Source: Dysgonomonas hofstadii (GTDB lineage: Bacteria; Bacteroidota; Bacteroidia; Bacteroidales; Dysgonomonadaceae). From it: a stretch of DNA of 64,000 nucleotides. The position numbers were made by a program, and so were the translations under genes. Of the stretch, positions 1 to 64,000 are shown piece after piece (the first letter of the stretch is position 1; each line of letters starts with the position of its first letter). The notes under the pieces are model-generated. The model saw nothing but the letters and a program-made list of their open reading frames with translations, did no database searches and was not told where the DNA came from. The stretch covers positions 124,001 to 188,000 of the forward strand of contig NZ_JACIEP010000002.1 of NCBI RefSeq assembly GCF_014196915.1, given 5' to 3'.

Positions 1-820
1 CAACGAACGAATCTGTCGCGCTATAATCACGGGTAACATCTTTTGTCAGCTCCAGCAGGTTTGTTGTAAAGTATTTACAAGATTCGAGCAGTACCGGCTG
101 GTTTTCCTTTCTGGTATATGATGTTTTATAATCGTCATACAGCTTAAAGTCTATCGCATCTTTAGCCAGTTCGGTATGCAACTCACGTCCGTTACCGTTT
201 GCGTCTTTGCGGTTATAATCGTAAATACGGTATGTAATATTGGATGTTTGCTGTATTTCAGCAATAAACGTCCCTGCGCCTATCGCATGCACGCGTCCGG
301 CAGGGAGGAAAAACACATCACCTTTCTTCACATCGTGTTTTGCCAGAGAATCTACAAATGTATTGTCTTCGATACTCTTCACATACGAACCGGGAGTCAT
401 CTGTTTTTCAAATCCTGAATAAAGGAATGCACCCGGAGCAGCATTAATCACATACCACATTTCGGTTTTCCCAAATGAGTTGTGACGTTTCTTAGCCAGT
501 TCATCATCGGGGTGAACCTGGATAGACAAATTGTCGCGGGCATCTATAAATTTGATCAGCAAAGGGAAAGTCGTTCCAAATGTTTCATAGTTCTTTTTTC
601 CTACCAATTGCTCTTTGTATGTTGCTATTACTCCATCAAGGCTTTTGTTTTCCAGTTCTCCGTTGGCCACGACAGAAACATTGCCTTCAACACTGGAGAT
701 CTCCCAACTCTCGCCTATTCCTTCTTCCTCGGGAGTTACACCTTTAAATTTGCAGATTTCATTACCACCCCATATGATAGATTTGAGGATCGGTTTAAAT
801 TTTAGCGGATATAATTTCAT
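1..820 (-). CDS. manA: Mannose-6-phosphate isomerase, class I (3' end outside window)
   Basis: Interconverts mannose 6-phosphate and fructose 6-phosphate in the cytoplasm, feeding GDP-mannose or glycolysis. Translating the reverse strand from the ATG at 818-820 gives an open frame that runs off the left edge after about 273 codons. It begins MKLYPLKFKPILKSIIWGG, with QVHPDD at residues 101-106 and KTEMW at 118-122. A later LPAGRVHAIG stretch supplies the zinc-binding His. These are the metal-site motifs of type I phosphomannose isomerases of the short (about 320-residue) class, so roughly 45 residues should be missing. A -7 promoter word lies at 862-869, and a terminator separates the gene from glgB, so it is probably transcribed separately. 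Confidence 0.93.
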   Translation of the reverse strand, partial: MKLYPLKFKPILKSIIWGGNEICKFKGVTPEEEGIGESWEISSVEGNVSVVANGELENKSLDGVIATYKEQLVGKKNYETFGTTFPLLIKFIDARDNLSIQVHPDDELAKKRHNSFGKTEMWYVINAAPGAFLYSGFEKQMTPGSYVKSIEDNTFVDSLAKHDVKKGDVFFLPAGRVHAIGAGTFIAEIQQTSNITYRIYDYNRKDANGNGRELHTELAKDAIDFKLYDDYKTSYTRKENQPVLLESCKYFTTNLLELTKDVTRDYSATDSFV

Positions 821-861
821 CTTAAATATTTATATTTATTATAATTCATGATTCCTTTACA

Positions 862-869
862 CAAAGGTA
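862..869 (-). promoter_or_regulatory. -7 promoter box of manA
   Basis: Read on the minus strand this is TACCTTTG, a full match to the Bacteroidota -7 consensus TAnnTTTG, 41 bases ahead of the manA ATG. The -33 element is weak. Confidence 0.55.
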
Positions 870-912
870 GTCAAAGTTTTTGCTATTGTACAATACAGCT
901 TTTCTATTATCG

Positions 913-939
913 AAAAAGGCCTGACAACCAGACCTTTTT
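913..939 (-). terminator. Intrinsic terminator after glgB
   Basis: An 11-bp stem (AAAAAGGCCTG with CAGACCTTTTT, one G-T pair) around a 5-base loop, six bases beyond the glgB stop. On the minus strand it ends in a T run, so it fits an intrinsic terminator separating glgB from manA. Confidence 0.75.
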
Positions 940-944
940 ATATT

Positions 945-2951
945 TTAATCTATTTTCTTCAGAACAAATGCAGTGCGTGCTGGGATATACAGTTTCAGCC
1001 AGCCTTTACTGTCTTTTGCATACAATTCATCATGAACTGTAAAATGCTCCACCGATTCATCCATCAGGTCGTTTCCTCCATACAGATGTGAATCGCTGTT
1101 CAGTACAGCTTTGTACCTTCCTTCAGGCGCAAGGAATCCATAATCGAAGAATGATTTATTCGGATTGAAATTGAATACAAAAATGTAATCCTCTCTCATA
1201 TATGCCAACACCTGGTCTTCGTCCTTATCCCAAAGCCGGATAACCGGAGTCTTTTCGAAATGTTTTACGGAAGAGATGAGTTCGAGCATCGCTTTATCAA
1301 AATCGCCCAGATAATGATATTTCAAATCTTTATTATCTGCCAGCCACCACTGACGACGGGCATATTTGTATGACCAGCCATTACCTTCACGGGGAAAATC
1401 CACCCATTCGGGATGACCGAATTCATTTCCCATAAAATTAAGGTAACCTCCGTTTATGGTAGATGCTGTAACAAGGCGTATCATTTTATGCAGGGCAATC
1501 CCCCGGTCAGTAGCATATGAACTACCATAATGCTTCGACATATACCAGTACATGTCTGAGTCTATCAGGCGGAATATGATCGTTTTGTCTCCCACCAACG
1601 CCTGATCATGGCTCTCGGCATACGATATTGTTTTTTCATCCTCACGTCTGTTAGTCAATTCCCAGAATATGCCGGTAGGATGCCATTCTTCGTCTTTTCT
1701 CTCTTTGATTATTTTGATCCAGTAGTCAGGGATATTCATAGCCATACGGTAATCGAAACCGTATCCGCCGTCTTTTATTTTGGTAGCCAATCCCGGCATC
1801 CCACTCACCTCTTCAGCTATTGTGATCGCTTTGGGGTTTACTTCATGTATCAACTTGTTGGCAAGGGTAAGGTAAGCGATCGCATCCTCATCTTCGTTGC
1901 CGTTATAATAATCCTGATAGCCACTGAAATTATCACCCAGTCCATGACTATAATAGAGCATCGATGTTACGCCGTCGAAACGGAAACCGTCGAATTTATA
2001 TTCTTCGAGCCAGAATTTGCAATTGGACAAGAGAAAGTGAAGAACTTCATTCTTTCCATAGTCGAATACCAGTGAATCCCAGGCAGGATGCTCCCTGCGA
2101 CTACCTTCATGGAAATATTGGCTGAAAGATCCATCGAAACGCCCCAAGCCTTCCACCTCATTCTTTACAGCATGAGAATGAACAATATCCATAATCACCG
2201 CCAGCCCCAATTGGTGGGCGTCGTCGATCAGATGCTTCAGCTCGTCGGGAGTACCAAAGCGGGAAGATGCAGCAAAGAAACTGGAAACATGATATCCGAA
2301 CGAGCCATAATAAGGATGCTCCTGTATGGCCATTATCTGGATAGTATTATATCCGTCTTCTTTTATCCGCGGTAATATATTTGTCCTGAATTCTTCGTAT
2401 GTCCCAACCTTTTCCTGCTCGGCAGCCATACCGATATGGCATTCATAGATCAGTAAAGGATCGGTTTTCGGCTTGAAAGCTTTCTTTTTGAACTCGTATG
2501 ATTCTTTCGGAACCCAAACCTGCGCACTGAATATTTTTGTATTCTCATCCTGCACAACCCGTGTAGCCCAGGCAGGAATACGTTCTGCTTCGCCTCCATA
2601 CCAGCATACGATAAGTTTGAACAGATCGCCGTGCTTTATCTTGTCCAGAGGAAGCTTCAACTCCCATTCACCATTATCTTTCCTGTTCAGTTTAAAATCG
2701 TCCTGTTTCTGCCAGCCGTTGAAATCGCCGACCATATAAATCGCCGTCGCATTGGGAGCCCATTCCCTGAAAATCCACATCCGGGCTTGTTTGTGCAGTC
2801 CGAAATACAGATGTCCCGAAGCAAAATCGGCCAATGATACTTTACCATTATTTGTTAAATCGGCTTCCCGCTTCAACACATAATTGTAACGTCCTTCTAT
2901 GGCTTCTGCATATGGTTTTAACCATATATCGTTCTTTACTAGTTTCAACAT
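945..2951 (-). CDS. glgB: 1,4-alpha-glucan branching enzyme, eukaryotic-type GH13_8
   Basis: Makes alpha-1,6 branches in glycogen. The 668 residues carry an N-terminal CBM48-like beta-sandwich (about 45-150, with the GDFNGW motif at 75-80) and then a GH13 barrel. The catalytic motifs read GFRFDGVTSML (nucleophile D326), TIAEEVSGMP (acid/base E380) and YAESHDQALVGDKT (D449). MDIVHSHAVKNEVEG (254-268) is conserved region I. These strings resemble the animal/yeast/plant branching enzymes rather than E. coli GlgB, which is known for Bacteroidales. No other glycogen gene is adjacent; manA lies downstream behind a terminator. Confidence 0.95.
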   Translation of the reverse strand: MLKLVKNDIWLKPYAEAIEGRYNYVLKREADLTNNGKVSLADFASGHLYFGLHKQARMWIFREWAPNATAIYMVGDFNGWQKQDDFKLNRKDNGEWELKLPLDKIKHGDLFKLIVCWYGGEAERIPAWATRVVQDENTKIFSAQVWVPKESYEFKKKAFKPKTDPLLIYECHIGMAAEQEKVGTYEEFRTNILPRIKEDGYNTIQIMAIQEHPYYGSFGYHVSSFFAASSRFGTPDELKHLIDDAHQLGLAVIMDIVHSHAVKNEVEGLGRFDGSFSQYFHEGSRREHPAWDSLVFDYGKNEVLHFLLSNCKFWLEEYKFDGFRFDGVTSMLYYSHGLGDNFSGYQDYYNGNEDEDAIAYLTLANKLIHEVNPKAITIAEEVSGMPGLATKIKDGGYGFDYRMAMNIPDYWIKIIKERKDEEWHPTGIFWELTNRREDEKTISYAESHDQALVGDKTIIFRLIDSDMYWYMSKHYGSSYATDRGIALHKMIRLVTASTINGGYLNFMGNEFGHPEWVDFPREGNGWSYKYARRQWWLADNKDLKYHYLGDFDKAMLELISSVKHFEKTPVIRLWDKDEDQVLAYMREDYIFVFNFNPNKSFFDYGFLAPEGRYKAVLNSDSHLYGGNDLMDESVEHFTVHDELYAKDSKGWLKLYIPARTAFVLKKID

Positions 2952-2994
2952 GGGCTTATTATTTTAGGAATTATAGGTTATGAGTTTCAAGGCA

Positions 2995-3024
2995 ATTCAT
3001 AATTTATAACTCATAATTCATAAC
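2995..3024. repeat. AT-rich intergenic word repeat
   Basis: The string reads ATTCATAATTTATAACTCAT and continues AATTCATAAC. The same words recur in either orientation at 6667-6765 and 33806-33857, always between genes. It is partly self-complementary and probably forms weak hairpins. Confidence 0.5.
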
Positions 3025-3465
3025 TATTTTAACTACTACTTTGCGAACTTTGCCTCCGCCACCGATACATGGCGCATGTCCATCCTGAGGAAAAAATATG
3101 GCAAAATCGCCGGGTACGGCTGTTACCAGCGTAGTACCTTTATCGTAAAAAAACTGAATATCTTTTTCTTCGTTAAATATATCCCTCTCATTTTCCAGTT
3201 CGCCGCGGGCTTTCCATCCATATGTTTCGGCAACGCTGACCGGAAGCTGTATATCAATATATTTATTGTGAACTTCCATTTTAGCTTCTTCTTCAGTCCT
3301 TAGGTCACTGTCGCTGACCACAACAAAAAGATCTTTTCCTTTCAGTTCGGTCTTACCTGTCTCAGCCTTCATGAAGTCAACAGACTTAAGATATTCAAAA
3401 GCTTCTTTAAACAGAGGATGTATCCCATAATACAACTCTGCGTTTTTCAAACTGTCTAAAATCAT
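3004..3465 (-). CDS. YhcH/YjgK/YiaL (DUF386) family protein
   Basis: A 153-residue protein matching the YhcH/YjgK/YiaL family of cupin-like proteins. Members often sit with sugar or sialic-acid catabolic genes, and their exact reaction is poorly settled. Family features visible are MILDSLKNAELYYGIHPLF at the N-terminus, the HNKYIDIQLPVSVAETYGW segment (about 86-104), and a C-terminal PGDFAIFFPQDGHAPCIGG motif whose His and Cys could bind metal. The length is typical. It lies upstream of glgB on the same strand with a 52-base gap containing the AT-rich word repeat, so co-transcription is possible but not shown. No signal peptide; cytoplasmic. Confidence 0.85.
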   Translation of the reverse strand: MILDSLKNAELYYGIHPLFKEAFEYLKSVDFMKAETGKTELKGKDLFVVVSDSDLRTEEEAKMEVHNKYIDIQLPVSVAETYGWKARGELENERDIFNEEKDIQFFYDKGTTLVTAVPGDFAIFFPQDGHAPCIGGGGKVRKVVVKIVMNYEL

Positions 3466-3479
3466 AGCGTATATTTTTA

Positions 3480-3884
3480 TTAATTCTTATAATCTTCGGG
3501 AGTTATAACCAACGAAAATATGTATTTGCCCGACTGGTCGTTATACTGGTATTGCATGGTCACCCCGTTTTCTCTGAAAAATTTCATATCGGGGCTTGTC
3601 TTTATTACACTCACAACCTGAGGTTTCAGATTGGACTTGAAAAGAGTGGTATCGGATATTACAATATCGCTTACAGTATGAAAATGCCGTATATTTTTAC
3701 CGGGCAATGCTTTGCAGCTATCGAGCCGCGTCCATTGATCCAAAAGCCTGGGAGTAGCTTTATTTGTATCTTCAACAATCTTTTTTAACTGATTATCAAC
3801 GCTTCCCGAACAAAAAGGAAATATGATAATACCTATAGCAATAAATAAATAAAATAGTCCCTTTCTATTAATTATTCCTTTCAT
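3480..3884 (-). CDS. Unknown small exported protein, possible lipoprotein
   Basis: 134 residues, family not recognised. The N-terminus (residues 1-25, MKGIINRKGLFYLFIAIGII and on) is a positively charged start followed by one hydrophobic stretch ending in FPFC, so it is either a lipoprotein signal with acylated C25 or a membrane anchor. The remaining about 110 residues are polar with alternating strands (VVSVIKTSP, GVTMQYQYNDQSGKYIFSLV) and would lie outside the cytoplasm. It sits 14 bases upstream of the YhcH-family gene on the same strand, suggesting one transcript. The coding frame looks real because the periodicity is good and no better overlapping frame exists. Confidence 0.6.
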   Translation of the reverse strand: MKGIINRKGLFYLFIAIGIIIFPFCSGSVDNQLKKIVEDTNKATPRLLDQWTRLDSCKALPGKNIRHFHTVSDIVISDTTLFKSNLKPQVVSVIKTSPDMKFFRENGVTMQYQYNDQSGKYIFSLVITPEDYKN

Positions 3885-3945
3885 AACGATATTTCTAAAC
3901 TTCTACAAGTTTAAGAAATTTAATCGGAATATCCACTAAATCTTT

Positions 3946-4314
3946 TTACATTTCCTCTTCTTCGGGTTCTCCTATACTATCTATCATATCCTCTACAGTA
4001 GTATTACCCAAACCCTTCGGATTAGGCCCGTAATCGTTTTCGCCATAATCTCCATCGGCAAACAACATCCAGAAACCATAAAAAGGAATTATCTGAAACC
4101 AGCCTGTATTATTCCGGTCATGGCACCTTTTAGCTCCCTGTGCCCAAATAAACCAATAAACAGGGATGAGAAAAATGTACAATACCTCTTCAGGCATACC
4201 AGAAAAGCCTATGATAAAACCTATCAGAGTAGCCGCAAGATACATAAAAATAATGCTTAGGCCGTACTCGAGCCTGCGAATACGACCTTTAAAAGAAAAC
4301 GGGTTTTGAAACAT
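3946..4314 (-). CDS. DUF805 membrane protein
   Basis: 122 residues with the DUF805 pattern: an N-terminal FSFKGRIRRLEYGLSIIF motif, three hydrophobic helices (about 17-36, 43-58 and 73-84), and the conserved AKRCHDRNNTGWFQIIPF loop between helices 2 and 3. A cytoplasmic tail NDYGPNPKG follows, with an acidic end. DUF805 proteins are inner-membrane proteins of unknown function. It is the first gene of the leftward block; the 212-base gap to the divergent peptidase gene carries at least that gene's promoter. Confidence 0.88.
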   Translation of the reverse strand: MFQNPFSFKGRIRRLEYGLSIIFMYLAATLIGFIIGFSGMPEEVLYIFLIPVYWFIWAQGAKRCHDRNNTGWFQIIPFYGFWMLFADGDYGENDYGPNPKGLGNTTVEDMIDSIGEPEEEEM

Positions 4315-4474
4315 AAAAGTCTTGTTGTATTAGATTATTAAAATGTGTGTTTTACAGAATTTCAGGTGTCTGTCTGTTAAACAAATGTATATATTATTTT
4401 ATTGAATTACTCATACGAAAGATATTTTATCTTACAATTTGCTCAATATTTTATATTCGAAAGCAAATTTTACC

Positions 4475-4482
4475 TATTTTTG
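4475..4482 (+). promoter_or_regulatory. -7 promoter box of dcp
   Basis: TATTTTTG matches TAnnTTTG, 44 bases before the peptidase ATG, in the divergent gap with the DUF805 gene. Confidence 0.5.
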
Positions 4483-4526
4483 TTCTAATTTGTTCATTTA
4501 ACATTAATTAAATCTATAGTCGTTGT

Positions 4527-6668
4527 ATGAGAAAATTACTGTTTATTTTAAGTTTATCAATTATGATTTATTCTTGTAACTCTACAAGCAATAAGGGTAC
4601 GGATAATCCGTTCTTTTCGGATTACAGCACACCTAACGGGGTTCCGCCTTTCGACCTGATAAAAGCAGAACATTTCATCCCTGCATTTGAAGAAGGAATG
4701 AAACGCCATAATGCTGAAATAGCCTCCATTGTGAATAACCCTGAACCTGCAACATTCGAAAACACAATAGTAGCCCTTGACGAGTCGGGCAGGATGCTTG
4801 ATAAAGTAGGCGCTGCATTTTCGGTGATGACAGGTACAATGTCTGATTCTATATACCAAAGCCTGGAAAAGGAAATAACTCCGAAACGCACCGAGCATTA
4901 TGATAATATCAATTTCAATACCGCATTATTCGATCGTATCAAGGCCGTACATGATGACACTACCAGTGTTGCAAAGCTGACTACAGAACAAAAAATGCTA
5001 CTTGATAATACATACAAAAGCTTTGTACGTTCGGGGATTTTGTTAGACGGATCGAAACAAACCCGTCTGCGTGAGATCAATAAGGAACTAAGCTCGGCTT
5101 CCCTAGCCTTTAACCAAAACCTATTGAAAGAAACAGATAGTTATCAATTAGTTATTGAAAACAAAGAAGACCTTGCCGGACTACCGGAAGATGTGATCGC
5201 CGCTGCTGCAAAAACTGCAAAAGATAAGGGACTGGAAGGCAAATGGGTATTCGGACTGAGCAAACCCAGCTGGGAGCCATTCCTGCAATATGCTGAAAAC
5301 CGTGACCTTCGTGAGAAATTATATAAAGCTATGTACATGCGTGCCGATAATGGCAACGAGTTCGACAATAAAGAGAATATCAAAAAAATTGTCAGTCTGA
5401 GACTGGAGAAAGCAAATATCCTCGGATATAATACCCATGCAGACTATGTACTGGAACGCACAATGGCAAAAACCCCGGATAATGTAATGGATTTGCTAAA
5501 CAATATCTGGAAATACGCCCTCCCTCAGGCTAAAAAAGAATTAGCTGAATTGCAGGCAATTGCCGACAAAGAAGGGAAAAACATAAAAGTAGAATCATGG
5601 GATTGGTGGTATTATGCCGAAAAACTTCGTAAAGAAAAATACGCACTGGACGAAGAAGCGCTGAAACCATATTTCCAGGCTGATAATGTGCGTCAGGGAG
5701 TGTTTGCTGTGGCTAATAAACTATACGGGATCACTTTCAAACAACGAACAGATGTCCCTGTATACCAGCAAGACGTAAAAGCTTATGAAGTAAGTGACGT
5801 CGATGGTTCACTGATCGGACTGATCTATTTCGACGACTTTGCACGCCAGGGAAAACGTCCGGGAGCATGGATGAGCAGTTTCCGCAAACAGGAAGTATTC
5901 AAAGGAGACTTTGTTCATCCTTTGATTTACAATGTAGGTAATTACAATCCTCCGACAGAAGGAAAACCAGCTCTGCTTACTATAGACCAGGTAGAGACAA
6001 TGTTCCACGAGTTCGGACACGGATTGCACGGATTATTATCGAAATGTACTTACAACGGAGTATCAGGTACTGCTGTTGCCCGTGATTTCGTAGAACTACC
6101 ATCACAGATAATGGAGCATTGGGCATTCGAACCGGAAGTACTGAAAATGTATGCGAAACATTACGAAACAGGTGAAGTTATTCCTCAGGAATTGATTCAG
6201 AAAATACAGAACGCAGGATATTTTAATCAGGGATTCCGCACAACTGAGCTTGTTGCAGCTGCCATTCTCGACATGAACTGGTATACGATGACCAGCGACA
6301 GTAATGCTAAAGGCGGGGACGGATTGAAAAATCTGGATGTAAATAAATTCGAAGCCGATGCTATGAATAAAATAGGACTGATACCTGAAATTATCCCAAG
6401 ATACAGAAGCACATACTTCCAGCATATTTTCAGTGGAGGTTATTCATCGGGATATTATAGTTATCTGTGGTCTGAAGTACTCGACTCTGATGCATTCAAT
6501 GCGTTTGTAGAAAAAGGAAATATCTTCGATCAGGAAACAGCAAAATCGTTCCGAGAAAATGTATTGTCCAAGGGTGGCTCAGACGAACCGATGACCCTTT
6601 ACAAGAAATTCAGGGGAGCAGAGCCAAACCCGGTATATTTATTGAAAAACAGAGGATTCGTTAAATAA
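4527..6668 (+). CDS. dcp: M3 family peptidyl-dipeptidase, lipoprotein
   Basis: A 713-residue zinc metallopeptidase of family M3 (Dcp/oligopeptidase A type) that removes C-terminal dipeptides from peptides. The HEFGH zinc motif is at 494-498 (HEFGHGLHG), followed by the downstream family block SQIMEHWAFEPEVL (the E completes the site) and the C-terminal YYSYLWSEVLDSDAF motif. The first 17 residues end in IYSC, a lipobox, so the protein is probably anchored in the periplasm or outer membrane rather than cytoplasmic like E. coli Dcp. Lipoprotein M3 peptidases are common in Bacteroidales. It stands alone between its own promoter and the efp region. Confidence 0.93.
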   Translation: MRKLLFILSLSIMIYSCNSTSNKGTDNPFFSDYSTPNGVPPFDLIKAEHFIPAFEEGMKRHNAEIASIVNNPEPATFENTIVALDESGRMLDKVGAAFSVMTGTMSDSIYQSLEKEITPKRTEHYDNINFNTALFDRIKAVHDDTTSVAKLTTEQKMLLDNTYKSFVRSGILLDGSKQTRLREINKELSSASLAFNQNLLKETDSYQLVIENKEDLAGLPEDVIAAAAKTAKDKGLEGKWVFGLSKPSWEPFLQYAENRDLREKLYKAMYMRADNGNEFDNKENIKKIVSLRLEKANILGYNTHADYVLERTMAKTPDNVMDLLNNIWKYALPQAKKELAELQAIADKEGKNIKVESWDWWYYAEKLRKEKYALDEEALKPYFQADNVRQGVFAVANKLYGITFKQRTDVPVYQQDVKAYEVSDVDGSLIGLIYFDDFARQGKRPGAWMSSFRKQEVFKGDFVHPLIYNVGNYNPPTEGKPALLTIDQVETMFHEFGHGLHGLLSKCTYNGVSGTAVARDFVELPSQIMEHWAFEPEVLKMYAKHYETGEVIPQELIQKIQNAGYFNQGFRTTELVAAAILDMNWYTMTSDSNAKGGDGLKNLDVNKFEADAMNKIGLIPEIIPRYRSTYFQHIFSGGYSSGYYSYLWSEVLDSDAFNAFVEKGNIFDQETAKSFRENVLSKGGSDEPMTLYKKFRGAEPNPVYLLKNRGFVK

Positions 6669-6765
6669 TTATGAGTTATGAATTATAAGTTATAAATGGA
6701 GAGTATAATAAGTTATTTGTTGAAAAACGTCAACTTATAATTCATAATTTATAACTCATAACTAC
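6667..6765. repeat. Inverted AT-rich word repeat between dcp and efp
   Basis: Right after the dcp stop comes ATTATGAGTTATGAATTATA, and about 50 bases later its reverse complement in variant form (CTTATAATTCATAATTTATA, then ACTCATAA). The two halves can pair into a long hairpin about 95 bases across, and it may act as a terminator. The same words occur at 2995-3024 and 33806-33857. Confidence 0.6.
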
Positions 6766-6772
6766 ATTTTAT

Positions 6773-6780
6773 TATCTTTG
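6773..6780 (+). promoter_or_regulatory. -7 promoter box of efp
   Basis: TATCTTTG, a full match to TAnnTTTG, 37 bases before the efp ATG. Confidence 0.6.
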
Positions 6781-6817
6781 CAACTCGAAAATTTTAATAA
6801 TAACCAAATATAATTTA

Positions 6818-7384
6818 ATGGCAACTACAGCAGATATAAGAAATGGTATGTGCATCGACATCGATGGACAATACTATGTTATTATCGAATTCTTACATGT
6901 TAAACCCGGAAAAGGCGCGGCTTTTGTACGCACTAAAATGAGAAGCGTAACCACAGGCCGTGTTTTGGAACGCACATTCAATGCGGGGGTAAAACTAGAT
7001 GAAGTACGTATAGAAAGAAGACCTTATCAGTATCTCTATCAGGATGATATGGGTTACAACTTTATGAATACAGAGACTTTCGAGCAAGTATCTATCGCCG
7101 GAGATATGATCAGCGGCGTGGCTTTCCTCAAGGAAGGCGATATGGTAGAAGTACAGGTACATGCCGAAACTGAAACTATCCTGACAGCCGAAATGCCTCA
7201 GAATGTTATTCTTCAAGTAACATATACCGAACCCGGAATGAAAGGTGATACAGCAACCAACACATTGAAACCTGCCACTGTAGAAACAGGCGCAGAGGTA
7301 CGTGTTCCATTGTTTATCAACGAAGGTGATAAGATAAAGATCAGTACTGCTGATGGTTCGTATGTAGAACGTGTAAAAGGTTAA
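6818..7384 (+). CDS. efp: Translation elongation factor P
   Basis: 188 residues, the normal length for EF-P, which relieves ribosome stalling at consecutive prolines. The KOW-like N-domain contains [21 protein letters not shown], where the Lys of PGKG is the tip residue modified in many bacteria. The middle and C-terminal OB domains include [10 protein letters not shown] and the C-terminal signature [19 protein letters not shown] followed by [13 protein letters not shown]. No EF-P modification enzyme (EpmA/EarP) is in the window. It is transcribed from its own promoter and followed by a strong terminator. Confidence 0.97.
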
Positions 7385-7403
7385 AAACTTTTCGATATAT
7401 CAG

Positions 7404-7437
7404 AAAAGAGGCATATCTTTGGGTATGTCTCTTTTTT
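7404..7437 (+). terminator. efp terminator that overlaps the radC promoter box
   Basis: AAAAGAGGCATA pairs with TATGTCTCTTTT (one G-T) around the loop TCTTTGGG, then a T run. The word TATCTTTG at 7414-7421 straddles the stem and loop and is a perfect -7 box for radC, so one sequence may both end efp transcripts and start radC transcripts. Confidence 0.7.
7414..7421 (+). promoter_or_regulatory. -7 promoter box of radC
   Basis: TATCTTTG within the efp terminator hairpin, 20 bases before the radC ATG, predicting a leader of about a dozen bases. Confidence 0.5.
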
Positions 7438-7441
7438 ATTT

Positions 7442-8140
7442 ATGGAAAACAAAGTAAAACTTAACATCAAAGACTGGGCGGAAGAAGACCGCCCCCGCGA
7501 GAAGATGCTCCTGAAAGGAGTAGGCGCATTATCTGATGCAGAGTTACTCGGTATCCTTATTGGTTCGGGCAACAAAAATGAAACGGCGGTCGAACTGGCT
7601 CAACGCATTTTGCGCAGCGCAGAGAATAACCTTAACCTGTTGGGTAAACTGGAAATAAAAGACCTGATAAAGAACTTCAACGGGATAGGCGAAGCCAAAG
7701 CGATAACAATAGTCGCCGCCCTTGAACTGGGAAAACGGCGCAAGTTATCGGAAGTAATCACCCAGCCACAAATAACATCGAGTGAGGATGTCTATAATAT
7801 ATTCCACCCTGTGCTGGCAGACCTGAAACACGAGGAAGTATGGGTACTTTTATTGAACAGAGCAAATAAAGTGCTGAAAAAAATACAGGTAAGCAAAGGT
7901 GGTGTAACGGGTACTGTAGTCGATGTCAGAATGATAATGAAAGAAGCGATAGACAGCCTGGCTTCGGCGATGATACTATGCCACAATCATCCTTCAGGCA
8001 ATTCCAATCCCAGTGGAGATGACGACAATATCACCCGGAAACTGAAAGAAGCCGGAAAAATTATGGAGATACAATTACTTGATCACATAATAGTTTGCGA
8101 CCATTCATATTACAGTTATCTGGATAGAGGAAGGATATAA
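7442..8140 (+). CDS. radC: RadC family JAB/MPN-domain protein
   Basis: 232 residues. The N-terminal helix-hairpin-helix part (about 1-100, IKDWAEEDRPREKMLLKG and GIGEAKAITIVAALELGKR) is followed by the JAMM metal-binding domain with CHNHPSGNSNPSGDD (about 180-194) and EEVWVLLLN upstream. That is the complete chromosomal RadC architecture. Despite the name, a DNA-repair role is not established for the family. The short gap and promoter within the efp terminator suggest independent but closely spaced transcription. Confidence 0.93.
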   Translation: MENKVKLNIKDWAEEDRPREKMLLKGVGALSDAELLGILIGSGNKNETAVELAQRILRSAENNLNLLGKLEIKDLIKNFNGIGEAKAITIVAALELGKRRKLSEVITQPQITSSEDVYNIFHPVLADLKHEEVWVLLLNRANKVLKKIQVSKGGVTGTVVDVRMIMKEAIDSLASAMILCHNHPSGNSNPSGDDDNITRKLKEAGKIMEIQLLDHIIVCDHSYYSYLDRGRI

Positions 8141-8386
8141 CAGGAGTTAAAGGAATCAAGTAGTTACCAGTTGCTTAGCAACTTAGTAGTTAAGAAGAAA
8201 ATAATGTTAACATTACTTATTCTTAACTCCCTGACTACTAATGACTGAAACAAGTGATTACTCCTTTGACCACCAATTCGCATATATCATCTTTTTTCAC
8301 TATTTTTGCAGCACAAAATAGAATCGTTATAAACTATCGGCTTGTACTGGCTGTTTATAACTGATACATAATTAAAAGATATCATT
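8141..8386. other. radC-sufT intergenic region with hairpin words
   Basis: The gap holds a possible hairpin built from AGTTAAGAA and TTCTTAACT around an inner palindrome AATGTTAACATT (about 8190-8231), plus scattered GTAGTTA / TGACTACTAATGACT words also seen at 29343-29405 and 38147-38190. No open frame of note. Confidence 0.4.
8301..8308 (+). promoter_or_regulatory. -7 promoter box ahead of the MIP18-family gene
   Basis: TATTTTTG, 78 bases before the ATG at 8387; matches TAnnTTTG. Confidence 0.5.
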
Positions 8387-8701
8387 ATGAGCGATTTATT
8401 AGAAATGGAAGGAAAAATCGTAAACATGCTGAAAACAGTTTATGATCCCGAAATACCTGTCAACATATACGACCTCGGACTAATCTACGAAGTAGAAGTA
8501 GACGATGAAAAGAATGTTACTATCACAATGACATTAACAGCCCCGAACTGCCCGGCAGCAGATTTCATTCTGGAAGATGTACGTTACAAGGTAGAAACAA
8601 TTCCCGGAGTGAATAATGTGATTGTCAACCTCACATTCGAGCCCCAATGGACAAAAGAAATGCTGAGTGAGGAAGCAAAGCTTGAATTAGGATTCCTTTA
8701 A
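8387..8701 (+). CDS. MIP18/SufT-type (DUF59) iron-sulfur assembly factor
   Basis: A 104-residue single-domain DUF59/MIP18 protein, the family that includes SufT/PaaD and eukaryotic CIA2, implicated in maturing Fe-S proteins. The hallmark YDPEIPVNIYDLGLIYEVEV is at about 19-38, and LTAPNCPAADFILEDV (about 50-65) carries the conserved Cys. WTKEMLSEEAKLELGF is the usual C-terminus. No other suf gene is nearby. It ends 5 bases before the GTG start of lpxH, so the two are almost certainly one operon. Confidence 0.9.
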   Translation: MSDLLEMEGKIVNMLKTVYDPEIPVNIYDLGLIYEVEVDDEKNVTITMTLTAPNCPAADFILEDVRYKVETIPGVNNVIVNLTFEPQWTKEMLSEEAKLELGFL

Positions 8702-8706
8702 ATAAA

Positions 8707-9525
8707 GTGGCGGTGGCGAAAAAAGTTTACTTTTTATCGGATGTACATTTAGGATCGTTCCTTCATAACAAGAATAAAGATGAAGGTAAATTTCAGCAAA
8801 TGACTTTGCCTGCGGTAAAGGCATATAATAGCAAAACTCCCCAACATGATATAGAACGGAAATTGTGCCGCTGGCTCGATATGGCAAAGCAAGACGCCGA
8901 AGCCATTTACCTGCTCGGAGATATTTTCGATTACTGGTTCGAATATAAGAATGTAGTTCCCCGTGGCTTTGTCCGGGTATTGGGCAAAATTGCCGAATTG
9001 ACCGATGCAGGAATCGAAGTTCACTTCTTTATAGGAAACCATGATATCTGGGTAACCGATTACCTGCAAAAAGAATGTGGAATGATCGTACACCTCAATC
9101 CATTGGTACGTGATATACACGGAAAGAAATTCTTTCTCGCACACGGTGACGGACTGGGAGATAATTCTTTAACATTCAAAGTTTTGCGGGGAATATTCCA
9201 CAGCAAGATTTGCCGTAAATTGTATGCATCTATCCACCCGCGATGGACAATGGGATTTGCCCAGTGGTGGTCGAACCATAACCGTACGGTACATGTTACG
9301 CCCGAATATTTCGGGGAAGACGAGGAACATCTTGTCCTTTTTGCGAAGAAACAATTACGACTAGCGCCTAATATCAACTTCTTTATTTTTGGGCACCGGC
9401 ATATCATGCTCGACCTGATGTTATCGGCCAGTAGCAGGATCTCTATTTTGGGTGACTGGATCGAATACTTCTCATACGGAGTTTTTGATGGTGAAAGATT
9501 TTCACTGGAAATATTCGAAGAATAA
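8707..9525 (+). CDS. lpxH: UDP-2,3-diacylglucosamine diphosphatase
   Basis: Hydrolyses UDP-2,3-diacylglucosamine to lipid X in lipid A synthesis at the inner-membrane face. The 272 residues begin MAVAKKVYFLSDVHLGS, and the metallophosphatase ligands are all present: SDVHLGS, GDIFDYWFE, GNHDIW, AHGDGLGD and FGHRH. This is LpxH rather than LpxI or LpxG by the GDIFDYWFEYK block. The start is a GTG at 8707 (a second GTG at 8713 is possible); no ATG fits because the metal motif begins 11 codons in. It follows the MIP18-family gene by 5 bases and is followed at once by a hairpin repeat. Confidence 0.93.
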   Translation: MAVAKKVYFLSDVHLGSFLHNKNKDEGKFQQMTLPAVKAYNSKTPQHDIERKLCRWLDMAKQDAEAIYLLGDIFDYWFEYKNVVPRGFVRVLGKIAELTDAGIEVHFFIGNHDIWVTDYLQKECGMIVHLNPLVRDIHGKKFFLAHGDGLGDNSLTFKVLRGIFHSKICRKLYASIHPRWTMGFAQWWSNHNRTVHVTPEYFGEDEEHLVLFAKKQLRLAPNINFFIFGHRHIMLDLMLSASSRISILGDWIEYFSYGVFDGERFSLEIFEE

Positions 9526-9527
9526 AA

Positions 9528-9683
9528 AAGAGGCTGTCCCAAAAGTAAGATTACACTATCAAAGTGTTACTTTCTTTTGTCATTCTGAGTGTAACGAAGA
9601 ATCTCAACTCTCAAAAGAAGATCCTTCACTCCGTTCAGGATGACAGAAAGAAATCAAAAATTACTTTTGGGACAGCCCCTTTT
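9528..9683 (+). repeat. Long-hairpin repeat after lpxH (copy 1)
   Basis: A near-palindromic element of about 156 bases. The ends are AAAGAGGCTGTCCCAAAAGT and its inverse ACTTTTGGGACAGCCCCTTT. The interior arms carry TCATTCTGAGTGTAACGAAG and its inverted partner ending CAGGATGACA. It starts 3 bases after the lpxH stop, and the outer stem with flanking T runs would act as a bidirectional terminator for lpxH and the convergent barrel gene. A related copy, inverted, lies at 54044-54204. Confidence 0.8.
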
Positions 9684-9703
9684 CTTTATCTGTTTATTTT
9701 TTC

Positions 9704-10177
9704 TTAGAACCTGACTCCGTAACCCAGAGTAAAATAGGCCGGATCTTTTCCTTCTCTGAACGTATATTTAAATTCAAAATTCAAATATCCGTTGCTTGTA
9801 AGTTCATATTGGGCTCCAGCACCAATATTAAATCCGAAATCTGTCCAGCTATCACTGTTTCCGTTATCAGACCAACGGTTATTCAACATCGCTCCTCCAA
9901 CAAATGGGTAAAGAGAGAATCCACCCTCTATAGGAAACACATAATGAACGTTTACATCTACATCCAAGCCCGTTGTATTATTGTTAGGAAACAAGACCGA
10001 TACGCCTGGTGCCAAACGGATATTTTCAGTTAATGAATAACGGCCTTCCACTCCTATCAGAAAACGTTCACCTTCTGTTTGATAACCCATTTTAGGCATA
10101 ATAACTTTTTCTCCGGTTTGTGCATGTAACCCTAAAGACAGTGTAGCTAATACGATAGCTATAAATACTTTTTTCAT
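9704..10177 (-). CDS. Outer-membrane beta-barrel protein
   Basis: 157 residues. A signal peptide (MKKVFIAIVLATLSLGLHAQ, cleavage after HAQ) is followed by a region of alternating amphipathic strands, with aromatic strand ends such as RFLIGVEGRYSL, VDVNVHYVFPI, FSLYPFVGGAML and FNIGAGAQYEL, and a terminal strand AYFTLGYGVRF ending in Phe, the usual barrel assembly signal. It probably forms an 8-stranded barrel; ligand and role are unknown. It has its own promoter box at 10241-10248 and converges on lpxH across the hairpin repeat. Confidence 0.8.
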   Translation of the reverse strand: MKKVFIAIVLATLSLGLHAQTGEKVIMPKMGYQTEGERFLIGVEGRYSLTENIRLAPGVSVLFPNNNTTGLDVDVNVHYVFPIEGGFSLYPFVGGAMLNNRWSDNGNSDSWTDFGFNIGAGAQYELTSNGYLNFEFKYTFREGKDPAYFTLGYGVRF

Positions 10178-10240
10178 CTTAAAATGTTTTTATGTAAATA
10201 TTATTGTGGTTTCTGTTAGCGTCTTTTTATTCTAGAACAA

Positions 10241-10248
10241 CAAAGATA
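10241..10248 (-). promoter_or_regulatory. -7 promoter box of the 9704-10177 barrel gene
   Basis: On the minus strand TATCTTTG, 63 bases upstream of the ATG. Confidence 0.5.
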
Positions 10249-10559
10249 CTATAAAGTTCAATAAAAGTTAAAACCATCTTGAGATTCCATCAGTATATTT
10301 ATGTCTATACAGGCCTATATCCGGGGTTTAAAGTTGCATTTTTTTCAGAGTTCTTTATCTATATGGAAAATTTAAAAATCGATGTTCAGAAATTTAAAAA
10401 TTACACTTTGCGGCTTAGCGATTTTGTTGATTGAAAGTTGTAACCTTTGTCAGGTTTTAGTTAAAAAGCTAATAGCCATTGGCTAATAGCTAATAGCTAA
10501 AAATGCGTCAACTTTGTCAACTTTTGATCTTTTTGGCCTCGTTTGAAATTACTTATATC

Positions 10560-10567
10560 TATCTTTG
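10560..10567 (+). promoter_or_regulatory. -7 promoter box of lrgAB
   Basis: TATCTTTG, 28 bases before the ATG at 10596. Its position inside the longest open frame (from 10503) argues that translation starts at 10596. Confidence 0.6.
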
Positions 10568-10595
10568 CACCAGGTTAATTAGTAAGGTTATCGTT

Positions 10596-10946
10596 ATGAA
10601 AATGGTAAAAGGTATCTTTATCATTCTTCTGTTTTATTTCTTAGGTGAAGCCATCAGCTACTTTATCAATGGGTTTGTGCCCGGAAATATCCTCGGAATG
10701 ATATTATTGTTCCTCAGTCTTTATTTTAAAATTTTCGATGCTGACAGAGTAAAAGATGTTGCCAATGCATTCACCCGCAATATGGCTATATTTTTCATCC
10801 CTGCGGGAGCAGGCCTGTTGGGCTCATACGGAATCATCAGCAAATTCTGGATGTCGATACTTATCATCTGTTCGGTCAGCACGGTTCTTGTTATTGCGGT
10901 AGTGGCTATTATTCAACAGAAAATGGAGGGGAGGCAACACAAATGA
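10596..10946 (+). CDS. lrgA: CidA/LrgA family holin-like protein
   Basis: 116 residues from the ATG at 10596 (MKMVKGIFIILLFYFLGEAI). Four hydrophobic helices (about 5-22, 26-45, 58-78 and 84-108) and the family motif PGNILGMILLF plus FFIPAGAGLLGSYG identify CidA/LrgA. These inner-membrane proteins act with LrgB; roles proposed in other bacteria include control of murein hydrolase activity and pyruvate or glycolate transport. The start was chosen because a promoter box overlaps the upstream extension. The stop overlaps the start of lrgB by 4 bases (ATGA), implying translational coupling. Confidence 0.88.
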   Translation: MKMVKGIFIILLFYFLGEAISYFINGFVPGNILGMILLFLSLYFKIFDADRVKDVANAFTRNMAIFFIPAGAGLLGSYGIISKFWMSILIICSVSTVLVIAVVAIIQQKMEGRQHK

Positions 10947-11635
10947 AAGCTCTTTTCGAATCTACTGAATTTACACTTCTCCTTGTTTTCGGAAGCTATC
11001 TGTTCGGACAATGGGTGTTTAAGAAAACCCGGATAGGGCTTCTTCATCCGTTGATCATTTCCATCGCCATCATAATAGCTTTTCTGAAAATATCAGGGAT
11101 CAGTTACGAAACATTCGAATACGGCAGCCGGTTTGTAAGCTTTATGCTGGGCCCTTCGGTAGTCGCTCTCGGATATGTATTGTATGAGCAAATGGAATAT
11201 CTGAAAGGAAATGTCATATCTATCCTCACTTCTATATTTATAGGTAGCGTGGTAGGGATAATCAGCGTGATCATATTAGCGAAGATCACAGGAGCCGATC
11301 AGATTATCATCCACAGTCTGGAACCTAAATCCGTCACAACACCTATAGCAATGAGTATTGCTCAGCAATCGGGAGGAAACGTTTCTCTGACGGCTGTCAT
11401 TGTCCTGTTTTGCGGTATATTCGGCAGTATCGTAGGGCCACCGATCCTTCGCCTGCTCGGCATACAGAGCAGTGTGGCCAAAGGTCTGGCCATGGGAGCA
11501 TCTGCCCACGGCGTAGGCACAGCAAAGGCTATGGAAATGGGTGTCATCGAGGGGGCGCTTAGCGGCCTGGCTATAGGATTAATGGGAGTGATGACGGCAC
11601 TTTTGATACCAATTGTTCACCGGCTATTATCTTAA
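10943..11635 (+). CDS. lrgB: LrgB family membrane protein
   Basis: 230 residues, an inner-membrane protein with about eight hydrophobic segments. The LrgB hallmarks LEPKSVTTPIAMSIAQQSGG (about 126-145) and ASAHGVGTAKAMEMGVIEGA (about 186-205) are intact. It is the partner of LrgA in the coupled pair. No LytSR-type regulator is adjacent. The stop codon overlaps the end of the convergent gene by 4 bases, so transcription of the two must either collide or terminate inside the opposite gene. Confidence 0.92.
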   Translation: MKALFESTEFTLLLVFGSYLFGQWVFKKTRIGLLHPLIISIAIIIAFLKISGISYETFEYGSRFVSFMLGPSVVALGYVLYEQMEYLKGNVISILTSIFIGSVVGIISVIILAKITGADQIIIHSLEPKSVTTPIAMSIAQQSGGNVSLTAVIVLFCGIFGSIVGPPILRLLGIQSSVAKGLAMGASAHGVGTAKAMEMGVIEGALSGLAIGLMGVMTALLIPIVHRLLS

Positions 11636-12447
11636 ACAGAATCCTGCTCCGGTAACGGAAGTTGAAGCACATCTGATTCTTCCTTTAGTTGTTTCTTCTC
11701 CAGATAATGAGCGAGAATAATTTCGGCGACAGGGATCAGAAGGCCAATCAGGAAAATGAGGTAGATTTGCATTTTCAATCCGCCGAATATATTCCGGATA
11801 TGTTTTTCGACCACGCTGTTCAATACTCCGTCATTTAGTATATTATTGATCTTCACATCCAGCATTTCCTGCGTCAGATCCTTGTCCATGAGCAGTTGTT
11901 CCCCTACTTTCTCGGCTAGTTGAGACACAACCTTTTCTTTTATAAAATCGGTCTGTATCAGCATTGCCGAAACTTTTGAGCCTATATCTGTTTCAGTTGA
12001 TTTTATATAATCACTCAGTGTTTTTGCAGCGACATCGGCTGTTTTAGTTAGAGCTTCGCGTCCCGTTAAATCCAGATAACGTGCTTCTACAACGGCCTCT
12101 ATTTCATCTTTAAGGTATTCGTTAAAAGCCGCATTAGCACTACCCAGATAAGCCGGTATATTATTAACCAACTGTGTCTGGCAATTATGTATTGCAAACC
12201 ATTGAGTAAAGCAGAACGCCCCGAATAACAGGAAAAAGGCCATATAGATATATGAAAGATATTTAAGGCTCCAATGCCGGCGGTTGACCAGTATCTTCTT
12301 CCTTAAAACAAGTTCTAAAACAAGAAACAGGAAAAAACCTATGAGTCCGCCAATAATAGCCCATGCTATTATCCAAACAGGATTTATATAATCTGTAAGT
12401 GTGTTCCAATAGCGGAATATATCCCCGAATGAAAAGTTAAAGTCCAT
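11632..12447 (-). CDS. Unknown membrane protein with helical periplasmic domain
   Basis: 271 residues, family not recognised. Two hydrophobic segments near the N-terminus (about 24-46 and 64-84) are followed by a roughly 130-residue hydrophilic, strongly helical region (AAFNEYLKDEIEAVVEARYL, VVSQLAEKVGEQLLMDKDLT) and a third hydrophobic segment (about 229-249). A short charged tail then reads YLEKKQLKEESDVLQL. If the loop between helices 2 and 3 is periplasmic, both short tails are cytoplasmic or nearly so. It converges on lrgB with a 4-base overlap. No function can be proposed from sequence. Confidence 0.65.
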   Translation of the reverse strand: MDFNFSFGDIFRYWNTLTDYINPVWIIAWAIIGGLIGFFLFLVLELVLRKKILVNRRHWSLKYLSYIYMAFFLLFGAFCFTQWFAIHNCQTQLVNNIPAYLGSANAAFNEYLKDEIEAVVEARYLDLTGREALTKTADVAAKTLSDYIKSTETDIGSKVSAMLIQTDFIKEKVVSQLAEKVGEQLLMDKDLTQEMLDVKINNILNDGVLNSVVEKHIRNIFGGLKMQIYLIFLIGLLIPVAEIILAHYLEKKQLKEESDVLQLPLPEQDSV

Positions 12448-12730
12448 GGTATTATGTGTGTTTTATTAGTGTTGTTATCACAAAGATAAATCTTTATCTA
12501 TACTATAAAATATAAATTATAACAAAAGTGATCTTTGATGTGGAAAACAAAAGTAGAAAGAACAGACAAGTTTTAATTTTCAACTTGTACCTCGTCAACT
12601 GAAAAATCTGTCAGAAGTGTTAGGTTTTAACAAAACAAGTTTCTCGCAAAGACGCAGAGACGCAAAGAATAAAATTGTTAACTGATCGCTGTTGACTGTT
12701 AACTGAATAATCTGTCAGGTTTGTCAGGTT
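12448..12730. other. Gap with recurrent intergenic words
   Basis: Holds CTCGCAAAGACGCAGAGACG (about 12643-12667), GTTAACTGATCGCTGTTGAC (about 12677), and a tandem CTGTCAGG-TTTGTCAGG (about 12712-12727). The same words, some inverted, recur at 29970-30235. No gene seen. Confidence 0.5.
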
Positions 12731-15172
12731 TTACATCGGATCGACATCGTAGTGTAACAGAAGAGACTTATAATCAGGGTTTTTAAACACAGTTTGCTGA
12801 TGCAGATAGATAGCCTCCCGTACTTTTTGTATCGAAGCATTATTCTCTATCTTGAGCAGAATATTGCGTATATACAAGGATTGCACGCGCGATACCGGCG
12901 GCTTGCCAGGGCCAAGTATGCGGCTTCCAAAAGACAGTTTGAGAGCCTGTGCCAGATCCTTTGCTGCATGATCTACTGTGTTTTCATCCCTACCCCTGAG
13001 GACAATAGAAATAAGCCTGTAAAAGGGTGGATAATGAAATACCTTGCGTTCCTCTGTCTGGACTTTGTAGAATGATTCGTAATCGTTTTGCTTAACGAAA
13101 TTAATAATAGGATGCGCAGGATGTGCCGTTTGCAGCATAACCAGTCCTTGTTTATTTCTTCGTCCTGCACGGCCACTCACTTGTGTTATAAGCTGATAAG
13201 CTTTTTCATAAGCCCTGAAATCGGGATAATTTAACAGGTTATCAGCATTGAGGATGCCAACGACAGAGACATTTTCAAAGTCGAGCCCTTTGGATACCAT
13301 CTGCGTGCCAACCAGTATATTGGTCTTGTTTTCCTCAAAATCGGTGATGATCTTTTCATACGACCGTTTACCACGGGTAGTATCGAGATCCATGCGAACA
13401 ATGGATGCTTCGGGAAAAGCCTCTCTGACCTCTTCTTCTATGCGTTCGGTACCATACCCCAATATGTCGAGGGTAGGTGTTTTACATTCGGGACATTCCG
13501 CAGGGACAGGATAAACAGCCCCGCAATAGTGACAGACCATCATGCGCTGCCCTTTGTGATAAGTAAGACTTACGTCACAATTGTTACAATGAGGTGTCCA
13601 CGAGCAGTTCTTACATTCAAGCATGGATGCGAATCCTCTCCTGTTCTGGAAAAGAATGATCTGCTCTTTTTCCTCAAGGGCAACTTTCATCCGATTGGCG
13701 AGCGGGGGAGAGATGATAGACTTCATCTGCTTTGTACGCCTGAGTTCTTTAGTATTAATGACAGCTATTTCGGGAAGTTCAATATCTTCGTGCCTCTTCG
13801 TCAGCCGGACAAGTCCGTACCGGCCTTCAAGAGCATTATAATATGTTTCTATGGCCGGAGTAGCCGTACCCAAAAGCACCTTAGCCGTATGCATATCCGC
13901 CAGCATAATAGAAGCGTTACGGGCATTGTAGCGGGGGGCGGGCTCCTGCTGCTTGTATGAACCTTCGTGCTCTTCGTCCACAATAACCAATCCCAGATTC
14001 CGGAATGGCAGGAATACAGCGGAACGCGCACCTAAAACGACCTGGATATTTTTATCTTTTAAGAGGTTAGTCCACGTTTCAGCCCGTTCGTTATCGTTGA
14101 ACTTCGAATGATAGACTACCAGTTTGTTACCAAATACTGCTTTCAAACGATTGGTGATCTGTGTGGTCAGGGCTATCTCGGGTAGAAGATAAAGCACTTG
14201 CTTACCTCTGGCAATAGCATCTTTGATGAGTTGAATATATATCTCGGTCTTTCCGCTCGATGTTACTCCATGAAGTAAAGCGATATCCTTTTCCTTGAAG
14301 GATTCTATGATCTCTTTGTAGGCCTTTTGCTGATAGGGATTGAGTTCTTTGGCTGCATCGAAATCGGATTCTCCGTAGTTGAAACGACTTATTTCGAAGT
14401 CATACGCTTCGAGGATATCTTTCTCTATCAGCCCGCTCAGTACAGCTTGCGAAACGTTAGCTTCATCAAGCAGTTTCTTCTTTAAAACAGGGCTGGGTCC
14501 CGTTTGCAGACCGAGGAAGACCGTAAGCAAATGTTGTTGTTTCTTGGCTTTGGCAAGGCCATCCAATATTTCGCAGAGCCGTTCTTCCGTAAAATCCTGA
14601 GCCAGCCGAACCGCCTGCTGTGTTTTGGCAGAGTAAGCATTATATATATCTTCACTTATAAAGGCAGCCTGTTTATCAACCAGTGATTTTACAACAGGTA
14701 TGGCATTCGGTATCTGTACCAGTTTCTCTATTTCGGATATTGACAATGCTTTGTCAGGGCTCAATTGGTAGAAGACCTTCCGCTCGTTGGGAGTAAATGG
14801 TTCTTTTCCTTCAAGATCAGGATTAAGCAGGACATGCGTTTCGCTTTCCAGCTTTAAAGCCGATGGTAAAGCTGCCCTGTACACGTCTCCCAATGAGCAC
14901 ATATAATAAAATGATATCCACTCCCAAAACCGGAGTTGATCAGCTGTTACAATAGGATAGTCTTCGAGGCTGGTTACAATTTCTTTTACGACCTGCAGCT
15001 TCTCTTCGGCTTCATACTTGCGGAATACAATAGCCGTATAGAATTTTTTCTTGCCGAATTGCACAATAACCCTACTTCCCTCATGCACAGATCTACTGAT
15101 ATCATAAGGGACGGAATAGGTATAAAGGCCTTGTAATGGTAGAGGTAAGACAACGTCGGCGTATAAAACCAT
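12731..15172 (-). CDS. priA: Primosomal protein N' (replication restart helicase)
   Basis: 813 residues. PriA reloads the replicative helicase at stalled forks. The N-terminal DNA-binding domain (about 1-110) contains GSRVIVQFGKKKFYTAIVF; the superfamily 2 helicase has Walker A LLHGVTSSGKTEIY, Walker B IVDEEHEGSYKQ and GTATPAIE. The zinc-binding insert shows paired cysteines in CKNCSWTPHCNNCDVS and CHYCGAVYPVPAECPEC, and motif VI reads QVSGRAGRR. Length and order are standard. It ends the leftward pair with the barrel gene at 15176, whose stop is 3 bases upstream of the priA start, so the two are probably co-transcribed. Confidence 0.97.
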   Translation of the reverse strand: MVLYADVVLPLPLQGLYTYSVPYDISRSVHEGSRVIVQFGKKKFYTAIVFRKYEAEEKLQVVKEIVTSLEDYPIVTADQLRFWEWISFYYMCSLGDVYRAALPSALKLESETHVLLNPDLEGKEPFTPNERKVFYQLSPDKALSISEIEKLVQIPNAIPVVKSLVDKQAAFISEDIYNAYSAKTQQAVRLAQDFTEERLCEILDGLAKAKKQQHLLTVFLGLQTGPSPVLKKKLLDEANVSQAVLSGLIEKDILEAYDFEISRFNYGESDFDAAKELNPYQQKAYKEIIESFKEKDIALLHGVTSSGKTEIYIQLIKDAIARGKQVLYLLPEIALTTQITNRLKAVFGNKLVVYHSKFNDNERAETWTNLLKDKNIQVVLGARSAVFLPFRNLGLVIVDEEHEGSYKQQEPAPRYNARNASIMLADMHTAKVLLGTATPAIETYYNALEGRYGLVRLTKRHEDIELPEIAVINTKELRRTKQMKSIISPPLANRMKVALEEKEQIILFQNRRGFASMLECKNCSWTPHCNNCDVSLTYHKGQRMMVCHYCGAVYPVPAECPECKTPTLDILGYGTERIEEEVREAFPEASIVRMDLDTTRGKRSYEKIITDFEENKTNILVGTQMVSKGLDFENVSVVGILNADNLLNYPDFRAYEKAYQLITQVSGRAGRRNKQGLVMLQTAHPAHPIINFVKQNDYESFYKVQTEERKVFHYPPFYRLISIVLRGRDENTVDHAAKDLAQALKLSFGSRILGPGKPPVSRVQSLYIRNILLKIENNASIQKVREAIYLHQQTVFKNPDYKSLLLHYDVDPM

Positions 15173-15175
15173 TAA

Positions 15176-15787
15176 TTAGAATAAATATGCAAGACTAACA
15201 GTCCATGTTTGTCTATCTACCTTACGGAAATCTTTAGCGGCTTCCTGATCATAAGTATCTGAGAATTTGTAGCGGTATTGCATACCTAATTCGAGATGAT
15301 TCAGCAGACTTACACCTAATCCGGTATCCAGACCTGTCTGGAATCCTTTTTGGTCATATTTGGTTCCGTCAGTCAGTGTCAGTTCGCCACCTCCCACTTT
15401 TACATTACCGAAAACTCCGGCTTTAACATATATTCCGGCAACTCCGAATATGGAGAAACTCTTACGAAGCATAATAGGCACAGTCAGATAATTGAGGTTC
15501 GAGATATCTCCCTGTCCGTTATCGTTAGATATTTTGTAACTCTTATTTCCATATTGCAGACCCGATTCTACACCAAATCCGGTAAGTGGAACATTGATCT
15601 GGAGTACGCCTCCTATCTGAAAGCCTACACGGTTTTTAACGCTGAATATATCGGAATTTATTTTGTGGTCGGACACGTCGACTCCTGCTTTCAAACCATA
15701 TCTTATCAGCTGGGCGTTCGAAACATTTATATTTGATATAAAAAGGAAAAATAGCAGGCTTAATGTTAAAGGAAGTTTTGTTTTCAT
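15176..15787 (-). CDS. Outer-membrane beta-barrel protein (porin-like fold)
   Basis: 203 residues: signal peptide (about 1-25, ending NVSNAQ), then a PorT/OmpW-like barrel with repeated strands such as LIRYGLKAGVDVS, VGFQIGGVLQINV, GVESGLQYGNKSY, LTVPIMLRKSF and LELGMQYRYKFS, and a terminal strand TWTVSLAYLF ending in Phe. This pattern matches the outer-membrane protein beta-barrel domain common in Bacteroidota. The substrate is unknown. It sits immediately upstream of priA on the same strand, although no functional link is evident. Confidence 0.8.
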   Translation of the reverse strand: MKTKLPLTLSLLFFLFISNINVSNAQLIRYGLKAGVDVSDHKINSDIFSVKNRVGFQIGGVLQINVPLTGFGVESGLQYGNKSYKISNDNGQGDISNLNYLTVPIMLRKSFSIFGVAGIYVKAGVFGNVKVGGGELTLTDGTKYDQKGFQTGLDTGLGVSLLNHLELGMQYRYKFSDTYDQEAAKDFRKVDRQTWTVSLAYLF

Positions 15788-15883
15788 AATGATTATTTTA
15801 TTAAATTATCTATAGCAATATAACAATAAGGAAAGCTTTTGGTTTTGAAGTCTGAAGAAATCAAAGAAAATATTTCTTATTTG

Positions 15884-15955
15884 TAGCACAGCCGGGAATC
15901 GAACCCGAATCTAAAGTTTAGGAAACTTCTATTCTATCCATTGAACTACTGCGCC
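15884..15955 (-). tRNA. tRNA-Arg (anticodon CCT)
   Basis: The reverse strand folds into a 72-base cloverleaf: acceptor GGCGCAG with CTGTGCT (two G-T pairs), D stem GTTC/GAAT, anticodon stem GAAGT/ACTTT with loop TTCCTAA, T stem TCGGG/CCCGG with loop TTCGATT, and discriminator A. The anticodon CCT reads AGG arginine codons. The CCA end is not encoded (CAA follows). Confidence 0.95.
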
Positions 15956-16117
15956 ATGATTTGTGAACCACCAAGGTGTTCTCTAAATCCAATGCAAAAA
16001 TAAAAGAAATTCTGACATATGGCAAATAGATTTCATATTTAATCAAATTGTGTTAAATGAAAGGGCACTTTTATCTAATTAGTGATATTACCAATTGCGC
16101 TGTGTATCAAAAACTAC

Positions 16118-16125
16118 TATCTTTG
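16118..16125 (+). promoter_or_regulatory. -7 promoter box of the DUF3109 gene
   Basis: TATCTTTG, 30 bases before the ATG at 16156; it lies inside the longer frame from 16057 and therefore supports the downstream start. Confidence 0.6.
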
Positions 16126-16155
16126 CCTAAACTTAAAAAAACTGTCAGTAACAGT

Positions 16156-16743
16156 ATGTTTCAGATCAAAGATACGATAATCGCATCAGATATAATAGAG
16201 GAAAATTTCCTGTGCGACTTATCGGCATGCAAGGGAGAATGTTGTGTAGAAGGAGATTCGGGAGCTCCCCTCGAAGATGAGGAAGTTGAAATAATAAAAA
16301 ACCTGCTGCCTCAGGTTTGGAACGATCTGTCTCCCGCTGCTCAGGAAATAATCAAAGAACAAGGTGTGGCTTACGAGGATGGTGACGGCGATATGGTTAC
16401 TTCCATTGTGAATGGAAAGGACTGTGTTTTTACGTATTACGATGAGAACGGGATATGCAAATGCGCCATTGAAAAGGCTTATCGTGAAGGGAAAGTAGAT
16501 TTTTACAAACCGATCTCCTGTCATTTATACCCTATCCGCCTGCAAAAATATAAAGAATTTACAGCCGTTAATTATCATAGATGGCGGGTCTGCAAAGCAG
16601 CGGTCGAATTAGGAAACAAGAACGGATTGAAAATATACCAATTCCTGAAAGAACCATTAGTAAGGTGTTTTGGTGAAGATTGGTACAATGAACTCTCTCT
16701 CGTGGCTGAAGAATATACTAAAAGTAAGGAAGGCAAAAAATAA
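16156..16743 (+). CDS. DUF3109 family cysteine-rich protein
   Basis: 195 residues from the ATG at 16156 (MFQIKDTIIASDIIEENFLC). The family pattern is visible: CDLSACKGECCVEGDSGAPL near the N-terminus, then CVFTYYDENGICKCAIEKAY, KPISCHLYPIRL and YHRWRVCKAAVELG. The conserved cysteines resemble the YkgJ/DUF3109 zinc- or iron-sulfur-binding arrangement, but no reaction is established. The longer frame back to 16057 was rejected because a promoter box lies inside it. The Nudix gene begins 16 bases downstream on the same strand and may be co-transcribed. Confidence 0.88.
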   Translation: MFQIKDTIIASDIIEENFLCDLSACKGECCVEGDSGAPLEDEEVEIIKNLLPQVWNDLSPAAQEIIKEQGVAYEDGDGDMVTSIVNGKDCVFTYYDENGICKCAIEKAYREGKVDFYKPISCHLYPIRLQKYKEFTAVNYHRWRVCKAAVELGNKNGLKIYQFLKEPLVRCFGEDWYNELSLVAEEYTKSKEGKK

Positions 16744-16759
16744 TAAAACTGAAAACCGA

Positions 16760-17281
16760 ATGCACCCACTCGCACAGTTTAAATACTGTCCAAAATGCGG
16801 TTCGAACCGCTTTGTTGAAAATAATTTCAAATCAAAAAGATGTGAGAATTGTGGTTTTGTCTACTACTTCAACTCATGTTCATCTACAATCGCCCTTATC
16901 ATAAATGAGAAGAATGAGTTGCTTGTTGCCACACGGGCGCACGAGCCGGTAAAAGGTACACTTGACCTGCCCGGAGGATTTGTCGATATGAACGAAACAG
17001 GGGAAGAAGCTGTTATACGGGAGGTAAAAGAAGAAACAGGGCTGAATGTGGAAGATGTGAAATATCTGTTCTCTATACCAAATATCTATGTGTATTCAGG
17101 ATTCGAAGTACAGACGCTCGACCTGGTTTATCTGTGTAAAGTATCCGACACTAAGGTATTGAAAGCAGAAGACGATGTGGCAAACCTCGAATTTATTAAG
17201 ATAACGGAACTTAAATCCGAACTATTCGGTTTACTATCAGTAAAAGAAGTCGTAAAGAAAATACAAAAAATGAAAATATGA
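16760..17281 (+). CDS. Nudix hydrolase with N-terminal zinc ribbon
   Basis: 173 residues from MHPLAQFKYCPKCGS. The N-terminal CPKCGS...CENCG pair (about 10-36) forms a zinc ribbon as in NudC-like hydrolases. The Nudix box is complete: GGFVDMNETGEEAVIREVKE followed by ETGL (about 76-99). The substrate is probably a nucleoside diphosphate derivative, but specificity cannot be read from the sequence. The start at 16760 was preferred to 16670 because the latter overlaps the DUF3109 gene by 74 bases and adds no domain. Its last codons overlap the start of the TPR gene by 4 bases, implying coupling. Confidence 0.9.
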   Translation: MHPLAQFKYCPKCGSNRFVENNFKSKRCENCGFVYYFNSCSSTIALIINEKNELLVATRAHEPVKGTLDLPGGFVDMNETGEEAVIREVKEETGLNVEDVKYLFSIPNIYVYSGFEVQTLDLVYLCKVSDTKVLKAEDDVANLEFIKITELKSELFGLLSVKEVVKKIQKMKI

Positions 17282-20274
17282 AAAAACTACTTGTAGCTGT
17301 AGGAATTATACTATGCTTGCCATCTGTACATGCTCAGAAATCGGCATACACAGAATCGCCGGGCAGACTTTTCTCGCAAGGGAAAGAAATGTACCTGAAC
17401 GATAATTACACGGGAGCTATCCATAGTCTCGAAGAATTCAAAGCTAAGTCGAAAGATTCCAAATCCATTCAGGAAGCCGATTATATAATACTGAGTTCGA
17501 TGTATTATATAGGAACGCCTGAAATAACAAACAACCTGAAGGATTACCTTGAAAAATATCCTGAAACATACCACCGTAACGAAATATGCTTCTATATAGG
17601 CTCATATCATTTCATTGAAAAAGACTGGAAAAAAGCATTATACTGGTTCAACCAGTCTGATATGGACTATCTTTCTGTGAAGGAACAAGAAGACTATGCG
17701 TACAGGACAGCCTATGCCAATCTGCAGGAAGGTAATAGGAACGATGCCAAGCGTCTGTTTGGTCTTTTGAGCCGTAACAGCAAAAAATATAACGAACCAG
17801 CATCTTATTATCTGGCGTATATCAGCTTTCAGGAAGGTGAATACTCCCAGGCAATCCCTATCTTCCGCAAGCTGAAAAGCAAAGGCGAATACAGGGAAAC
17901 AGCCTCTTTCTTCCTGATGCAGAGTTCTTATCTCGATGGGGACCTGAATGGAACCATAAGCGAAGGACAGGATTACCTTTCTGCCTATCCAAACACAAAA
18001 AACGCAACGGAAGTCTACCGTTTGCTGGGGAACAGTTACTATCGTCTCGGCAATACATCTCAGGCCATCAGTAATTATGAGAGATATCTTGAAAACACAG
18101 AAACTCCGTTCCGTGACGATATGTATCAACTGGCAGAAGCTTATTACCGTACCAATGCTTATAGCAAAACAGTAAATGCATTGAAATATGTTGCCTCTAC
18201 AGATGATTTGCTCGGACAGGCCGGATATATGTTGCTCGGACAATCTTACCTGAAAATAAACGACAGACCAAATGCCATAATGGCTTTTGATGCCGCCGCA
18301 CGTTCATCTTTTGACAGAGGTATAAGCGAAGAAGCACTTTACAATTATGTAGTATTGATGAACAGCACAGGCGTATCTACTTTCGGAGAAGCCATCACAG
18401 CTGCGCAACGTTTCCTTACGGAATATCCGGATTCACAATACACAAACAATGTGAATGAAGCACTGGCAACGACATTGCTTTCAACAAAGAATTACAATAC
18501 AGCCCTCTCGGCTATCAACAATATAAAGTCTCCGGGCAGACAAATACTGGATGCAAAACAGGTGATCCTGTTCCAGCTGGGAGTACAAGAGTATATCGAT
18601 GGTAAATATGACGATGCTAACCGTGAACTGAATGCCGCCATCAATGTTGGCAATTATAATGCTGCCGCACGAAACGAAGCCTATCTGTGGCGTGGGGATA
18701 TAGCCTACCGCAAAAGTGATTACCAGTCGGCATTACGCGATTTCACAACATATACATCACAGGTATCGCCTACACAGGAGAATTATCCTTTAGGGCTTTA
18801 TAATCTTGCATACACCAACTATCAGTTAAAGAACTACAATAAAGCCCTGGCAGATTTCAAGAAATACGTCTCGGCAGAAAAGAACCGCCAGTCACAGAAT
18901 TATCCGGATGCGCTGAACCGTATAGGAGATTGTTACCTGTATGAACGTAACTTTGCTCAGGCAGAAAGCTATTATTCACAGGCGATAAATGTAAATCCGG
19001 GGAATGCCGACTATTCGGAGTTCCAGAAAGCTTTTGTATTGGGGTTGCAACGTAACTACAACGGCAAGGTATCGGCCCTGAATGCCATGATGGTGAAATA
19101 TCCGAATTCTCAATACTATGACGATGCATTGTATGAAAAGAGCCGTGCCCTGGTAATGATGGATAAAGAACAGGAAGCGATTCCGGTACTGGAAAAGTTG
19201 CTGAATGATCATCCTAAGTCTAACCTGGCTCAGAAAGCAGGCGTACAGCTTGGACAACTTTATTTCAATACGAATAACCCACAAAAATCGATAACCGCTT
19301 ATAAACAGGTGGTAAATAACTACCCTAATTCGGAAGAAGCCCGCACAGCTATCCAAAGTCTCGAAGGTGTATACAAAGAGATCAACGATATAGGCTCTTA
19401 TGCTTCTTATGTAAACTCGTTGGGTAAAGGAACCATCTTATCGGCCAGCCGCCAGGATTCCCTTACTTATCTGGCTGCCGAAAACGTATATATGAAAGGA
19501 AATAAAGCCGGATCGAAAACTGCATTCGACAAATATCTGCAAACATATCCTGCCGGAGTATTCGCCAGCGATGCACATTATTATCTGGGTAGTATGGCAT
19601 ATGATAACAAAGATATGTCAACAGCTCTGACTCATTTCAAAGAGGTCATTAACTCCAATAATCCTAAGTACATCGACAACGCCCTCATTCTGGCTTCGGG
19701 TATCGAGTTCGATAACAAGAACTACGAATCGGCTTATGCTGCTTACGAACACCTGAACCAGATAGCATCGAACAGCGAGAACCGCAATATAGCGCAACTG
19801 GGAATGTTACGTTGTGCATATCTGATGAAACAGGACAACAAAGTGGTAACTGCGGCGGGACTACTGCTGGAAGATACTAAGCTGACTGCCACGGTGGCTA
19901 ACGAAGCCCGTTTCTACAGGGGACAATCCCTGAAGAATCTCGGACAATCCGATAAAGCGATCGCCGACCTGAAAGAAGTGGCAAAGAATACACGTACCGC
20001 ATCGGGCGCCGAATCACAATACCTACTGGCTGACATCTACCTGAAAGCCAAAAACTATGACATGGCCGAAAAGCAGGTACAGTCGTTCATGAAAGAAGGC
20101 ACTCCGCACGAATACTGGATGGCACGCGCAATCGTAGTGCTATCGGATGTATACGTCGCCAGAGGTGATAAGTTCCAGGCACGTCAATACCTTGAGAGCC
20201 TGCAGGCTAATTATAAAGGACAGGAAACTGATCTGGCTGAAATGATTTCAAGCCGTCTGGCTGCACTGAAATAA
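17278..20274 (+). CDS. Large secreted TPR-repeat protein
   Basis: 998 residues. A signal peptide (MKKLLVAVGIILCLPSVHAQ) precedes an almost continuous solenoid of tetratricopeptide repeats. Repeating units such as ALYNLAYTNYQLKNYNKALADF, YLWRGDIAYRKSDYQSALRDF and AQLGMLRCAYLMKQDNKV recur about every 34-37 residues to the end. TPR solenoids are protein-binding scaffolds, so a periplasmic or outer-membrane assembly role is inferred. It is translationally coupled to the Nudix gene by a 4-base overlap and followed after 37 bases by an outer-membrane barrel gene. This TPR-barrel order suggests the two proteins work together. Confidence 0.85.
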   Translation: MKKLLVAVGIILCLPSVHAQKSAYTESPGRLFSQGKEMYLNDNYTGAIHSLEEFKAKSKDSKSIQEADYIILSSMYYIGTPEITNNLKDYLEKYPETYHRNEICFYIGSYHFIEKDWKKALYWFNQSDMDYLSVKEQEDYAYRTAYANLQEGNRNDAKRLFGLLSRNSKKYNEPASYYLAYISFQEGEYSQAIPIFRKLKSKGEYRETASFFLMQSSYLDGDLNGTISEGQDYLSAYPNTKNATEVYRLLGNSYYRLGNTSQAISNYERYLENTETPFRDDMYQLAEAYYRTNAYSKTVNALKYVASTDDLLGQAGYMLLGQSYLKINDRPNAIMAFDAAARSSFDRGISEEALYNYVVLMNSTGVSTFGEAITAAQRFLTEYPDSQYTNNVNEALATTLLSTKNYNTALSAINNIKSPGRQILDAKQVILFQLGVQEYIDGKYDDANRELNAAINVGNYNAAARNEAYLWRGDIAYRKSDYQSALRDFTTYTSQVSPTQENYPLGLYNLAYTNYQLKNYNKALADFKKYVSAEKNRQSQNYPDALNRIGDCYLYERNFAQAESYYSQAINVNPGNADYSEFQKAFVLGLQRNYNGKVSALNAMMVKYPNSQYYDDALYEKSRALVMMDKEQEAIPVLEKLLNDHPKSNLAQKAGVQLGQLYFNTNNPQKSITAYKQVVNNYPNSEEARTAIQSLEGVYKEINDIGSYASYVNSLGKGTILSASRQDSLTYLAAENVYMKGNKAGSKTAFDKYLQTYPAGVFASDAHYYLGSMAYDNKDMSTALTHFKEVINSNNPKYIDNALILASGIEFDNKNYESAYAAYEHLNQIASNSENRNIAQLGMLRCAYLMKQDNKVVTAAGLLLEDTKLTATVANEARFYRGQSLKNLGQSDKAIADLKEVAKNTRTASGAESQYLLADIYLKAKNYDMAEKQVQSFMKEGTPHEYWMARAIVVLSDVYVARGDKFQARQYLESLQANYKGQETDLAEMISSRLAALK

Positions 20275-20311
20275 CCAATAACTTATGTACAAACAGGAAA
20301 AAAGCAAGAGA

Positions 20312-22120
20312 ATGAAAACATTATATAAGTCAATTTTTGTCATAGGACTGGGTATTATCAGCTTGACTGCCACAGCCCAAACTACTAGAAAAGATTCAAC
20401 ACTTACCCGTCAGGTCCTGTTGGAGCGCGATTACAATCCTACATTGCAGGAAGCCTCGAAGGTAAATACGATGCCGTCGATCTACACACCTACCGTTACA
20501 GCCAGGGATCTGGATTATGTAAGCTCTGCCCCACAACTTAGGTTGAGTAACAATCAGTTAGGCAGCGCCGAATCAGGAGATATAAAAACAAGCGTCGACT
20601 TCGACAAGAAGCGAGGCTACCTCAATCTCGGTGCCGGTTCTCACAAGAACATACAGGGAGCAGCCGGCTATCGCATCCTCAACTCGGCAACAGACCGGCT
20701 CGATATCTTTGCTACTCACAGTTCAACCAACGGAGAGGTAGACTATATCGACGGGGGTGAATATATTATGGACGATGTGAAGGCCAAGCATGCCGAGACC
20801 AATGTGAAACTGAAATATCAGCATATATTCGAACCTTCGATCCTTTCATTCGACGGATCGTTTTATAATACGTCATATAATTATTATGGCAATTCCTTTT
20901 TACCAGCAGCAACTTCAACCTTTCCATTCGATATAGACACCCGCCAGAATGTGAATGTAATCAACTTTGGCGCAGGATTAAGATCAAGTGATAATAATGA
21001 TGGTGTATTGAAATACATGGCGAATATACGTTACCGCAACTTCAAAAGCAAACATGGAACATACAAAGACGACGATGGAGCAAAGGGTGGCCAGATAGAT
21101 GCCGATGTGAATTTTTACACAGATTTCGGGTCGGATAAATCAATCGGTATTAAAGGGAACCTGATGAACCAGTCTTTCAGCGGTATCGATAAAGACAAAC
21201 ACATCGAAGATGCTTTCCACTCATTTACCAATATTACTGCTACTCCATATATAAAGTTTGAAGGAGGTAACTGGAACGCCGACCTGGGTGTAAATGTAAG
21301 CGGACTATTCGATGTAAAAACCAAGATGTTCGTTAGTCCGAACCTGAAAGCGGCGATCCACGTCAATGAAGTAAACACCTTCTACGGCGAAGTAACCGGA
21401 GGTGTGAACAATAATACTTTCCTCGACATCTTACAGGAAAACCGCTATGTGGCTCCATTGTCACGGGTGGAATATTCCAAAACGCTGTTTGACGCTAAGA
21501 TCGGCTTCAAATCGGGAGTAGTGAGCGGTTTCGAATTCGACCTTTTTGCAGGATATAAGAAGACCGATAAAGATCATCTGTATATCGCCGATCCATCGGC
21601 TATGCCAGTTGTGGATATTTATACCTGGGCAAATGTGGGTACTCCTTTATATGCGAATATTGGTACAGGCCACATAGGAGGCTTACTCAAGACGAATCTT
21701 ATTCCTTATACAGACCTGTCTCTTAAAGCCACTGCTTATTTCTACGATGTAAAATATACCGATGGATATGTATCTCTTATCGATAAAGACGACATATCGG
21801 AAAAGAAAGCCTGGGGACGTCCGTCTTTCACCGCCGAATTGAGAGCAGATGTAAAACCGGTAGACGAACTGACATTCACCATCAGCTATTTATATGGCGG
21901 TGGCCGTAAAGCATACAGGACTGATTATACATCGGGCAACTACGCTACTTTCAAAATGAAAGATATCAATGAACTGAATGTCAGAGCAGAATATCAGATC
22001 CTTGACTGGGTATCGGTTCATGCCAGCGCAAACAACCTGCTGTTCCAGAAGTATGAACTGCAATACGGTTACCCGCTACAGGGATTCAATTTCTTAGGTG
22101 GACTTAATTTCAGATTCTAA
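20312..22120 (+). CDS. Outer-membrane beta-barrel protein, partner of the TPR protein
   Basis: 602 residues from MKTLYKSIFVIGLGIISLTA (signal peptide, cleavage near TAQ). A short periplasmic segment (LTRQVLLERDYNPTLQEASK) follows, then a large barrel with strands such as KRGYLNLGAGSHKNIQGAAG, FEFDLFAGYKK and ELNVRAEYQILDWVSVHASA, ending FNFLGGLNFRF. The C-terminal half looks like the barrel of a TonB-dependent receptor, but no TonB box or plug domain is evident. The ATG at 20285 adds nine charged residues before the signal peptide and is less likely. It forms an operon with the upstream TPR gene and perhaps the downstream oxidoreductase, which starts 3 bases after its stop. Confidence 0.8.
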   Translation: MKTLYKSIFVIGLGIISLTATAQTTRKDSTLTRQVLLERDYNPTLQEASKVNTMPSIYTPTVTARDLDYVSSAPQLRLSNNQLGSAESGDIKTSVDFDKKRGYLNLGAGSHKNIQGAAGYRILNSATDRLDIFATHSSTNGEVDYIDGGEYIMDDVKAKHAETNVKLKYQHIFEPSILSFDGSFYNTSYNYYGNSFLPAATSTFPFDIDTRQNVNVINFGAGLRSSDNNDGVLKYMANIRYRNFKSKHGTYKDDDGAKGGQIDADVNFYTDFGSDKSIGIKGNLMNQSFSGIDKDKHIEDAFHSFTNITATPYIKFEGGNWNADLGVNVSGLFDVKTKMFVSPNLKAAIHVNEVNTFYGEVTGGVNNNTFLDILQENRYVAPLSRVEYSKTLFDAKIGFKSGVVSGFEFDLFAGYKKTDKDHLYIADPSAMPVVDIYTWANVGTPLYANIGTGHIGGLLKTNLIPYTDLSLKATAYFYDVKYTDGYVSLIDKDDISEKKAWGRPSFTAELRADVKPVDELTFTISYLYGGGRKAYRTDYTSGNYATFKMKDINELNVRAEYQILDWVSVHASANNLLFQKYELQYGYPLQGFNFLGGLNFRF

Positions 22121-22123
22121 CCG

Positions 22124-23104
22124 ATGGACACCATTAAATGGGGAATAATAGGAGCCGGAGACGTTACTGAAAAGAAGAGCGGTCCGGCCCTTTACAAGAT
22201 AGAACACTCGGAACTTATGGCTATAATGCGCCGTGATGAAGCCAAGGCAAAAGATTATGCCCAACGTCATAATGTTCCAAAGTATTATACCGACGCTGAC
22301 GACCTGATCAATGATCCGGAGATCAACATGATCTATGTGGCTACCCCACCCTCTTCCCATAAAGAATATACTATCAAAGCGCTTCTGGCAGGTAAACCTG
22401 TCTATGTGGAAAAGCCGATGGCAATGGATTATGCCGAATGCCTCGAAATGGTTTCTGCTGCCGATAATGCTAAACAAAAGCTATTCGTCGCCTATTACCG
22501 CAGAGGATTACCCTATTTTCGGAAAGTCAAAGAACTCTTGGACAGTAACATCATTGGTAAAGTTCTATCCGTAGATGTAAAATATATCCGTCCCGCAAGT
22601 GAGGCCGACAAGGATGTTAATATTCAACCATGGCGGGTGAAAAAAGATATCGCGGGCGACGGCTACTTCTTCGATATGGCTCCGCACACACTCGACATTC
22701 TCGATTTCCTGTTAGGCGAAATAGAAGATGCCAAAGGTTACGCCTGTAATCTGGCAGGTTATTACCAGGTATCTGATACTGTATCCGCCATTATGAAATT
22801 CAAGTCGGGAGCAACAGGCACAGGTCTATGGTGTTTCGTTAGCCCCGAAGAAGCCAGACAAGATACTGTCACCATCATGGGAATGAATGGCAGTATTAAG
22901 TTCAACACCTTCTCGTTCCAGCCTATTGCAGTAGTATCAGGCCATCAGGTTTCTTATTACGAAACCGACCAACCCGAACATATCCAGCAACCATTGATAC
23001 AAACAATTGTCGATGAACTAAGAGGCATCGACACCTGTCCCTCGACCGGAGTTTCAGGAGCAAGGACTTCCCGCATCATGGATATGATCACAGGAAGCCT
23101 ATAA
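22124..23104 (+). CDS. Gfo/Idh/MocA family NAD(P)-dependent oxidoreductase
   Basis: 326 residues. The N-terminal Rossmann fold carries WGIIGAGDVTEKKSGPAL (about 5-22), then MIYVATPPSSHKEYTIKAL and the family motif GKPVYVEKPMAM (about 89-100, with the EKP lysine). The C-terminal alpha/beta domain includes DGYFFDMAPHTLDILDFLLG, where the MAPHTLD His is the usual catalytic position. The substrate is likely a sugar or inositol-type polyol and cannot be specified. It begins 3 bases after the barrel gene, so it is probably the last gene of that operon, although a functional relation is not obvious. Confidence 0.9.
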   Translation: MDTIKWGIIGAGDVTEKKSGPALYKIEHSELMAIMRRDEAKAKDYAQRHNVPKYYTDADDLINDPEINMIYVATPPSSHKEYTIKALLAGKPVYVEKPMAMDYAECLEMVSAADNAKQKLFVAYYRRGLPYFRKVKELLDSNIIGKVLSVDVKYIRPASEADKDVNIQPWRVKKDIAGDGYFFDMAPHTLDILDFLLGEIEDAKGYACNLAGYYQVSDTVSAIMKFKSGATGTGLWCFVSPEEARQDTVTIMGMNGSIKFNTFSFQPIAVVSGHQVSYYETDQPEHIQQPLIQTIVDELRGIDTCPSTGVSGARTSRIMDMITGSL

Positions 23105-23105
23105 T

Positions 23106-24281
23106 CTAGCGCAATCGCTTTCTTTCAAAGACCACTCTGGAACAGGCCCAGTATAGAACAATACTTATCAGGCATAAACCGGCGGCTATCAGATATAAGT
23201 CCTCGAAAGACATATAGCCTGTTATATATCCGCCGATCAGCATACCTAGTGCCAGTCCCAGATCGAAACCAATGAGGTATGTAGAATTGGCCGTTCCCCG
23301 CTGGCTGTTTTCGGCAAGGTTGATATAAAGCGTTTGAAGCGCCGGAAACATCATCCCGAAGCCAACACCGATAAACAGACCCGAAGCGCAGAAAGCATAT
23401 ATATTATGTACTAAAGCAAATATACCGAAAGCAATAGCGACAATAGCCATAGCCGCCACATTTACCTGATGGATCATTCCCCTGTCTACCAGTTTCCCGG
23501 CAAACACACGGGAAGCCATAATTCCCCCTGCCCAGAAAAGAAAGAAAATACCCGCATTGGGAATTCCTATCTCTTTACCATATTGGGCCACAAAAGGGCC
23601 TATTGTCCCCCATGCAAAACACGGAAGAAGCTGATTCAGAAATATCGGCCATCCTTTAAGTAAGAAAAAACGGTCTAATGATATTTTTTGCGATTGTTCT
23701 ACTTTCGGGCGTTCGGGCGCTTTAATAAGAGCCACCGTAATTATACCCAATGTTCCCATACCGATAGCACACCAAAGCAGTGGATCGAATCCCCACGTAT
23801 TATATATATGAATAGCCACAAAAGGCCCTATGGCCATAGCCACATTCATAAATGTGCCGTAATATCCGATTCCTTCGGCACGGCGCTCAGATGGAACAAC
23901 ATCGATAGCCAATGTACTGGAAGAAACAGTCGACAATCCCCAGGTTATGCCATGCAGAAAACGAACAATTACAAAGATCAAAATCGTACTTGCCCAGAAA
24001 TAGCCAAAAAAGATGAGCACATAGCATGAAAACGCAATAAGTAATATTTTTTTTCGTGAATATAAATCCACCATATAGCCGGAAAACGGGCGGACAAACA
24101 TCAATGCAATAGCATAAGACGCCAGAACAATACCTGTTTTGGATTGCGCCACCCCCATTTGCTCCGTTATATATAGCGGTATCGACGGCATAAGCAGATT
24201 GAATGAGCATGCCATCAGAAAGTTTGCAATACAAACATTCAGATAACTCAACGACCATAATTTCGGCTTTACTGTTTCCAT
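23106..24281 (-). CDS. MFS transporter
   Basis: 391 residues with about twelve hydrophobic helices and the MFS motif A-like loop GYMVDLYSRKKILL between helices 2 and 3. Its sequence resembles the small-molecule/drug or arabinose efflux group (DHA-like). The substrate is unknown. It converges on the oxidoreductase, one base separating the two stops. Its upstream side abuts the repeat element at 24312, only 30 bases from the ATG, so the promoter must lie in or beyond the element; I see no TAnnTTTG box in the short gap. Confidence 0.88.
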   Translation of the reverse strand: METVKPKLWSLSYLNVCIANFLMACSFNLLMPSIPLYITEQMGVAQSKTGIVLASYAIALMFVRPFSGYMVDLYSRKKILLIAFSCYVLIFFGYFWASTILIFVIVRFLHGITWGLSTVSSSTLAIDVVPSERRAEGIGYYGTFMNVAMAIGPFVAIHIYNTWGFDPLLWCAIGMGTLGIITVALIKAPERPKVEQSQKISLDRFFLLKGWPIFLNQLLPCFAWGTIGPFVAQYGKEIGIPNAGIFFLFWAGGIMASRVFAGKLVDRGMIHQVNVAAMAIVAIAFGIFALVHNIYAFCASGLFIGVGFGMMFPALQTLYINLAENSQRGTANSTYLIGFDLGLALGMLIGGYITGYMSFEDLYLIAAGLCLISIVLYWACSRVVFERKRLR

Positions 24282-24311
24282 TATTTTAAATATTCACTAA
24301 TTATTTATACA

Positions 24312-24808
24312 AATCAGTAGATGGATTTAATCGTTCGTTTTTTTGTGCTACGCGCAATCGAAGATTGCTTGTGTTCCTTTTGGCTAAATCCCCAAAAGGA
24401 ACCAAAAACGCTTTGGTGGCTCATCCTTCGTGCGACCCGTTACAGGCTCACGGGCTAAATGGAAAGATTGTCCTGCGGACGCTTTCCATTTCACGCCCCT
24501 TTCGCCTGACGGGTGCCCCCCACTACGGCTTAATGCCACCGGGCGAAGCCACCAAGGCAGGGTAATCTTTGTCGTCGCATTGCGACTCCGGCATCATGTC
24601 CGCAACAGGGGTACCCACCCTGCGAAAGTGGCGTGAAACCAAATTCTGTTTGAGCCGAAGGCGAGTTTATTTGGTTTAGCCGCTGAGCAGATGGTGGGTC
24701 TGTGAGGACTGCAGCCTTGATTTTTTGTAACTTTTTTATCAAGAAAAAAGTTGAAGAAAAACGAACGATTATTTATTACAATCATAATAACTTCAACTAC
24801 TGATTGGC
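24312..24808 (+). repeat. Complex nested inverted-repeat element, copy 1 (long)
   Basis: About 497 bases. The left arm begins AATCAGTAGATGG and the right arm ends CTACTGATTGGC. Inside, AATCGTTCGTTTTT (24329-24342) and its inverse (24757-24770) bound a 442-base core with stable hairpins: GCAATC/GATTGC; GTTCCTTTTGG/CCAAAAGGAAC; AACTTTTTT/AAAAAAGTT; and AAACCAAAT/ATTTGGTTT. No protein-coding frame looks real. A second copy at 33085-33399 has identical core ends, lacks 182 internal bases (24500-24681 here) and has its arms inverted relative to the core. Confidence 0.9.
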
Positions 24809-24831
24809 ATGAATTATTAAAAAGAACGTTG

Positions 24832-25380
24832 TTAAAAAGCCAGCACCCTGACAACTGCGGCAAATATAATAAACAGCATGTAGCACACCGGGATGAACAA
24901 TATCCCAGCCAGTGACCAGTTGCGCGCATTGTTGGAGGCACGGGTAGCTCCGGCAAAATCTTTTGAATAGTAGAGAGACTCGACTTTCGATGCGAAGAAG
25001 ATACCTACAACACTCACCGGTGAACAGCAAAATATGGATAGCAGGATAGATTCCAGCAACCAGTTCTTGGGCATGGGTACAACATTGTTCCACTTACTAT
25101 CTTCGTTTCTGTAGGCAGAGCCGGGTGTGTATGACGACGGCTGTGTGTTATGCCTGATATCTAAAGGCTGCCTGACCGGCTCTGTCTTCTCCTGGGGTAG
25201 AGGGATCCTGCTGTTGAACAGAAAAGCCAGTTCTTCAACACTGTCGGCTCTTTTCCAGTCGGGCATTCCCGACCGCCAGACCATTGTTTCGGGGCGTATG
25301 TTTTTACCTTGCAACTCATCCAGAGGAAAGGGCCCCTGTTGTTGCCTGGTCACATCATCTATATAGTAGTATTTAATCAT
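24832..25380 (-). CDS. GYF_2-CD225/dispanin family membrane protein
   Basis: 182 residues. Residues 1-50 (KYYYIDDVTRQQQGPFPLDE ... MVWRSGMPDWKRADSVEEL) form a GYF_2 domain with its typical W-x-x-G-x-x-x-W core. A proline-rich linker follows, then a CD225-like pair of membrane helices (about 108-130 and 154-178) with PKNWLLESILLSIFCCSPVSVVGIFFASKVE before the second helix. The role is unknown; the family includes interferon-induced membrane proteins. It starts 21 bases from the PBP stop on the same strand. Its 3' end lies 24 bases from the repeat arm. Confidence 0.87.
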   Translation of the reverse strand: MIKYYYIDDVTRQQQGPFPLDELQGKNIRPETMVWRSGMPDWKRADSVEELAFLFNSRIPLPQEKTEPVRQPLDIRHNTQPSSYTPGSAYRNEDSKWNNVVPMPKNWLLESILLSIFCCSPVSVVGIFFASKVESLYYSKDFAGATRASNNARNWSLAGILFIPVCYMLFIIFAAVVRVLAF

Positions 25381-25401
25381 CCGTGTTTCGGGCAGTTCGT
25401 G

Positions 25402-27777
25402 TTATTTAAACATCTTGTCGATGCCGACAGGTGGCGTGTCATTTGTGTCGTCCGCGTCGTCCGCCTTATCGCAGACTCCATATCCTTTTACGACAGGGAA
25501 ATGTTCAGTCTGGCTGTATCCGAGGGTCTTGTCTGCGAATACTTTTTTATAGAATAGTCCTACGATAGGGAGAGCCGAACTGGCACCTTGTCCGTTGGCC
25601 ATGCTGTCGAAGTGTATGGTGCCTTCATCGCCGCCTACCCAGCATCCGGCCGAAAGGCTCGGAGTGAATCCCATAAACCATCCGTCGGTATTGTCGTTGG
25701 TCGTTCCTGTCTTGCCACCCATCGGTGCGGTTATGCCATAGCGCCTGATGCGGCTACCTGTTCCTCCGTTAACCACGCCTTGCAGCATATCTATCATTTT
25801 TACATACGATGCTTCACTGAATACTTCCCGTAACTGAGGAGTAAAGTTGGCGATGATATTTCCATATTGGTCTTCTATATGTGTTACATATATAGGACTT
25901 ACACGTACACCTTTGTTGGCGAAAGAAGTATAGGCTGAAGCCATCTCCGCTACTGTGACTTCGGGAGTTCCCAGTGACATGGAAACTACCGGGTCTATGC
26001 GTCCTGTAAGACCGAACGAGTACAGCATCCGTACAAACGTGTAAGGCGAAGTCCTGCTCATCAGGTAAGCAGTGACCATATTATCAGAGTTTTGTAATCC
26101 CCATCTTATAGTGACCGTTTCCCCGACTTTAGATGCTTTCAGTCCCCGTGGGGTCCATTCTTTGCCGTTTTCGGTAATCAGTGTTTGTTGTGCATAGACC
26201 ATTTCGTCGCAAGGAGTCATGCCTTCCTCCATAGCCAGTGTATAGAGGTATGGTTTAATGGTGGAACCTACCTGACGACGCCCCATATTCACCATGTCGT
26301 ATTGGAAAAATCCGTAATCGATACCGCCTACATAGGCTTTCACATAGCCATTGTGGGTGTCCATAGCCATGAAACCCGAGCGGAGGAATGATTTGTGATA
26401 GCGGATAGAATCGAGCGGTGTCATTATCGTATCGGTTTCTCCCCGCCACGAAAAGACTTTCATTTCTATCGGTTTCTTAAATGCCTTTTCTATCTCGTTT
26501 TCCGATATTCCGGCCTTTTTCATTGCCTTGTACCTGTCGGAGTTTTTCATGGCACGGGCGAGTCTTTCATCTACTTTATTTCGTTCCGAGTAAGCATAAG
26601 GGGCATAGGCACGTCCTTTCTTCTCTTTATCGAATTTAGGTTGCAGGTCTTTGCTCAGATGTTCGGTCATCGCTTCTTCGGCATATTGTTGCATACGGGA
26701 ATCTACTGTCGCGTATATTTTAAGGCCGTCGGTAGACAGATTGTAATTCGAACCATCAGACTTTTGGTTTTTGTTACACCATCCATACAACGGATTTGTC
26801 TCCCAGTTGAGCGAATCCAGTGAGAATTGTTGCATCTGCCAGTCTGCATAATTAGATCTGTCCGGTTTTTTTGCGCTCATTGTGATACGCAGGTATTCGC
26901 GGAAATAAGGAGCAAGGCCATCTTTATGGTCAACTCTTTTGAAATCTAATTTCAGAGGGATAGCTTTTAATGAGTCGTATTTTTGTTGAGTAATGTAGCC
27001 GTGGTTTTGCATCTGCTTCATCACCACATTACGTCTTTCTTCTGTTCTTTTGGCGTATCTCTTAGGATTGTAATATGAAGGGTTCATACACATTCCGATA
27101 AGTGTAGCGGATTCCTCTATAGTTAATTCTTTAGGCGTTTTATTGAAATAGACCTGTGCCGCCGATTGTATTCCCACGGCATTGTACAGGAAGTCGAACT
27201 GGTTGAGATAGAGGTTTATAATCTCTTCTTTTGTATAATACCGCTCTAGTTTTACGGCGATAACCCACTCGATGGGCTTTTGTAAAGCACGCTCTATAAA
27301 ACTGTTAGAACGTGGCGAGTAGAGCTGTTTAGCTAATTGTTGCGATATAGTACTTCCTCCCCCCGCACTTCTGTCGAAAAGTAGTATCCTTTTGAATACA
27401 GCGCGTCCCAATGCGTATGCGTCTATTCCCGAATGGGAATAATAACGCGCATCTTCGTTGGCCACAAGCGCTTGTGTAAGGTAAGGCGACAAATCATCGT
27501 AGTCGGAATAGATGCGGTTGTTTTTTGCCTGGGAATATGTGCCAAGCATAGTTCCGTCGGAAGAATATACCTGCGAAGCATATTTATCGATCGGATTCTC
27601 AAGGTCTTCGATCGGAGGCATATAACCAATCAACCCTAAACTGATAAGGGTAAAAATAAGGATAACCAGTGCTATTAGCGAACCGAAAGCAATCCATAAT
27701 CCTTTGACCGCTTTTTTCGGATTTATTTTGCTGAAAAAACCTTTCTTCTTTGACTTCTTTTTCGTTTCCTTTTCCAT
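25402..27777 (-). CDS. Class A penicillin-binding protein (PBP1A-type)
   Basis: 791 residues, a bifunctional peptidoglycan synthase. A basic cytoplasmic start and one membrane helix (about 29-52) precede the GT51 transglycosylase with VANEDARYYSHSGIDAYALG (catalytic Glu) and GGSTISQQLAKQLYS. The transpeptidase carries the active-site GSTIKPYLYTLAMEE (STIK), SDN in QNSDNMV and GKTGTTNDNTDGW (KTG). All catalytic motifs are intact. A TAAATTTG box on the minus strand lies 22 bases before the ATG. The GYF_2-CD225 gene follows on the same transcript. Confidence 0.96.
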   Translation of the reverse strand: MEKETKKKSKKKGFFSKINPKKAVKGLWIAFGSLIALVILIFTLISLGLIGYMPPIEDLENPIDKYASQVYSSDGTMLGTYSQAKNNRIYSDYDDLSPYLTQALVANEDARYYSHSGIDAYALGRAVFKRILLFDRSAGGGSTISQQLAKQLYSPRSNSFIERALQKPIEWVIAVKLERYYTKEEIINLYLNQFDFLYNAVGIQSAAQVYFNKTPKELTIEESATLIGMCMNPSYYNPKRYAKRTEERRNVVMKQMQNHGYITQQKYDSLKAIPLKLDFKRVDHKDGLAPYFREYLRITMSAKKPDRSNYADWQMQQFSLDSLNWETNPLYGWCNKNQKSDGSNYNLSTDGLKIYATVDSRMQQYAEEAMTEHLSKDLQPKFDKEKKGRAYAPYAYSERNKVDERLARAMKNSDRYKAMKKAGISENEIEKAFKKPIEMKVFSWRGETDTIMTPLDSIRYHKSFLRSGFMAMDTHNGYVKAYVGGIDYGFFQYDMVNMGRRQVGSTIKPYLYTLAMEEGMTPCDEMVYAQQTLITENGKEWTPRGLKASKVGETVTIRWGLQNSDNMVTAYLMSRTSPYTFVRMLYSFGLTGRIDPVVSMSLGTPEVTVAEMASAYTSFANKGVRVSPIYVTHIEDQYGNIIANFTPQLREVFSEASYVKMIDMLQGVVNGGTGSRIRRYGITAPMGGKTGTTNDNTDGWFMGFTPSLSAGCWVGGDEGTIHFDSMANGQGASSALPIVGLFYKKVFADKTLGYSQTEHFPVVKGYGVCDKADDADDTNDTPPVGIDKMFK

Positions 27778-27799
27778 ATGGTGTAAAAAGTGTGCGCTG

Positions 27800-27807
27800 C
27801 AAATTTA
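27800..27807 (-). promoter_or_regulatory. -7 promoter box of the class A PBP gene
   Basis: TAAATTTG on the minus strand, a match to TAnnTTTG 22 bases upstream of the ATG. Confidence 0.45.
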
Positions 27808-27896
27808 AGCAAAACGTTTCAATAATGTAGATAAAAAAACTTAAATGCTGATAGTAGCTTCGGTTAAGGCTGTGAATGATTGTAAAATAGCTAATA

Positions 27897-29303
27897 TCAG
27901 TTTCTTATATTTGTATTGAATTTCTCTGTTTTCTTAAATTCGCTAAATTCGACGGAATATAAACTTGCTGATGGTGTTTTTGAAAATTCGTTGTATTCAT
28001 ATCCTCCTAATATATAGAGTTTTTCGTTGTGAAAATATATTTCCGCGTATTTAAGGTTCAGGTTTATAAGGTATGCGTTTATTTCCCCGTTCCTGGTGTT
28101 GTAAGTTTGTATTTTTCCATCATCGAAAATGTAAATAATATTGTCATTGTAAGTGATGGCTGGTCTTTCGCATGGATATAAGAGTAATGTCCCGGTATCC
28201 CATTTTCCTGATGACAAGTCGTACAATTCGATTGTCTCCAACGCTTTTGTGTTGTATCCACCGATAAGGTATGCCTTGTTTCCAATAACGATTCCTTTGG
28301 CTTCTTTACCTTGCGGCATGTCTCCCAATTGGTACCAGTAACCTGTTTTGAGGTTTAACAGGTGGATCTTATCCGAATAGCTTTTTGTTTCTTTTACGCT
28401 TGTTTCCCGGAATTTAACGGAGCCTCCCATCACAATGATATTGTCTTCGCAGATATCCGACATGAAATTTATTGCCTGATGTGGATTTGTTTTATCGGTA
28501 TGTATTTTGTCTTTTCTTATATCATATATTTCCAGAGTTTCGTCGAGATATTCGAATTTGCGATTTGTTGATAATCGTTTACCACCAAGGATATATAACT
28601 TTCCGTTGAAATAATTCATATTAAGGTATGCCCGGTCTTTAAATTCATGTTTGGATGTTTCCCATTTGCCCGATGTTATGTCATATATATACATCTTGTT
28701 ATTGTAAGCGACCCATTTCGTGGAACTTTCCAGCCTTTTTGCAAATTCCTCAAACATAGCTTCATTTCCTCGTTCCTGAGCATGGGGATTCGCTTCCGAC
28801 ATGGCTTTTAAACCATCATCCTGTTCAACTGATTCATTACCTCCCACTACATATATTTTGTCGCCAACCAGTTGTGCGCCAAAAGAAAATAACCCTTTTG
28901 GCATCGATGCCAGTTTTTTATAACTGAGGAATGGTTTCAGTTCTATTTTTTTGCCTTCTACGGTCACTCCTTGCAGAGAGCGGGTGTTTTCCGTAAGGAA
29001 TACCGTGTAGTTATTGTCTATTGTCTCTCTCAGTGAAATACTTTTGCCTGTGTAACTCACATGGGAGAAATGCAGTATATCGGTTTCTTTGATTTTAGGT
29101 AAATCTTTCAGGAAGAATTCACCATCCTTGTTTGTGACTGTTCCTTTTGTAAGATCGTCGGATTGTACCGATACTCCTTGTATGGGGGTGTTTGTAGCCT
29201 GATCCAGAACCTTTATTTTGTTTTGGGCAGATAATGGAAGCAATACTGAAAACAGGATGATGATTACTGTCGTAAAAAATCTGTATCTAAGTGTGGATCT
29301 CAT
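27897..29303 (-). CDS. Secreted Kelch-repeat protein with carboxypeptidase-regulatory-like domain
   Basis: 468 residues. A signal peptide (about 1-27, ending PLSAQ) is followed by a CarboxypepD_reg-like beta-sandwich (about 30-110, IKVLDQATNTPIQGVSVQSD and TNKDGEFFLKDLP). Kelch-type blades follow from about 125 to 450, seen in repeats such as DKIYVVGGNE, GKLYILGGKR, DNIIVMGGSV, NKAYLIGGYN and EKLYILGGYE. The Kelch propeller is a binding domain; target unknown. The first domain is also the N-terminal module of many SusC-type receptors, but no plug or barrel follows here. It lies upstream of the PBP on the same strand with its own gap. Confidence 0.82.
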   Translation of the reverse strand: MRSTLRYRFFTTVIIILFSVLLPLSAQNKIKVLDQATNTPIQGVSVQSDDLTKGTVTNKDGEFFLKDLPKIKETDILHFSHVSYTGKSISLRETIDNNYTVFLTENTRSLQGVTVEGKKIELKPFLSYKKLASMPKGLFSFGAQLVGDKIYVVGGNESVEQDDGLKAMSEANPHAQERGNEAMFEEFAKRLESSTKWVAYNNKMYIYDITSGKWETSKHEFKDRAYLNMNYFNGKLYILGGKRLSTNRKFEYLDETLEIYDIRKDKIHTDKTNPHQAINFMSDICEDNIIVMGGSVKFRETSVKETKSYSDKIHLLNLKTGYWYQLGDMPQGKEAKGIVIGNKAYLIGGYNTKALETIELYDLSSGKWDTGTLLLYPCERPAITYNDNIIYIFDDGKIQTYNTRNGEINAYLINLNLKYAEIYFHNEKLYILGGYEYNEFSKTPSASLYSVEFSEFKKTEKFNTNIRN

Positions 29304-29342
29304 ATTATCAAATAAAAAGTTATTTATCTATACTATAAACTC

Positions 29343-29396
29343 AGTAGTCAGAGGAGTTAAGGCATAGTAATAATCAACTTGACTACTCTGACTACT
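29343..29396. repeat. Hairpin in divergent gap
   Basis: AGTAGTCAGAG (29343-29353) and CTCTGACTACT (29386-29396) can pair around a 32-base loop between the Kelch gene and the HTH gene. Related GTAGT/GACTAC words occur at 8157-8265 and 38150-38185. Confidence 0.45.
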
Positions 29397-29419
29397 TTAA
29401 CTACTAAAAAACAAAAACT

Positions 29420-29974
29420 ATGGCTAAGTACACAGAAGAACTAGTATCGGAAATCATATCATTGATCGAATCCGACATTTACACAGTAAAAGAACTATGC
29501 ATGGTAGCGCGTATCTCCCGCGAAACCTATTACCAGTGGCTCGACACCAAACCCGAATTTAAGAAAGCGGTGGATGAAGCCATGAAGCAACGGGACGAGA
29601 TGCTGGTGTCCATTGCCCGTGCTTCGCTTCGCAAGAAACTGGAAGGTTATACACTCGAAGAAGAGAAAGTGGTGTACGAACCTGCCAAAAGCAATCCGCA
29701 TGTGCAGATAGAAAAATCACGGGTAGTAAAGAAGAAACAATATCCGCCGAACTTAGCGGCAATCAAATATGTGCTGGAACAGGAAGAAAAACGTAAGGAG
29801 AAAGAAGCGGCAGAAAAGCCGAAACTACGGCAGCAAATTATCTATGTAAATAACCAACATGAGGCAGACTTATTTATTCAGCTGGATAAACATCTGAACG
29901 GAGCGGATAGTGAAGTCATCAGGATGGCAACAGAAGAAGAAAGAGAAAAAATTAAGAATGAAATGCCTTGTTAA
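29420..29974 (+). CDS. Helix-turn-helix protein resembling phage terminase small subunits
   Basis: 184 residues. The N-terminal helix-turn-helix (about 5-45, with VKELCMVARISRETYYQWLD) resembles phBC6A51/terminase small-subunit or transposase-type HTH modules. The middle is highly charged and helical, containing AIKYVLEQEEKRKEKEAAEK, and ends without a recognised domain. No terminase large subunit, portal or integrase is nearby, so this is either a phage relic or a domesticated DNA-binding protein. Codon usage looks like the neighbours. It is isolated between word-repeat gaps. Function is inferred only from the HTH. Confidence 0.6.
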   Translation: MAKYTEELVSEIISLIESDIYTVKELCMVARISRETYYQWLDTKPEFKKAVDEAMKQRDEMLVSIARASLRKKLEGYTLEEEKVVYEPAKSNPHVQIEKSRVVKKKQYPPNLAAIKYVLEQEEKRKEKEAAEKPKLRQQIIYVNNQHEADLFIQLDKHLNGADSEVIRMATEEEREKIKNEMPC

Positions 29975-30269
29975 CTGATAACTGTTGACTGATATGTCAG
30001 GTTTTGTTTAGTGTACTAGAAAAAAGTATACTAGTTTACTAGAAGGAATATTAATAAAACTAGCAAGCTAGTAAACTTGGAACTAGCAAACTAAAAATTA
30101 TGTCAGGTTTGTCAGGTTTTTATTTAAAACCGCAGAATAAAAGGAACCGCACAGAGTTTTATTGAGTCTCATAAACTAAAGGATTATAATAATTGCGACT
30201 TTGCGTCTTTGCGAGAAGACAAATTGACTGTTGACTGTAAAAAATGTTACCTTTGCAAAAACATTTTTT
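29975..30269. other. 295-base gap rich in recurrent short words
   Basis: Contains AACTGATAACTGTTGACTGA (29973-29992), a run of CTAG-centred words (GTATACTAGTTTACTAG; CTAGCAAGCTAGTAAAC), GTCAGG-TTTGTCAGG (about 30103-30117) and TTTGCGTCTTTGCGAGAA (about 30201-30218, the inverse of the word at 12643). The ABC-F promoter box sits at its end. No gene. Confidence 0.5.
30248..30255 (+). promoter_or_regulatory. -7 promoter box of the ABC-F gene
   Basis: TACCTTTG, 14 bases before the ATG at 30270; supports that start over an upstream one at 30231. Confidence 0.55.
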
Positions 30270-32147
30270 ATGGCACCTATTTTACAGGTAGAGGGACTTG
30301 CCAAAAGCTTTGGCGACTTAGTATTATTCACCGATATATCCTTTGGTATTTCCGAGGGAGAGCGTATCGGGCTGATCGCGAAAAACGGTTCGGGAAAGAC
30401 TACTTTACTCAATATATTGACCGATAAAGAACCTTATGATAAAGGCTCGGTAGTATTCCGTCGTGATCTGCGTATAGCTTATCTTGAACAAGACCCTGTA
30501 TATCCCGAACACCTGACGGTTTTGCAGGCCTGCTTTCAGTCGGGAAATGAGGTCACAGACCTGATAGCCGAATATGAAAGGGTTATCAATTCAAAGGATC
30601 ATAGTAATCTTGATGCTATCCTGCAAAAGATGGATATGCTTCAGGCATGGGATTACGAACACAGAGCCAAGCAGATTCTGGGACAGTTGAAGATCACAGA
30701 CTTCGAGCAGAGAATATCGGAGTTGTCGGGAGGACAACTGAAACGGGTAGCACTGGCTAATGTGCTGATAACAGAACCCGATCTTATTATTCTGGACGAG
30801 CCTACCAATCACCTCGACCTCGATATGGTGGAATGGCTCGAGGAATACTTACAGCGTTCGCGCCTTAGTCTGCTGATGGTAACGCATGACCGCTATTTTC
30901 TCGACCGTGTATGTAATGAGATCATCGAGATAGACCAACAACAGCTATACCGTTACAAAGGCAATTATTCCTATTATCTGGAAAAACGGGACGAGCGTGT
31001 CAGCGCTCAGAATGCAGAGATAGACCGTGCGAACAACCTGTTGCGAAAGGAACTGGAATGGATGCGCCGGCAGCCACAGGCACGGGGAACGAAAGCAAAA
31101 TCACGCATCGACGCTTTTTACGATCTGGAAAAGAAAGCCGAACAGATACGGGATGCCGGAAATGTGAAACTGCAAATGAAAGGCTCGTATATCGGCAACA
31201 AGATATTTGAAGCGCAGCATGTGTATAAGTCTTTCGGGGATATCCGGATTCTGGAAGACTTCAACTATGTTTTCGCCCGCTACGAGAAGCTGGGAGTAGT
31301 TGGTAATAACGGTACGGGTAAATCCACTTTCATCAAAATGCTGATGGGTGAAGTACAGCCCGATAAGGGGGGATTCGATATCGGGGAAACGGTGAAATTC
31401 GGTTATTATAGTCAGGACGGCCTGCAGTTTGACGAACAGATGAAAGTGCTGGATGTGATACAGAATATAGCGGAGGTCATCGATTTAGGAAATGGTAATA
31501 AACTGACGGCTTCGCAGTTTCTGCAACATTTTCTTTTCCCGCCCGAAAAGCAGCATAACTTTGTCTACAAGCTGTCGGGAGGAGAAAAACGCCGACTTTA
31601 CCTGTGTACAGTTCTTATCACCAATCCAAACTTCCTTGTACTGGACGAGCCGACGAATGACCTCGACATCGTTACGCTGAATATATTGGAAGAATACCTG
31701 CAACAGTTCAAAGGTTGCGTGATAGTGGTATCGCACGACCGCTATTTTATGGATAAGGTGGTCGACCATCTGCTGGCATTCCAGGGACAGGCAAAGATCA
31801 AGGACTTTCCGGGCAATTACACCCAATACAGGGAATGGAAAGAGATTCAGGAAGCGTTGGAAAAAGAAAAAGAGCAACAGACTAAACCAAAAGAAGAGAA
31901 GCCTCAATCGGCAGTTCCCAAGCAAGATGAAAAGAAAAAACTCTCTTTCAAGGAGAGGAGGGAGTTTGAGGAACTCGACACCCTGATACCGAAACTGGAA
32001 GAAGAGAAAGCAAATATAGAAGCGGAACTTTCGAGTGGAATACTTTCGAGCGACGACCTCATAACTAAATCGAACCGTATAGGTGAACTGATAGATGAGA
32101 TAGATGAGAAGACCATGCGTTGGATGGAATTGAGTGAATGGATATGA
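30270..32147 (+). CDS. ABC-F family ATPase (Uup-like)
   Basis: 625 residues from MAPILQVEGLAKSFGDLVLF. Two ABC modules without membrane domains: Walker A AKNGSGKTTLLN and GNNGTGKSTFIK; signatures LSGGQLKRVALA and LSGGEKRRLYLC; Walker B LIILDEPTNHLD and FLVLDEPTNDLD. An inter-domain linker (about 235-300) and a C-terminal coiled coil (about 560-625, FEELDTLIPKLEEEKANIEA) complete the Uup/ABC-F plan. ABC-F proteins act on ribosomes; Uup-type members are not usually resistance factors. Walker B Glu residues are intact. Its stop overlaps the next gene's start. Confidence 0.93.
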   Translation: MAPILQVEGLAKSFGDLVLFTDISFGISEGERIGLIAKNGSGKTTLLNILTDKEPYDKGSVVFRRDLRIAYLEQDPVYPEHLTVLQACFQSGNEVTDLIAEYERVINSKDHSNLDAILQKMDMLQAWDYEHRAKQILGQLKITDFEQRISELSGGQLKRVALANVLITEPDLIILDEPTNHLDLDMVEWLEEYLQRSRLSLLMVTHDRYFLDRVCNEIIEIDQQQLYRYKGNYSYYLEKRDERVSAQNAEIDRANNLLRKELEWMRRQPQARGTKAKSRIDAFYDLEKKAEQIRDAGNVKLQMKGSYIGNKIFEAQHVYKSFGDIRILEDFNYVFARYEKLGVVGNNGTGKSTFIKMLMGEVQPDKGGFDIGETVKFGYYSQDGLQFDEQMKVLDVIQNIAEVIDLGNGNKLTASQFLQHFLFPPEKQHNFVYKLSGGEKRRLYLCTVLITNPNFLVLDEPTNDLDIVTLNILEEYLQQFKGCVIVVSHDRYFMDKVVDHLLAFQGQAKIKDFPGNYTQYREWKEIQEALEKEKEQQTKPKEEKPQSAVPKQDEKKKLSFKERREFEELDTLIPKLEEEKANIEAELSSGILSSDDLITKSNRIGELIDEIDEKTMRWMELSEWI

Positions 32148-32995
32148 AAAGAATGAGGCTACTCTTATTGATGTTTTGCACAGTGTATACTTCCTTACAG
32201 GCTACCGAGTGCGCAGACAGATTCTTTATAGAAAAGCATGTGAATCTGGCTATCTGTAAAAACCATGCACGTGGATTGGAAGAAGCCGCATTATATTATA
32301 GTGGAGTAGCCAAAGCATTAGATGACTATATTGCCCTCCGTATCGAGCGAGGGGAATTGCAGGATAAGAAATTTGAAATCTATATGCTCGATCCTATCCT
32401 TACCCGTCCGCATATCTTCCTTACACAAAGTAAGAAAGGATATCACATAATGACAGGGAGGGCGCATACCTTAGATGAGCTATTGTGTATGGTGGATGAA
32501 TTCTCCAAACTGGATTTCACGGCAATAGACGTAATTGTCGATAGTTACGATGAAAAAGAATATGACAGGCAGGAACAACAACTAGATAAGTTGGAGAAAA
32601 GATTATTCGGCAAACAGCTTCCACAAACGGATATAGAGCTTATAAAAAATAAAGAATATATAACCCACCAGCAGAATAAGCTGAAGCTGGTATATAAGAA
32701 CGATAAGGTAAAATGCCTTATAGACGAAGTCGAAATACAAACCGAGCTAAAAGGTTTACCATGGAATATTCAGGATCGGTATATTTTTCAGGAATGCGGG
32801 GTGTTTAAAGTCTATCAGGATTCTGCGCTTATCAAAACATTCCGGTATCAGGGAAATGATGAGTGGGAATGTGAGTATATGGACTATGCAGAAGTATTTA
32901 ATAAATGGGTAAACTTCAGATTGTATGGCTATAACCAATATAGCTACTCTTATGATAAAAACAGATTTTATTATACCGGAGATAAAAAGGATTGA
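32144..32995 (+). CDS. Unknown secreted protein
   Basis: 283 residues, family not recognised. The ATG at 32144 overlaps the ABC-F stop (ATGA), indicating translational coupling; an ATG two codons upstream at 32138 is also possible. A signal peptide (MKRMRLLLLMFCTVYTSLQA) precedes a polar protein with a charged helical stretch (EKEYDRQEQQLDKLEKRLFG) and an aromatic C-terminus (FRLYGYNQYSYSYDKNRFYY). A Cys follows the presumed cleavage site by a few residues, but no lipobox is clear. No function can be offered. Confidence 0.7.
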   Translation: MKRMRLLLLMFCTVYTSLQATECADRFFIEKHVNLAICKNHARGLEEAALYYSGVAKALDDYIALRIERGELQDKKFEIYMLDPILTRPHIFLTQSKKGYHIMTGRAHTLDELLCMVDEFSKLDFTAIDVIVDSYDEKEYDRQEQQLDKLEKRLFGKQLPQTDIELIKNKEYITHQQNKLKLVYKNDKVKCLIDEVEIQTELKGLPWNIQDRYIFQECGVFKVYQDSALIKTFRYQGNDEWECEYMDYAEVFNKWVNFRLYGYNQYSYSYDKNRFYYTGDKKD

Positions 32996-33084
32996 AGTTG
33001 TATCAAAATCAGAAAACTTTATCTATACATAAAAGGTTAACATAAGACATTGTGTTGACAGAATAATTATCTTTTATAATTAAC

Positions 33085-33399
33085 GCCAATCAGTAGTTGA
33101 AGTTATTATGTTTGTAATAAATAATCGTTCGTTTTTTTGTGCTACGCGCAATCGGAGATTGCTTGTGTTCCTTTTGGCCAAATCCCCAAAAGGAACCAAA
33201 AACGCTTTGGTGGCTCATCCTTCGTGCGACCCGTTACAGGCTCACGGGCTAAATGGAAAGATTGTCCTGCGGACGCTTTCCATTTCACGCCCCGCTGAGC
33301 AGATGGTGGGTCTGTGAGGACTGCAGCCTTGATTTTTTGTAACTTTTTTATCAAGAAAAAAGTTGAAGAAAAACGAACGATTAAATCTATCTACTGATT
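33085..33399 (+). repeat. Complex nested inverted-repeat element, copy 2 (short)
   Basis: About 315 bases. The left flank GCCAATCAGTAGTTGAAGTT is the inverse of copy 1's right arm, and the right flank is the inverse of copy 1's left arm (one mismatch each). The core (33123-33382, 260 bases) is in the same orientation as copy 1. The aligned core differs at two positions, both in hairpin loops (GAA/GGA and GCTAAATCC/GCCAAATCC). A 182-base segment of copy 1 is absent at CACGCCCC^GCTGAGC. Inner ends AATCGTTCGTTTTT and inverse are intact. Confidence 0.9.
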
Positions 33400-33418
33400 C
33401 ACATAATTCTGTAATATA

Positions 33419-33805
33419 TTGGCTACTGACAGAAAATATATACAACGGTTCCTCTCCATTATAATTATTATTATCATGGGAGGAATCTTATTCTACTTGT
33501 TCAGCCCCGAAGAATCAGGTTTTTTCCCAGTGTGCCCATTCCACTACCTTACAGGATATGACTGTCCGGGCTGCGGTTCACAACGGGCTTTACACCACCT
33601 GTCACATCTCCATCTCAGAGAAGCATTCCTAAGTAACCCTCTGCTGATTATCGCTATTCCGTTTCTTATATCCGGCATTTATCTGGAATACTTCGGGGGA
33701 AAAGAACGACACCCAGAAATAAGAAAAGCCCTTTATAGTAAAAGGGCTGTCTATATTATTCTTGCAATAATTATTTTGTTCTGGATCGGGCGAAATGTCG
33801 GTTAA
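33419..33805 (+). CDS. DUF2752 membrane protein
   Basis: 128 residues with the DUF2752 hallmark YDCPGCGSQRALHHL (about 48-62) between hydrophobic segments at about 11-29, 75-92 and 107-124. Function unknown. The only usable start is a TTG at 33419 (open frame begins just after a stop at 33404-33406), 20 bases from the repeat element, so the element may have replaced the original upstream region. From memory, DUF2752 genes often follow CD225/dispanin genes in this phylum; here that partner lies 8 kb away at the other copy of the repeat. Confidence 0.82.
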   Translation: MATDRKYIQRFLSIIIIIIMGGILFYLFSPEESGFFPVCPFHYLTGYDCPGCGSQRALHHLSHLHLREAFLSNPLLIIAIPFLISGIYLEYFGGKERHPEIRKALYSKRAVYIILAIIILFWIGRNVG

Positions 33806-33857
33806 GGAGTTATGAATTATGAGTTATAAATTATGAATTTTTCTCCATTTATAATTC
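33806..33857. repeat. AT-rich inverted word repeat
   Basis: GGAGTTATGAATTATGAGTT and, about 25 bases on, CATTTATAATTCACAATTCA form a partial inverted pair between the DUF2752 and TraB genes. Same family as at 2995-3024 and 6667-6765; may act as a convergent terminator. Confidence 0.5.
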
Positions 33858-33862
33858 ACAAT

Positions 33863-34795
33863 TCACTTTTTCACCGGTTCTACCTTATATCCCAGCTTCG
33901 CCAACTGGTACAATATTCCTTCTTCCCCTGCCAGATGAAGAGCACCCACAGCGATCAGATTTGATTTATCTTTCAGTATGGCAGGAAGTTTTTCCATCCA
34001 CTTGTTATTACGATCTTTAAGCAATGCATCCTGTTGCTCCTGCGAAGCCTGACATTCATCATCGGGATTATTAAAAGAGAAATTGTACATTCCCATCAGA
34101 TCTCCTTTATGATACAGGCGGTTCAGCTCATCCAGTTGTTCTTTTGCATCATCTTGTTGCCCTACCGCACATACCAAAGCTTCGGCCTGCTCTTTTAACG
34201 GCGTGGCATCGAATAAGGCATATATCTGGTCTTCCACACTTTCCAATCCCAAAACCGGTTTTTCTTTTTCCTTTGCTATGCGCTGCACATAAGCATCGAT
34301 AGCCTCATGGCTCATCGGATTGAATCCCGGATATATTTTCGTATAAAGAGTAATCGTGTAAAGCATTGAGATCATACCCGGCTTAAGGCTTCCCAATTGC
34401 GCCAGTCCTGCACCCACCACATTACTGACTCCTGCATCAAGCTTTGTATAATCTTCCGGAGATAATAGGGTATGATACGTCTCTCCGGCAGGCATCATGG
34501 CCGATTGTTGTATCTTAGTTTGCATAGCTGCCTGGTCTGACATGACCAGTTCTCCCACTGTCTGCTCTGCATTCTCCATCACATCTTTCAGGCCTGCTAT
34601 GCTATCCACAAAATTCACATGAACAAGATGATGGGTTCCTAGTATATAAGACGGCTTATCCAGCCCATTCCCCGATACTTTCCAAAGCAACGAGCCTGTA
34701 TAACTTTCCGCATTCTGCGCAGATGCATTCAAGTTCAGCAACAAAGCTAAAATGATAACCGACAAAAAAGATGTAATAACTTTCATATTCTTCAT
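33863..34795 (-). CDS. TraB/GumN family exported protein
   Basis: 310 residues: a signal peptide (about 1-27, ending ASAQ), then the TraB/GumN (Tiki-like) fold with SLLWKVSGNGLDKPSYILGT and HHLVHVNF (about 37-64) and the C-terminal GxH-type motif NLIAVGALHLAGEEGILYQL (about 280-299). The metal-binding GTHH and GALHLAGE motifs are preserved. Members are proposed metalloproteases, but activity in bacteria is little characterised. It is the last gene of a sigma-factor operon (10-base gap), which suggests envelope-stress or substrate-linked control. Confidence 0.88.
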   Translation of the reverse strand: MKNMKVITSFLSVIILALLLNLNASAQNAESYTGSLLWKVSGNGLDKPSYILGTHHLVHVNFVDSIAGLKDVMENAEQTVGELVMSDQAAMQTKIQQSAMMPAGETYHTLLSPEDYTKLDAGVSNVVGAGLAQLGSLKPGMISMLYTITLYTKIYPGFNPMSHEAIDAYVQRIAKEKEKPVLGLESVEDQIYALFDATPLKEQAEALVCAVGQQDDAKEQLDELNRLYHKGDLMGMYNFSFNNPDDECQASQEQQDALLKDRNNKWMEKLPAILKDKSNLIAVGALHLAGEEGILYQLAKLGYKVEPVKK

Positions 34796-34805
34796 TTATA
34801 ATTTT

Positions 34806-35369
34806 TCATTCTTCATTTTCTTCGAACTCTTCCACTTCTTTTATTGCGGCTTCAAGTTTCTTTATATTGTTCCAGTAAAGTTTTTTATATGTAAAGATAA
34901 CAGCAACAAAGGCAATTGCCATTGCTATTATATATATAAAAGAGGGGATGCCTTCATCCGAAAATTCCCAGTATCCAAGAAACAGTACAAAAGCAATGAA
35001 CCAGACAAGACCGACAATGAATTCTTTGTATATTATTTTCCGGTAACGATAAACCTGATTGGATATTTCGGTAATACTATGCTGTGCCATATCTACTTCT
35101 TTCAACTTCCGGTATTTATATAATTGCCAAAGTATACCCAACAAAACTGAAATAATGTAGCTAACAGCCACCGGCATGTATTTTCCAAAGACAAGATAAC
35201 CTATCGGTAAGCATATTATCAACATGATAATTCCAAATCTCTCATATTTCAGCAAACTATTAAAGGCACTATGTCCTTCATTCGACAGCATCTTCCGGAT
35301 TTTATCATCATCGATATCCGGCCTGATATCTGTTTGCTGCCATGTTTTTTTTATATTATCCAGATCCAT
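34806..35369 (-). CDS. Membrane protein encoded with ECF sigma factor (anti-sigma candidate)
   Basis: 187 residues. An N-terminal cytoplasmic helical segment (about 1-45, MDLDNIKKTWQQTDIRPDID) is followed by four hydrophobic segments (about 45-62, 66-84, 115-133 and 142-160) and an acidic C-terminus. It sits between an ECF sigma gene and a TraB gene with 10-base gaps on each side, the place where a membrane anti-sigma factor is expected. It lacks an evident zinc-binding anti-sigma motif, so that role is inferred from position only. Confidence 0.7.
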   Translation of the reverse strand: MDLDNIKKTWQQTDIRPDIDDDKIRKMLSNEGHSAFNSLLKYERFGIIMLIICLPIGYLVFGKYMPVAVSYIISVLLGILWQLYKYRKLKEVDMAQHSITEISNQVYRYRKIIYKEFIVGLVWFIAFVLFLGYWEFSDEGIPSFIYIIAMAIAFVAVIFTYKKLYWNNIKKLEAAIKEVEEFEENEE

Positions 35370-35379
35370 AATAATTCCT

Positions 35380-35862
35380 TTATTCGTTCGACATCTGCTT
35401 TAGCTTATCCTTTATCCGGCTCAGTTTTGTAGCCACATTGGTTACCGAAAGACCAGTGATCTCGGCTATTTCCTTGTACGACTTGTCATCGAGATAAAGT
35501 AATACTAAAGCGCGTTCTATTTTCCCCAGACGATTTATCAGCTTATATAATTCCTGTATTTGCTCATTATTCTCCACCTCTTCGGGCACATCTACCGCAA
35601 TATCCACATACGCCATGTTTTTTTTATTCCTGCGATAAAACGACACACAGGTATTCAGCGCAATACGGTATATCCATGTCGAGTATTTACTCTCGCCCCT
35701 GAATGATGGAAAAGCCTTCCACAGGTTGAGCACAACTTCCTGGTATAGATCTCCTATGGGATGATCGGCGTCGGTATAGAATGAAGTTACTTTGTATATA
35801 ACACCTTCATTCTGCCGTATCATCTCCATAAACTGAGTATCGTTTTCAGTTGTTCGCACCAT
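35380..35862 (-). CDS. ECF-type RNA polymerase sigma factor
   Basis: 160 residues, the size of an ECF (group 4) sigma factor. Region 2 includes GDLYQEVVLNLWKAFPSFRG and STWIYRIALNTCVSFYRRNK; region 4 contains ERALVLLYLDDKSYKEIAEI and TGLSVTNVATKLSRIKDKLK. It would bind core RNA polymerase and read its own target promoters, probably including its own operon. A -7-like word AGTTTTTG on the minus strand (about 35894-35901) is a weak match. Followed by the membrane protein and the TraB gene, which are the likely first targets. Confidence 0.93.
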   Translation of the reverse strand: MVRTTENDTQFMEMIRQNEGVIYKVTSFYTDADHPIGDLYQEVVLNLWKAFPSFRGESKYSTWIYRIALNTCVSFYRRNKKNMAYVDIAVDVPEEVENNEQIQELYKLINRLGKIERALVLLYLDDKSYKEIAEITGLSVTNVATKLSRIKDKLKQMSNE

Positions 35863-36019
35863 CTGCGGAATTCCTTTTTATTATTATATGTCGCAAAAAC
35901 TTCTGCTTTGTCACAACATACAAGTTATTTTCTATTTAATTACGGGCTAAAATTAGAAATATGACCCTAATATTCGATATAAATCAGCGGCAAATTTTGC
36001 TCTACCTGCGAATAATTAT

Positions 36020-36027
36020 TTCCTTTG
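36020..36027 (+). promoter_or_regulatory. -7-like box very close to the thioesterase start
   Basis: TTCCTTTG, one mismatch to TAnnTTTG, only 5 bases before the ATG at 36033, which would give a leaderless or near-leaderless mRNA. Confidence 0.4.
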
Positions 36028-36032
36028 TAAAT

Positions 36033-36509
36033 ATGAAAAAGATAATAAACCCATGGGAGGGAGTGGAAGGATATATGTGCTTTGCCTGTTCGCCCCAGAA
36101 TCCGAACGGACTACATATGGAGTTCTTTGAGGACGAGGATGATGTTGTAGCACTTTGGAAACCTACAAAATATGAACAGGGATGGCTCGACACACTCCAT
36201 GGCGGCATCCAAAGCACCCTGATGGATGAAGTGGCGGGATGGGTGATTGTGCGCAAGCTGCAAACCACCGGAGTTACATCCAGGCTGGAGGCAAAATTTA
36301 TGAAAAGCATCTCCACTAAAGAACCTCAGATATCTGTCCGGGGCCGGATAAAAGAGCAAAAACGAAATGCAGTCTTTCTGGAAACGGAAATATTCGATTC
36401 GCAGGGAGAATTATGCGCACGGGCCGACCTCGTATATTTTATCGTTAGTCCTGAAAAAGCATCGGAAGAATTTTACTTCAAAGGATGTAAGATAGAGGGA
36501 GAAAAGTAG
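36033..36509 (+). CDS. PaaI-type hotdog-fold thioesterase
   Basis: 158 residues from MKKIINPWEGVEGYMCFACS. The segment CFACSPQNPNGLHMEF and the hotdog motif LHGGIQSTLMDEVAGW (about 56-71, with the catalytic Asp/Glu-type residue) place it in the PaaI/4HBT thioesterase group, which hydrolyses acyl-CoA or aryl-CoA. Substrate unknown. Earlier in-frame ATG at 35961 was rejected because a promoter-like box overlaps that extension. It lies divergent from the sigma-factor operon. Confidence 0.88.
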   Translation: MKKIINPWEGVEGYMCFACSPQNPNGLHMEFFEDEDDVVALWKPTKYEQGWLDTLHGGIQSTLMDEVAGWVIVRKLQTTGVTSRLEAKFMKSISTKEPQISVRGRIKEQKRNAVFLETEIFDSQGELCARADLVYFIVSPEKASEEFYFKGCKIEGEK

Positions 36510-36565
36510 ATTTATATAAACCTCATTTTGTATTCTTTAAATCCTAATTATAAACACATAACGCC

Positions 36566-37291
36566 ATGAAAAAAACAGTAGTTCTTGTTATAGCATTTTC
36601 AGCATTACTATCGGCATGTACCAGTAATAATGAAAAAAAAACGGACAGTAACATAGGTAACAGTAACGACATTGCTGTTATGGAAGACATCGATCTCACA
36701 TTCTCGAATATCAAATTCTCGAAAGCAATAAACGGGGCAGAAAAGCATTACAATGTAAGTGATAACGAATTGGATATCGATGGCATCACGGGCACAAACT
36801 ACTTTATATCGCCCGACGGAGGCCGCAACGAGGCTACCGCCCCTATCCTATTGTCAGAAATAGACAATACCAAACCATTCACCTTCACTACCCGCCTCGA
36901 AAGCAAAATAGAAAAAATCTACGACGCTGGTACAGTATATATCTATGTCGACAATAATAACTGGCTGAAATTTGCTTTCGAATGTGACGAGAAGTTTCGC
37001 CATCGCGTGGTCACAGTCAGGACTGAAGGCTCTTCGGACGATAACAACCACGATATTATCGGCCAGGATTATGTATACCTGCGTATTTCGTCAAGCACCA
37101 AACAGATTGGCTTCTATTATTCACCTGACGGAGAAGATTGGAATATGGCCCGTATATACAGAAATGAATACCCCGCAAAAATATGGCTGGGAATCAGTTC
37201 CCAGTCTCCTAAGGAAGGCAATAACCTTGCGTGCTTCAGGGATATGGGCCTGACAGAAAGTTACATCTCGAACCACAGAGCAGGAAATTAA
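36566..37291 (+). CDS. DUF1349 lipoprotein
   Basis: 241 residues. MKKTVVLVIAFSALLSACTS ends in the lipobox LSAC, so residue C18 is acylated and the protein is anchored at the periplasmic or cell surface. The rest is the DUF1349 concanavalin-like beta-sandwich with GGRNEATAPILLSEIDNTKP, DAGTVYIYVDNNNWLKFAFE and IGFYYSPDGEDWNM. Function is unknown; the fold suggests carbohydrate binding. It is followed by a peptide deformylase lipoprotein gene 123 bases downstream. Confidence 0.88.
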   Translation: MKKTVVLVIAFSALLSACTSNNEKKTDSNIGNSNDIAVMEDIDLTFSNIKFSKAINGAEKHYNVSDNELDIDGITGTNYFISPDGGRNEATAPILLSEIDNTKPFTFTTRLESKIEKIYDAGTVYIYVDNNNWLKFAFECDEKFRHRVVTVRTEGSSDDNNHDIIGQDYVYLRISSSTKQIGFYYSPDGEDWNMARIYRNEYPAKIWLGISSQSPKEGNNLACFRDMGLTESYISNHRAGN

Positions 37292-37381
37292 TAGAATAAA
37301 TTCTATTATTCTTTGCTTCAGGCTCTTATAAAACAGGCTATTCTTTTTTACAGGATGGCCTGTAATTCGTGTGTTTTTTCG

Positions 37382-37389
37382 TATTTTTG
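37382..37389 (+). promoter_or_regulatory. -7 promoter box of the lipoprotein deformylase gene
   Basis: TATTTTTG, 25 bases before the GTG at 37415 and inside the longer frame from 37313. Confidence 0.5.
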
Positions 37390-37414
37390 TATAAAATCAA
37401 AATCAGACACAACA

Positions 37415-38023
37415 GTGAAAAAAATAATCTGCCTGCTAATGATATTCATTAGTATATATGCTTGCAACATTAATAAAAATATGACAAAAGAAGAAGTAGC
37501 ACTGATAAACAACGGGCCCGTAAATACGCCCTACAGGGTATTATTAACCACAGACAAAAAGGATTCCCTCTTTCTGAGGCAAAAATCAACTGATCTTGAT
37601 ATAAATAACATAGCGGAAAACAAAGACCTGCAATTTTTTATCGAAAGGCTGAAAATGACCCTGGCTGTAGAATCGGGTGTGGGTATAGCCGCTCCGCAAG
37701 TCGGACTGGGAAGAAATCTGTTTCTTTTTATGCGTATCGACAAACCGGGAATACCGGTGCAGGTGGCAATCAATCCTCGCATCGTAGCGCACTCCGGCGA
37801 AACCATATGCTTTGAGAATGACGGATGCCTGTCAGTTCCTGAATTATCAGGAAATACCAACCGTTATCCATGGATAGAAGTAGAATACTACAACGAAAAA
37901 GGAGAACTGATCAAAGAACGGTTGTCGGGTCATTCCCGTGAGGGCGATTTCACCGGAGTTATCTTCCAGCACGAGTTTGATCACCTGCAGGGAACTCTTT
38001 TCATAGACAGGCTGTGCGAATAA
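37415..38023 (+). CDS. Peptide deformylase homologue with lipoprotein signal
   Basis: 202 residues from the GTG at 37415. It begins VKKIICLLMIFISIYACNIN, a basic start, a hydrophobic core and a lipobox-like IYAC with C17. The PDF motifs follow: GVGIAAPQVG (88-97), DGCLSVPE (136-143; the family norm is EGCLS) and QHEFDH (185-190). The metal ligands C138, H186 and H190 and catalytic E187 are all retained, so the enzyme looks active. A deformylase outside the cytoplasm cannot process nascent chains, so a different substrate is inferred. The canonical def is at 40938. The start at 37313 is rejected because a promoter box lies inside it. Confidence 0.75.
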   Translation: MKKIICLLMIFISIYACNINKNMTKEEVALINNGPVNTPYRVLLTTDKKDSLFLRQKSTDLDINNIAENKDLQFFIERLKMTLAVESGVGIAAPQVGLGRNLFLFMRIDKPGIPVQVAINPRIVAHSGETICFENDGCLSVPELSGNTNRYPWIEVEYYNEKGELIKERLSGHSREGDFTGVIFQHEFDHLQGTLFIDRLCE

Positions 38024-38217
38024 TGTTATAAATGCGAAAATTTATCTGATATAATGAGCGAAAAAACATCCTTATATCAGTGAAAATTGTACATTTGTGC
38101 TGATAAACGAATAGGAGTTAGTTAGGAGTTATAAATTAAGAGTCATGAAATTAACTACCTACTACTGTCTACAGTCTGCTAACTACTAACATAAATATTG
38201 ATAAAACTTTTACGAAT

Positions 38218-39237
38218 ATGAATGCAATCGACTGGTCAAATCTGTCATTCGGATATATGAAGACAGACTACAATGTGAGAAGCTATTACAAAGATGGCAA
38301 GTGGAGTACCCCGACAGAAACCGGCTCGGAGTATATCGACATTCATATGGCAGCCACATGCCTGCATTATGGACAAGAAGCTTTCGAAGGCCTGAAAGCT
38401 TTCAAAGGAAAAGACGGGAAAATCCGGATTTTCCGTATGCGCGATAATGCCCTGCGTATGATATCCTCCAGTCAGGGCACCTTGATGGCCGAACTCCCGG
38501 TAGAAATTTTTGAAGAAGCCGTAGTAAAAGCCGTTAAACTCAACGAACGCTTCGTTCCCCCTTACGGCAGTGGAGCTTCACTATATATCCGCCCGCTACT
38601 TATAGGAATGGGTGCACAGGTAGGAGTAAAACCTGCCAACGAATACCTGTTTGTTGTTTTTGTAACACCGGTAGGCCCTTATTTTAAAGAAGGATTTAAA
38701 CCGACACCTGTAGCCATCCTAAGAGGCTACGACCGTGCCGCGCCACTAGGCACAGGTACAATAAAAATAGGCGGGAACTACGCCGCCAGCCTTGTTGCCG
38801 GCGATAAAGCGCACAAAATGGGATATTCTGCCGTACTATACCTGGATGCAAGAGAAAAGAAATATCTGGACGAATGCGGCCCTGCCAATTTCTTCGGAAT
38901 TAAGGATAATACATATATCACACCTCAGTCTTCATCCATCCTGCCATCTATAACAAACAAGAGCCTGATGCAACTGGCCGAAGACATGGGATTAAAAGTA
39001 GAACGCCGTCCTGTACCCGAAGAAGAATTGGCGACATTCGAAGAAGCCGGACAAGTAGGAACTGCTGCCGTTATCAGCCCGATATTAAGAGTCGACGATA
39101 TAGATGAAAATAAATCTTACGTTATATCCAAAGATGGGAATGCAGGCCCGGTCAGCACCAAATTATATAACAAACTGAGAGGAATACAACTTGGCGATGA
39201 GCCTGATACTCATGGCTGGGTAACAGTCCTCGACTAA
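38218..39237 (+). CDS. ilvE: Branched-chain amino acid aminotransferase
   Basis: 339 residues, the fold-type IV aminotransferase of the longer, eukaryote-like BCAT class. It has DIHMAATCLHYGQEAFEGLK near the N-terminus, RPLLIGMGAQVGVKPANEYL in the middle, and TIKIGGNYAASLVAG containing the presumed PLP-binding Lys. DECGPANFFGIKDN and GTAAVISPILRVDD follow. It catalyses the last step of Val, Leu and Ile synthesis. It stands alone between word-rich gaps; no other ilv gene is in the window. Confidence 0.95.
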   Translation: MNAIDWSNLSFGYMKTDYNVRSYYKDGKWSTPTETGSEYIDIHMAATCLHYGQEAFEGLKAFKGKDGKIRIFRMRDNALRMISSSQGTLMAELPVEIFEEAVVKAVKLNERFVPPYGSGASLYIRPLLIGMGAQVGVKPANEYLFVVFVTPVGPYFKEGFKPTPVAILRGYDRAAPLGTGTIKIGGNYAASLVAGDKAHKMGYSAVLYLDAREKKYLDECGPANFFGIKDNTYITPQSSSILPSITNKSLMQLAEDMGLKVERRPVPEEELATFEEAGQVGTAAVISPILRVDDIDENKSYVISKDGNAGPVSTKLYNKLRGIQLGDEPDTHGWVTVLD

Positions 39238-39302
39238 CAACCTCGAATGGCAAAGAGCGGAGGCTTTTGTTAACTGCTGACTGCTAACTGATTATTTTAT
39301 TT

Positions 39303-40139
39303 ATGGAGCAAGTACAGACACAGGAAAGAATGGTGCTGCGCACCGAAAATCTTGTAAAGAGATACAAATCGAGAACAGTTGTAAACCACGTTTCGATAGA
39401 CGTAAAACAAGGAGAAATTGTAGGTTTGCTGGGTCCTAACGGAGCCGGCAAAACTACAACCTTTTACATGACAGTGGGACTGGTTATTCCCAACGAAGGA
39501 AAAATATTCCTGAATAACCAGGAGATAACCAAGTTTCCGGTTTACAAACGGGCACAGAACGGCATCGGCTATCTGGCACAGGAAGCCTCTATTTTCCGGA
39601 AAATGACTGTTGAAGATAATATCCGTTCTGTACTGGAAATGACAAAGACTTCACCCGAATATCAAAAAGAAAAGCTGGAAAGCCTTATAGATGAATTTGG
39701 ACTTCACAAAGTGCGTAAAAATCTGGGAGACAGATTGTCGGGAGGAGAGCGCCGCCGTTCGGAAATCGCCCGTTGCCTGGCCATCGACCCCAAATTCATC
39801 ATGCTCGACGAGCCTTTCGCCGGAGTAGACCCTATTGCCGTCCAGGACATTCAGGAAATCGTTGCGAAACTTAAATACAAAAACATCGGTATCCTCATCA
39901 CCGACCACAATGTAGACGAAACACTCAGTATCACCGACCGCGCCTACCTCCTTTTCGAAGGGAAAGTACTCTTTCAGGGAACAGCTGAGGAATTAGCTAA
40001 CAATGAAATAGTTAGGGAGAAATACCTCGGGCGGGACTTTGAACTGAAACGCAGGAATTTTGAATACCTGAATGAAACTGAAAACAGAGAAACCGGCATA
40101 TCAGATATAATAGATGCCGGCACCGATCTATTTTTATAA
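39303..40139 (+). CDS. lptB: LPS export ABC transporter ATPase
   Basis: 278 residues. The ABC module has Walker A GLLGPNGAGKTTTFYM (about 41-56), Q-loop YLAQEASIFRKMTVEDN, signature LSGGERRRSEIARCLAI and Walker B FIMLDEPFAGVDPIAVQDIQ. Those last blocks are characteristic of LptB, the ATPase that powers lipopolysaccharide extraction by LptFG. It has an extra C-terminal tail of about 40 residues (YLNETENRETGISDIIDAGT) compared with E. coli LptB, which is usual in Bacteroidota. No other lpt gene is adjacent. Confidence 0.94.
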   Translation: MEQVQTQERMVLRTENLVKRYKSRTVVNHVSIDVKQGEIVGLLGPNGAGKTTTFYMTVGLVIPNEGKIFLNNQEITKFPVYKRAQNGIGYLAQEASIFRKMTVEDNIRSVLEMTKTSPEYQKEKLESLIDEFGLHKVRKNLGDRLSGGERRRSEIARCLAIDPKFIMLDEPFAGVDPIAVQDIQEIVAKLKYKNIGILITDHNVDETLSITDRAYLLFEGKVLFQGTAEELANNEIVREKYLGRDFELKRRNFEYLNETENRETGISDIIDAGTDLFL

Positions 40140-40293
40140 ATATCTATCTCATTTTCAAGTCAATTTACTACAGACTAAGCAAATAGGGAACACCTAAAAG
40201 CACTGTTCCGTTAAGTTTTGTCTTTGCACCACCTCTGTTGAACGAAAGTGAATTGAATTATCAATCGCCAAAGCGCAGGCGAGGCAAAATCGG

Positions 40294-40372
40294 CAGAGTG
40301 AAGCGGATCTAAACATCACTTAATATAGGAGAAATATCCTTCCCTGTGGTCAGGATGACAAAAGAGTATATC
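40294..40372. repeat. Degenerate remnant of the hairpin repeat
   Basis: Shares GATCTAAA, GAAATATC and CAGGATGACA in the order of the repeats at 9528-9683 and 54044-54204 but has lost the GGCTGTCCCAAAAGT ends. Assignment rests on these short words only. Confidence 0.4.
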
Positions 40373-40490
40373 AGTTATTATCCGGTTTATGCCAGATCTC
40401 TTTTTGATTCGTTTTGGGCAATGCCAAAATGAACAATGAAACAGAACCTTAAAATTCAGCTACTAATACATATAAATAAATATTTTTATC

Positions 40491-40498
40491 TATCTTTG
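40491..40498 (+). promoter_or_regulatory. -7 promoter box of ruvX
   Basis: TATCTTTG, 9 bases before the ATG at 40508, giving a near-leaderless transcript. Confidence 0.55.
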
Positions 40499-40507
40499 CC
40501 AGATAAT

Positions 40508-40933
40508 ATGGGAAGATTTCTGGCAATAGATTATGGAACCAAAAGAACAGGACTGGCCGCTTCGGACACACTGAAAATAATAGCAAACGGCCTGACGACT
40601 GTACCAACCCATACATTGCTCGATTATCTGAAAAAATATCTTGAAAACGAAGATGTAGAGCGGATTATTGTTGGACTACCGAAACAGATGAACAACGAAT
40701 ATTCTGACAATATGAAGCATATACGTCCTTTTGTTAAGAAATTACAATCGTTATATCCTGATATTCCCGTAGAGTTATATGATGAACGCTTTACATCAGC
40801 CTTAGCCCAAAAAACGATAATTGAAGCCGGACTAAAAAAGAAAGACCGGCAAAATAAGGCCCTTGTGGACGAAATAAGTGCAGTTATTATTTTACAAAGC
40901 TATATGGAAAGCCTTCGATTACAGAACAAATAA
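40508..40933 (+). CDS. ruvX: Putative pre-16S rRNA nuclease / Holliday junction resolvase-like RuvX (YqgF)
   Basis: 141 residues from [20 protein letters not shown]; YqgF RNase H-like fold with IDYGTKRTG (catalytic Asp), [18 protein letters not shown] and [17 protein letters not shown]. The family processes the 5' end of 16S rRNA in E. coli. The upstream ATG at 40436 was rejected because a promoter box sits just before 40508. It is followed 4 bases later by def, a pairing I recall as conserved in Bacteroidales. Confidence 0.92.
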
Positions 40934-40937
40934 CAAT

Positions 40938-41501
40938 ATGATACTACCAATATATTTATACGGACACCCTATTTTAAGGAAAGAGACCAAAGATATCACA
41001 CCCGATTATCCAAACCTGAAGGAGTTGATCGGCAATATGTTCGATACCATGTATAATGCCGATGGCGTTGGACTGGCAGCACCACAGGTAGGGCTGGATA
41101 TCCGTCTTTTTGTTATCGATCTGGAACCGCTTGCCGAAGACAATCCGACATACAAAGGGTTCAAAAAAGTCTTTATAAACCCCAAAATAGTAGAATATAC
41201 AGGCGAAATCGTAAAAATGGAAGAAGGATGCCTCAGCATCCCCGGAATACATGAAGGTGTGGAAAGAGAGGAAACAATCAGGATACAATATCTGGACGAA
41301 AACTTCGTTGCTCATGATGAAGTATATGGTGAGTTCTTTGCCCGGTGTATCCAGCACGAATATGACCATATAGAAGGCAAACTGTTTACCGACAAGATAT
41401 CGCCTATACGCAAACAATTGATAAAAAACAAACTGAACAATTTAATAAAGGGTAGAGTAAATTGCCATTATAGAGTGAAAGCTGTAGAAGGTAAAAGGTG
41501 A
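40938..41501 (+). CDS. def: Peptide deformylase
   Basis: 187 residues from [20 protein letters not shown]; cytoplasmic PDF removing N-formyl groups from nascent proteins. Motif I is [10 protein letters not shown], motif [11 protein letters not shown], motif [12 protein letters not shown], with all metal ligands. The C-terminal extension is normal for type I PDF in Bacteroidota. It starts 4 bases after ruvX (operon). The first polysaccharide export gene begins 24 bases downstream, so the export module probably shares this transcript or has a promoter I cannot see. Confidence 0.95.
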
Positions 41502-41525
41502 AACCTGAAAGAGACAGATAGATTT

Positions 41526-42338
41526 ATGAGAAGCATAACAAAAATATTCTTGATACTGATCTGCGCTGTTTTTAGCCTTAGTTCGTGCGTAACAAGTAAA
41601 AACACAGACTTGTTGCAGGATATCAAAATGAATCATCCCCAGGTATTAGTAAAGGCTGAAGAATACCGCATCATACCCGGCGACCAGTTGAGCATAGTTG
41701 TATATGCGTGGGATAATGAGACCGCCCGCATGTTTTCGGGATATACTCCACGACTGACATACAGAGGATTTGACCAGGGTACCGGAGTAAACACCGGATC
41801 TCAGATACAAAGTTTACAGAATACCGATTACATTGCGCCGGTCTCAGTATATGCTGACGGCACAATCACATTTCCCTACATAGGGAAAATATATGTACAG
41901 GGACTTACCATGCTACAAGCCAAAAATGTAATCAGTGAAAAATTAAGTACCTTTTCGGATGGCACAACAGCCGATGTTACGCTGGCAAACAGATATTTCA
42001 GTATACTAGGCGAAGGCGGGGCAAACCGTATTACAATGACCAGCACTTCAATGACCATACTCCAGGCGTTGGCCATAGCAACTAATATAGGCCCGTACGG
42101 AGACCGTTCGCAGGTAACTATCATAAGGCAGAATATAGAAGGAGCAACAACAAAAACGTTCGACCTGAGAAGTAAGGAGATTGTCGATTCTGAATTTTAT
42201 TACATACAACCTAACGATGTGATATACATACCTCAATCTTCCAAGAAATTCCTCGGTTCAACCAACAATTTCCCTGCTTTAGTAGCAATGCTGCTATCAG
42301 TAGCCAGTGCAGTGGTTGTTATACTTAGAATATTCTGA
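41526..42338 (+). CDS. Polysaccharide export lipoprotein, Wza-like (first)
   Basis: 270 residues. MRSITKIFLILICAVFSLSS precedes the acylated Cys of the lipobox, so it is an outer-membrane lipoprotein. The Wza/Poly_export domain follows (about 45-150, YRIIPGDQLSIVVYAWDNET and VSVYADGTITFPYIGKIYVQ), then an SLBB-like part with NRITMTSTSMTILQALAIAT and the C-terminal FDLRSKEIVDSEFYYIQPND. A hydrophobic C-terminal stretch (PALVAMLLSVASAVVVILRI) could be the membrane-spanning helix of Wza. It pairs with the paralogue immediately downstream. Confidence 0.9.
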   Translation: MRSITKIFLILICAVFSLSSCVTSKNTDLLQDIKMNHPQVLVKAEEYRIIPGDQLSIVVYAWDNETARMFSGYTPRLTYRGFDQGTGVNTGSQIQSLQNTDYIAPVSVYADGTITFPYIGKIYVQGLTMLQAKNVISEKLSTFSDGTTADVTLANRYFSILGEGGANRITMTSTSMTILQALAIATNIGPYGDRSQVTIIRQNIEGATTKTFDLRSKEIVDSEFYYIQPNDVIYIPQSSKKFLGSTNNFPALVAMLLSVASAVVVILRIF

Positions 42339-42339
42339 T

Positions 42340-43092
42340 ATGAAAAAAAGACATATACACACATATATAATTTTTGTCGGTTTGCTATTCACAGGATGGT
42401 TTTCTTCATGTATTTCCAGCGATGAAATAAACTATATGCAGCCAATAGACAAAAAATATCCCCTACAACCCTATGAAGAATACCGTCTGGTAGTAGGAGA
42501 TATGATAAGTTGCGCCATCTCGTCGAGCGATCAGGAACTGGTCTCTACATTCAACACAGTACTCACCAGCAACCAGAATGCATTGAAAACTTACACCATA
42601 TACGAAGACAGCACAGTTATACTACCTTTCTTTGGTGTAGCCAAAGTAGCCGGATATACGATACAGGAAGCCGAAAGCATCATTCAGAAGGTGATGCAGG
42701 AATCGGTCAGGGACGTACAGGTAAAAGTCTCCCTTGCAAACAATTTCTTTTATATCTATGCAAACGACAAAAGAGGATCTTACAGGGTTTACAAAGACAA
42801 CCTGACCCTATATCAGGCTTTGGCGATATCGCAACAAACAACAGGGACTATGGATCTTACAAAGGTGACTATCGTACGGAAGAATGCCGATGGATTTACC
42901 GATCAGAAAACATTCGACTTGAGATCGCAGGATGTAATAGAATCAGAATTTTATTACATCCAGCCCAACGATGTGATCTATTTCCCGACCAATAAGAATG
43001 CATTCTTCAACATCGACTCCCTGGCCTCTTTTACATCCATTATAACCGGACCTTTGACATTCTTCCTCTACTCTATTTTCTATTATTTCTAA
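42340..43092 (+). CDS. Polysaccharide export lipoprotein, Wza-like (second)
   Basis: 250 residues from MKKRHIHTYIIFVGLLFTGW, starting one base after the first paralogue's stop. The lipobox is FSSC. The organisation matches the first gene: export domain (YRLVVGDMISCAISSSDQEL; YEDSTVILPFFGVAKVAGYT), SLBB-like segment and a closely matching FDLRSQDVIESEFYYIQPND. A C-terminal hydrophobic end (GPLTFFLYSIFYYF) is shorter than in the first. Most likely a tandem duplicate that has diverged; the two may form one mixed pore or serve different chains. Confidence 0.88.
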   Translation: MKKRHIHTYIIFVGLLFTGWFSSCISSDEINYMQPIDKKYPLQPYEEYRLVVGDMISCAISSSDQELVSTFNTVLTSNQNALKTYTIYEDSTVILPFFGVAKVAGYTIQEAESIIQKVMQESVRDVQVKVSLANNFFYIYANDKRGSYRVYKDNLTLYQALAISQQTTGTMDLTKVTIVRKNADGFTDQKTFDLRSQDVIESEFYYIQPNDVIYFPTNKNAFFNIDSLASFTSIITGPLTFFLYSIFYYF

Positions 43093-43123
43093 ACAAAAAA
43101 CTTTACCGCAACAGATTCGAATT

Positions 43124-45538
43124 ATGGATATTAACAAAAATAACATAAAAAAGGCCGAGAATACCGACCCTTATTTCGAAGAAGTGAAATCGAAAACGAA
43201 CATTTCTTTCGACTTTATATTGTGGTTCTACAGAATACTCAAGTACTGGTATCTTTTTGTTATCTCCATAGCTTTATGCCTGACTTATGCATTCATAAAA
43301 AATAAAACATGGGTGCCCCAATTCATGATACAAGCTGTGATGATACTGGAAGATAAGAACTCGGCCAGTGTTGTTGCCGGAGCAGTACCCACAGCCAGCC
43401 TGTTGCGCAACACTGAGAACCAGCAAATCGTATTGAAATCGTACGGGCTGACAGAACGTACCGTCAACCGCTTACCCGACAGAATGCGTGTCGATTATTT
43501 CAAACAGACCCGCTTCAAATCAATCAACCTCTATACCGACACCCCTGTGCGTGTCGACATCATTGAATTACAGCCGGCTGCATATAATTACATTTACGAT
43601 ATTACATATATAGACAAGGATAAATGCGAAATCAGTTATAAAGAAAACTCCGAATCAGACGAACGGATCAGGATAACAGCTCCTTACGATCAGGAAATAA
43701 CCCATTCTCTGTTTAAGATAAAACTGACTAAAACCGACGCTTTTCGTAAAGACCTGAACGAGTTTAAACCCGACATTAGCTCTTTTAGCTTTACTTTCCT
43801 TAGTAAAAATACACTGATCGGAATGTTTAGCGGGCGCATAGATTCACGTCTTCAGGCATCGAATTCCACGATACTTAATATTTCAATGGCAGGGCCAAAC
43901 CCTGACAGAGACATTGATTATCTGAATATTCTTCTCGATGAATTCCTTGACTATAACCTTGCCCTGAAAAATGAACAGGCCGAAAGAACGATCACCTTTC
44001 TCGATAATCAGTTAAAACTGATAAACGACTCATTAGATATTTCTCGCCTTAAACTCGAGCAATTTCAGAGAGAAACAGGTGTTTACAATATAACATCCCA
44101 ATCGCTGAAAATAGATCTGGATAGTGCCAACAGAGAGAAAGACGCCTTAGCGATAAAGGAACGTTCGATACTGGCTTTAACTGAAGCCGTAAAAGAAGGT
44201 ATCATGGGAAGTGAAGAACTAATTGAGCCGACAAACCTGAATATCACTAACCGGAAACTGAGTGAACTGATTATCAAATACAATGAAATAATTAACAGAG
44301 CTAAAAACCTGGGACCAAAAAACCCTCTGTACAACAGGATCATAGACCAATTGAACGACTACAGGAAACAGATACTTACAGAAGTACAGTCGCAACAGGT
44401 ATACCTACAAGATCAGAAAGACGCCCTGGTAAGGAAATACATCGTACTGGATGCAAAGATGGACAATTTGCCTCCTCAGGAAAGGGATCTGATCAAGTTT
44501 CAGAATGAGAACAGGATGAATGAAATATATCAGCAATACCTTACGCAACGAAAGAGGGAGGCTGAGATACAGAAAGCATCGAATATGCCCGATAATACAG
44601 TATGGGAAGTACCCCGCCGGATGGGAGGAGCATATAACGGCGATGTACTTAACAAAAACTATATGTACTTCTTTATCATAGGATTGATAATACCTCTATG
44701 TTTTGTTATCCTGAAAGAAGAAGTGCTGAACTTCTCCATAACGACTAAAGAAGAGTGTGAAAAAATATCGGGGCTACCAGTTATTGGCACCATCGAAAAT
44801 GTATCTAAAAAGCTCAGCAACGGTGTTGTTCTGGTAAAAAACTATCCTAAATCGAGTTTTGCCGAGTCGTTCCGGAATATGCGTGTACGTATAGAATACA
44901 TGGCTCAGCGCGAAAATAAAATAACCATCCTTGTCACCTCGACCGAACCAGCCGACGGCAAAACATTTATTGCGACAAACATAGCTTCGGTATATCAGCT
45001 GATGGGCAAAAAAGTCATTATTGTCGACCTCGATTTACGCCGTCCATCCGTTGCAAAAACCCTGCAGGTGGAAGCACAGAAAGGAATATCCAACTATCTG
45101 ATCGGACAGGTGGATCTCAACGACATTATCACATCGCACCCTGATTATGGCTTCGATATCATACCGGCAGGAACCCTGCCTCCAAATCCGAGTGAGCTGA
45201 TAAAGACGGCAAAAACAAAAGAATTGATAGATCACCTGAAAGAGATATATGACTATGTAGTAATAGATTGCAGCCCTGTAGGACTGGTTTCCGATGCCTA
45301 TATACTATCGGAATACGTAGACACTACACTCTTTGTGATACGCCGAGCCAAAACCAACAAATCGTTCTTCAAGAGCGTTATCACCCAGTTGAAGCAAGAC
45401 GGCGTAGGAAACATCGCGCTTATATTTAATGATGTGAAGGGACGTGAAGGGTATTATGGCACATCCCGCTACTACGGAGACAAGACTTACTACCTCAAAA
45501 AGAATTCTTATTATCACGATGATTATTTCGAAAACTAA
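43124..45538 (+). CDS. Wzc-like polysaccharide co-polymerase / tyrosine autokinase
   Basis: 804 residues. A Wzz domain is framed by membrane helices (about 40-60 and 506-524). Between lies a long periplasmic coiled coil (about 280-460, with NAD-type GNVR block WEVPRRMGGAY near its end). A C-terminal BY-kinase follows: TSTEPADGKTFIATNIAS (Walker A), VIIVDLDLRRP (Walker A') and YDYVVIDCSPVGLVSD (Walker B). A Tyr-rich tail (EGYYGTSRYYGDKTYYLKKN, then YYHDDYFEN) is the autophosphorylation site. It sets chain length and drives export with the two lipoproteins. No polymerase, flippase or glycosyltransferase is nearby. Confidence 0.93.
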   Translation: MDINKNNIKKAENTDPYFEEVKSKTNISFDFILWFYRILKYWYLFVISIALCLTYAFIKNKTWVPQFMIQAVMILEDKNSASVVAGAVPTASLLRNTENQQIVLKSYGLTERTVNRLPDRMRVDYFKQTRFKSINLYTDTPVRVDIIELQPAAYNYIYDITYIDKDKCEISYKENSESDERIRITAPYDQEITHSLFKIKLTKTDAFRKDLNEFKPDISSFSFTFLSKNTLIGMFSGRIDSRLQASNSTILNISMAGPNPDRDIDYLNILLDEFLDYNLALKNEQAERTITFLDNQLKLINDSLDISRLKLEQFQRETGVYNITSQSLKIDLDSANREKDALAIKERSILALTEAVKEGIMGSEELIEPTNLNITNRKLSELIIKYNEIINRAKNLGPKNPLYNRIIDQLNDYRKQILTEVQSQQVYLQDQKDALVRKYIVLDAKMDNLPPQERDLIKFQNENRMNEIYQQYLTQRKREAEIQKASNMPDNTVWEVPRRMGGAYNGDVLNKNYMYFFIIGLIIPLCFVILKEEVLNFSITTKEECEKISGLPVIGTIENVSKKLSNGVVLVKNYPKSSFAESFRNMRVRIEYMAQRENKITILVTSTEPADGKTFIATNIASVYQLMGKKVIIVDLDLRRPSVAKTLQVEAQKGISNYLIGQVDLNDIITSHPDYGFDIIPAGTLPPNPSELIKTAKTKELIDHLKEIYDYVVIDCSPVGLVSDAYILSEYVDTTLFVIRRAKTNKSFFKSVITQLKQDGVGNIALIFNDVKGREGYYGTSRYYGDKTYYLKKNSYYHDDYFEN

Positions 45539-45551
45539 AAAATATATTAAA

Positions 45552-45584
45552 AAGAGAGGCCACAACGGTCTCTCTTCTTTTTTG
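45552..45584 (+). terminator. Intrinsic terminator after the Wzc-like gene
   Basis: AAGAGAGGCC pairs with GGTCTCTCTT (one G-T) around ACAAC, followed by CTTTTTT; 13 bases after the stop. Confidence 0.8.
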
Positions 45585-45599
45585 TTAATCTATTATTCA

Positions 45600-45607
45600 T
45601 ATATTTG
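45600..45607 (+). promoter_or_regulatory. -7 promoter box of the TPR gene at 45671
   Basis: TATATTTG, matching TAnnTTTG, directly after the export-operon terminator and 63 bases before the GTG start. Confidence 0.45.
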
Positions 45608-45627
45608 CCTGTCTGATAAATAAATTA

Positions 45628-45646
45628 ATATTAACAGCGTTAATAT
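45628..45646. promoter_or_regulatory. Perfect 8-bp palindrome in the leader of the TPR gene
   Basis: ATATTAAC-AGC-GTTAATAT lies between the promoter box and the GTG start. It could be an operator or a small RNA hairpin; there is no T run, so it is not a terminator. Confidence 0.45.
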
Positions 45647-45670
45647 CACAATATAATATATAGTCAAAAC

Positions 45671-47719
45671 GTGAAAAGATTTATATTCTCCATATTTATC
45701 CTGCTCAGCACTACATTTGCTACAGCACAAATCAACACAGACAGAGTTATAATGATCGGACGTAATGCTTTGTATTATGAAGATTATGTACTGGCCATAC
45801 AATATTTCAACCAGGCGATAAAAGCAAAGCCCTATCTGGCAGAACCATACTATTACAGAGCCATTGCTAAATATTACCTTGAGGACTACAAAGGCACCGA
45901 GGACGACTGTACGCTTGCACTCGAGCGAAACCCCTTTATGACAAGGGTGTACCACCTCAGAGCCGATGCCCGTCAGAACCAGAATAATTATGACGGAGCA
46001 CTCGAAGACTATAAAACGACGCTGGAAGCCTATCCAAATGATAAATTCGCCCTGATCAATTCGGGGATAGTGAACATTCAGAAAAAAGACTATGACGAGG
46101 CCGAAAAATATCTGAACTCGCTGTTGAAGACAAATCCAAAATATACACAGGGATATCTTTCCCGCGGTGCATTGTATCAGGAAAAAGGAGATACACTGAA
46201 GGCTTTTGAAAACTATGACGAAGCCATCAAGATAGATAAATACCTCCCCCAGACCTACTCTATGAGAGGATTGCTACACTATTACAAAAAAGACTTTGAC
46301 AAAGCCATTGCCGATTTTGATGAAGCCATACGCCTCGATCCTCTGCAAACAGGCAATTATATAAACAGGGGATTGGTTCGCTACTCTAAAAATGACCTGA
46401 GGGGAGCCATGTCTGACTACGACAAAGTGATAGAGCTCGAGTCAAATAATATTATAGCCCGTTTCAACAGGGGATTACTCCGCTCACAAGTGGGTGACGA
46501 CAACCGTGCCATCGCAGACTTCGATGTTGTACTCAAATTTGAACCCAACAACTATATCGCTTACTTCAACCGGGCGATCATAAAAAATAACATCGGTGAC
46601 TATAGCGGGGCACTCGAGGATATGAATACCGTACTGGCCGAATATCCGGAATTCTATCAGGGATTCTTTGCCCGGGCCGAAATAAAAAGAAAACAAAACG
46701 ATCTGAAAGGTGCCGAACGTGACTACAATTATGCACGCAACGAAGAAACCAGAAAGAACAACGAACTGGCAGCCGGCATAGGCACAGACGAAAAACCTAA
46801 AACCAGGGAAGAATCAGATAAGAGCATCGATAAATTCAATTTGCTGGTCGTAGCTGACAAGACAGACGAAGAAAAAAGTAAATACAACAGCAACACAAGA
46901 GGGCGCATACAGGACAAACAGGTCCGGCTCGACCTGGAACCCCGTTTCGTTGTTTCATATTATGAAAAACCAAACGAAATACGCCGCTTTGTCTATTACA
47001 GCCAGTTGGTCGACGAGTTAAACAAAAAAGGCTCCCTGCCAAAGAAATTGAGAATAACAAACAGCGAGGCTTCGCTCAACGAATTGCAGATACAGGAACA
47101 TTTTGCATCGATAGACGAATTGTCAAAAAAGATAGCTAATGATGAAAAAAACGCCGAATTATACTTTGCCCGGGCTATGGAATATATGCTGGTACAGGAT
47201 TTTGCCAATTCTATCGACGACTTTAACAAGGCAATCAGCCTCAATCCGGCATTCACATTGGCCTACTTTAACCTGGCTGTAGTATATACCAAGCAATTGG
47301 AACTGAAAGAGAATATGCCGGAATACGATAAGAAGCCGGAAAACGACATATCTTCACTAGGCGGAAATACAAAAAAAGATGCGAACCTATCTACAAGCAG
47401 CACGATGCTCGACGCCTCAAAATATGAATACGACCTGATCGTAAAAAATTATAGTAAAGTAATAGAACTCAGTCCTGAATTCATCTACGCCTACTATAAC
47501 AGAGCAGCTGTACGCTACAAGCAAAACGATTTCCGCACTGCTATACTTGATTACAATGAAGCTCTGCGTCGCGACAAAGAATTTGCCGAAGCATATTACA
47601 ACCGGGGCTTAGCACGCTTCCAGGTGAAAGACAAGAACCGTGCTCTAGACGACATGCGTAAAGCCGGAGAAATGGGTATAGTAGAAGCATATAGTATTAT
47701 TAAGAGGATGACGGAGTAA
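45671..47719 (+). CDS. Secreted TPR protein upstream of thrS
   Basis: 682 residues from a GTG start (MKRFIFSIFILLSTTFATAQ signal). Two TPR arrays (about 35-340 and 490-680; ALEDYKTTLEAYPNDKFALI, AIADFDEAIRLDPLQTGNYI, AILDYNEALRRDKEFAEAYY) flank a central segment of about 120 residues. That segment is not TPR-like (EEKSKYNSNTRGRIQDKQVR ... FVVSYYEKPNEIRRFVYYSQ). TPRs imply protein binding in the periplasm. I recall a TPR gene in this spot, between def and thrS, in other Bacteroidales. It is separated from the export module by a terminator and from thrS by a hairpin. Confidence 0.85.
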   Translation: MKRFIFSIFILLSTTFATAQINTDRVIMIGRNALYYEDYVLAIQYFNQAIKAKPYLAEPYYYRAIAKYYLEDYKGTEDDCTLALERNPFMTRVYHLRADARQNQNNYDGALEDYKTTLEAYPNDKFALINSGIVNIQKKDYDEAEKYLNSLLKTNPKYTQGYLSRGALYQEKGDTLKAFENYDEAIKIDKYLPQTYSMRGLLHYYKKDFDKAIADFDEAIRLDPLQTGNYINRGLVRYSKNDLRGAMSDYDKVIELESNNIIARFNRGLLRSQVGDDNRAIADFDVVLKFEPNNYIAYFNRAIIKNNIGDYSGALEDMNTVLAEYPEFYQGFFARAEIKRKQNDLKGAERDYNYARNEETRKNNELAAGIGTDEKPKTREESDKSIDKFNLLVVADKTDEEKSKYNSNTRGRIQDKQVRLDLEPRFVVSYYEKPNEIRRFVYYSQLVDELNKKGSLPKKLRITNSEASLNELQIQEHFASIDELSKKIANDEKNAELYFARAMEYMLVQDFANSIDDFNKAISLNPAFTLAYFNLAVVYTKQLELKENMPEYDKKPENDISSLGGNTKKDANLSTSSTMLDASKYEYDLIVKNYSKVIELSPEFIYAYYNRAAVRYKQNDFRTAILDYNEALRRDKEFAEAYYNRGLARFQVKDKNRALDDMRKAGEMGIVEAYSIIKRMTE

Positions 47720-47743
47720 TCTTGAATAAGCACATTATACAAT

Positions 47744-47784
47744 AAAGCCTGTAGAGACGTATTGCATACACCCTTACAGGCTTT
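47744..47784 (+). terminator. Hairpin after the TPR gene
   Basis: A perfect 10-bp stem AAAGCCTGTA/TACAGGCTTT with a 21-base loop GAGACGTATTGCATACACCC that contains part of a GTAGAGACG...GCATAC word. Probably a terminator, although the T run is short. The 274-base gap holds little else up to the thrS promoter. Confidence 0.6.
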
Positions 47785-47931
47785 CAAATTAAAGTTCGAC
47801 AATTTTCAAATCCTTGTCCATTCCGATTTTCAATCCGAATGTCGAATACTATAAGTATCTTCGATCCGAAATTATATATCAGGAGGCTTGAATAAACTCT
47901 TGTCAAAACATTTACTATCACAAAAATTCAT

Positions 47932-47939
47932 TATTTTTG
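47932..47939 (+). promoter_or_regulatory. -7 promoter box of thrS
   Basis: TATTTTTG, 54 bases before the thrS ATG; matches TAnnTTTG. Confidence 0.5.
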
Positions 47940-47993
47940 CAAGTTGAAAAAATAGCTTGTTTGTAGGAGCTATTATAATTAAAATAGAAAGAG

Positions 47994-49946
<1,953 letters not shown>

Positions 49947-50021
49947 GTGTTCGTTATTTATATATTTGAAATTTAAAAATTTAAAATAAAAGATAAAGGA
50001 AAAGATTCTAACAGTTTTTGA

Positions 50022-50645
50022 ATGAGGAACAACAGATTTAATCAACAAAAAAAAGAAGATTTACACAGAATCAACGGTAATATCCGTGCGAGAGAAGTCC
50101 GCTTGGTGGGCGATAATGTAGAACAAGGTGTTTATACAGTCCAGGAAGCCCTTCGCATGGCAGACGAACTGGAACTCGACCTGGTGGAAATATCACCGAC
50201 AGCTGTTCCCCCTGTTGTTAAAATAATGGATTATCAAAAATTCCTTTATCAACAAAAGAAAAAACAGAAAGAAGCCAAAGCCAAATCGGTGAAAGTAGTG
50301 GTGAAGGAAATCCGTTTCGGACCGCAGACTGACGACCACGATTTCAACTTCAAGCTGAAACATGCTAAAAGCTTCCTTGAAGAAGGATCGAAAGTAAAGG
50401 CCTATGTATTCTTTAAAGGACGTTCTATCCTGTTCAAAGAACAAGGGGAAGTCCTGCTTCTTCGCTTCGCTACCGAATTGGAGGATCTTGCAAAAGTAGA
50501 TCAGCTACCTCAATTGGAAGGAAAGAAGATGATCATGATGATGTCTCCGAAAAAAGCTCCTGTAAAACCGGCGGTAAAACCAAAGGAAGTTGAGAAGAAA
50601 ACAGAAGCAGTAAAGAAGAATGAAGAAACCCAATCAGAAGAATAA
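50022..50645 (+). CDS. infC: Translation initiation factor IF-3
   Basis: 207 residues. It contains the IF-3 N-domain ([20 protein letters not shown]), linker and C-domain with [20 protein letters not shown] and [15 protein letters not shown]. The Lys/Glu-rich C-terminal tail (about 180-207) is extra relative to E. coli. Unlike E. coli, where infC starts with AUU for autoregulation, the start is a plain ATG, with no strong ribosome binding site. It lies between thrS and rpmI as in many bacteria. Confidence 0.97.
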
Positions 50646-50695
50646 TCTATTACATATATTATTCGTGTATTAAACAAATTAATTAATTAACTGAG

Positions 50696-50893
50696 ATGCC
50701 AAAACAAAAGACTAATTCCGGTGCCAAAAAGAGGTTCGCCCTTACCGGATCAGGAAAAATCAAAAGAAAACATGCTTTCAAAAGTCACATTCTGACTAAG
50801 AAAACGAAAAAACAAAAAAGAAATCTGACTCACACATCTACTGTAAGCAAAGTAGACGAAAAAGCAGTAAAACAATTGTTAGCGATGAAATAA
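50696..50893 (+). CDS. rpmI: Ribosomal protein bL35
   Basis: 65 residues, highly basic, with the L35 start [20 protein letters not shown] and [20 protein letters not shown]. Part of the large subunit. It lies 50 bases after infC and 109 bases before rplT in the conserved infC-rpmI-rplT operon. Confidence 0.98.
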
Positions 50894-51002
50894 TCGCCTT
50901 TCGTTTCAAACAAAAGCAAGTTTTAAAAGATTTATTAACCGGATGTACGCAACAAAGAGTTTCTGAAACAAGAAACCGCTATCATTCAAAACATTGTAAA
51001 TT

Positions 51003-51347
51003 ATGCCAAGATCAGTCAATCATGTTGCATCACGCAACCGCAGAAAAAAAGTATTAAAACTAACAAGAGGTTACTATGGCGCACGTAAAAATGTGTGGAC
51101 AGTAGCTAAAAACACATGGGAAAAAGGTCTTACCTATGCATTCCGTGACCGTCGCGCTAAAAAACGTAACTTCCGTGCATTGTGGATTCAACGTATCAAC
51201 GCTGCCGCACGTATCGAAGGAATGTCGTATTCCCGCCTGATGGGCGCTCTTCACAAAAACGGCGTAGAGATTAACCGCAAAGTCCTTGCCGACCTTGCAA
51301 TGAATCACCCTGAAGCATTTAAAGCAATCGTAGATAAAGTAAAATAA
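51003..51347 (+). CDS. rplT: Ribosomal protein bL20
   Basis: 114 residues with the L20 signature [20 protein letters not shown] and [20 protein letters not shown]. It is required early in 50S assembly and, in enterobacteria, represses its own operon. The 109-base gap to rpmI could carry control, but I see no clear L20-binding pseudoknot. Followed by a strong terminator. Confidence 0.98.
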
Positions 51348-51367
51348 ATATACTTTACATACAGAAT

Positions 51368-51399
51368 AAAAAAGCAATCTCAAATGAGATTGCTTTTTT
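51368..51399 (+). terminator. Intrinsic terminator after rplT
   Basis: AAAAAAGCAATCTC-AAAT-GAGATTGCTTTTTT: a perfect stem flanked by A and T runs, so it can act for both rplT and the convergent barrel gene. Confidence 0.88.
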
Positions 51400-51418
51400 A
51401 TTATCTGAAAATAAAAGA

Positions 51419-51997
51419 TCATTTAGACCAGAAACGATAGCCAACACGTATTACCGGAGACAAATCAATATTAGGAATCTTATATTTAACTCCATCAAAA
51501 TCCAGACTTTCACTTTTTCTGCAATAAACATGAAAAGCTGGTTGAACATAAAAATGATTACCTACGAAAAACTGATAACCGACACCTCCACCCGAATCTA
51601 TGCTAAAAAGATCTTTTTTCATACCTGTATCTTTTCTCTCTATTTCAAATGTATGAAATTCGACATACCCGTACACCTCTAAATTCTTCCAGACATTGTA
51701 ACCCAGGAAAACACCCGGAGAAGTTTTGTAATATCGCTTAAAATCACCTGAGGAGTTATTGACACCCACTTTTTCCGCATCATATTTACCTCCGTTTATC
51801 ACGCTGACTCTTACCCTGAACTTATCGTACCTGTACCCTACTCCGACATGAAAACCTCCCGTGATAAACATCGGGAACAAACTTTCCACTTCCAGAGCCT
51901 GCCTGGTAGGAGTACGCTTATCAACACTTTCCTGTGCTAAAGAATTATTTGCCAATAAAAAAAATACGGATAAAAAGAAAAAAACACTCTCTTTCAT
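51419..51997 (-). CDS. Outer-membrane beta-barrel protein
   Basis: 192 residues from MKESVFFFLSVFFLLANNSL (cleavage after AQ). Barrel strands such as MFITGGFHVGVGYRYDKFRV, GVFLGYNVWKNLEVYGYVEF, GGGVGYQFFVGNHFYVQPAF and the terminal VIRVGYRFWSK are evident. It may be an 8-stranded barrel of unknown role. The ATG at 52027 would add ten polar residues before the signal peptide and is less likely. Confidence 0.8.
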   Translation of the reverse strand: MKESVFFFLSVFFLLANNSLAQESVDKRTPTRQALEVESLFPMFITGGFHVGVGYRYDKFRVRVSVINGGKYDAEKVGVNNSSGDFKRYYKTSPGVFLGYNVWKNLEVYGYVEFHTFEIERKDTGMKKDLFSIDSGGGVGYQFFVGNHFYVQPAFHVYCRKSESLDFDGVKYKIPNIDLSPVIRVGYRFWSK

Positions 51998-52076
51998 AAT
52001 TTGATATTTATTTGATTTACGAAACAAATATCAGCATATGAAACGATTCAGTTTCTCCGCATTTGTTACCAAATCA

Positions 52077-52667
52077 TTACTTGGGAGAAAAGACCGAATT
52101 GCGGATTCTGCTTAATGACTTCGGAGCTACGCCCAGATAATTCGCAATATGATAAAGAGGTAATTTTTGAAGGATTCCCGGATAAGTATGCAATAACTTT
52201 ACATAACGTTCTGTTGCCGACAATGTCTGCAAATCGATACTTAGCTGCACCAGTTTAACGTATGCCTGTTCTATCAGTATCCGGTAAAAACGCTCTAACG
52301 CAGGTATTTTATCAAACAGATTCAGAATATCTTTTTGCCTGACAATTAGAAGTGCAGAATCTTCTATCGCCTTTATATTCAGATGAGAAGGTAAGCTGTT
52401 TATGCGGCTGTGATTATTGGTTACCCATTCACCCTCCAATGCGAAATCAGTAGTTATTTCATTGGCATTATCCAGTGTTTTATAATAGATCAATGCTCCC
52501 TTATTCACATAGGCAAGAGAATCACAAATCATATCTTCTTTCAAAAAGAAATCATTCTTTTTGATTATAACTTCCTCAACTATATTTGTCAGCAGTTCCC
52601 ATTCGCTAAATGTGAGATTAACAATCGAATAGATATTCGCTTTTAGTTTTTCCAAATCCGCATGCAT
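52077..52667 (-). CDS. Crp/Fnr family transcriptional regulator
   Basis: 196 residues from MHADLEKLKANIYSIVNLTF (an ATG at 52691 would add eight). The cyclic nucleotide-binding fold covers about 20-130 (DFFLKEDMICDSLAYVNKGA; DNANEITTDFALEGEWVTNN). A C-terminal segment TERYVKLLHTYPGILQKLPL and YHIANYLGVAPKSLSRIRNS forms the HTH. No Cys cluster of an Fnr-type Fe-S site is seen, so the effector is unknown. It is divergent from the AraC gene. Confidence 0.88.
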   Translation of the reverse strand: MHADLEKLKANIYSIVNLTFSEWELLTNIVEEVIIKKNDFFLKEDMICDSLAYVNKGALIYYKTLDNANEITTDFALEGEWVTNNHSRINSLPSHLNIKAIEDSALLIVRQKDILNLFDKIPALERFYRILIEQAYVKLVQLSIDLQTLSATERYVKLLHTYPGILQKLPLYHIANYLGVAPKSLSRIRNSVFSPK

Positions 52668-52710
52668 ACTATAACAATTAATTATTATCACGAATAAATA
52701 TAATTAAAAA

Positions 52711-52728
52711 TGTCCATTTTTTACAAGA
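52711..52728 (+). promoter_or_regulatory. Candidate AraC operator, site 1
   Basis: TGTCCATTTTTTACAAGA upstream of the AraC gene, 16 of 18 bases identical with TGTCTGTTTTTTACAAGA upstream of the VOC gene at 53592-53609. A -7-like TACTTTTA lies at 52775-52782. Confidence 0.5.
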
Positions 52729-52787
52729 CCGGGAAATAAAGCTTAATTATCTTTATCTCTATTTGAATTATTTCTACTTTTACAACT

Positions 52788-53588
52788 ATGGATTCTTTCG
52801 ATTTCATACTACCCTCTCCTATTCTTGCTCCTTTTGTAAAACATTACTGGGCATTGAGAATAGATACTCCGTATGTTTCGGAAAGGGTAACTCCTATCGG
52901 CTGCGTGCAACTTGTTTTTCACCGGAAAGACAAGATGTATTCACATACCGGTAAGGAAGAACAACCTCTGGCTTTCATCGGAGGACAATGTAACGAATTT
53001 GCAGACATCCAGTCTACCGGGAAAGTCGATATGCTGGTCGTATTGTTCCAGCCGCATGGTGCGAAAGCTTTCTTCAATATGCCGATAAATGAATTCAACA
53101 ACCGGAATATATCTATCGACAGCCTAAATGACAGACCATTAGTACAATTGGCAGATCAGATACAAAACACTTCTGACAATAAGATTGCTATCGCACAAAT
53201 AGAAAACTTTCTGGTTTCCAGACTGAGAAACTTCGATAATTACAATTACAAAAGAATGACTGAGGTTTTAAAGTCAATAAACAACACACATCAGGCCGGC
53301 ATAAAACAACTGGCCAATAAAGCGTGCCTGAGCCATAAGCAGTTTAGCCGTATCTTCACAGAATATATCGGCACTACACCCAAAGAATTTACACGTATAA
53401 TTCGTTTCCAGCGGGCACTATATACACTTCAAAACAATCCGGCAACAGACCAGGCCGGACTGGCATTCGATTGCGGTTTTTACGATCAGCCGCATCTGAT
53501 AAAAGAGTTCAAGACCTTTTCGGGATATACACCCAATGAATATATGACGATCTGCGCACCATATTCCGACTACTTCACCCAAGTCTGA
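52788..53588 (+). CDS. AraC family regulator with DUF6597-type N-domain
   Basis: 266 residues. The N-terminal half (PSPILAPFVKHYWALRIDTP; GCVQLVFHRKDKMYSHTGKE; FQPHGAKAFFNMPINEF) is the DUF6597-type sensor domain. The C-terminal half (about 155-255) is an AraC HTH pair with IKQLANKACLSHKQFSRIFT and GLAFDCGFYDQPHLIKEFKT FSG. The inducer is unknown. It forms a small unit with the VOC gene and shares an 18-bp upstream motif with it. Confidence 0.9.
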   Translation: MDSFDFILPSPILAPFVKHYWALRIDTPYVSERVTPIGCVQLVFHRKDKMYSHTGKEEQPLAFIGGQCNEFADIQSTGKVDMLVVLFQPHGAKAFFNMPINEFNNRNISIDSLNDRPLVQLADQIQNTSDNKIAIAQIENFLVSRLRNFDNYNYKRMTEVLKSINNTHQAGIKQLANKACLSHKQFSRIFTEYIGTTPKEFTRIIRFQRALYTLQNNPATDQAGLAFDCGFYDQPHLIKEFKTFSGYTPNEYMTICAPYSDYFTQV

Positions 53589-53591
53589 GGA

Positions 53592-53609
53592 TGTCTGTTT
53601 TTTACAAGA
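53592..53609 (+). promoter_or_regulatory. Candidate AraC operator, site 2
   Basis: TGTCTGTTTTTTACAAGA between the AraC and VOC genes, 3 bases after the AraC stop and 19 bases before the VOC promoter box; nearly identical with the motif at 52711-52728. Confidence 0.5.
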
Positions 53610-53628
53610 TTTGAAAAATTTGCTTATC

Positions 53629-53636
53629 TACTTTTG
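53629..53636 (+). promoter_or_regulatory. -7 promoter box of the VOC gene
   Basis: TACTTTTG, 37 bases before the ATG at 53674, inside the longer frame from 53611. Confidence 0.5.
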
Positions 53637-53673
53637 TGATGTCTTAATTGAATTACAAACCAAAACAGATTTT

Positions 53674-54042
53674 ATGAAAAGATTAGTAGCATTCTTCGAA
53701 ATCCCATGTTCCAATTTTCAAAGGGCAGTAAAATTCTACAAAAGCATTTTTAATATCGAAATGACAACTTTCGAGTGTGAAAATGAGAAAATGGCATTCT
53801 TTCCGGATGAAGACGGATTAGCTCCGGGAGCTATTTCGTGGGCAGAAGATTTTTCACCTTCACAAAACGGGATTCTTATCAGCCTGAACTGTGAGAATAT
53901 ATCCGAAACACTGGCATTAGCAGAAAAGAACGGAGGGAAATTGGTTATTCCAAAAACGAAAATTGAAGCAGAAAACCGTGGTTACTTCTGTGTGTTTTCA
54001 GACAGTGAAGGCAACCATATCGGACTGTATTCGGACAATTAA
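53674..54042 (+). CDS. VOC (vicinal oxygen chelate) family protein
   Basis: 122 residues from MKRLVAFFEIPCSNFQRAVK. The betaalphabeta-beta-beta VOC fold is recognisable in FEIPCSNFQRAVKFYKSIFN and, in the second half, LALAEKNGGKLVIPKTKIEA, ending GYFCVFSDSEGNHIGLYS. This is glyoxalase/bleomycin-resistance-like; the substrate is unknown and the enzymatic metal site is uncertain. The longer start at 53611 is not used because a promoter box lies inside it. Pairs of an AraC regulator and a VOC protein are common. Confidence 0.85.
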   Translation: MKRLVAFFEIPCSNFQRAVKFYKSIFNIEMTTFECENEKMAFFPDEDGLAPGAISWAEDFSPSQNGILISLNCENISETLALAEKNGGKLVIPKTKIEAENRGYFCVFSDSEGNHIGLYSDN

Positions 54043-54043
54043 T

Positions 54044-54204
54044 AAAAGAGGCTGTCCCAAAAGTAATTTCTGGTTTCTTTTTGTCATATTGAACGCAGTG
54101 AAATATCTCTTTTCGGGAGAGTTTAGATCCTTCGTTGCACTCAGGATGACAGAGAGAGTAACACTTTAACAGTGCAAAATCACTTTTGGGACAGCCTCTT
54201 TTTA
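54044..54204 (-). repeat. Long-hairpin repeat after the VOC gene (copy 2, inverted)
   Basis: About 161 bases starting 2 bases after the VOC stop. Ends AAAAGAGGCTGTCCCAAAAG and CTTTTGGGACAGCCTCTTTT. Its reverse complement aligns to the copy at 9528-9683 over the whole length (ends nearly identical, interior diverged), so the two copies are in opposite orientation. Likely terminator activity for the VOC gene. Confidence 0.8.
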
Positions 54205-54367
54205 TTTCATTACAGACAATTGGTTATCAACGAGTTAAAGCCAATATTTATTTATTTGAATAACAGAGAGAAATATCCCTCAGGATAACTGACTAACTGC
54301 TGAACTTATCTTTCTTATCATTTGTTAATTGTATATGTATTATTTGTTAATCATAAAAATAACAAAC

Positions 54368-55450
54368 ATGAAATCAAAACTATCTGCTATGTTGCTGGCT
54401 ATTGCCGCTTCGTTTATTTATCCACTTCCAACAGAGTCCTGCACAGGTATTACTTTGAATAGTAAAGAGGGAACTACCATCGTTGCGCGCACCATAGAAT
54501 GGGGCGGAAGTAATCTGAACAGTCAGTATGTTGTTGTACCCAGAGGATATACCAACCAATCGTATATTCCCGGAGGAATTGGCGGCATGAACTTTACTGC
54601 CCGTTACGGATATGTGGGACTGGCTGTCGAACAAAAAGACTTTGTAGCCGAGGGATTAAATGAAATGGGGCTTTCAGCCGGGCTATTCTACTTTCCCTAT
54701 TACGGAAAATATGAAAGTTATGATCCGGCAAAAAAAGAAAAGAGTATAGCTGACCTACAACTCATATCCTGGTTGTTGGGCGAATGTAAAACAGTAGACG
54801 AAGTAAAAGAGGCCGTTAAGAAAGTATGCGTTGTTAGTATTGATCCACGTGCATCAACTATTCACTGGCGATTTACTGACACATCGGGACGCCAACTTGT
54901 TCTCGAAATTATAAATGGTGTTCCCGTGTATTACGAAAATAAGTTGGGAGTACTCACAAACTCTCCGGGTTTCGAGTGGCATCTGACCAATCTCAATAAT
55001 TATGTCAACCTTTTTACGGGTACAGCTCCTGCAAAACATCTGGGAAACATAGAAATAACATCCTTTGGTGCAGGCAGTGGCTTTCTGGGAATACCCGGAG
55101 ACGTAACTTCCCCGTCGCGGTTTGTTCGTGCTGCTTTCTACCAGACATCAGCGCCACAGCAAGACACCGCTCTGAAAACAGTGCTTCAATGTTTTCAAAT
55201 ATTAAATAGTTTTGATATACCGGTAGGAATAGAGTTTCCAATAGGACAAGTGCCTTCTGACATACCAAGTGCCACACAATGGACTTCCGCCACCGATATG
55301 GAACACCGTATTATTTATTTCCGCACCATGTACAACAGTACCATCAGAAGTATCGACCTGAATACTATTGATTTTTTGAATGTCTCGTATCAGGCAATAC
55401 CAATGGATATTAAAATGCAGCAACCTGTAGATATTATAAATATAAATTAG
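54368..55450 (+). CDS. Secreted linear amide C-N hydrolase (choloylglycine hydrolase family)
   Basis: 360 residues from MKSKLSAMLLAIAASFIYPL. After the signal peptide the mature sequence would begin at or near CTGITLNSKEGTTIVARTIE. The Cys is the N-terminal nucleophile of the Ntn fold, and RTIEWGGSN carries the family Arg (the more common Asp two residues on is Glu here). NSPGFEWHLTNLNNYVNL is another family block. Such enzymes hydrolyse penicillin V, conjugated bile acids or N-acyl lactones; the substrate cannot be read here. The ATG at 54329 adds thirteen residues and is less likely. Confidence 0.88.
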   Translation: MKSKLSAMLLAIAASFIYPLPTESCTGITLNSKEGTTIVARTIEWGGSNLNSQYVVVPRGYTNQSYIPGGIGGMNFTARYGYVGLAVEQKDFVAEGLNEMGLSAGLFYFPYYGKYESYDPAKKEKSIADLQLISWLLGECKTVDEVKEAVKKVCVVSIDPRASTIHWRFTDTSGRQLVLEIINGVPVYYENKLGVLTNSPGFEWHLTNLNNYVNLFTGTAPAKHLGNIEITSFGAGSGFLGIPGDVTSPSRFVRAAFYQTSAPQQDTALKTVLQCFQILNSFDIPVGIEFPIGQVPSDIPSATQWTSATDMEHRIIYFRTMYNSTIRSIDLNTIDFLNVSYQAIPMDIKMQQPVDIININ

Positions 55451-55521
55451 GAAGTAATCATTGAATAAATACCTCTCAACTGACCATTGGCTTCACCAAT
55501 TATTTCGTTCTTTATAACAAG

Positions 55522-55556
55522 AAGAGGCATCTCAAAGTGAGATGCCTCTTTTCTCT
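55522..55556. terminator. Bidirectional terminator between the amide hydrolase and fumarase genes
   Basis: AAGAGGCATCTC-AAAGT-GAGATGCCTCTT, a perfect 12-bp stem, followed by TTCTCT; placed between two convergent stops. Confidence 0.82.
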
Positions 55557-55569
55557 ATAAATTATATAA

Positions 55570-57210
55570 TTAACACATTGTACAATTAACGGGTTTCAAC
55601 TGCTGAAAAAAATCATTTCCTTTATCATCGACAAGGATGAATGCAGGGAAATCAACCACTTCTATTTTCCAGATAGCCTCCATACCCAATTCAGGATATT
55701 CAAGGCATTCAAGACTCTTGATACTGTTTTGAGCTAAAATCGCAGCAGGCCCCCCGATACTTCCCAGATAGAAGCCGCCATGCTTCTTACAGGCATCTGT
55801 TACCTGCTGGCTGCGATTACCCTTGGCGATCATAACCATACTACCGCCATGCGACTGGAACGAATCCACATAAGAGTCCATACGTCCGGCTGTCGTCGGC
55901 CCCATCGAACCACTAGCATACCCTTTCGGTGTTTTAGCAGGACCTGCATAATAGATTGGGTGATCCTTAATATATTGCGGTAGTCCCTCACCTTTATCAA
56001 TTCTTTCCTGCAATTTTGCATGAGCTATATCACGGCCTACAATGATTGTTCCGGTGAGTGACAAGCGTGTAGAGACCGGATATTTTGTAAGTTCGGCCAG
56101 TATTTCCTTCATCGGGTGGTTCAGGTCGATCTTAACTCCTCCGGCTTCTCCGGCCTGCCTGTATTCCTCAGGAATCAGACGTCCCGGATTATCTTCAAGC
56201 TTTTCCAACCATACTCCGTCCTTATTGATCTTCCCTTTTATGTTACGGTCTGCCGAACAGGAAACTCCCATCCCGACAGGACATGATGCCCCATGGCGAG
56301 GCAAACGGACCACACGTATATCGTGAGCGAAGAATTTACCTCCGAACTGTGCGCCAAGGCCAAGTTGCTGCGCTGCTTTTAACAATTTCGCTTCCATTTC
56401 CAGATCGCGGAAGGCACGTCCGCCCTCGTTACCCGAAGCCGGTAATTCATCATAATATTTAGTCGACGCCAGTTTAACCGTTTTCAGGTTTGTTTCTACC
56501 GAAGTGCCACCAATCACAAAAGCAATATGGTAAGGTGGGCAAGCTGCAGTACCCAGCGATTTCATTTTCTCAATCAGGAAAGGTTCCAGTTTTTCAGGAG
56601 TAAGCAATGCTTTCGTTTCCTGATAGAGATATGTTTTATTGGCAGATCCACCGCCTTTAGCTACAAACAGGAATTTATATTCATTCCCCTGAATGGCATA
56701 AAGGTCGATCTGGGCGGGAAGATTCGTGCCCGTATTTATCTCTTTATACATATCCAGCGGGGCATTTTGCGAATAACGGAGATTATCTTCGGTAAAAGTA
56801 TTATATACACCTCGCGACAAGGCTTCTTCATCATTCGCACCTGTAAACACATTCTGACCTTTTTTCCCCATAATAATGGCTGTACCCGTATCCTGGCAGA
56901 AAGGAAGAATTCCTTTTGCCGAAATTTCAGAATTACGCAGGAAAGTAAGAGCTACGAATTTATCATTGTCACTGGCCTCCGGATCGGAAAGTATTTTAGC
57001 CACCTGTTCCTGATGCTCGGGACGAAGCAGGAATTCCACATTATGAAAAGCATGTTGAGCCAGTAATGTAAGAGCCTCGGGTTCTACTTTCAATATTTCC
57101 TGTCCTTCAAAGTTTGCCGTAGACACATAGTCTTTCGATAATAGATAATACTCTGTCGTATCTTTCCCCAATGGGAACGTTTCCTGATACTTAAACGGAG
57201 GAGTTGCCAT
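55570..57210 (-). CDS. Fumarate hydratase, class I (iron-sulfur)
   Basis: 546 residues, the size of the two-domain class I enzyme (FumA/FumB). The Fe-S cysteines lie in [36 protein letters not shown] and [20 protein letters not shown]. The C-terminal domain has [20 protein letters not shown] and [15 protein letters not shown]. It hydrates fumarate to malate in the oxidative or reductive TCA branch. It has its own promoter box on the minus strand (57239-57246). Confidence 0.96.
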
Positions 57211-57238
57211 ATTTAATTTACGTTTTTAGTTTGATACG

Positions 57239-57246
57239 CAAAAATA
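57239..57246 (-). promoter_or_regulatory. -7 promoter box of the fumarase gene
   Basis: TATTTTTG on the minus strand, 28 bases before the ATG. Confidence 0.5.
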
Positions 57247-57353
57247 CTAAATTAGTATCACCTTTTCAAGAAAGAAAGGTTTATAAAAGATAAAAAAGAA
57301 AGTGGTTTTATACTAAATTATAACTGAACAAATGTCATTCCCGAAAAAACTTG

Positions 57354-57361
57354 TATCTTTG
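57354..57361 (+). promoter_or_regulatory. -7 promoter box of the gene at 57425
   Basis: TATCTTTG, 63 bases before the ATG; matches TAnnTTTG. Confidence 0.5.
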
Positions 57362-57424
57362 TAATGTATTATATAAATTAGGGTAATTATATTGAAACTG
57401 AAGAAATAGGTTAAACATACACAA

Positions 57425-58609
57425 ATGAATACAAAAAAATATATCCTGTTATTATCCCTGATGATGATGCTTCCCTTGTTTGCAGCAGGGCAAAGGATGA
57501 GATTCGTCACAAAAAGGGAGGCCGAGCAGTTGGGCCAAAAAGAATATAAAGCCAGTACCGGGGAAGTTACAAAAGTGGTAAACACCGTAGGTAGCGGACT
57601 CGACGATGAATACTCGCAATTTCTGTTCAGAAAGACAGGGAATGCTGAAGTCGATTCCATTTTTTCGGACATAAATTCCAATTATGACAATCTTGAAGAA
57701 GCAGCGCTCGACATCGACCGCCTGCTACGGGAAGTAGACCTCGACAGAAAAACCAATAGTGAGACCAACGAAGCGCTACAATTTTGGATAGCACGCAGAA
57801 ACAGGGAACGGAAGAAAAAAGAACAGGAGGCCGGCAAAGTCGCTGACAACCTGCTCAAAAGAGATCCTTCGGTAGAACAATTAATCAGAGACAGATATCG
57901 TTTTGGCAACCAGCCTACCTTTTATATAAACGGTGTGGAAGTAGACAACAGTGTCGCTAACAAGCTATATCCGGGAGAAATCATAAAACGTGATATCCGC
58001 ACCAAAGACACAGCCTCGGGAAACCCAAATGGAGAGATATGGCTGACTGTTACCGACAAGGCCCTAAAACGGGTAAAGATTCCATTAGAACTTACATATA
58101 ATTATTTGTATGAGGAGGCCGAAACAGCACCTGCTAAAGAACTGGCTACCTACCTCGAAGAAAAAGAAAAAGAACGTAAAAGGATTGAAGCAAAATCACT
58201 GCCTGTCGTAAGAAGAGAAAAAACTTCGAGCGGAGAATATGTAGACATACCGGCTTCAGGACAATCAGGAACTACTGTAATAAAAAGCCAGGTAGAGGAA
58301 ACGGAACAAGCCCGGGACTCGAGGACACAGGTAATATCCAGATCTGTAAACGATCAGGTTGTGTTTGGCAGAGAAGATCAACCTCAAACATCGCAACCAG
58401 CCTCAAACAGACAATCACAACCTGTTATAAAAAGAGAAGTGGAAAGCAATCCGGCTAATACTCTGCCGCAAAACAACCAATCTCAACAACAGGCAAAACA
58501 AAAGCAAGAAGTAAAAAATGAGCAGTCGTCTAAAAAGTCGGTAAGAAAAATAAAACAGGACAGAGAAAGACGCTACGACGAGGACGGCCTTGAAATATAT
58601 GAAGATTAA
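57425..58609 (+). CDS. Unknown secreted protein with charged, Gln-rich C-terminus
   Basis: 394 residues, family not recognised. A signal peptide (MNTKKYILLLSLMMMLPLFA, cleavage near AAGQ) is followed by an alpha-helical segment (about 80-150, LDIDRLLREVDLDRKTNSET and NRERKKKEQEAGKVADNLLK). A small compact part follows (about 155-235, FYINGVEVDNSVANKLYPGE). The last 150 residues are low-complexity, rich in Glu, Gln, Lys and Ser, probably disordered. The compact segment has the flavour of a TonB-box or receptor N-terminal domain but is too short to call. Its stop overlaps the convergent purN stop by 4 bases. Confidence 0.72.
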   Translation: MNTKKYILLLSLMMMLPLFAAGQRMRFVTKREAEQLGQKEYKASTGEVTKVVNTVGSGLDDEYSQFLFRKTGNAEVDSIFSDINSNYDNLEEAALDIDRLLREVDLDRKTNSETNEALQFWIARRNRERKKKEQEAGKVADNLLKRDPSVEQLIRDRYRFGNQPTFYINGVEVDNSVANKLYPGEIIKRDIRTKDTASGNPNGEIWLTVTDKALKRVKIPLELTYNYLYEEAETAPAKELATYLEEKEKERKRIEAKSLPVVRREKTSSGEYVDIPASGQSGTTVIKSQVEETEQARDSRTQVISRSVNDQVVFGREDQPQTSQPASNRQSQPVIKREVESNPANTLPQNNQSQQQAKQKQEVKNEQSSKKSVRKIKQDRERRYDEDGLEIYED

Positions 58610-59172
58610 TCTTTAAGTAATTTTTCAATAATAACAGGAAAGTGCGTATACTCCAGTATATGCACTTTTTTTGCGACATCCTCATAACTATCCGATGGAA
58701 GAACAGGACATTTAGCCTGAAAAACGACAGCCCCTTCATCATAGTTTTCATTTACATAATGAATTGTAATACCCGATTCTTTCTCGCCGTTTTCTACAAC
58801 AGCCTTATGCACATTATCGCCATACATCCCCTTTCCTCCGTATTTAGGTAAAAGAGCCGGATGAATGTTTATTATCCCATCAGGATATGCATTTATAAGA
58901 TTTTCGGGAACCTTTAGAAGAAAGCCCGCAAGAACGATAAAATCAATTTCTCTCTCTTTCAGAATATCAAGCACTTTATCTGTAGTTTCAAAATCGTTTT
59001 TAGAGAAAGTGACAGACTCTATTCCATAGCTTTTTACCCTCTCATGCACAAAGGCATCCTTCTTGTTTGAAATGATTAACGCAATATTTACTATTTCATC
59101 ATTCGCAAAATATTTAATGATATTTTCAGCGTTAGTTCCTGATCCTGAGGCAAAAATGGCTATATTTTTCAT
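58606..59172 (-). CDS. purN: Phosphoribosylglycinamide formyltransferase
   Basis: 188 residues; adds a formyl group to GAR with 10-formyl-THF in purine synthesis. Key motifs are IFASGSGTNAENIIKYF (phosphate loop), IINIHPALLPKYGGKGMYG (catalytic His) and GITIHYVNENYDEGAVVFQ (catalytic Asp). Length is normal. Divergent from acpP across a 154-base gap. Confidence 0.95.
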   Translation of the reverse strand: MKNIAIFASGSGTNAENIIKYFANDEIVNIALIISNKKDAFVHERVKSYGIESVTFSKNDFETTDKVLDILKEREIDFIVLAGFLLKVPENLINAYPDGIINIHPALLPKYGGKGMYGDNVHKAVVENGEKESGITIHYVNENYDEGAVVFQAKCPVLPSDSYEDVAKKVHILEYTHFPVIIEKLLKD

Positions 59173-59243
59173 TTAATCAAATTATACATATCTGCACACA
59201 AACAAAAATAATGTGCAATTTTAACTATTTTATAAGGAAAATA

Positions 59244-59276
59244 TTTGTTTCGTATGCATAAAAAAACGTTACTTTG
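59244..59276 (+). promoter_or_regulatory. Promoter of acpP-fabF-rnc
   Basis: TTTG at 59244-59247 and TTACTTTG at 59269-59276 with 21 bases between; a good match to the Bacteroidota -33/-7 arrangement (the -7 box has one mismatch). Confidence 0.6.
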
Positions 59277-59326
59277 CACCGACAAAATTAAAAATAAAAA
59301 TTTATTATTAATCAAAACTAAGAATT

Positions 59327-59563
59327 ATGTCAGAAGTAGCATCAAAAGTGAAAGCAATTATTGTTGATAAATTAGGTGTTGAAGAGTCTGAAGTAACTGA
59401 TACTGCAAGCTTTACAAACGACCTAGGCGCAGATTCACTTGACACAGTAGAATTAATCATGGAATTCGAAAAAGAATTTGGCATTTCTATTCCGGATGAT
59501 CAGACTGAAAAAATCGCTACAGTAGGAGACGCAGTTTCTTACATTGAAGCAAATGCAAAATAA
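59327..59563 (+). CDS. acpP: Acyl carrier protein
   Basis: 78 residues, acidic and helical, with the phosphopantetheine attachment site [17 protein letters not shown] (Ser37). Carries acyl intermediates in fatty acid synthesis. First gene of acpP-fabF-rnc, with a canonical promoter. Confidence 0.98.
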
Positions 59564-59584
59564 TCTTTTTTCCAATAATTAATT

Positions 59585-60847
59585 ATGGAATTAAAAAGAG
59601 TAGTAGTAACAGGTCTGGGCGCGGTATCTCCTCTTGGCAACGATGTAGAAACTACATGGAAAAATGCCATTGCAGGGATAAGCGGGGCTGGACCTATTAC
59701 TCATTTTGACGCGTCAAAATTTAAAACACAATTCGCATGCGAAGTAAAAGACTACGATCCATCGAAATATATGGACCGGAAAGAGCTTCGCAAATGCGAC
59801 AGATATACACAACTGGCTATCGGTTCTTCAGAAGAAGCCATTGCGGATTCGGGACTCGACTTTGAAAAAGAGAACTGCGACCGGATCGGGGTTATCATGT
59901 CTGCCGGTATTGGTGGTATCAGAACTTTCGAAGAGGAAGTAGGATATTACTATACACACGAAGAGATGGGACCTAAATTCAATCCGTTCTTCATTCCCAA
60001 GATGATCTCGGATATAGCAGCAGGTCTGATATCAATACGCTACGGACTAAGAGGACCAAATTACGGTACAGTATCGGCATGCGCATCATCAACACACAGC
60101 GCTATATCTGCATTTGACCACATTCGTTTGGGCAAAGCAGATGTTATGGTGGTTGGTGGCGCAGAAGCTGCCATATCTGCATCGGGTGTAGGCGGATTCA
60201 ATGCTATGACTGCACTATCTACCCGTAACGATTCTCCTACGACAGCTTCGCGCCCATTTAGCGCCAGCCGCGACGGATTCGTTATCGGTGAAGGTTCAGC
60301 TTGTCTTATCCTTGAAGAATTGGAACATGCTTTGGCTCGCGGTGCTAAAATATACGCTGAAGTAGTCGGTGGAGGTATGTCGGCCGATGCTTATCACCTT
60401 ACAGCTTCGCATCCTGAAGGATTGGGCGCTAAATTAGTGATGAGAAATGCTTTGGTTGATGCGCAGATAGATCCGACTGAGATGGACTATATCAATGTTC
60501 ACGGAACATCTACCCCGGTAGGCGACCCGTCAGAGATTAAGGCTATTAAGGAAGTATTCGGCGATCATGCCTATAAACTAAACATCAGTTCCACTAAATC
60601 TATGACAGGCCACCTTCTTGGAGCCGCCGGAGCATTGGAAACTATGTTTTGTGTTTTAGCCATACAGAATGATATTGTCCCTCCTACCATCAACTTCACA
60701 GAAGGTGATGAAGATCCTGAAATCGATTATAAATTAAACCTGACTTTCAACAAAGCTCAGAAGAGGACAGTTAACGTTGCTTTATCGAATACATTCGGAT
60801 TCGGAGGACATAATGCTTGTGTTATAGTAAAGAAGTTTAAGAAATAA
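59585..60847 (+). CDS. fabF: Beta-ketoacyl-ACP synthase II
   Basis: 420 residues; condenses malonyl-ACP with acyl-ACP. The catalytic triad is C166 (VSACASSTHS), His in NVHGTSTPVGDPSEI and His in KSMTGHLLGAAGALE. Start MELKRVVVTGLGAVSPLGND. It lies 21 bases after acpP. Confidence 0.97.
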   Translation: MELKRVVVTGLGAVSPLGNDVETTWKNAIAGISGAGPITHFDASKFKTQFACEVKDYDPSKYMDRKELRKCDRYTQLAIGSSEEAIADSGLDFEKENCDRIGVIMSAGIGGIRTFEEEVGYYYTHEEMGPKFNPFFIPKMISDIAAGLISIRYGLRGPNYGTVSACASSTHSAISAFDHIRLGKADVMVVGGAEAAISASGVGGFNAMTALSTRNDSPTTASRPFSASRDGFVIGEGSACLILEELEHALARGAKIYAEVVGGGMSADAYHLTASHPEGLGAKLVMRNALVDAQIDPTEMDYINVHGTSTPVGDPSEIKAIKEVFGDHAYKLNISSTKSMTGHLLGAAGALETMFCVLAIQNDIVPPTINFTEGDEDPEIDYKLNLTFNKAQKRTVNVALSNTFGFGGHNACVIVKKFKK

Positions 60848-60853
60848 GTCATC

Positions 60854-61684
60854 GTGCTTAAAAAGATATATCGAGAAATAAGGCTTCTTCCCAAAAAAGG
60901 GAAGGAGCCTTATTTGTCTTTTTATAAGATACTGGGCTTCTATCCTTTCAATATAACTTTATACGAACAGGCTTTATTACACAAATCATCTTCCATAAAA
61001 CTAAAAGATGGGAAATGGATAAACAATGAGCGCCTCGAATTTCTTGGAGATGCTATACTGGATGCCATTGTTGCCGATATTGTATTCAAAGAATTTGAGT
61101 ACAAGAAAGAAGGATTCCTTACCAATATGCGTTCAAAAATCGTTCAGCGCGAAACCTTAAACAAACTGGCTCTCGAGCTGGGTATAGACAAGTTGGTGAA
61201 GACCTCTGCAAAAAACACTGCTCCGAATACACATATGTACGGCAATGCACTGGAAGCATTGATCGGGGCTATCTATCTGGATCAGGGCTACCGGGCTGCA
61301 AAAAAATTCGTATTCGAAAAGCTGATAACACAATATCTAAACATAGAAACAGTCGCCGAACAGGAAGCTAATTACAAATCACGCCTGATAGAATGGAGCC
61401 AGAAGCAGAAGATCTCTGTTAGCTTCGACCTTATCGACAGCTTTGTAGACGAACACAATACTCCGATATTTAAGACTGCCGTCATGATCTTAGGAGAACG
61501 GGCCGGACTTGGAACCGGATACTCTAAAAAAGAATCGCAACAAAAAGCAGCAAAAGAAGCATACAATAAGCTGCACAAGAACACTGAGTTCAGGAGTCAC
61601 ATATTTGAACTGCATTACACCCAGCAACAAAAACACAGCGAGCAATATGTGAAGACATCCGAGAAAGATACAGATCAACAATAA
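60854..61684 (+). CDS. rnc: Ribonuclease III
   Basis: 276 residues from a GTG start at 60854, 6 bases after fabF. The catalytic signature NERLEFLGDAILDAIVADIV (about 57-76) and YGNALEALIGAIYLDQGY (the second acidic site) are present, and a C-terminal dsRNA-binding domain follows (about 175-250). It processes rRNA and dsRNA. A polar tail of about 30 residues follows the dsRBD. In this phylum, rnc after acpP-fabF is usual. Confidence 0.95.
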   Translation: MLKKIYREIRLLPKKGKEPYLSFYKILGFYPFNITLYEQALLHKSSSIKLKDGKWINNERLEFLGDAILDAIVADIVFKEFEYKKEGFLTNMRSKIVQRETLNKLALELGIDKLVKTSAKNTAPNTHMYGNALEALIGAIYLDQGYRAAKKFVFEKLITQYLNIETVAEQEANYKSRLIEWSQKQKISVSFDLIDSFVDEHNTPIFKTAVMILGERAGLGTGYSKKESQQKAAKEAYNKLHKNTEFRSHIFELHYTQQQKHSEQYVKTSEKDTDQQ

Positions 61685-61815
61685 TTATACACCAATATAC
61701 TTTATTGTAGAATAACTTTTATTCTACCGCTTCCTCTTTTTCTTACATTAGAAAATTCTAATTATCTATTTGAATTAAAATACTGATATTTATTTTCACA
61801 TTAACAGAAAAACAA

Positions 61816-61823
61816 TAACTTTG
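61816..61823 (+). promoter_or_regulatory. -7 promoter box of asnA
   Basis: TAACTTTG, a full match to TAnnTTTG, 40 bases before the asnA ATG. Confidence 0.55.
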
Positions 61824-61863
61824 CCTTTCAATTTAATATAAAATACAAAAATCATCAATAAAA

Positions 61864-62901
61864 ATGAGTTATTTAGTCAAGCCGAAGCAATACCATGCGA
61901 TACTCGACCTGCAACAAACCGAGATGGGCATTAAACAGATTAAGGACTTTTTCCAGCAAAACCTGTCTTCAGAATTAAGGCTCAGGAGGGTAACAGCTCC
62001 TCTGTTTGTACTAAAGGGAATGGGTATTAACGACGACTTGAATGGCGTGGAGCGGGCTGTGAATTTCCCTATAAAAGACATGGGAGACGAGCGTGCAGAA
62101 ATTGTACACTCCCTGGCTAAGTGGAAGCGGTTGACTCTGGCTGATTATAAGATAAATGAGGGCTTTGGCATATACACAGATATGAATGCCATACGTGCCG
62201 ACGAAGAACTGGGCAACCTGCATTCACTATATGTAGACCAATGGGACTGGGAAATGGTAATGTCTCCCAAAAACAGGGATATTGAATTCCTGAAAGAAAT
62301 AGTAAGACGCATATATGCAGCGCTGGTACGCACCGAATATCTCGTTTATGAGATCTTCCCGGCTATTGCACCTATCCTGCCTTGCGAAATCACATTCATA
62401 CATTCAGAAGAATTACTCAGGATGTATCCCGACCTGTCTGAGAAAGAACGGGAAAACAAAATCGCTCAAAAACACGGTGCTGTCTTTATTATCGGGATTG
62501 GTGGTATGCTAAGTAACGGAAAACCTCACGACGGGCGCGCTCCTGACTATGACGACTGGACTACCCGTTCTGAAAACGGATATCATGGTCTGAACGGAGA
62601 CCTGATTGTCTGGAATCCTGTATTAAGACAGGCCATGGAGCTCTCTTCAATGGGCATCCGTGTTAACAAGGAGGTTCTGCTTGAGCAACTTAGACTTACC
62701 GGACTGGAATCACGGAAAGAGCTTTATTTTCACAGACGCCTGATCGATGGCGAGTTACCTCAGTCCATAGGAGGAGGAATCGGACAATCACGCCTTTGTA
62801 TGTTCTACCTGAGGAAAGGGCACATTGGAGAAATTCAGGCAGGCATATGGCCAGCCAAAATGCGTAATGAGGCCGAAGCATTAGGTATGCCTTTGATATA
62901 G
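61864..62901 (+). CDS. asnA: Aspartate-ammonia ligase
   Basis: 345 residues, the ammonia-dependent AsnA enzyme that makes asparagine from aspartate and ATP. It is related to class II aminoacyl-tRNA synthetases; signature segments are LRLRRVTAPLFVLKGMGIND, ERAVNFPIKDMGDERAEIVH, YTDMNAIRADEELGNLHSLY and a C-terminal GGGIGQSRLCMFYLRKGHIG. No asnB is in view. It has its own promoter and is followed by a long-stem terminator. Confidence 0.96.
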   Translation: MSYLVKPKQYHAILDLQQTEMGIKQIKDFFQQNLSSELRLRRVTAPLFVLKGMGINDDLNGVERAVNFPIKDMGDERAEIVHSLAKWKRLTLADYKINEGFGIYTDMNAIRADEELGNLHSLYVDQWDWEMVMSPKNRDIEFLKEIVRRIYAALVRTEYLVYEIFPAIAPILPCEITFIHSEELLRMYPDLSEKERENKIAQKHGAVFIIGIGGMLSNGKPHDGRAPDYDDWTTRSENGYHGLNGDLIVWNPVLRQAMELSSMGIRVNKEVLLEQLRLTGLESRKELYFHRRLIDGELPQSIGGGIGQSRLCMFYLRKGHIGEIQAGIWPAKMRNEAEALGMPLI

Positions 62902-62947
62902 GATCAACTCAGAAACAGGTAATTAGTTACCATATATATTTAATTCG

Positions 62948-62984
62948 AACAAAAGAACTGCCATTGGGTAGTTCTTTTGTTTTG
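62948..62984 (+). terminator. Intrinsic terminator after asnA
   Basis: A 15-bp stem AACAAAAGAACTGCC/GGTAGTTCTTTTGTT (one G-T) with loop ATTG, followed by TTG. Confidence 0.8.
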
Positions 62985-63117
62985 AAACTGAATAATATAC
63001 CTTTTTTGAAAGAAATAGAAAAAAGGTGAAATTATGATAATAGGTGACATATATAATACAGAAAGAGGAAAAGTGAGTTTTTTTAATGAATAAATTTCCT
63101 TAACTTTATATCCGTAG

Positions 63118-63150
63118 AAGGATGCCCGGAAAGAAGGCATCCTTTATTTT
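63118..63150 (+). promoter_or_regulatory. Hairpin in the leader of the nucleoside kinase gene
   Basis: AAGGATGCC pairs with GGCATCCTT around CGGAAAGAA, followed by TATTTTTG. It looks like an intrinsic terminator, 33 bases ahead of the ATG at 63184, after a weak -7-like word TAACTTTA (about 63101). It could be an attenuator of the next gene or just a terminator of upstream transcription. Confidence 0.55.
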
Positions 63151-63183
63151 TGATATGAAACTTGCTTAAAAATATAAAATGAC

Positions 63184-64000
63184 ATGAATATGGATAATAC
63201 AATTACCATTCACTGCACAAACACCAACACATACAAAGAATTTCCGGCAGGTACGGATCTGATTAATATCCTGAAAGAATTTAATATCAACTCCAGATTC
63301 AAAATTGTAAATGCAAAAGTAAACAACAAGACCGAGCCACTCACATACCAGGCATACCATAATAAAACTGTTACGTTTGTTGACATGACAGACAACTCAG
63401 GTATGAGAACTTATGTTCGTTCTTTATGTTTCCTTCTGGCCAAAGCCGTTGGCGAACTATATCCCGAAGCCCAACTATACCTCGAACACCCTATTTCTCT
63501 TGGATATTTTTGCAGGATCAGCAATGGCGACACGCACGTCATCAACGAAGAGGTGATAAATGCCATAAAAACCAAGATGCAGGAATACATAGAGGCCGAC
63601 CTACCTTTCGAAGGCGTGGAAGAAGAGACTGTAAAAGTTGTGGAAATGTTCCGTGACAGGGGATTCGACGATAAGGCTATCCTTCTGGAAACCTCCGGTG
63701 AGTTGTATTCTAAATATTACCGTATGGGCGATACCGTCGATTATTTTTACGGTTGCCTAGTCCCGTCATCAGGATATGTCAATTTGTTTGGTCTGGAAGA
63801 ATATAATGACGGCTTACTGCTTCGTGTCCCTAACCGTTCCAATCCTGTCGTGCTGGAACCGGTAATATCACAACCTCAAATGTATAATGTATATAAAGAG
63901 CATCTTACATTTTTGAATATTGTCGGTCTGGATAATGTAGGCGACATGAACAAGGCCAACCTGTTAGGAAGAATGCCCGATGTGATCAAAATATCGGAAG
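63184..64000 (+). CDS. TGS-domain nucleoside (uridine) kinase, C-terminus outside window
   Basis: At least 272 residues, open to the right edge. It begins MNMDNTITIHCTNTNTYKEF, a TGS-like domain (about 1-65), then an aminoacyl-tRNA-synthetase-type second-domain segment with QLYLEHPISLGYFCRISNGD and GVEEETVKVVEMFRDRGFDD. This layout matches the Bacteroidota nucleoside kinase, which has a TGS/SAD-like N-terminal half and a uridine-kinase C-terminal half; the P-loop should lie just outside. The start was chosen at 63184; an ATG at 63190 is also possible. Identification of the kinase is from family knowledge, since that domain is not visible. Confidence 0.8.
   Translation, partial: MNMDNTITIHCTNTNTYKEFPAGTDLINILKEFNINSRFKIVNAKVNNKTEPLTYQAYHNKTVTFVDMTDNSGMRTYVRSLCFLLAKAVGELYPEAQLYLEHPISLGYFCRISNGDTHVINEEVINAIKTKMQEYIEADLPFEGVEEETVKVVEMFRDRGFDDKAILLETSGELYSKYYRMGDTVDYFYGCLVPSSGYVNLFGLEEYNDGLLLRVPNRSNPVVLEPVISQPQMYNVYKEHLTFLNIVGLDNVGDMNKANLLGRMPDVIKISE

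Follow-up and report, generated by a model that had tools for sequence, protein, structure and literature searches.

A MITE-like repeat family of Dysgonomonas in which the core occurs in both orientations relative to its arms

Porphyromonas gingivalis belongs to the same bacterial order as Dysgonomonas, and its MITEs are the nearest described elements of that order known to us. A further parallel comes from plastid genomes, where small inversions bounded by hairpins flip recurrently between short inverted repeats, but these are organellar and, unlike the Dysgonomonas repeat described here, do not form a mobile repeat family. The P. gingivalis MITEs (BrickBuilt and MITE239/464/700) are short, gene-free and intergenic, are present in about 10–20 copies and carry terminal inverted repeats (PMC4596501), and the Dysgonomonas repeat is likewise short and gene-free with terminal inverted repeats. 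The likeness is one of description, and BrickBuilt differs in being filled by a 23-nt tandem repeat and in having irregular target duplications; the excerpted text of PMC4596501 reports no core inversion. REP/BIME palindromic mosaics and RAYTs (excerpts of PMC3733652 and PMC2817692) are similar to our repeat in that they are high-copy intergenic palindromes in mosaic arrangements. Inversion between short inverted repeats is known in the same order from the invertible promoters of Bacteroidales, which, in the excerpted accounts (PMC8748976; PMC3090145), have both a promoter and an invertase, whereas the Dysgonomonas repeat has no promoter-like site by a crude scan and no invertase nearby. Finally, when a polymerase switches template at short inverted repeats it leaves a published signature, namely inversion of the spacer together with homogenised arms; the inversions in the excerpted text change 2–5 bp, and short spacers are favoured (PMC8604942). 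In that system the repeat arms are homogenised and the inversion is recurrent, reversible and in no need of an enzyme site; the Dysgonomonas repeat resembles it in its inverted spacer and may do so in these other features, but the spacers in PMC8604942, as excerpted, are of a few bases, while ours is of ~420 bp and lies within a mobile element.

Two copies of the repeat are found in a stretch of 64,000 nucleotides from Dysgonomonas hofstadii, which we call the window and to whose first letter all window positions refer. Their parts are the following.

24302..24306, no strand: copy 1 left flank, presumed 5-bp target-site duplication (tattt); the right partner at 24811-24815 (gaatt) is decayed, with a 3/5 match
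24307..24328, + strand: copy 1 short arm, A, bearing the terminal inverted repeat ATACA-AATCAGTAGATG (sequence reading, arm comparison)
24329..24342, + strand: copy 1 left inner inverted repeat AATCGTTCGTTTTT (sequence reading, repeat scan)
24343..24756, + strand: copy 1 core, rich in hairpins and without an evident gene, co-oriented with the copy 2 core (repeat scan, ORF list, folding)
24757..24770, - strand: copy 1 right inner inverted repeat AAAAACGAACGATT (sequence reading, repeat scan)
24771..24810, - strand: copy 1 arm B (long), ending CAACTACTGATTGGCAT (sequence reading, arm comparison)
33078..33082, no strand: copy 2 left flank, presumed target-site duplication (aatta); the right partner at 33405-33409 (aattc) has a 4/5 match
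33083..33122, + strand: copy 2 arm B, at the left, inverted relative to copy 1 (sequence reading, arm comparison)
33123..33136, + strand: copy 2 left inner inverted repeat (sequence reading, repeat scan)
33137..33368, + strand: copy 2 core, co-oriented with copy 1 and without the part equivalent to ~24500-24681 (repeat scan)
33369..33382, - strand: copy 2 right inner inverted repeat (sequence reading, repeat scan)
33383..33404, - strand: copy 2 arm A, at the right, inverted relative to copy 1 (sequence reading, arm comparison)

A first-pass annotation of this DNA had described two copies whose arms are inverted relative to each other while their cores are not, and this layout is borne out. The cores are co-oriented, 24328-24499 and 33122-33293 being direct repeats at 99% identity and a second core piece, 24680-24771 and 33292-33383, likewise direct at 100%; the copy 2 core is shorter by ~182 bp. 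The outer arms are inverted between the copies by both repeat scan and direct reading (24757-24826 against 33067-33136, and 24305-24342 against 33369-33406), and within the element each arm differs by a single base, GATGGATTT/GATAGATTT in arm A and TTATGATTG/TTATGTTTG in arm B. The inner repeats are exact at 24329-24342, 24757-24770, 33123-33136 and 33369-33382. The limits given earlier, 24312-24808 and 33085-33399, were right in place but slightly short in extent, the copies reaching ~24307-24810 and ~33083-33404 with their ATGCS tips included. Arm B with its inner repeat makes a 52-bp inverted match at 98% identity with E ~5e-20 in a search of 40 loci of the own genome, and the inverted arm match is therefore not due to chance.

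No ORF of at least 80 aa lies wholly within either of these two copies, and a mechanical 120-aa ORF (24594-24956) spans the right end of copy 1. Rfam gave 0 matches at the curated cut-off over window positions 23000-35000; four sub-cut-off hits in 24250-24850 were taken as chance. The gene adjoining copy 1 (24832-25380, - strand) joins GYF_2 and CD225 domains. Between the two copies, at 29420-29974 (+ strand), lies an orphan gene of 184 aa with similarity to small subunits of phage terminases or to helix-turn-helix proteins of transposases (Pfam E 1e-5 to 7e-4). It has 18 matches in its own genome, seven of them at 94–100% identity (itself included), and four of the 18 (C16:78922, C6:4320, C6:70303 and C1:620505) have an element or an arm at a distance of no more than ~350 bp.

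The own genome (G000; 5.04 Mb in 44 contigs) holds 70 matching pieces, which we read as ~40 loci. The 40 distinct loci leave out L023, which is part of L039, and the duplicates L042-L050; with L058, L060 and L061, found via the arm motif, they make up the 43 loci tabulated below. L057, L059 and L063 were seen and left uncounted, L057 consisting of arm B, 400-odd bases of other sequence, the core and arm A. Among named relatives a broad pattern of the core motif found 44 stretches, all in Dysgonomonas, and a narrower own-species pattern found 0. At E <=0.001, 20 of 61 genomes of relatives (own included) match the repeat, some of these matches being weak. Phages gave no match to the family, and plasmids gave short hairpin matches only, in Persicobacter (4 records) and Aureibacter (1). 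These plasmid matches are to the hairpin at the right end (..AACTTTTTTATCAAGAAAAAAGTT.., window region 24712-24787), a module whose range in Bacteroidota exceeds that of the element. The single match among viral contigs, L209, is identical to G000 over 3,374 compared bases and thus gives no independent orientation state. We found no description of the family in the open literature, subscription journals being mostly outside the search, and as far as searches of open papers go this family of ~40 loci in one genome, without an Rfam match, is undescribed.

The element is built of a terminal inverted repeat, unequal arms (A short, B long), an inner inverted repeat of 13–18 bp and a hairpin-rich core of ~420 bp. 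Both ends carry the terminal inverted repeat ATGCSAATCAGTAGTT, as in a MITE. The unit that ends in these arms is transposon-like and flanked by target-site duplications, a point that the first-pass annotation did not include. Direct repeats of 5 bp just outside the ends are a mark of transposition, and in the 25 two-armed copies of the own genome (both arm scores at least 35) they match at a mean of 4.12 of 5 positions against 2.88 in shuffled pairs, 10 being perfect where 1.4 are expected. The duplications are kept in both core states, with means of 4.36 against 3.17 for AB copies and 3.89 against 2.77 for BA copies. A target duplication of 5 bp indicates a transposase of a kind other than RAYT. 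Near-tandem ATAACTC/GAGTTAT heptamers border L002, L008, L024, L026, L035 and L061 outside the target duplication. Parts of the element also occur separately, as coreless arm palindromes (L055, L056) and as armless cores, three of which have GGTC ends (L028, L032, L034).

No parent transposase or insertion sequence with the same ends was found when the end matches in G029, a genome of another genus of the same family, and in G003 were inspected by eye, together with G000 among the matches listed. One locus of G003, L169, was considered as an autonomous transposon and rejected, its two ends, 2.4 kb apart, enclosing other small ORFs that are not transposase-like; it is possibly a composite mobile unit. 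The MITE features tested have all been found with the exception of a parent transposase, and we regard the repeat as a MITE-like family of non-autonomous transposons, present in Dysgonomonas and in one related genus at least. Most likely it is a selfish, gene-free transposon that does nothing for its host.

When the 43 loci of the own genome are read with the core forward, 13 have the arrangement A-core-B, 12 B-core-A and 7 A-core-A, the other 11 falling into other classes; among the 40 distinct loci, 11 have a single arm, no arm or an unclear arm. The A-core-A copies are absent from the first-pass annotation. No convincing B-core-B copy is present among the 43; the script labels L018 as one, but a left score of 17 falls short of what an arm would give. 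G029, a single-contig assembly, has a different arm pair, and its 30 fetched loci comprise nine PQ (L150 being classed by eye, while the script alone gives 8), six QP and one QQ, with 14 others. In D. alginatilytica, with a third arm pair, the 16 copies are XY in five cases (including L118, whose right arm is weak), YX in two, YY in two and of other kinds in seven. Both core states are thus tabulated across the own genome and its relatives, near 1:1 in the former, and the outcome that had been named in advance as speaking against a flip, one fixed core orientation everywhere, does not hold in any of these three genomes. An assembly artefact, the other such outcome, is unlikely as a general cause, since both states are also found in the single contig of G029.

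A pairwise same/flip score was set aside because its 55-base windows entered the core and biased it towards 'same', and for G029 and D. alginatilytica the classification by arms only was used instead. With that bias towards 'same', the score (same/flipped/unclear) was 223/86/16 in G000, 92/4/24 in G029, 39/0/6 in D. alginatilytica and 8/0/2 in UBA7710. No flip was seen among the five copies of UBA7710 by this cruder score, which leans to 'same', and PF1-14 and D. capnocytophagoides have one pair each, scored as 'same'. Gene-strand counts beside the copies were also set aside, the ORF caller being crude and wrong at copy 2. On a tree of 16 G029 cores, 15 of them labelled, orientation is unclustered, with 5 changes against 4.9 in shuffles. 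This fits frequent flipping, and independent insertion of cores as well.

The first-pass annotation had claimed that one of the cores must have turned over inside its copy, as would fit a flip across the inner repeats; two sets of sister copies agree with this. As core identity is high among many copies, only arms, junctions and flanks identify sisters. In copies 1 and 2, which are opposite in state, the B-arm variant GAAGTT is found in these two alone among the 22 listed AB/BA copies, and the right-end junction that they share is otherwise absent from the 40 loci displayed, L003 being similar but different. The A-arm variant GTAGAT is more widespread and is found in L003 and L007 as well as in copies 1 and 2. 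From the private arm-B variant and junction we infer that copies 1 and 2 descend from one armed copy, one core having flipped afterwards. In the second set, L008 and L024 align in one orientation through the left flank and arm (97%, 91 bp) and through the arm and right flank (78%, 257 columns). Between these parts, 471 bp of core is inverted at 93%. L008 and L061 likewise have flanks and arms that are not inverted, whereas 208 bp (97%) and 93 bp (82%) of their core are. The direct and inverted alignments of these three loci overlap by 13–18 bp, which are the inner repeats, and this overlap places the inversion breakpoints there. The flank common to L008, L024 and L061 looks repetitive itself. 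In the one region compared as an orthologous locus (window 30231-34795, in 25 genomes) no locus in two orientations was found, the best match in another species being at 81% in a conserved gene. On the strength of the two sister sets we regard it as very probable that the core was inverted in place.

As single-stranded DNA, copy 1 folds at -107.5 kcal/mol against -64.6 for shuffled DNA (z -7.7), and all of nine chosen copies have z values of -6.6 to -10.8 against shuffled DNA; in the same nine, the left end partly pairs with the right end through 11–37 of the first 50 bases. The pairing of hairpin 1 is kept among 48 distinct segments despite two-sided changes, e.g. GTTCC/GGAAC and CATCC/GGATG. 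The copy 1 core (24343-24756) is an imperfect palindrome, the left hairpin context GGGCTAAA..TTTCACGCC recurring inverted at the right. In L026, L031, L033 and L035-L041 the ACCAAAT hairpin is at the opposite core position, reversed.

The inner repeats are species-specific in sequence (CGTTC, TGTTC, CGCTC), with GYTC common to the three species and the inverted-repeat structure kept. We scored within-copy matching for copies with a GTTC on each side (23 own, 15 from G029), which are related and do not represent independent cases. The four core-side bases following GTTC vary between copies but agree within a copy in 14 of 23 own copies against 7.9 in shuffles (p=0.002) and in 10 of 15 G029 copies against 4.6 (p=0.001). 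The four arm-side bases match in 12 of 23 own copies against 10.0 (p=0.14) and in 1 of 15 in G029 against 4.3, again among related copies. The first-pass annotation had proposed a site-specific or recombinational flip across the inner repeats; the flip at that place stands, and it might be site-specific but need not be. The sequence of the inner repeats is variable while their inverted relation is kept. A mechanism based on structure fits this combination at least as well as a site-specific one.

We suggest that the whole element, as single-stranded DNA, would fold into one long hairpin, and that the strong folding of the core would bring the inner repeats together despite the ~420 bp spacer between them. 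During replication, the new strand could then switch template at the inner repeats, whereby the core would be turned over and the two inner repeats made alike. Alternatively, a cruciform might be cut and rejoined at the inner repeats, which would also turn the core over. The A-core-A copies could be a natural by-product of template switching. The main difficulty with template switching is the spacer, which at ~420 bp contrasts with the few bases of the excerpted PMC8604942 cases and counts against it. The arm-side bases of the inner repeats, which do not match beyond chance, count against the homogenisation reading. Template switching or hairpin processing, to which we give about even chances, seems to us a likelier cause of the inversion than a dedicated recombinase. 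We lean slightly towards the statement as a whole, that is, a MITE-like family with both core orientations, inversion in place and a flip driven by structure. Rather than serving as a gene switch, the flip itself probably arises incidentally from the hairpin.

Alternatively, a site-specific recombinase supplied in trans could invert the core via the inner repeats at many loci; it would probably be a tyrosine invertase like those of Bacteroidales. Bacteroidales promoters are inverted at short inverted repeats, as the excerpted reports describe (PMC8748976; PMC3090145), and the GYTC kept across three species would also be explained by a recombinase site, the matched but variable core-side segment resembling a recombinase overlap region. 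Such an enzyme may act from afar: the own genome has 42 matches to the tyrosine recombinase family (PF00589) and 2 to the resolvase family (PF00239), although none is in C2:124001-188000, which upholds the earlier statement that no recombinase gene is nearby. The inner repeats, however, differ among copies and species, and an invertase alone would not yield the A-core-A copies seen at 7 of 43 loci. A crude Bacteroidales promoter consensus has 0 sites in 40 elements (19,613 nt) against 2 in 27,840 nt of flanks, which speaks against the recombinase and makes an ordinary promoter switch unlikely. We consider a recombinase possible but unlikely. Still less probable is the reading of the core as a dedicated flipping cassette on a mobile element, in which a single factor acting in trans would toggle dozens of loci per genome, each independently of the others.

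The core could also be a mobile unit in its own right, ending in the inner repeats and inserted either way into empty arm elements, so that no flip in place would be needed. The coreless arm palindromes and the armless cores with GGTC ends described above are in favour of such a unit, and it too predicts the unclustered orientation on the G029 tree. It does not sit well with copies 1 and 2, which are opposite in state despite their private arm-B and right-junction variants, nor with the flanks and arms common to L008, L024 and L061; by eye, moreover, the inner boundary shows no target duplication that is clear. Insertion of this kind is improbable in our view. That chromosomal recombination between different copies made the two states is very improbable: the cores are mosaic and alike between loci, so exchange does occur, but crossovers inside the core leave core and arm orientation linked, and the target duplications are still paired in both states, though later transposition could restore them.

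In conclusion, the repeat makes up a new family whose habit is unusual, and it is not a known gene switch. Should the flipping-cassette reading be true, a population would hold an enormous number of combinations of a structured DNA or RNA that is read out towards one neighbour or the other. If the flip is driven by structure, as we favour, each genome offers dozens of scoreable copies in which to study inversion of a long spacer between repeats of 13–18 bp, and surveys that read inversions between short repeats in Bacteroidales as enzyme-driven switches could then be in error.
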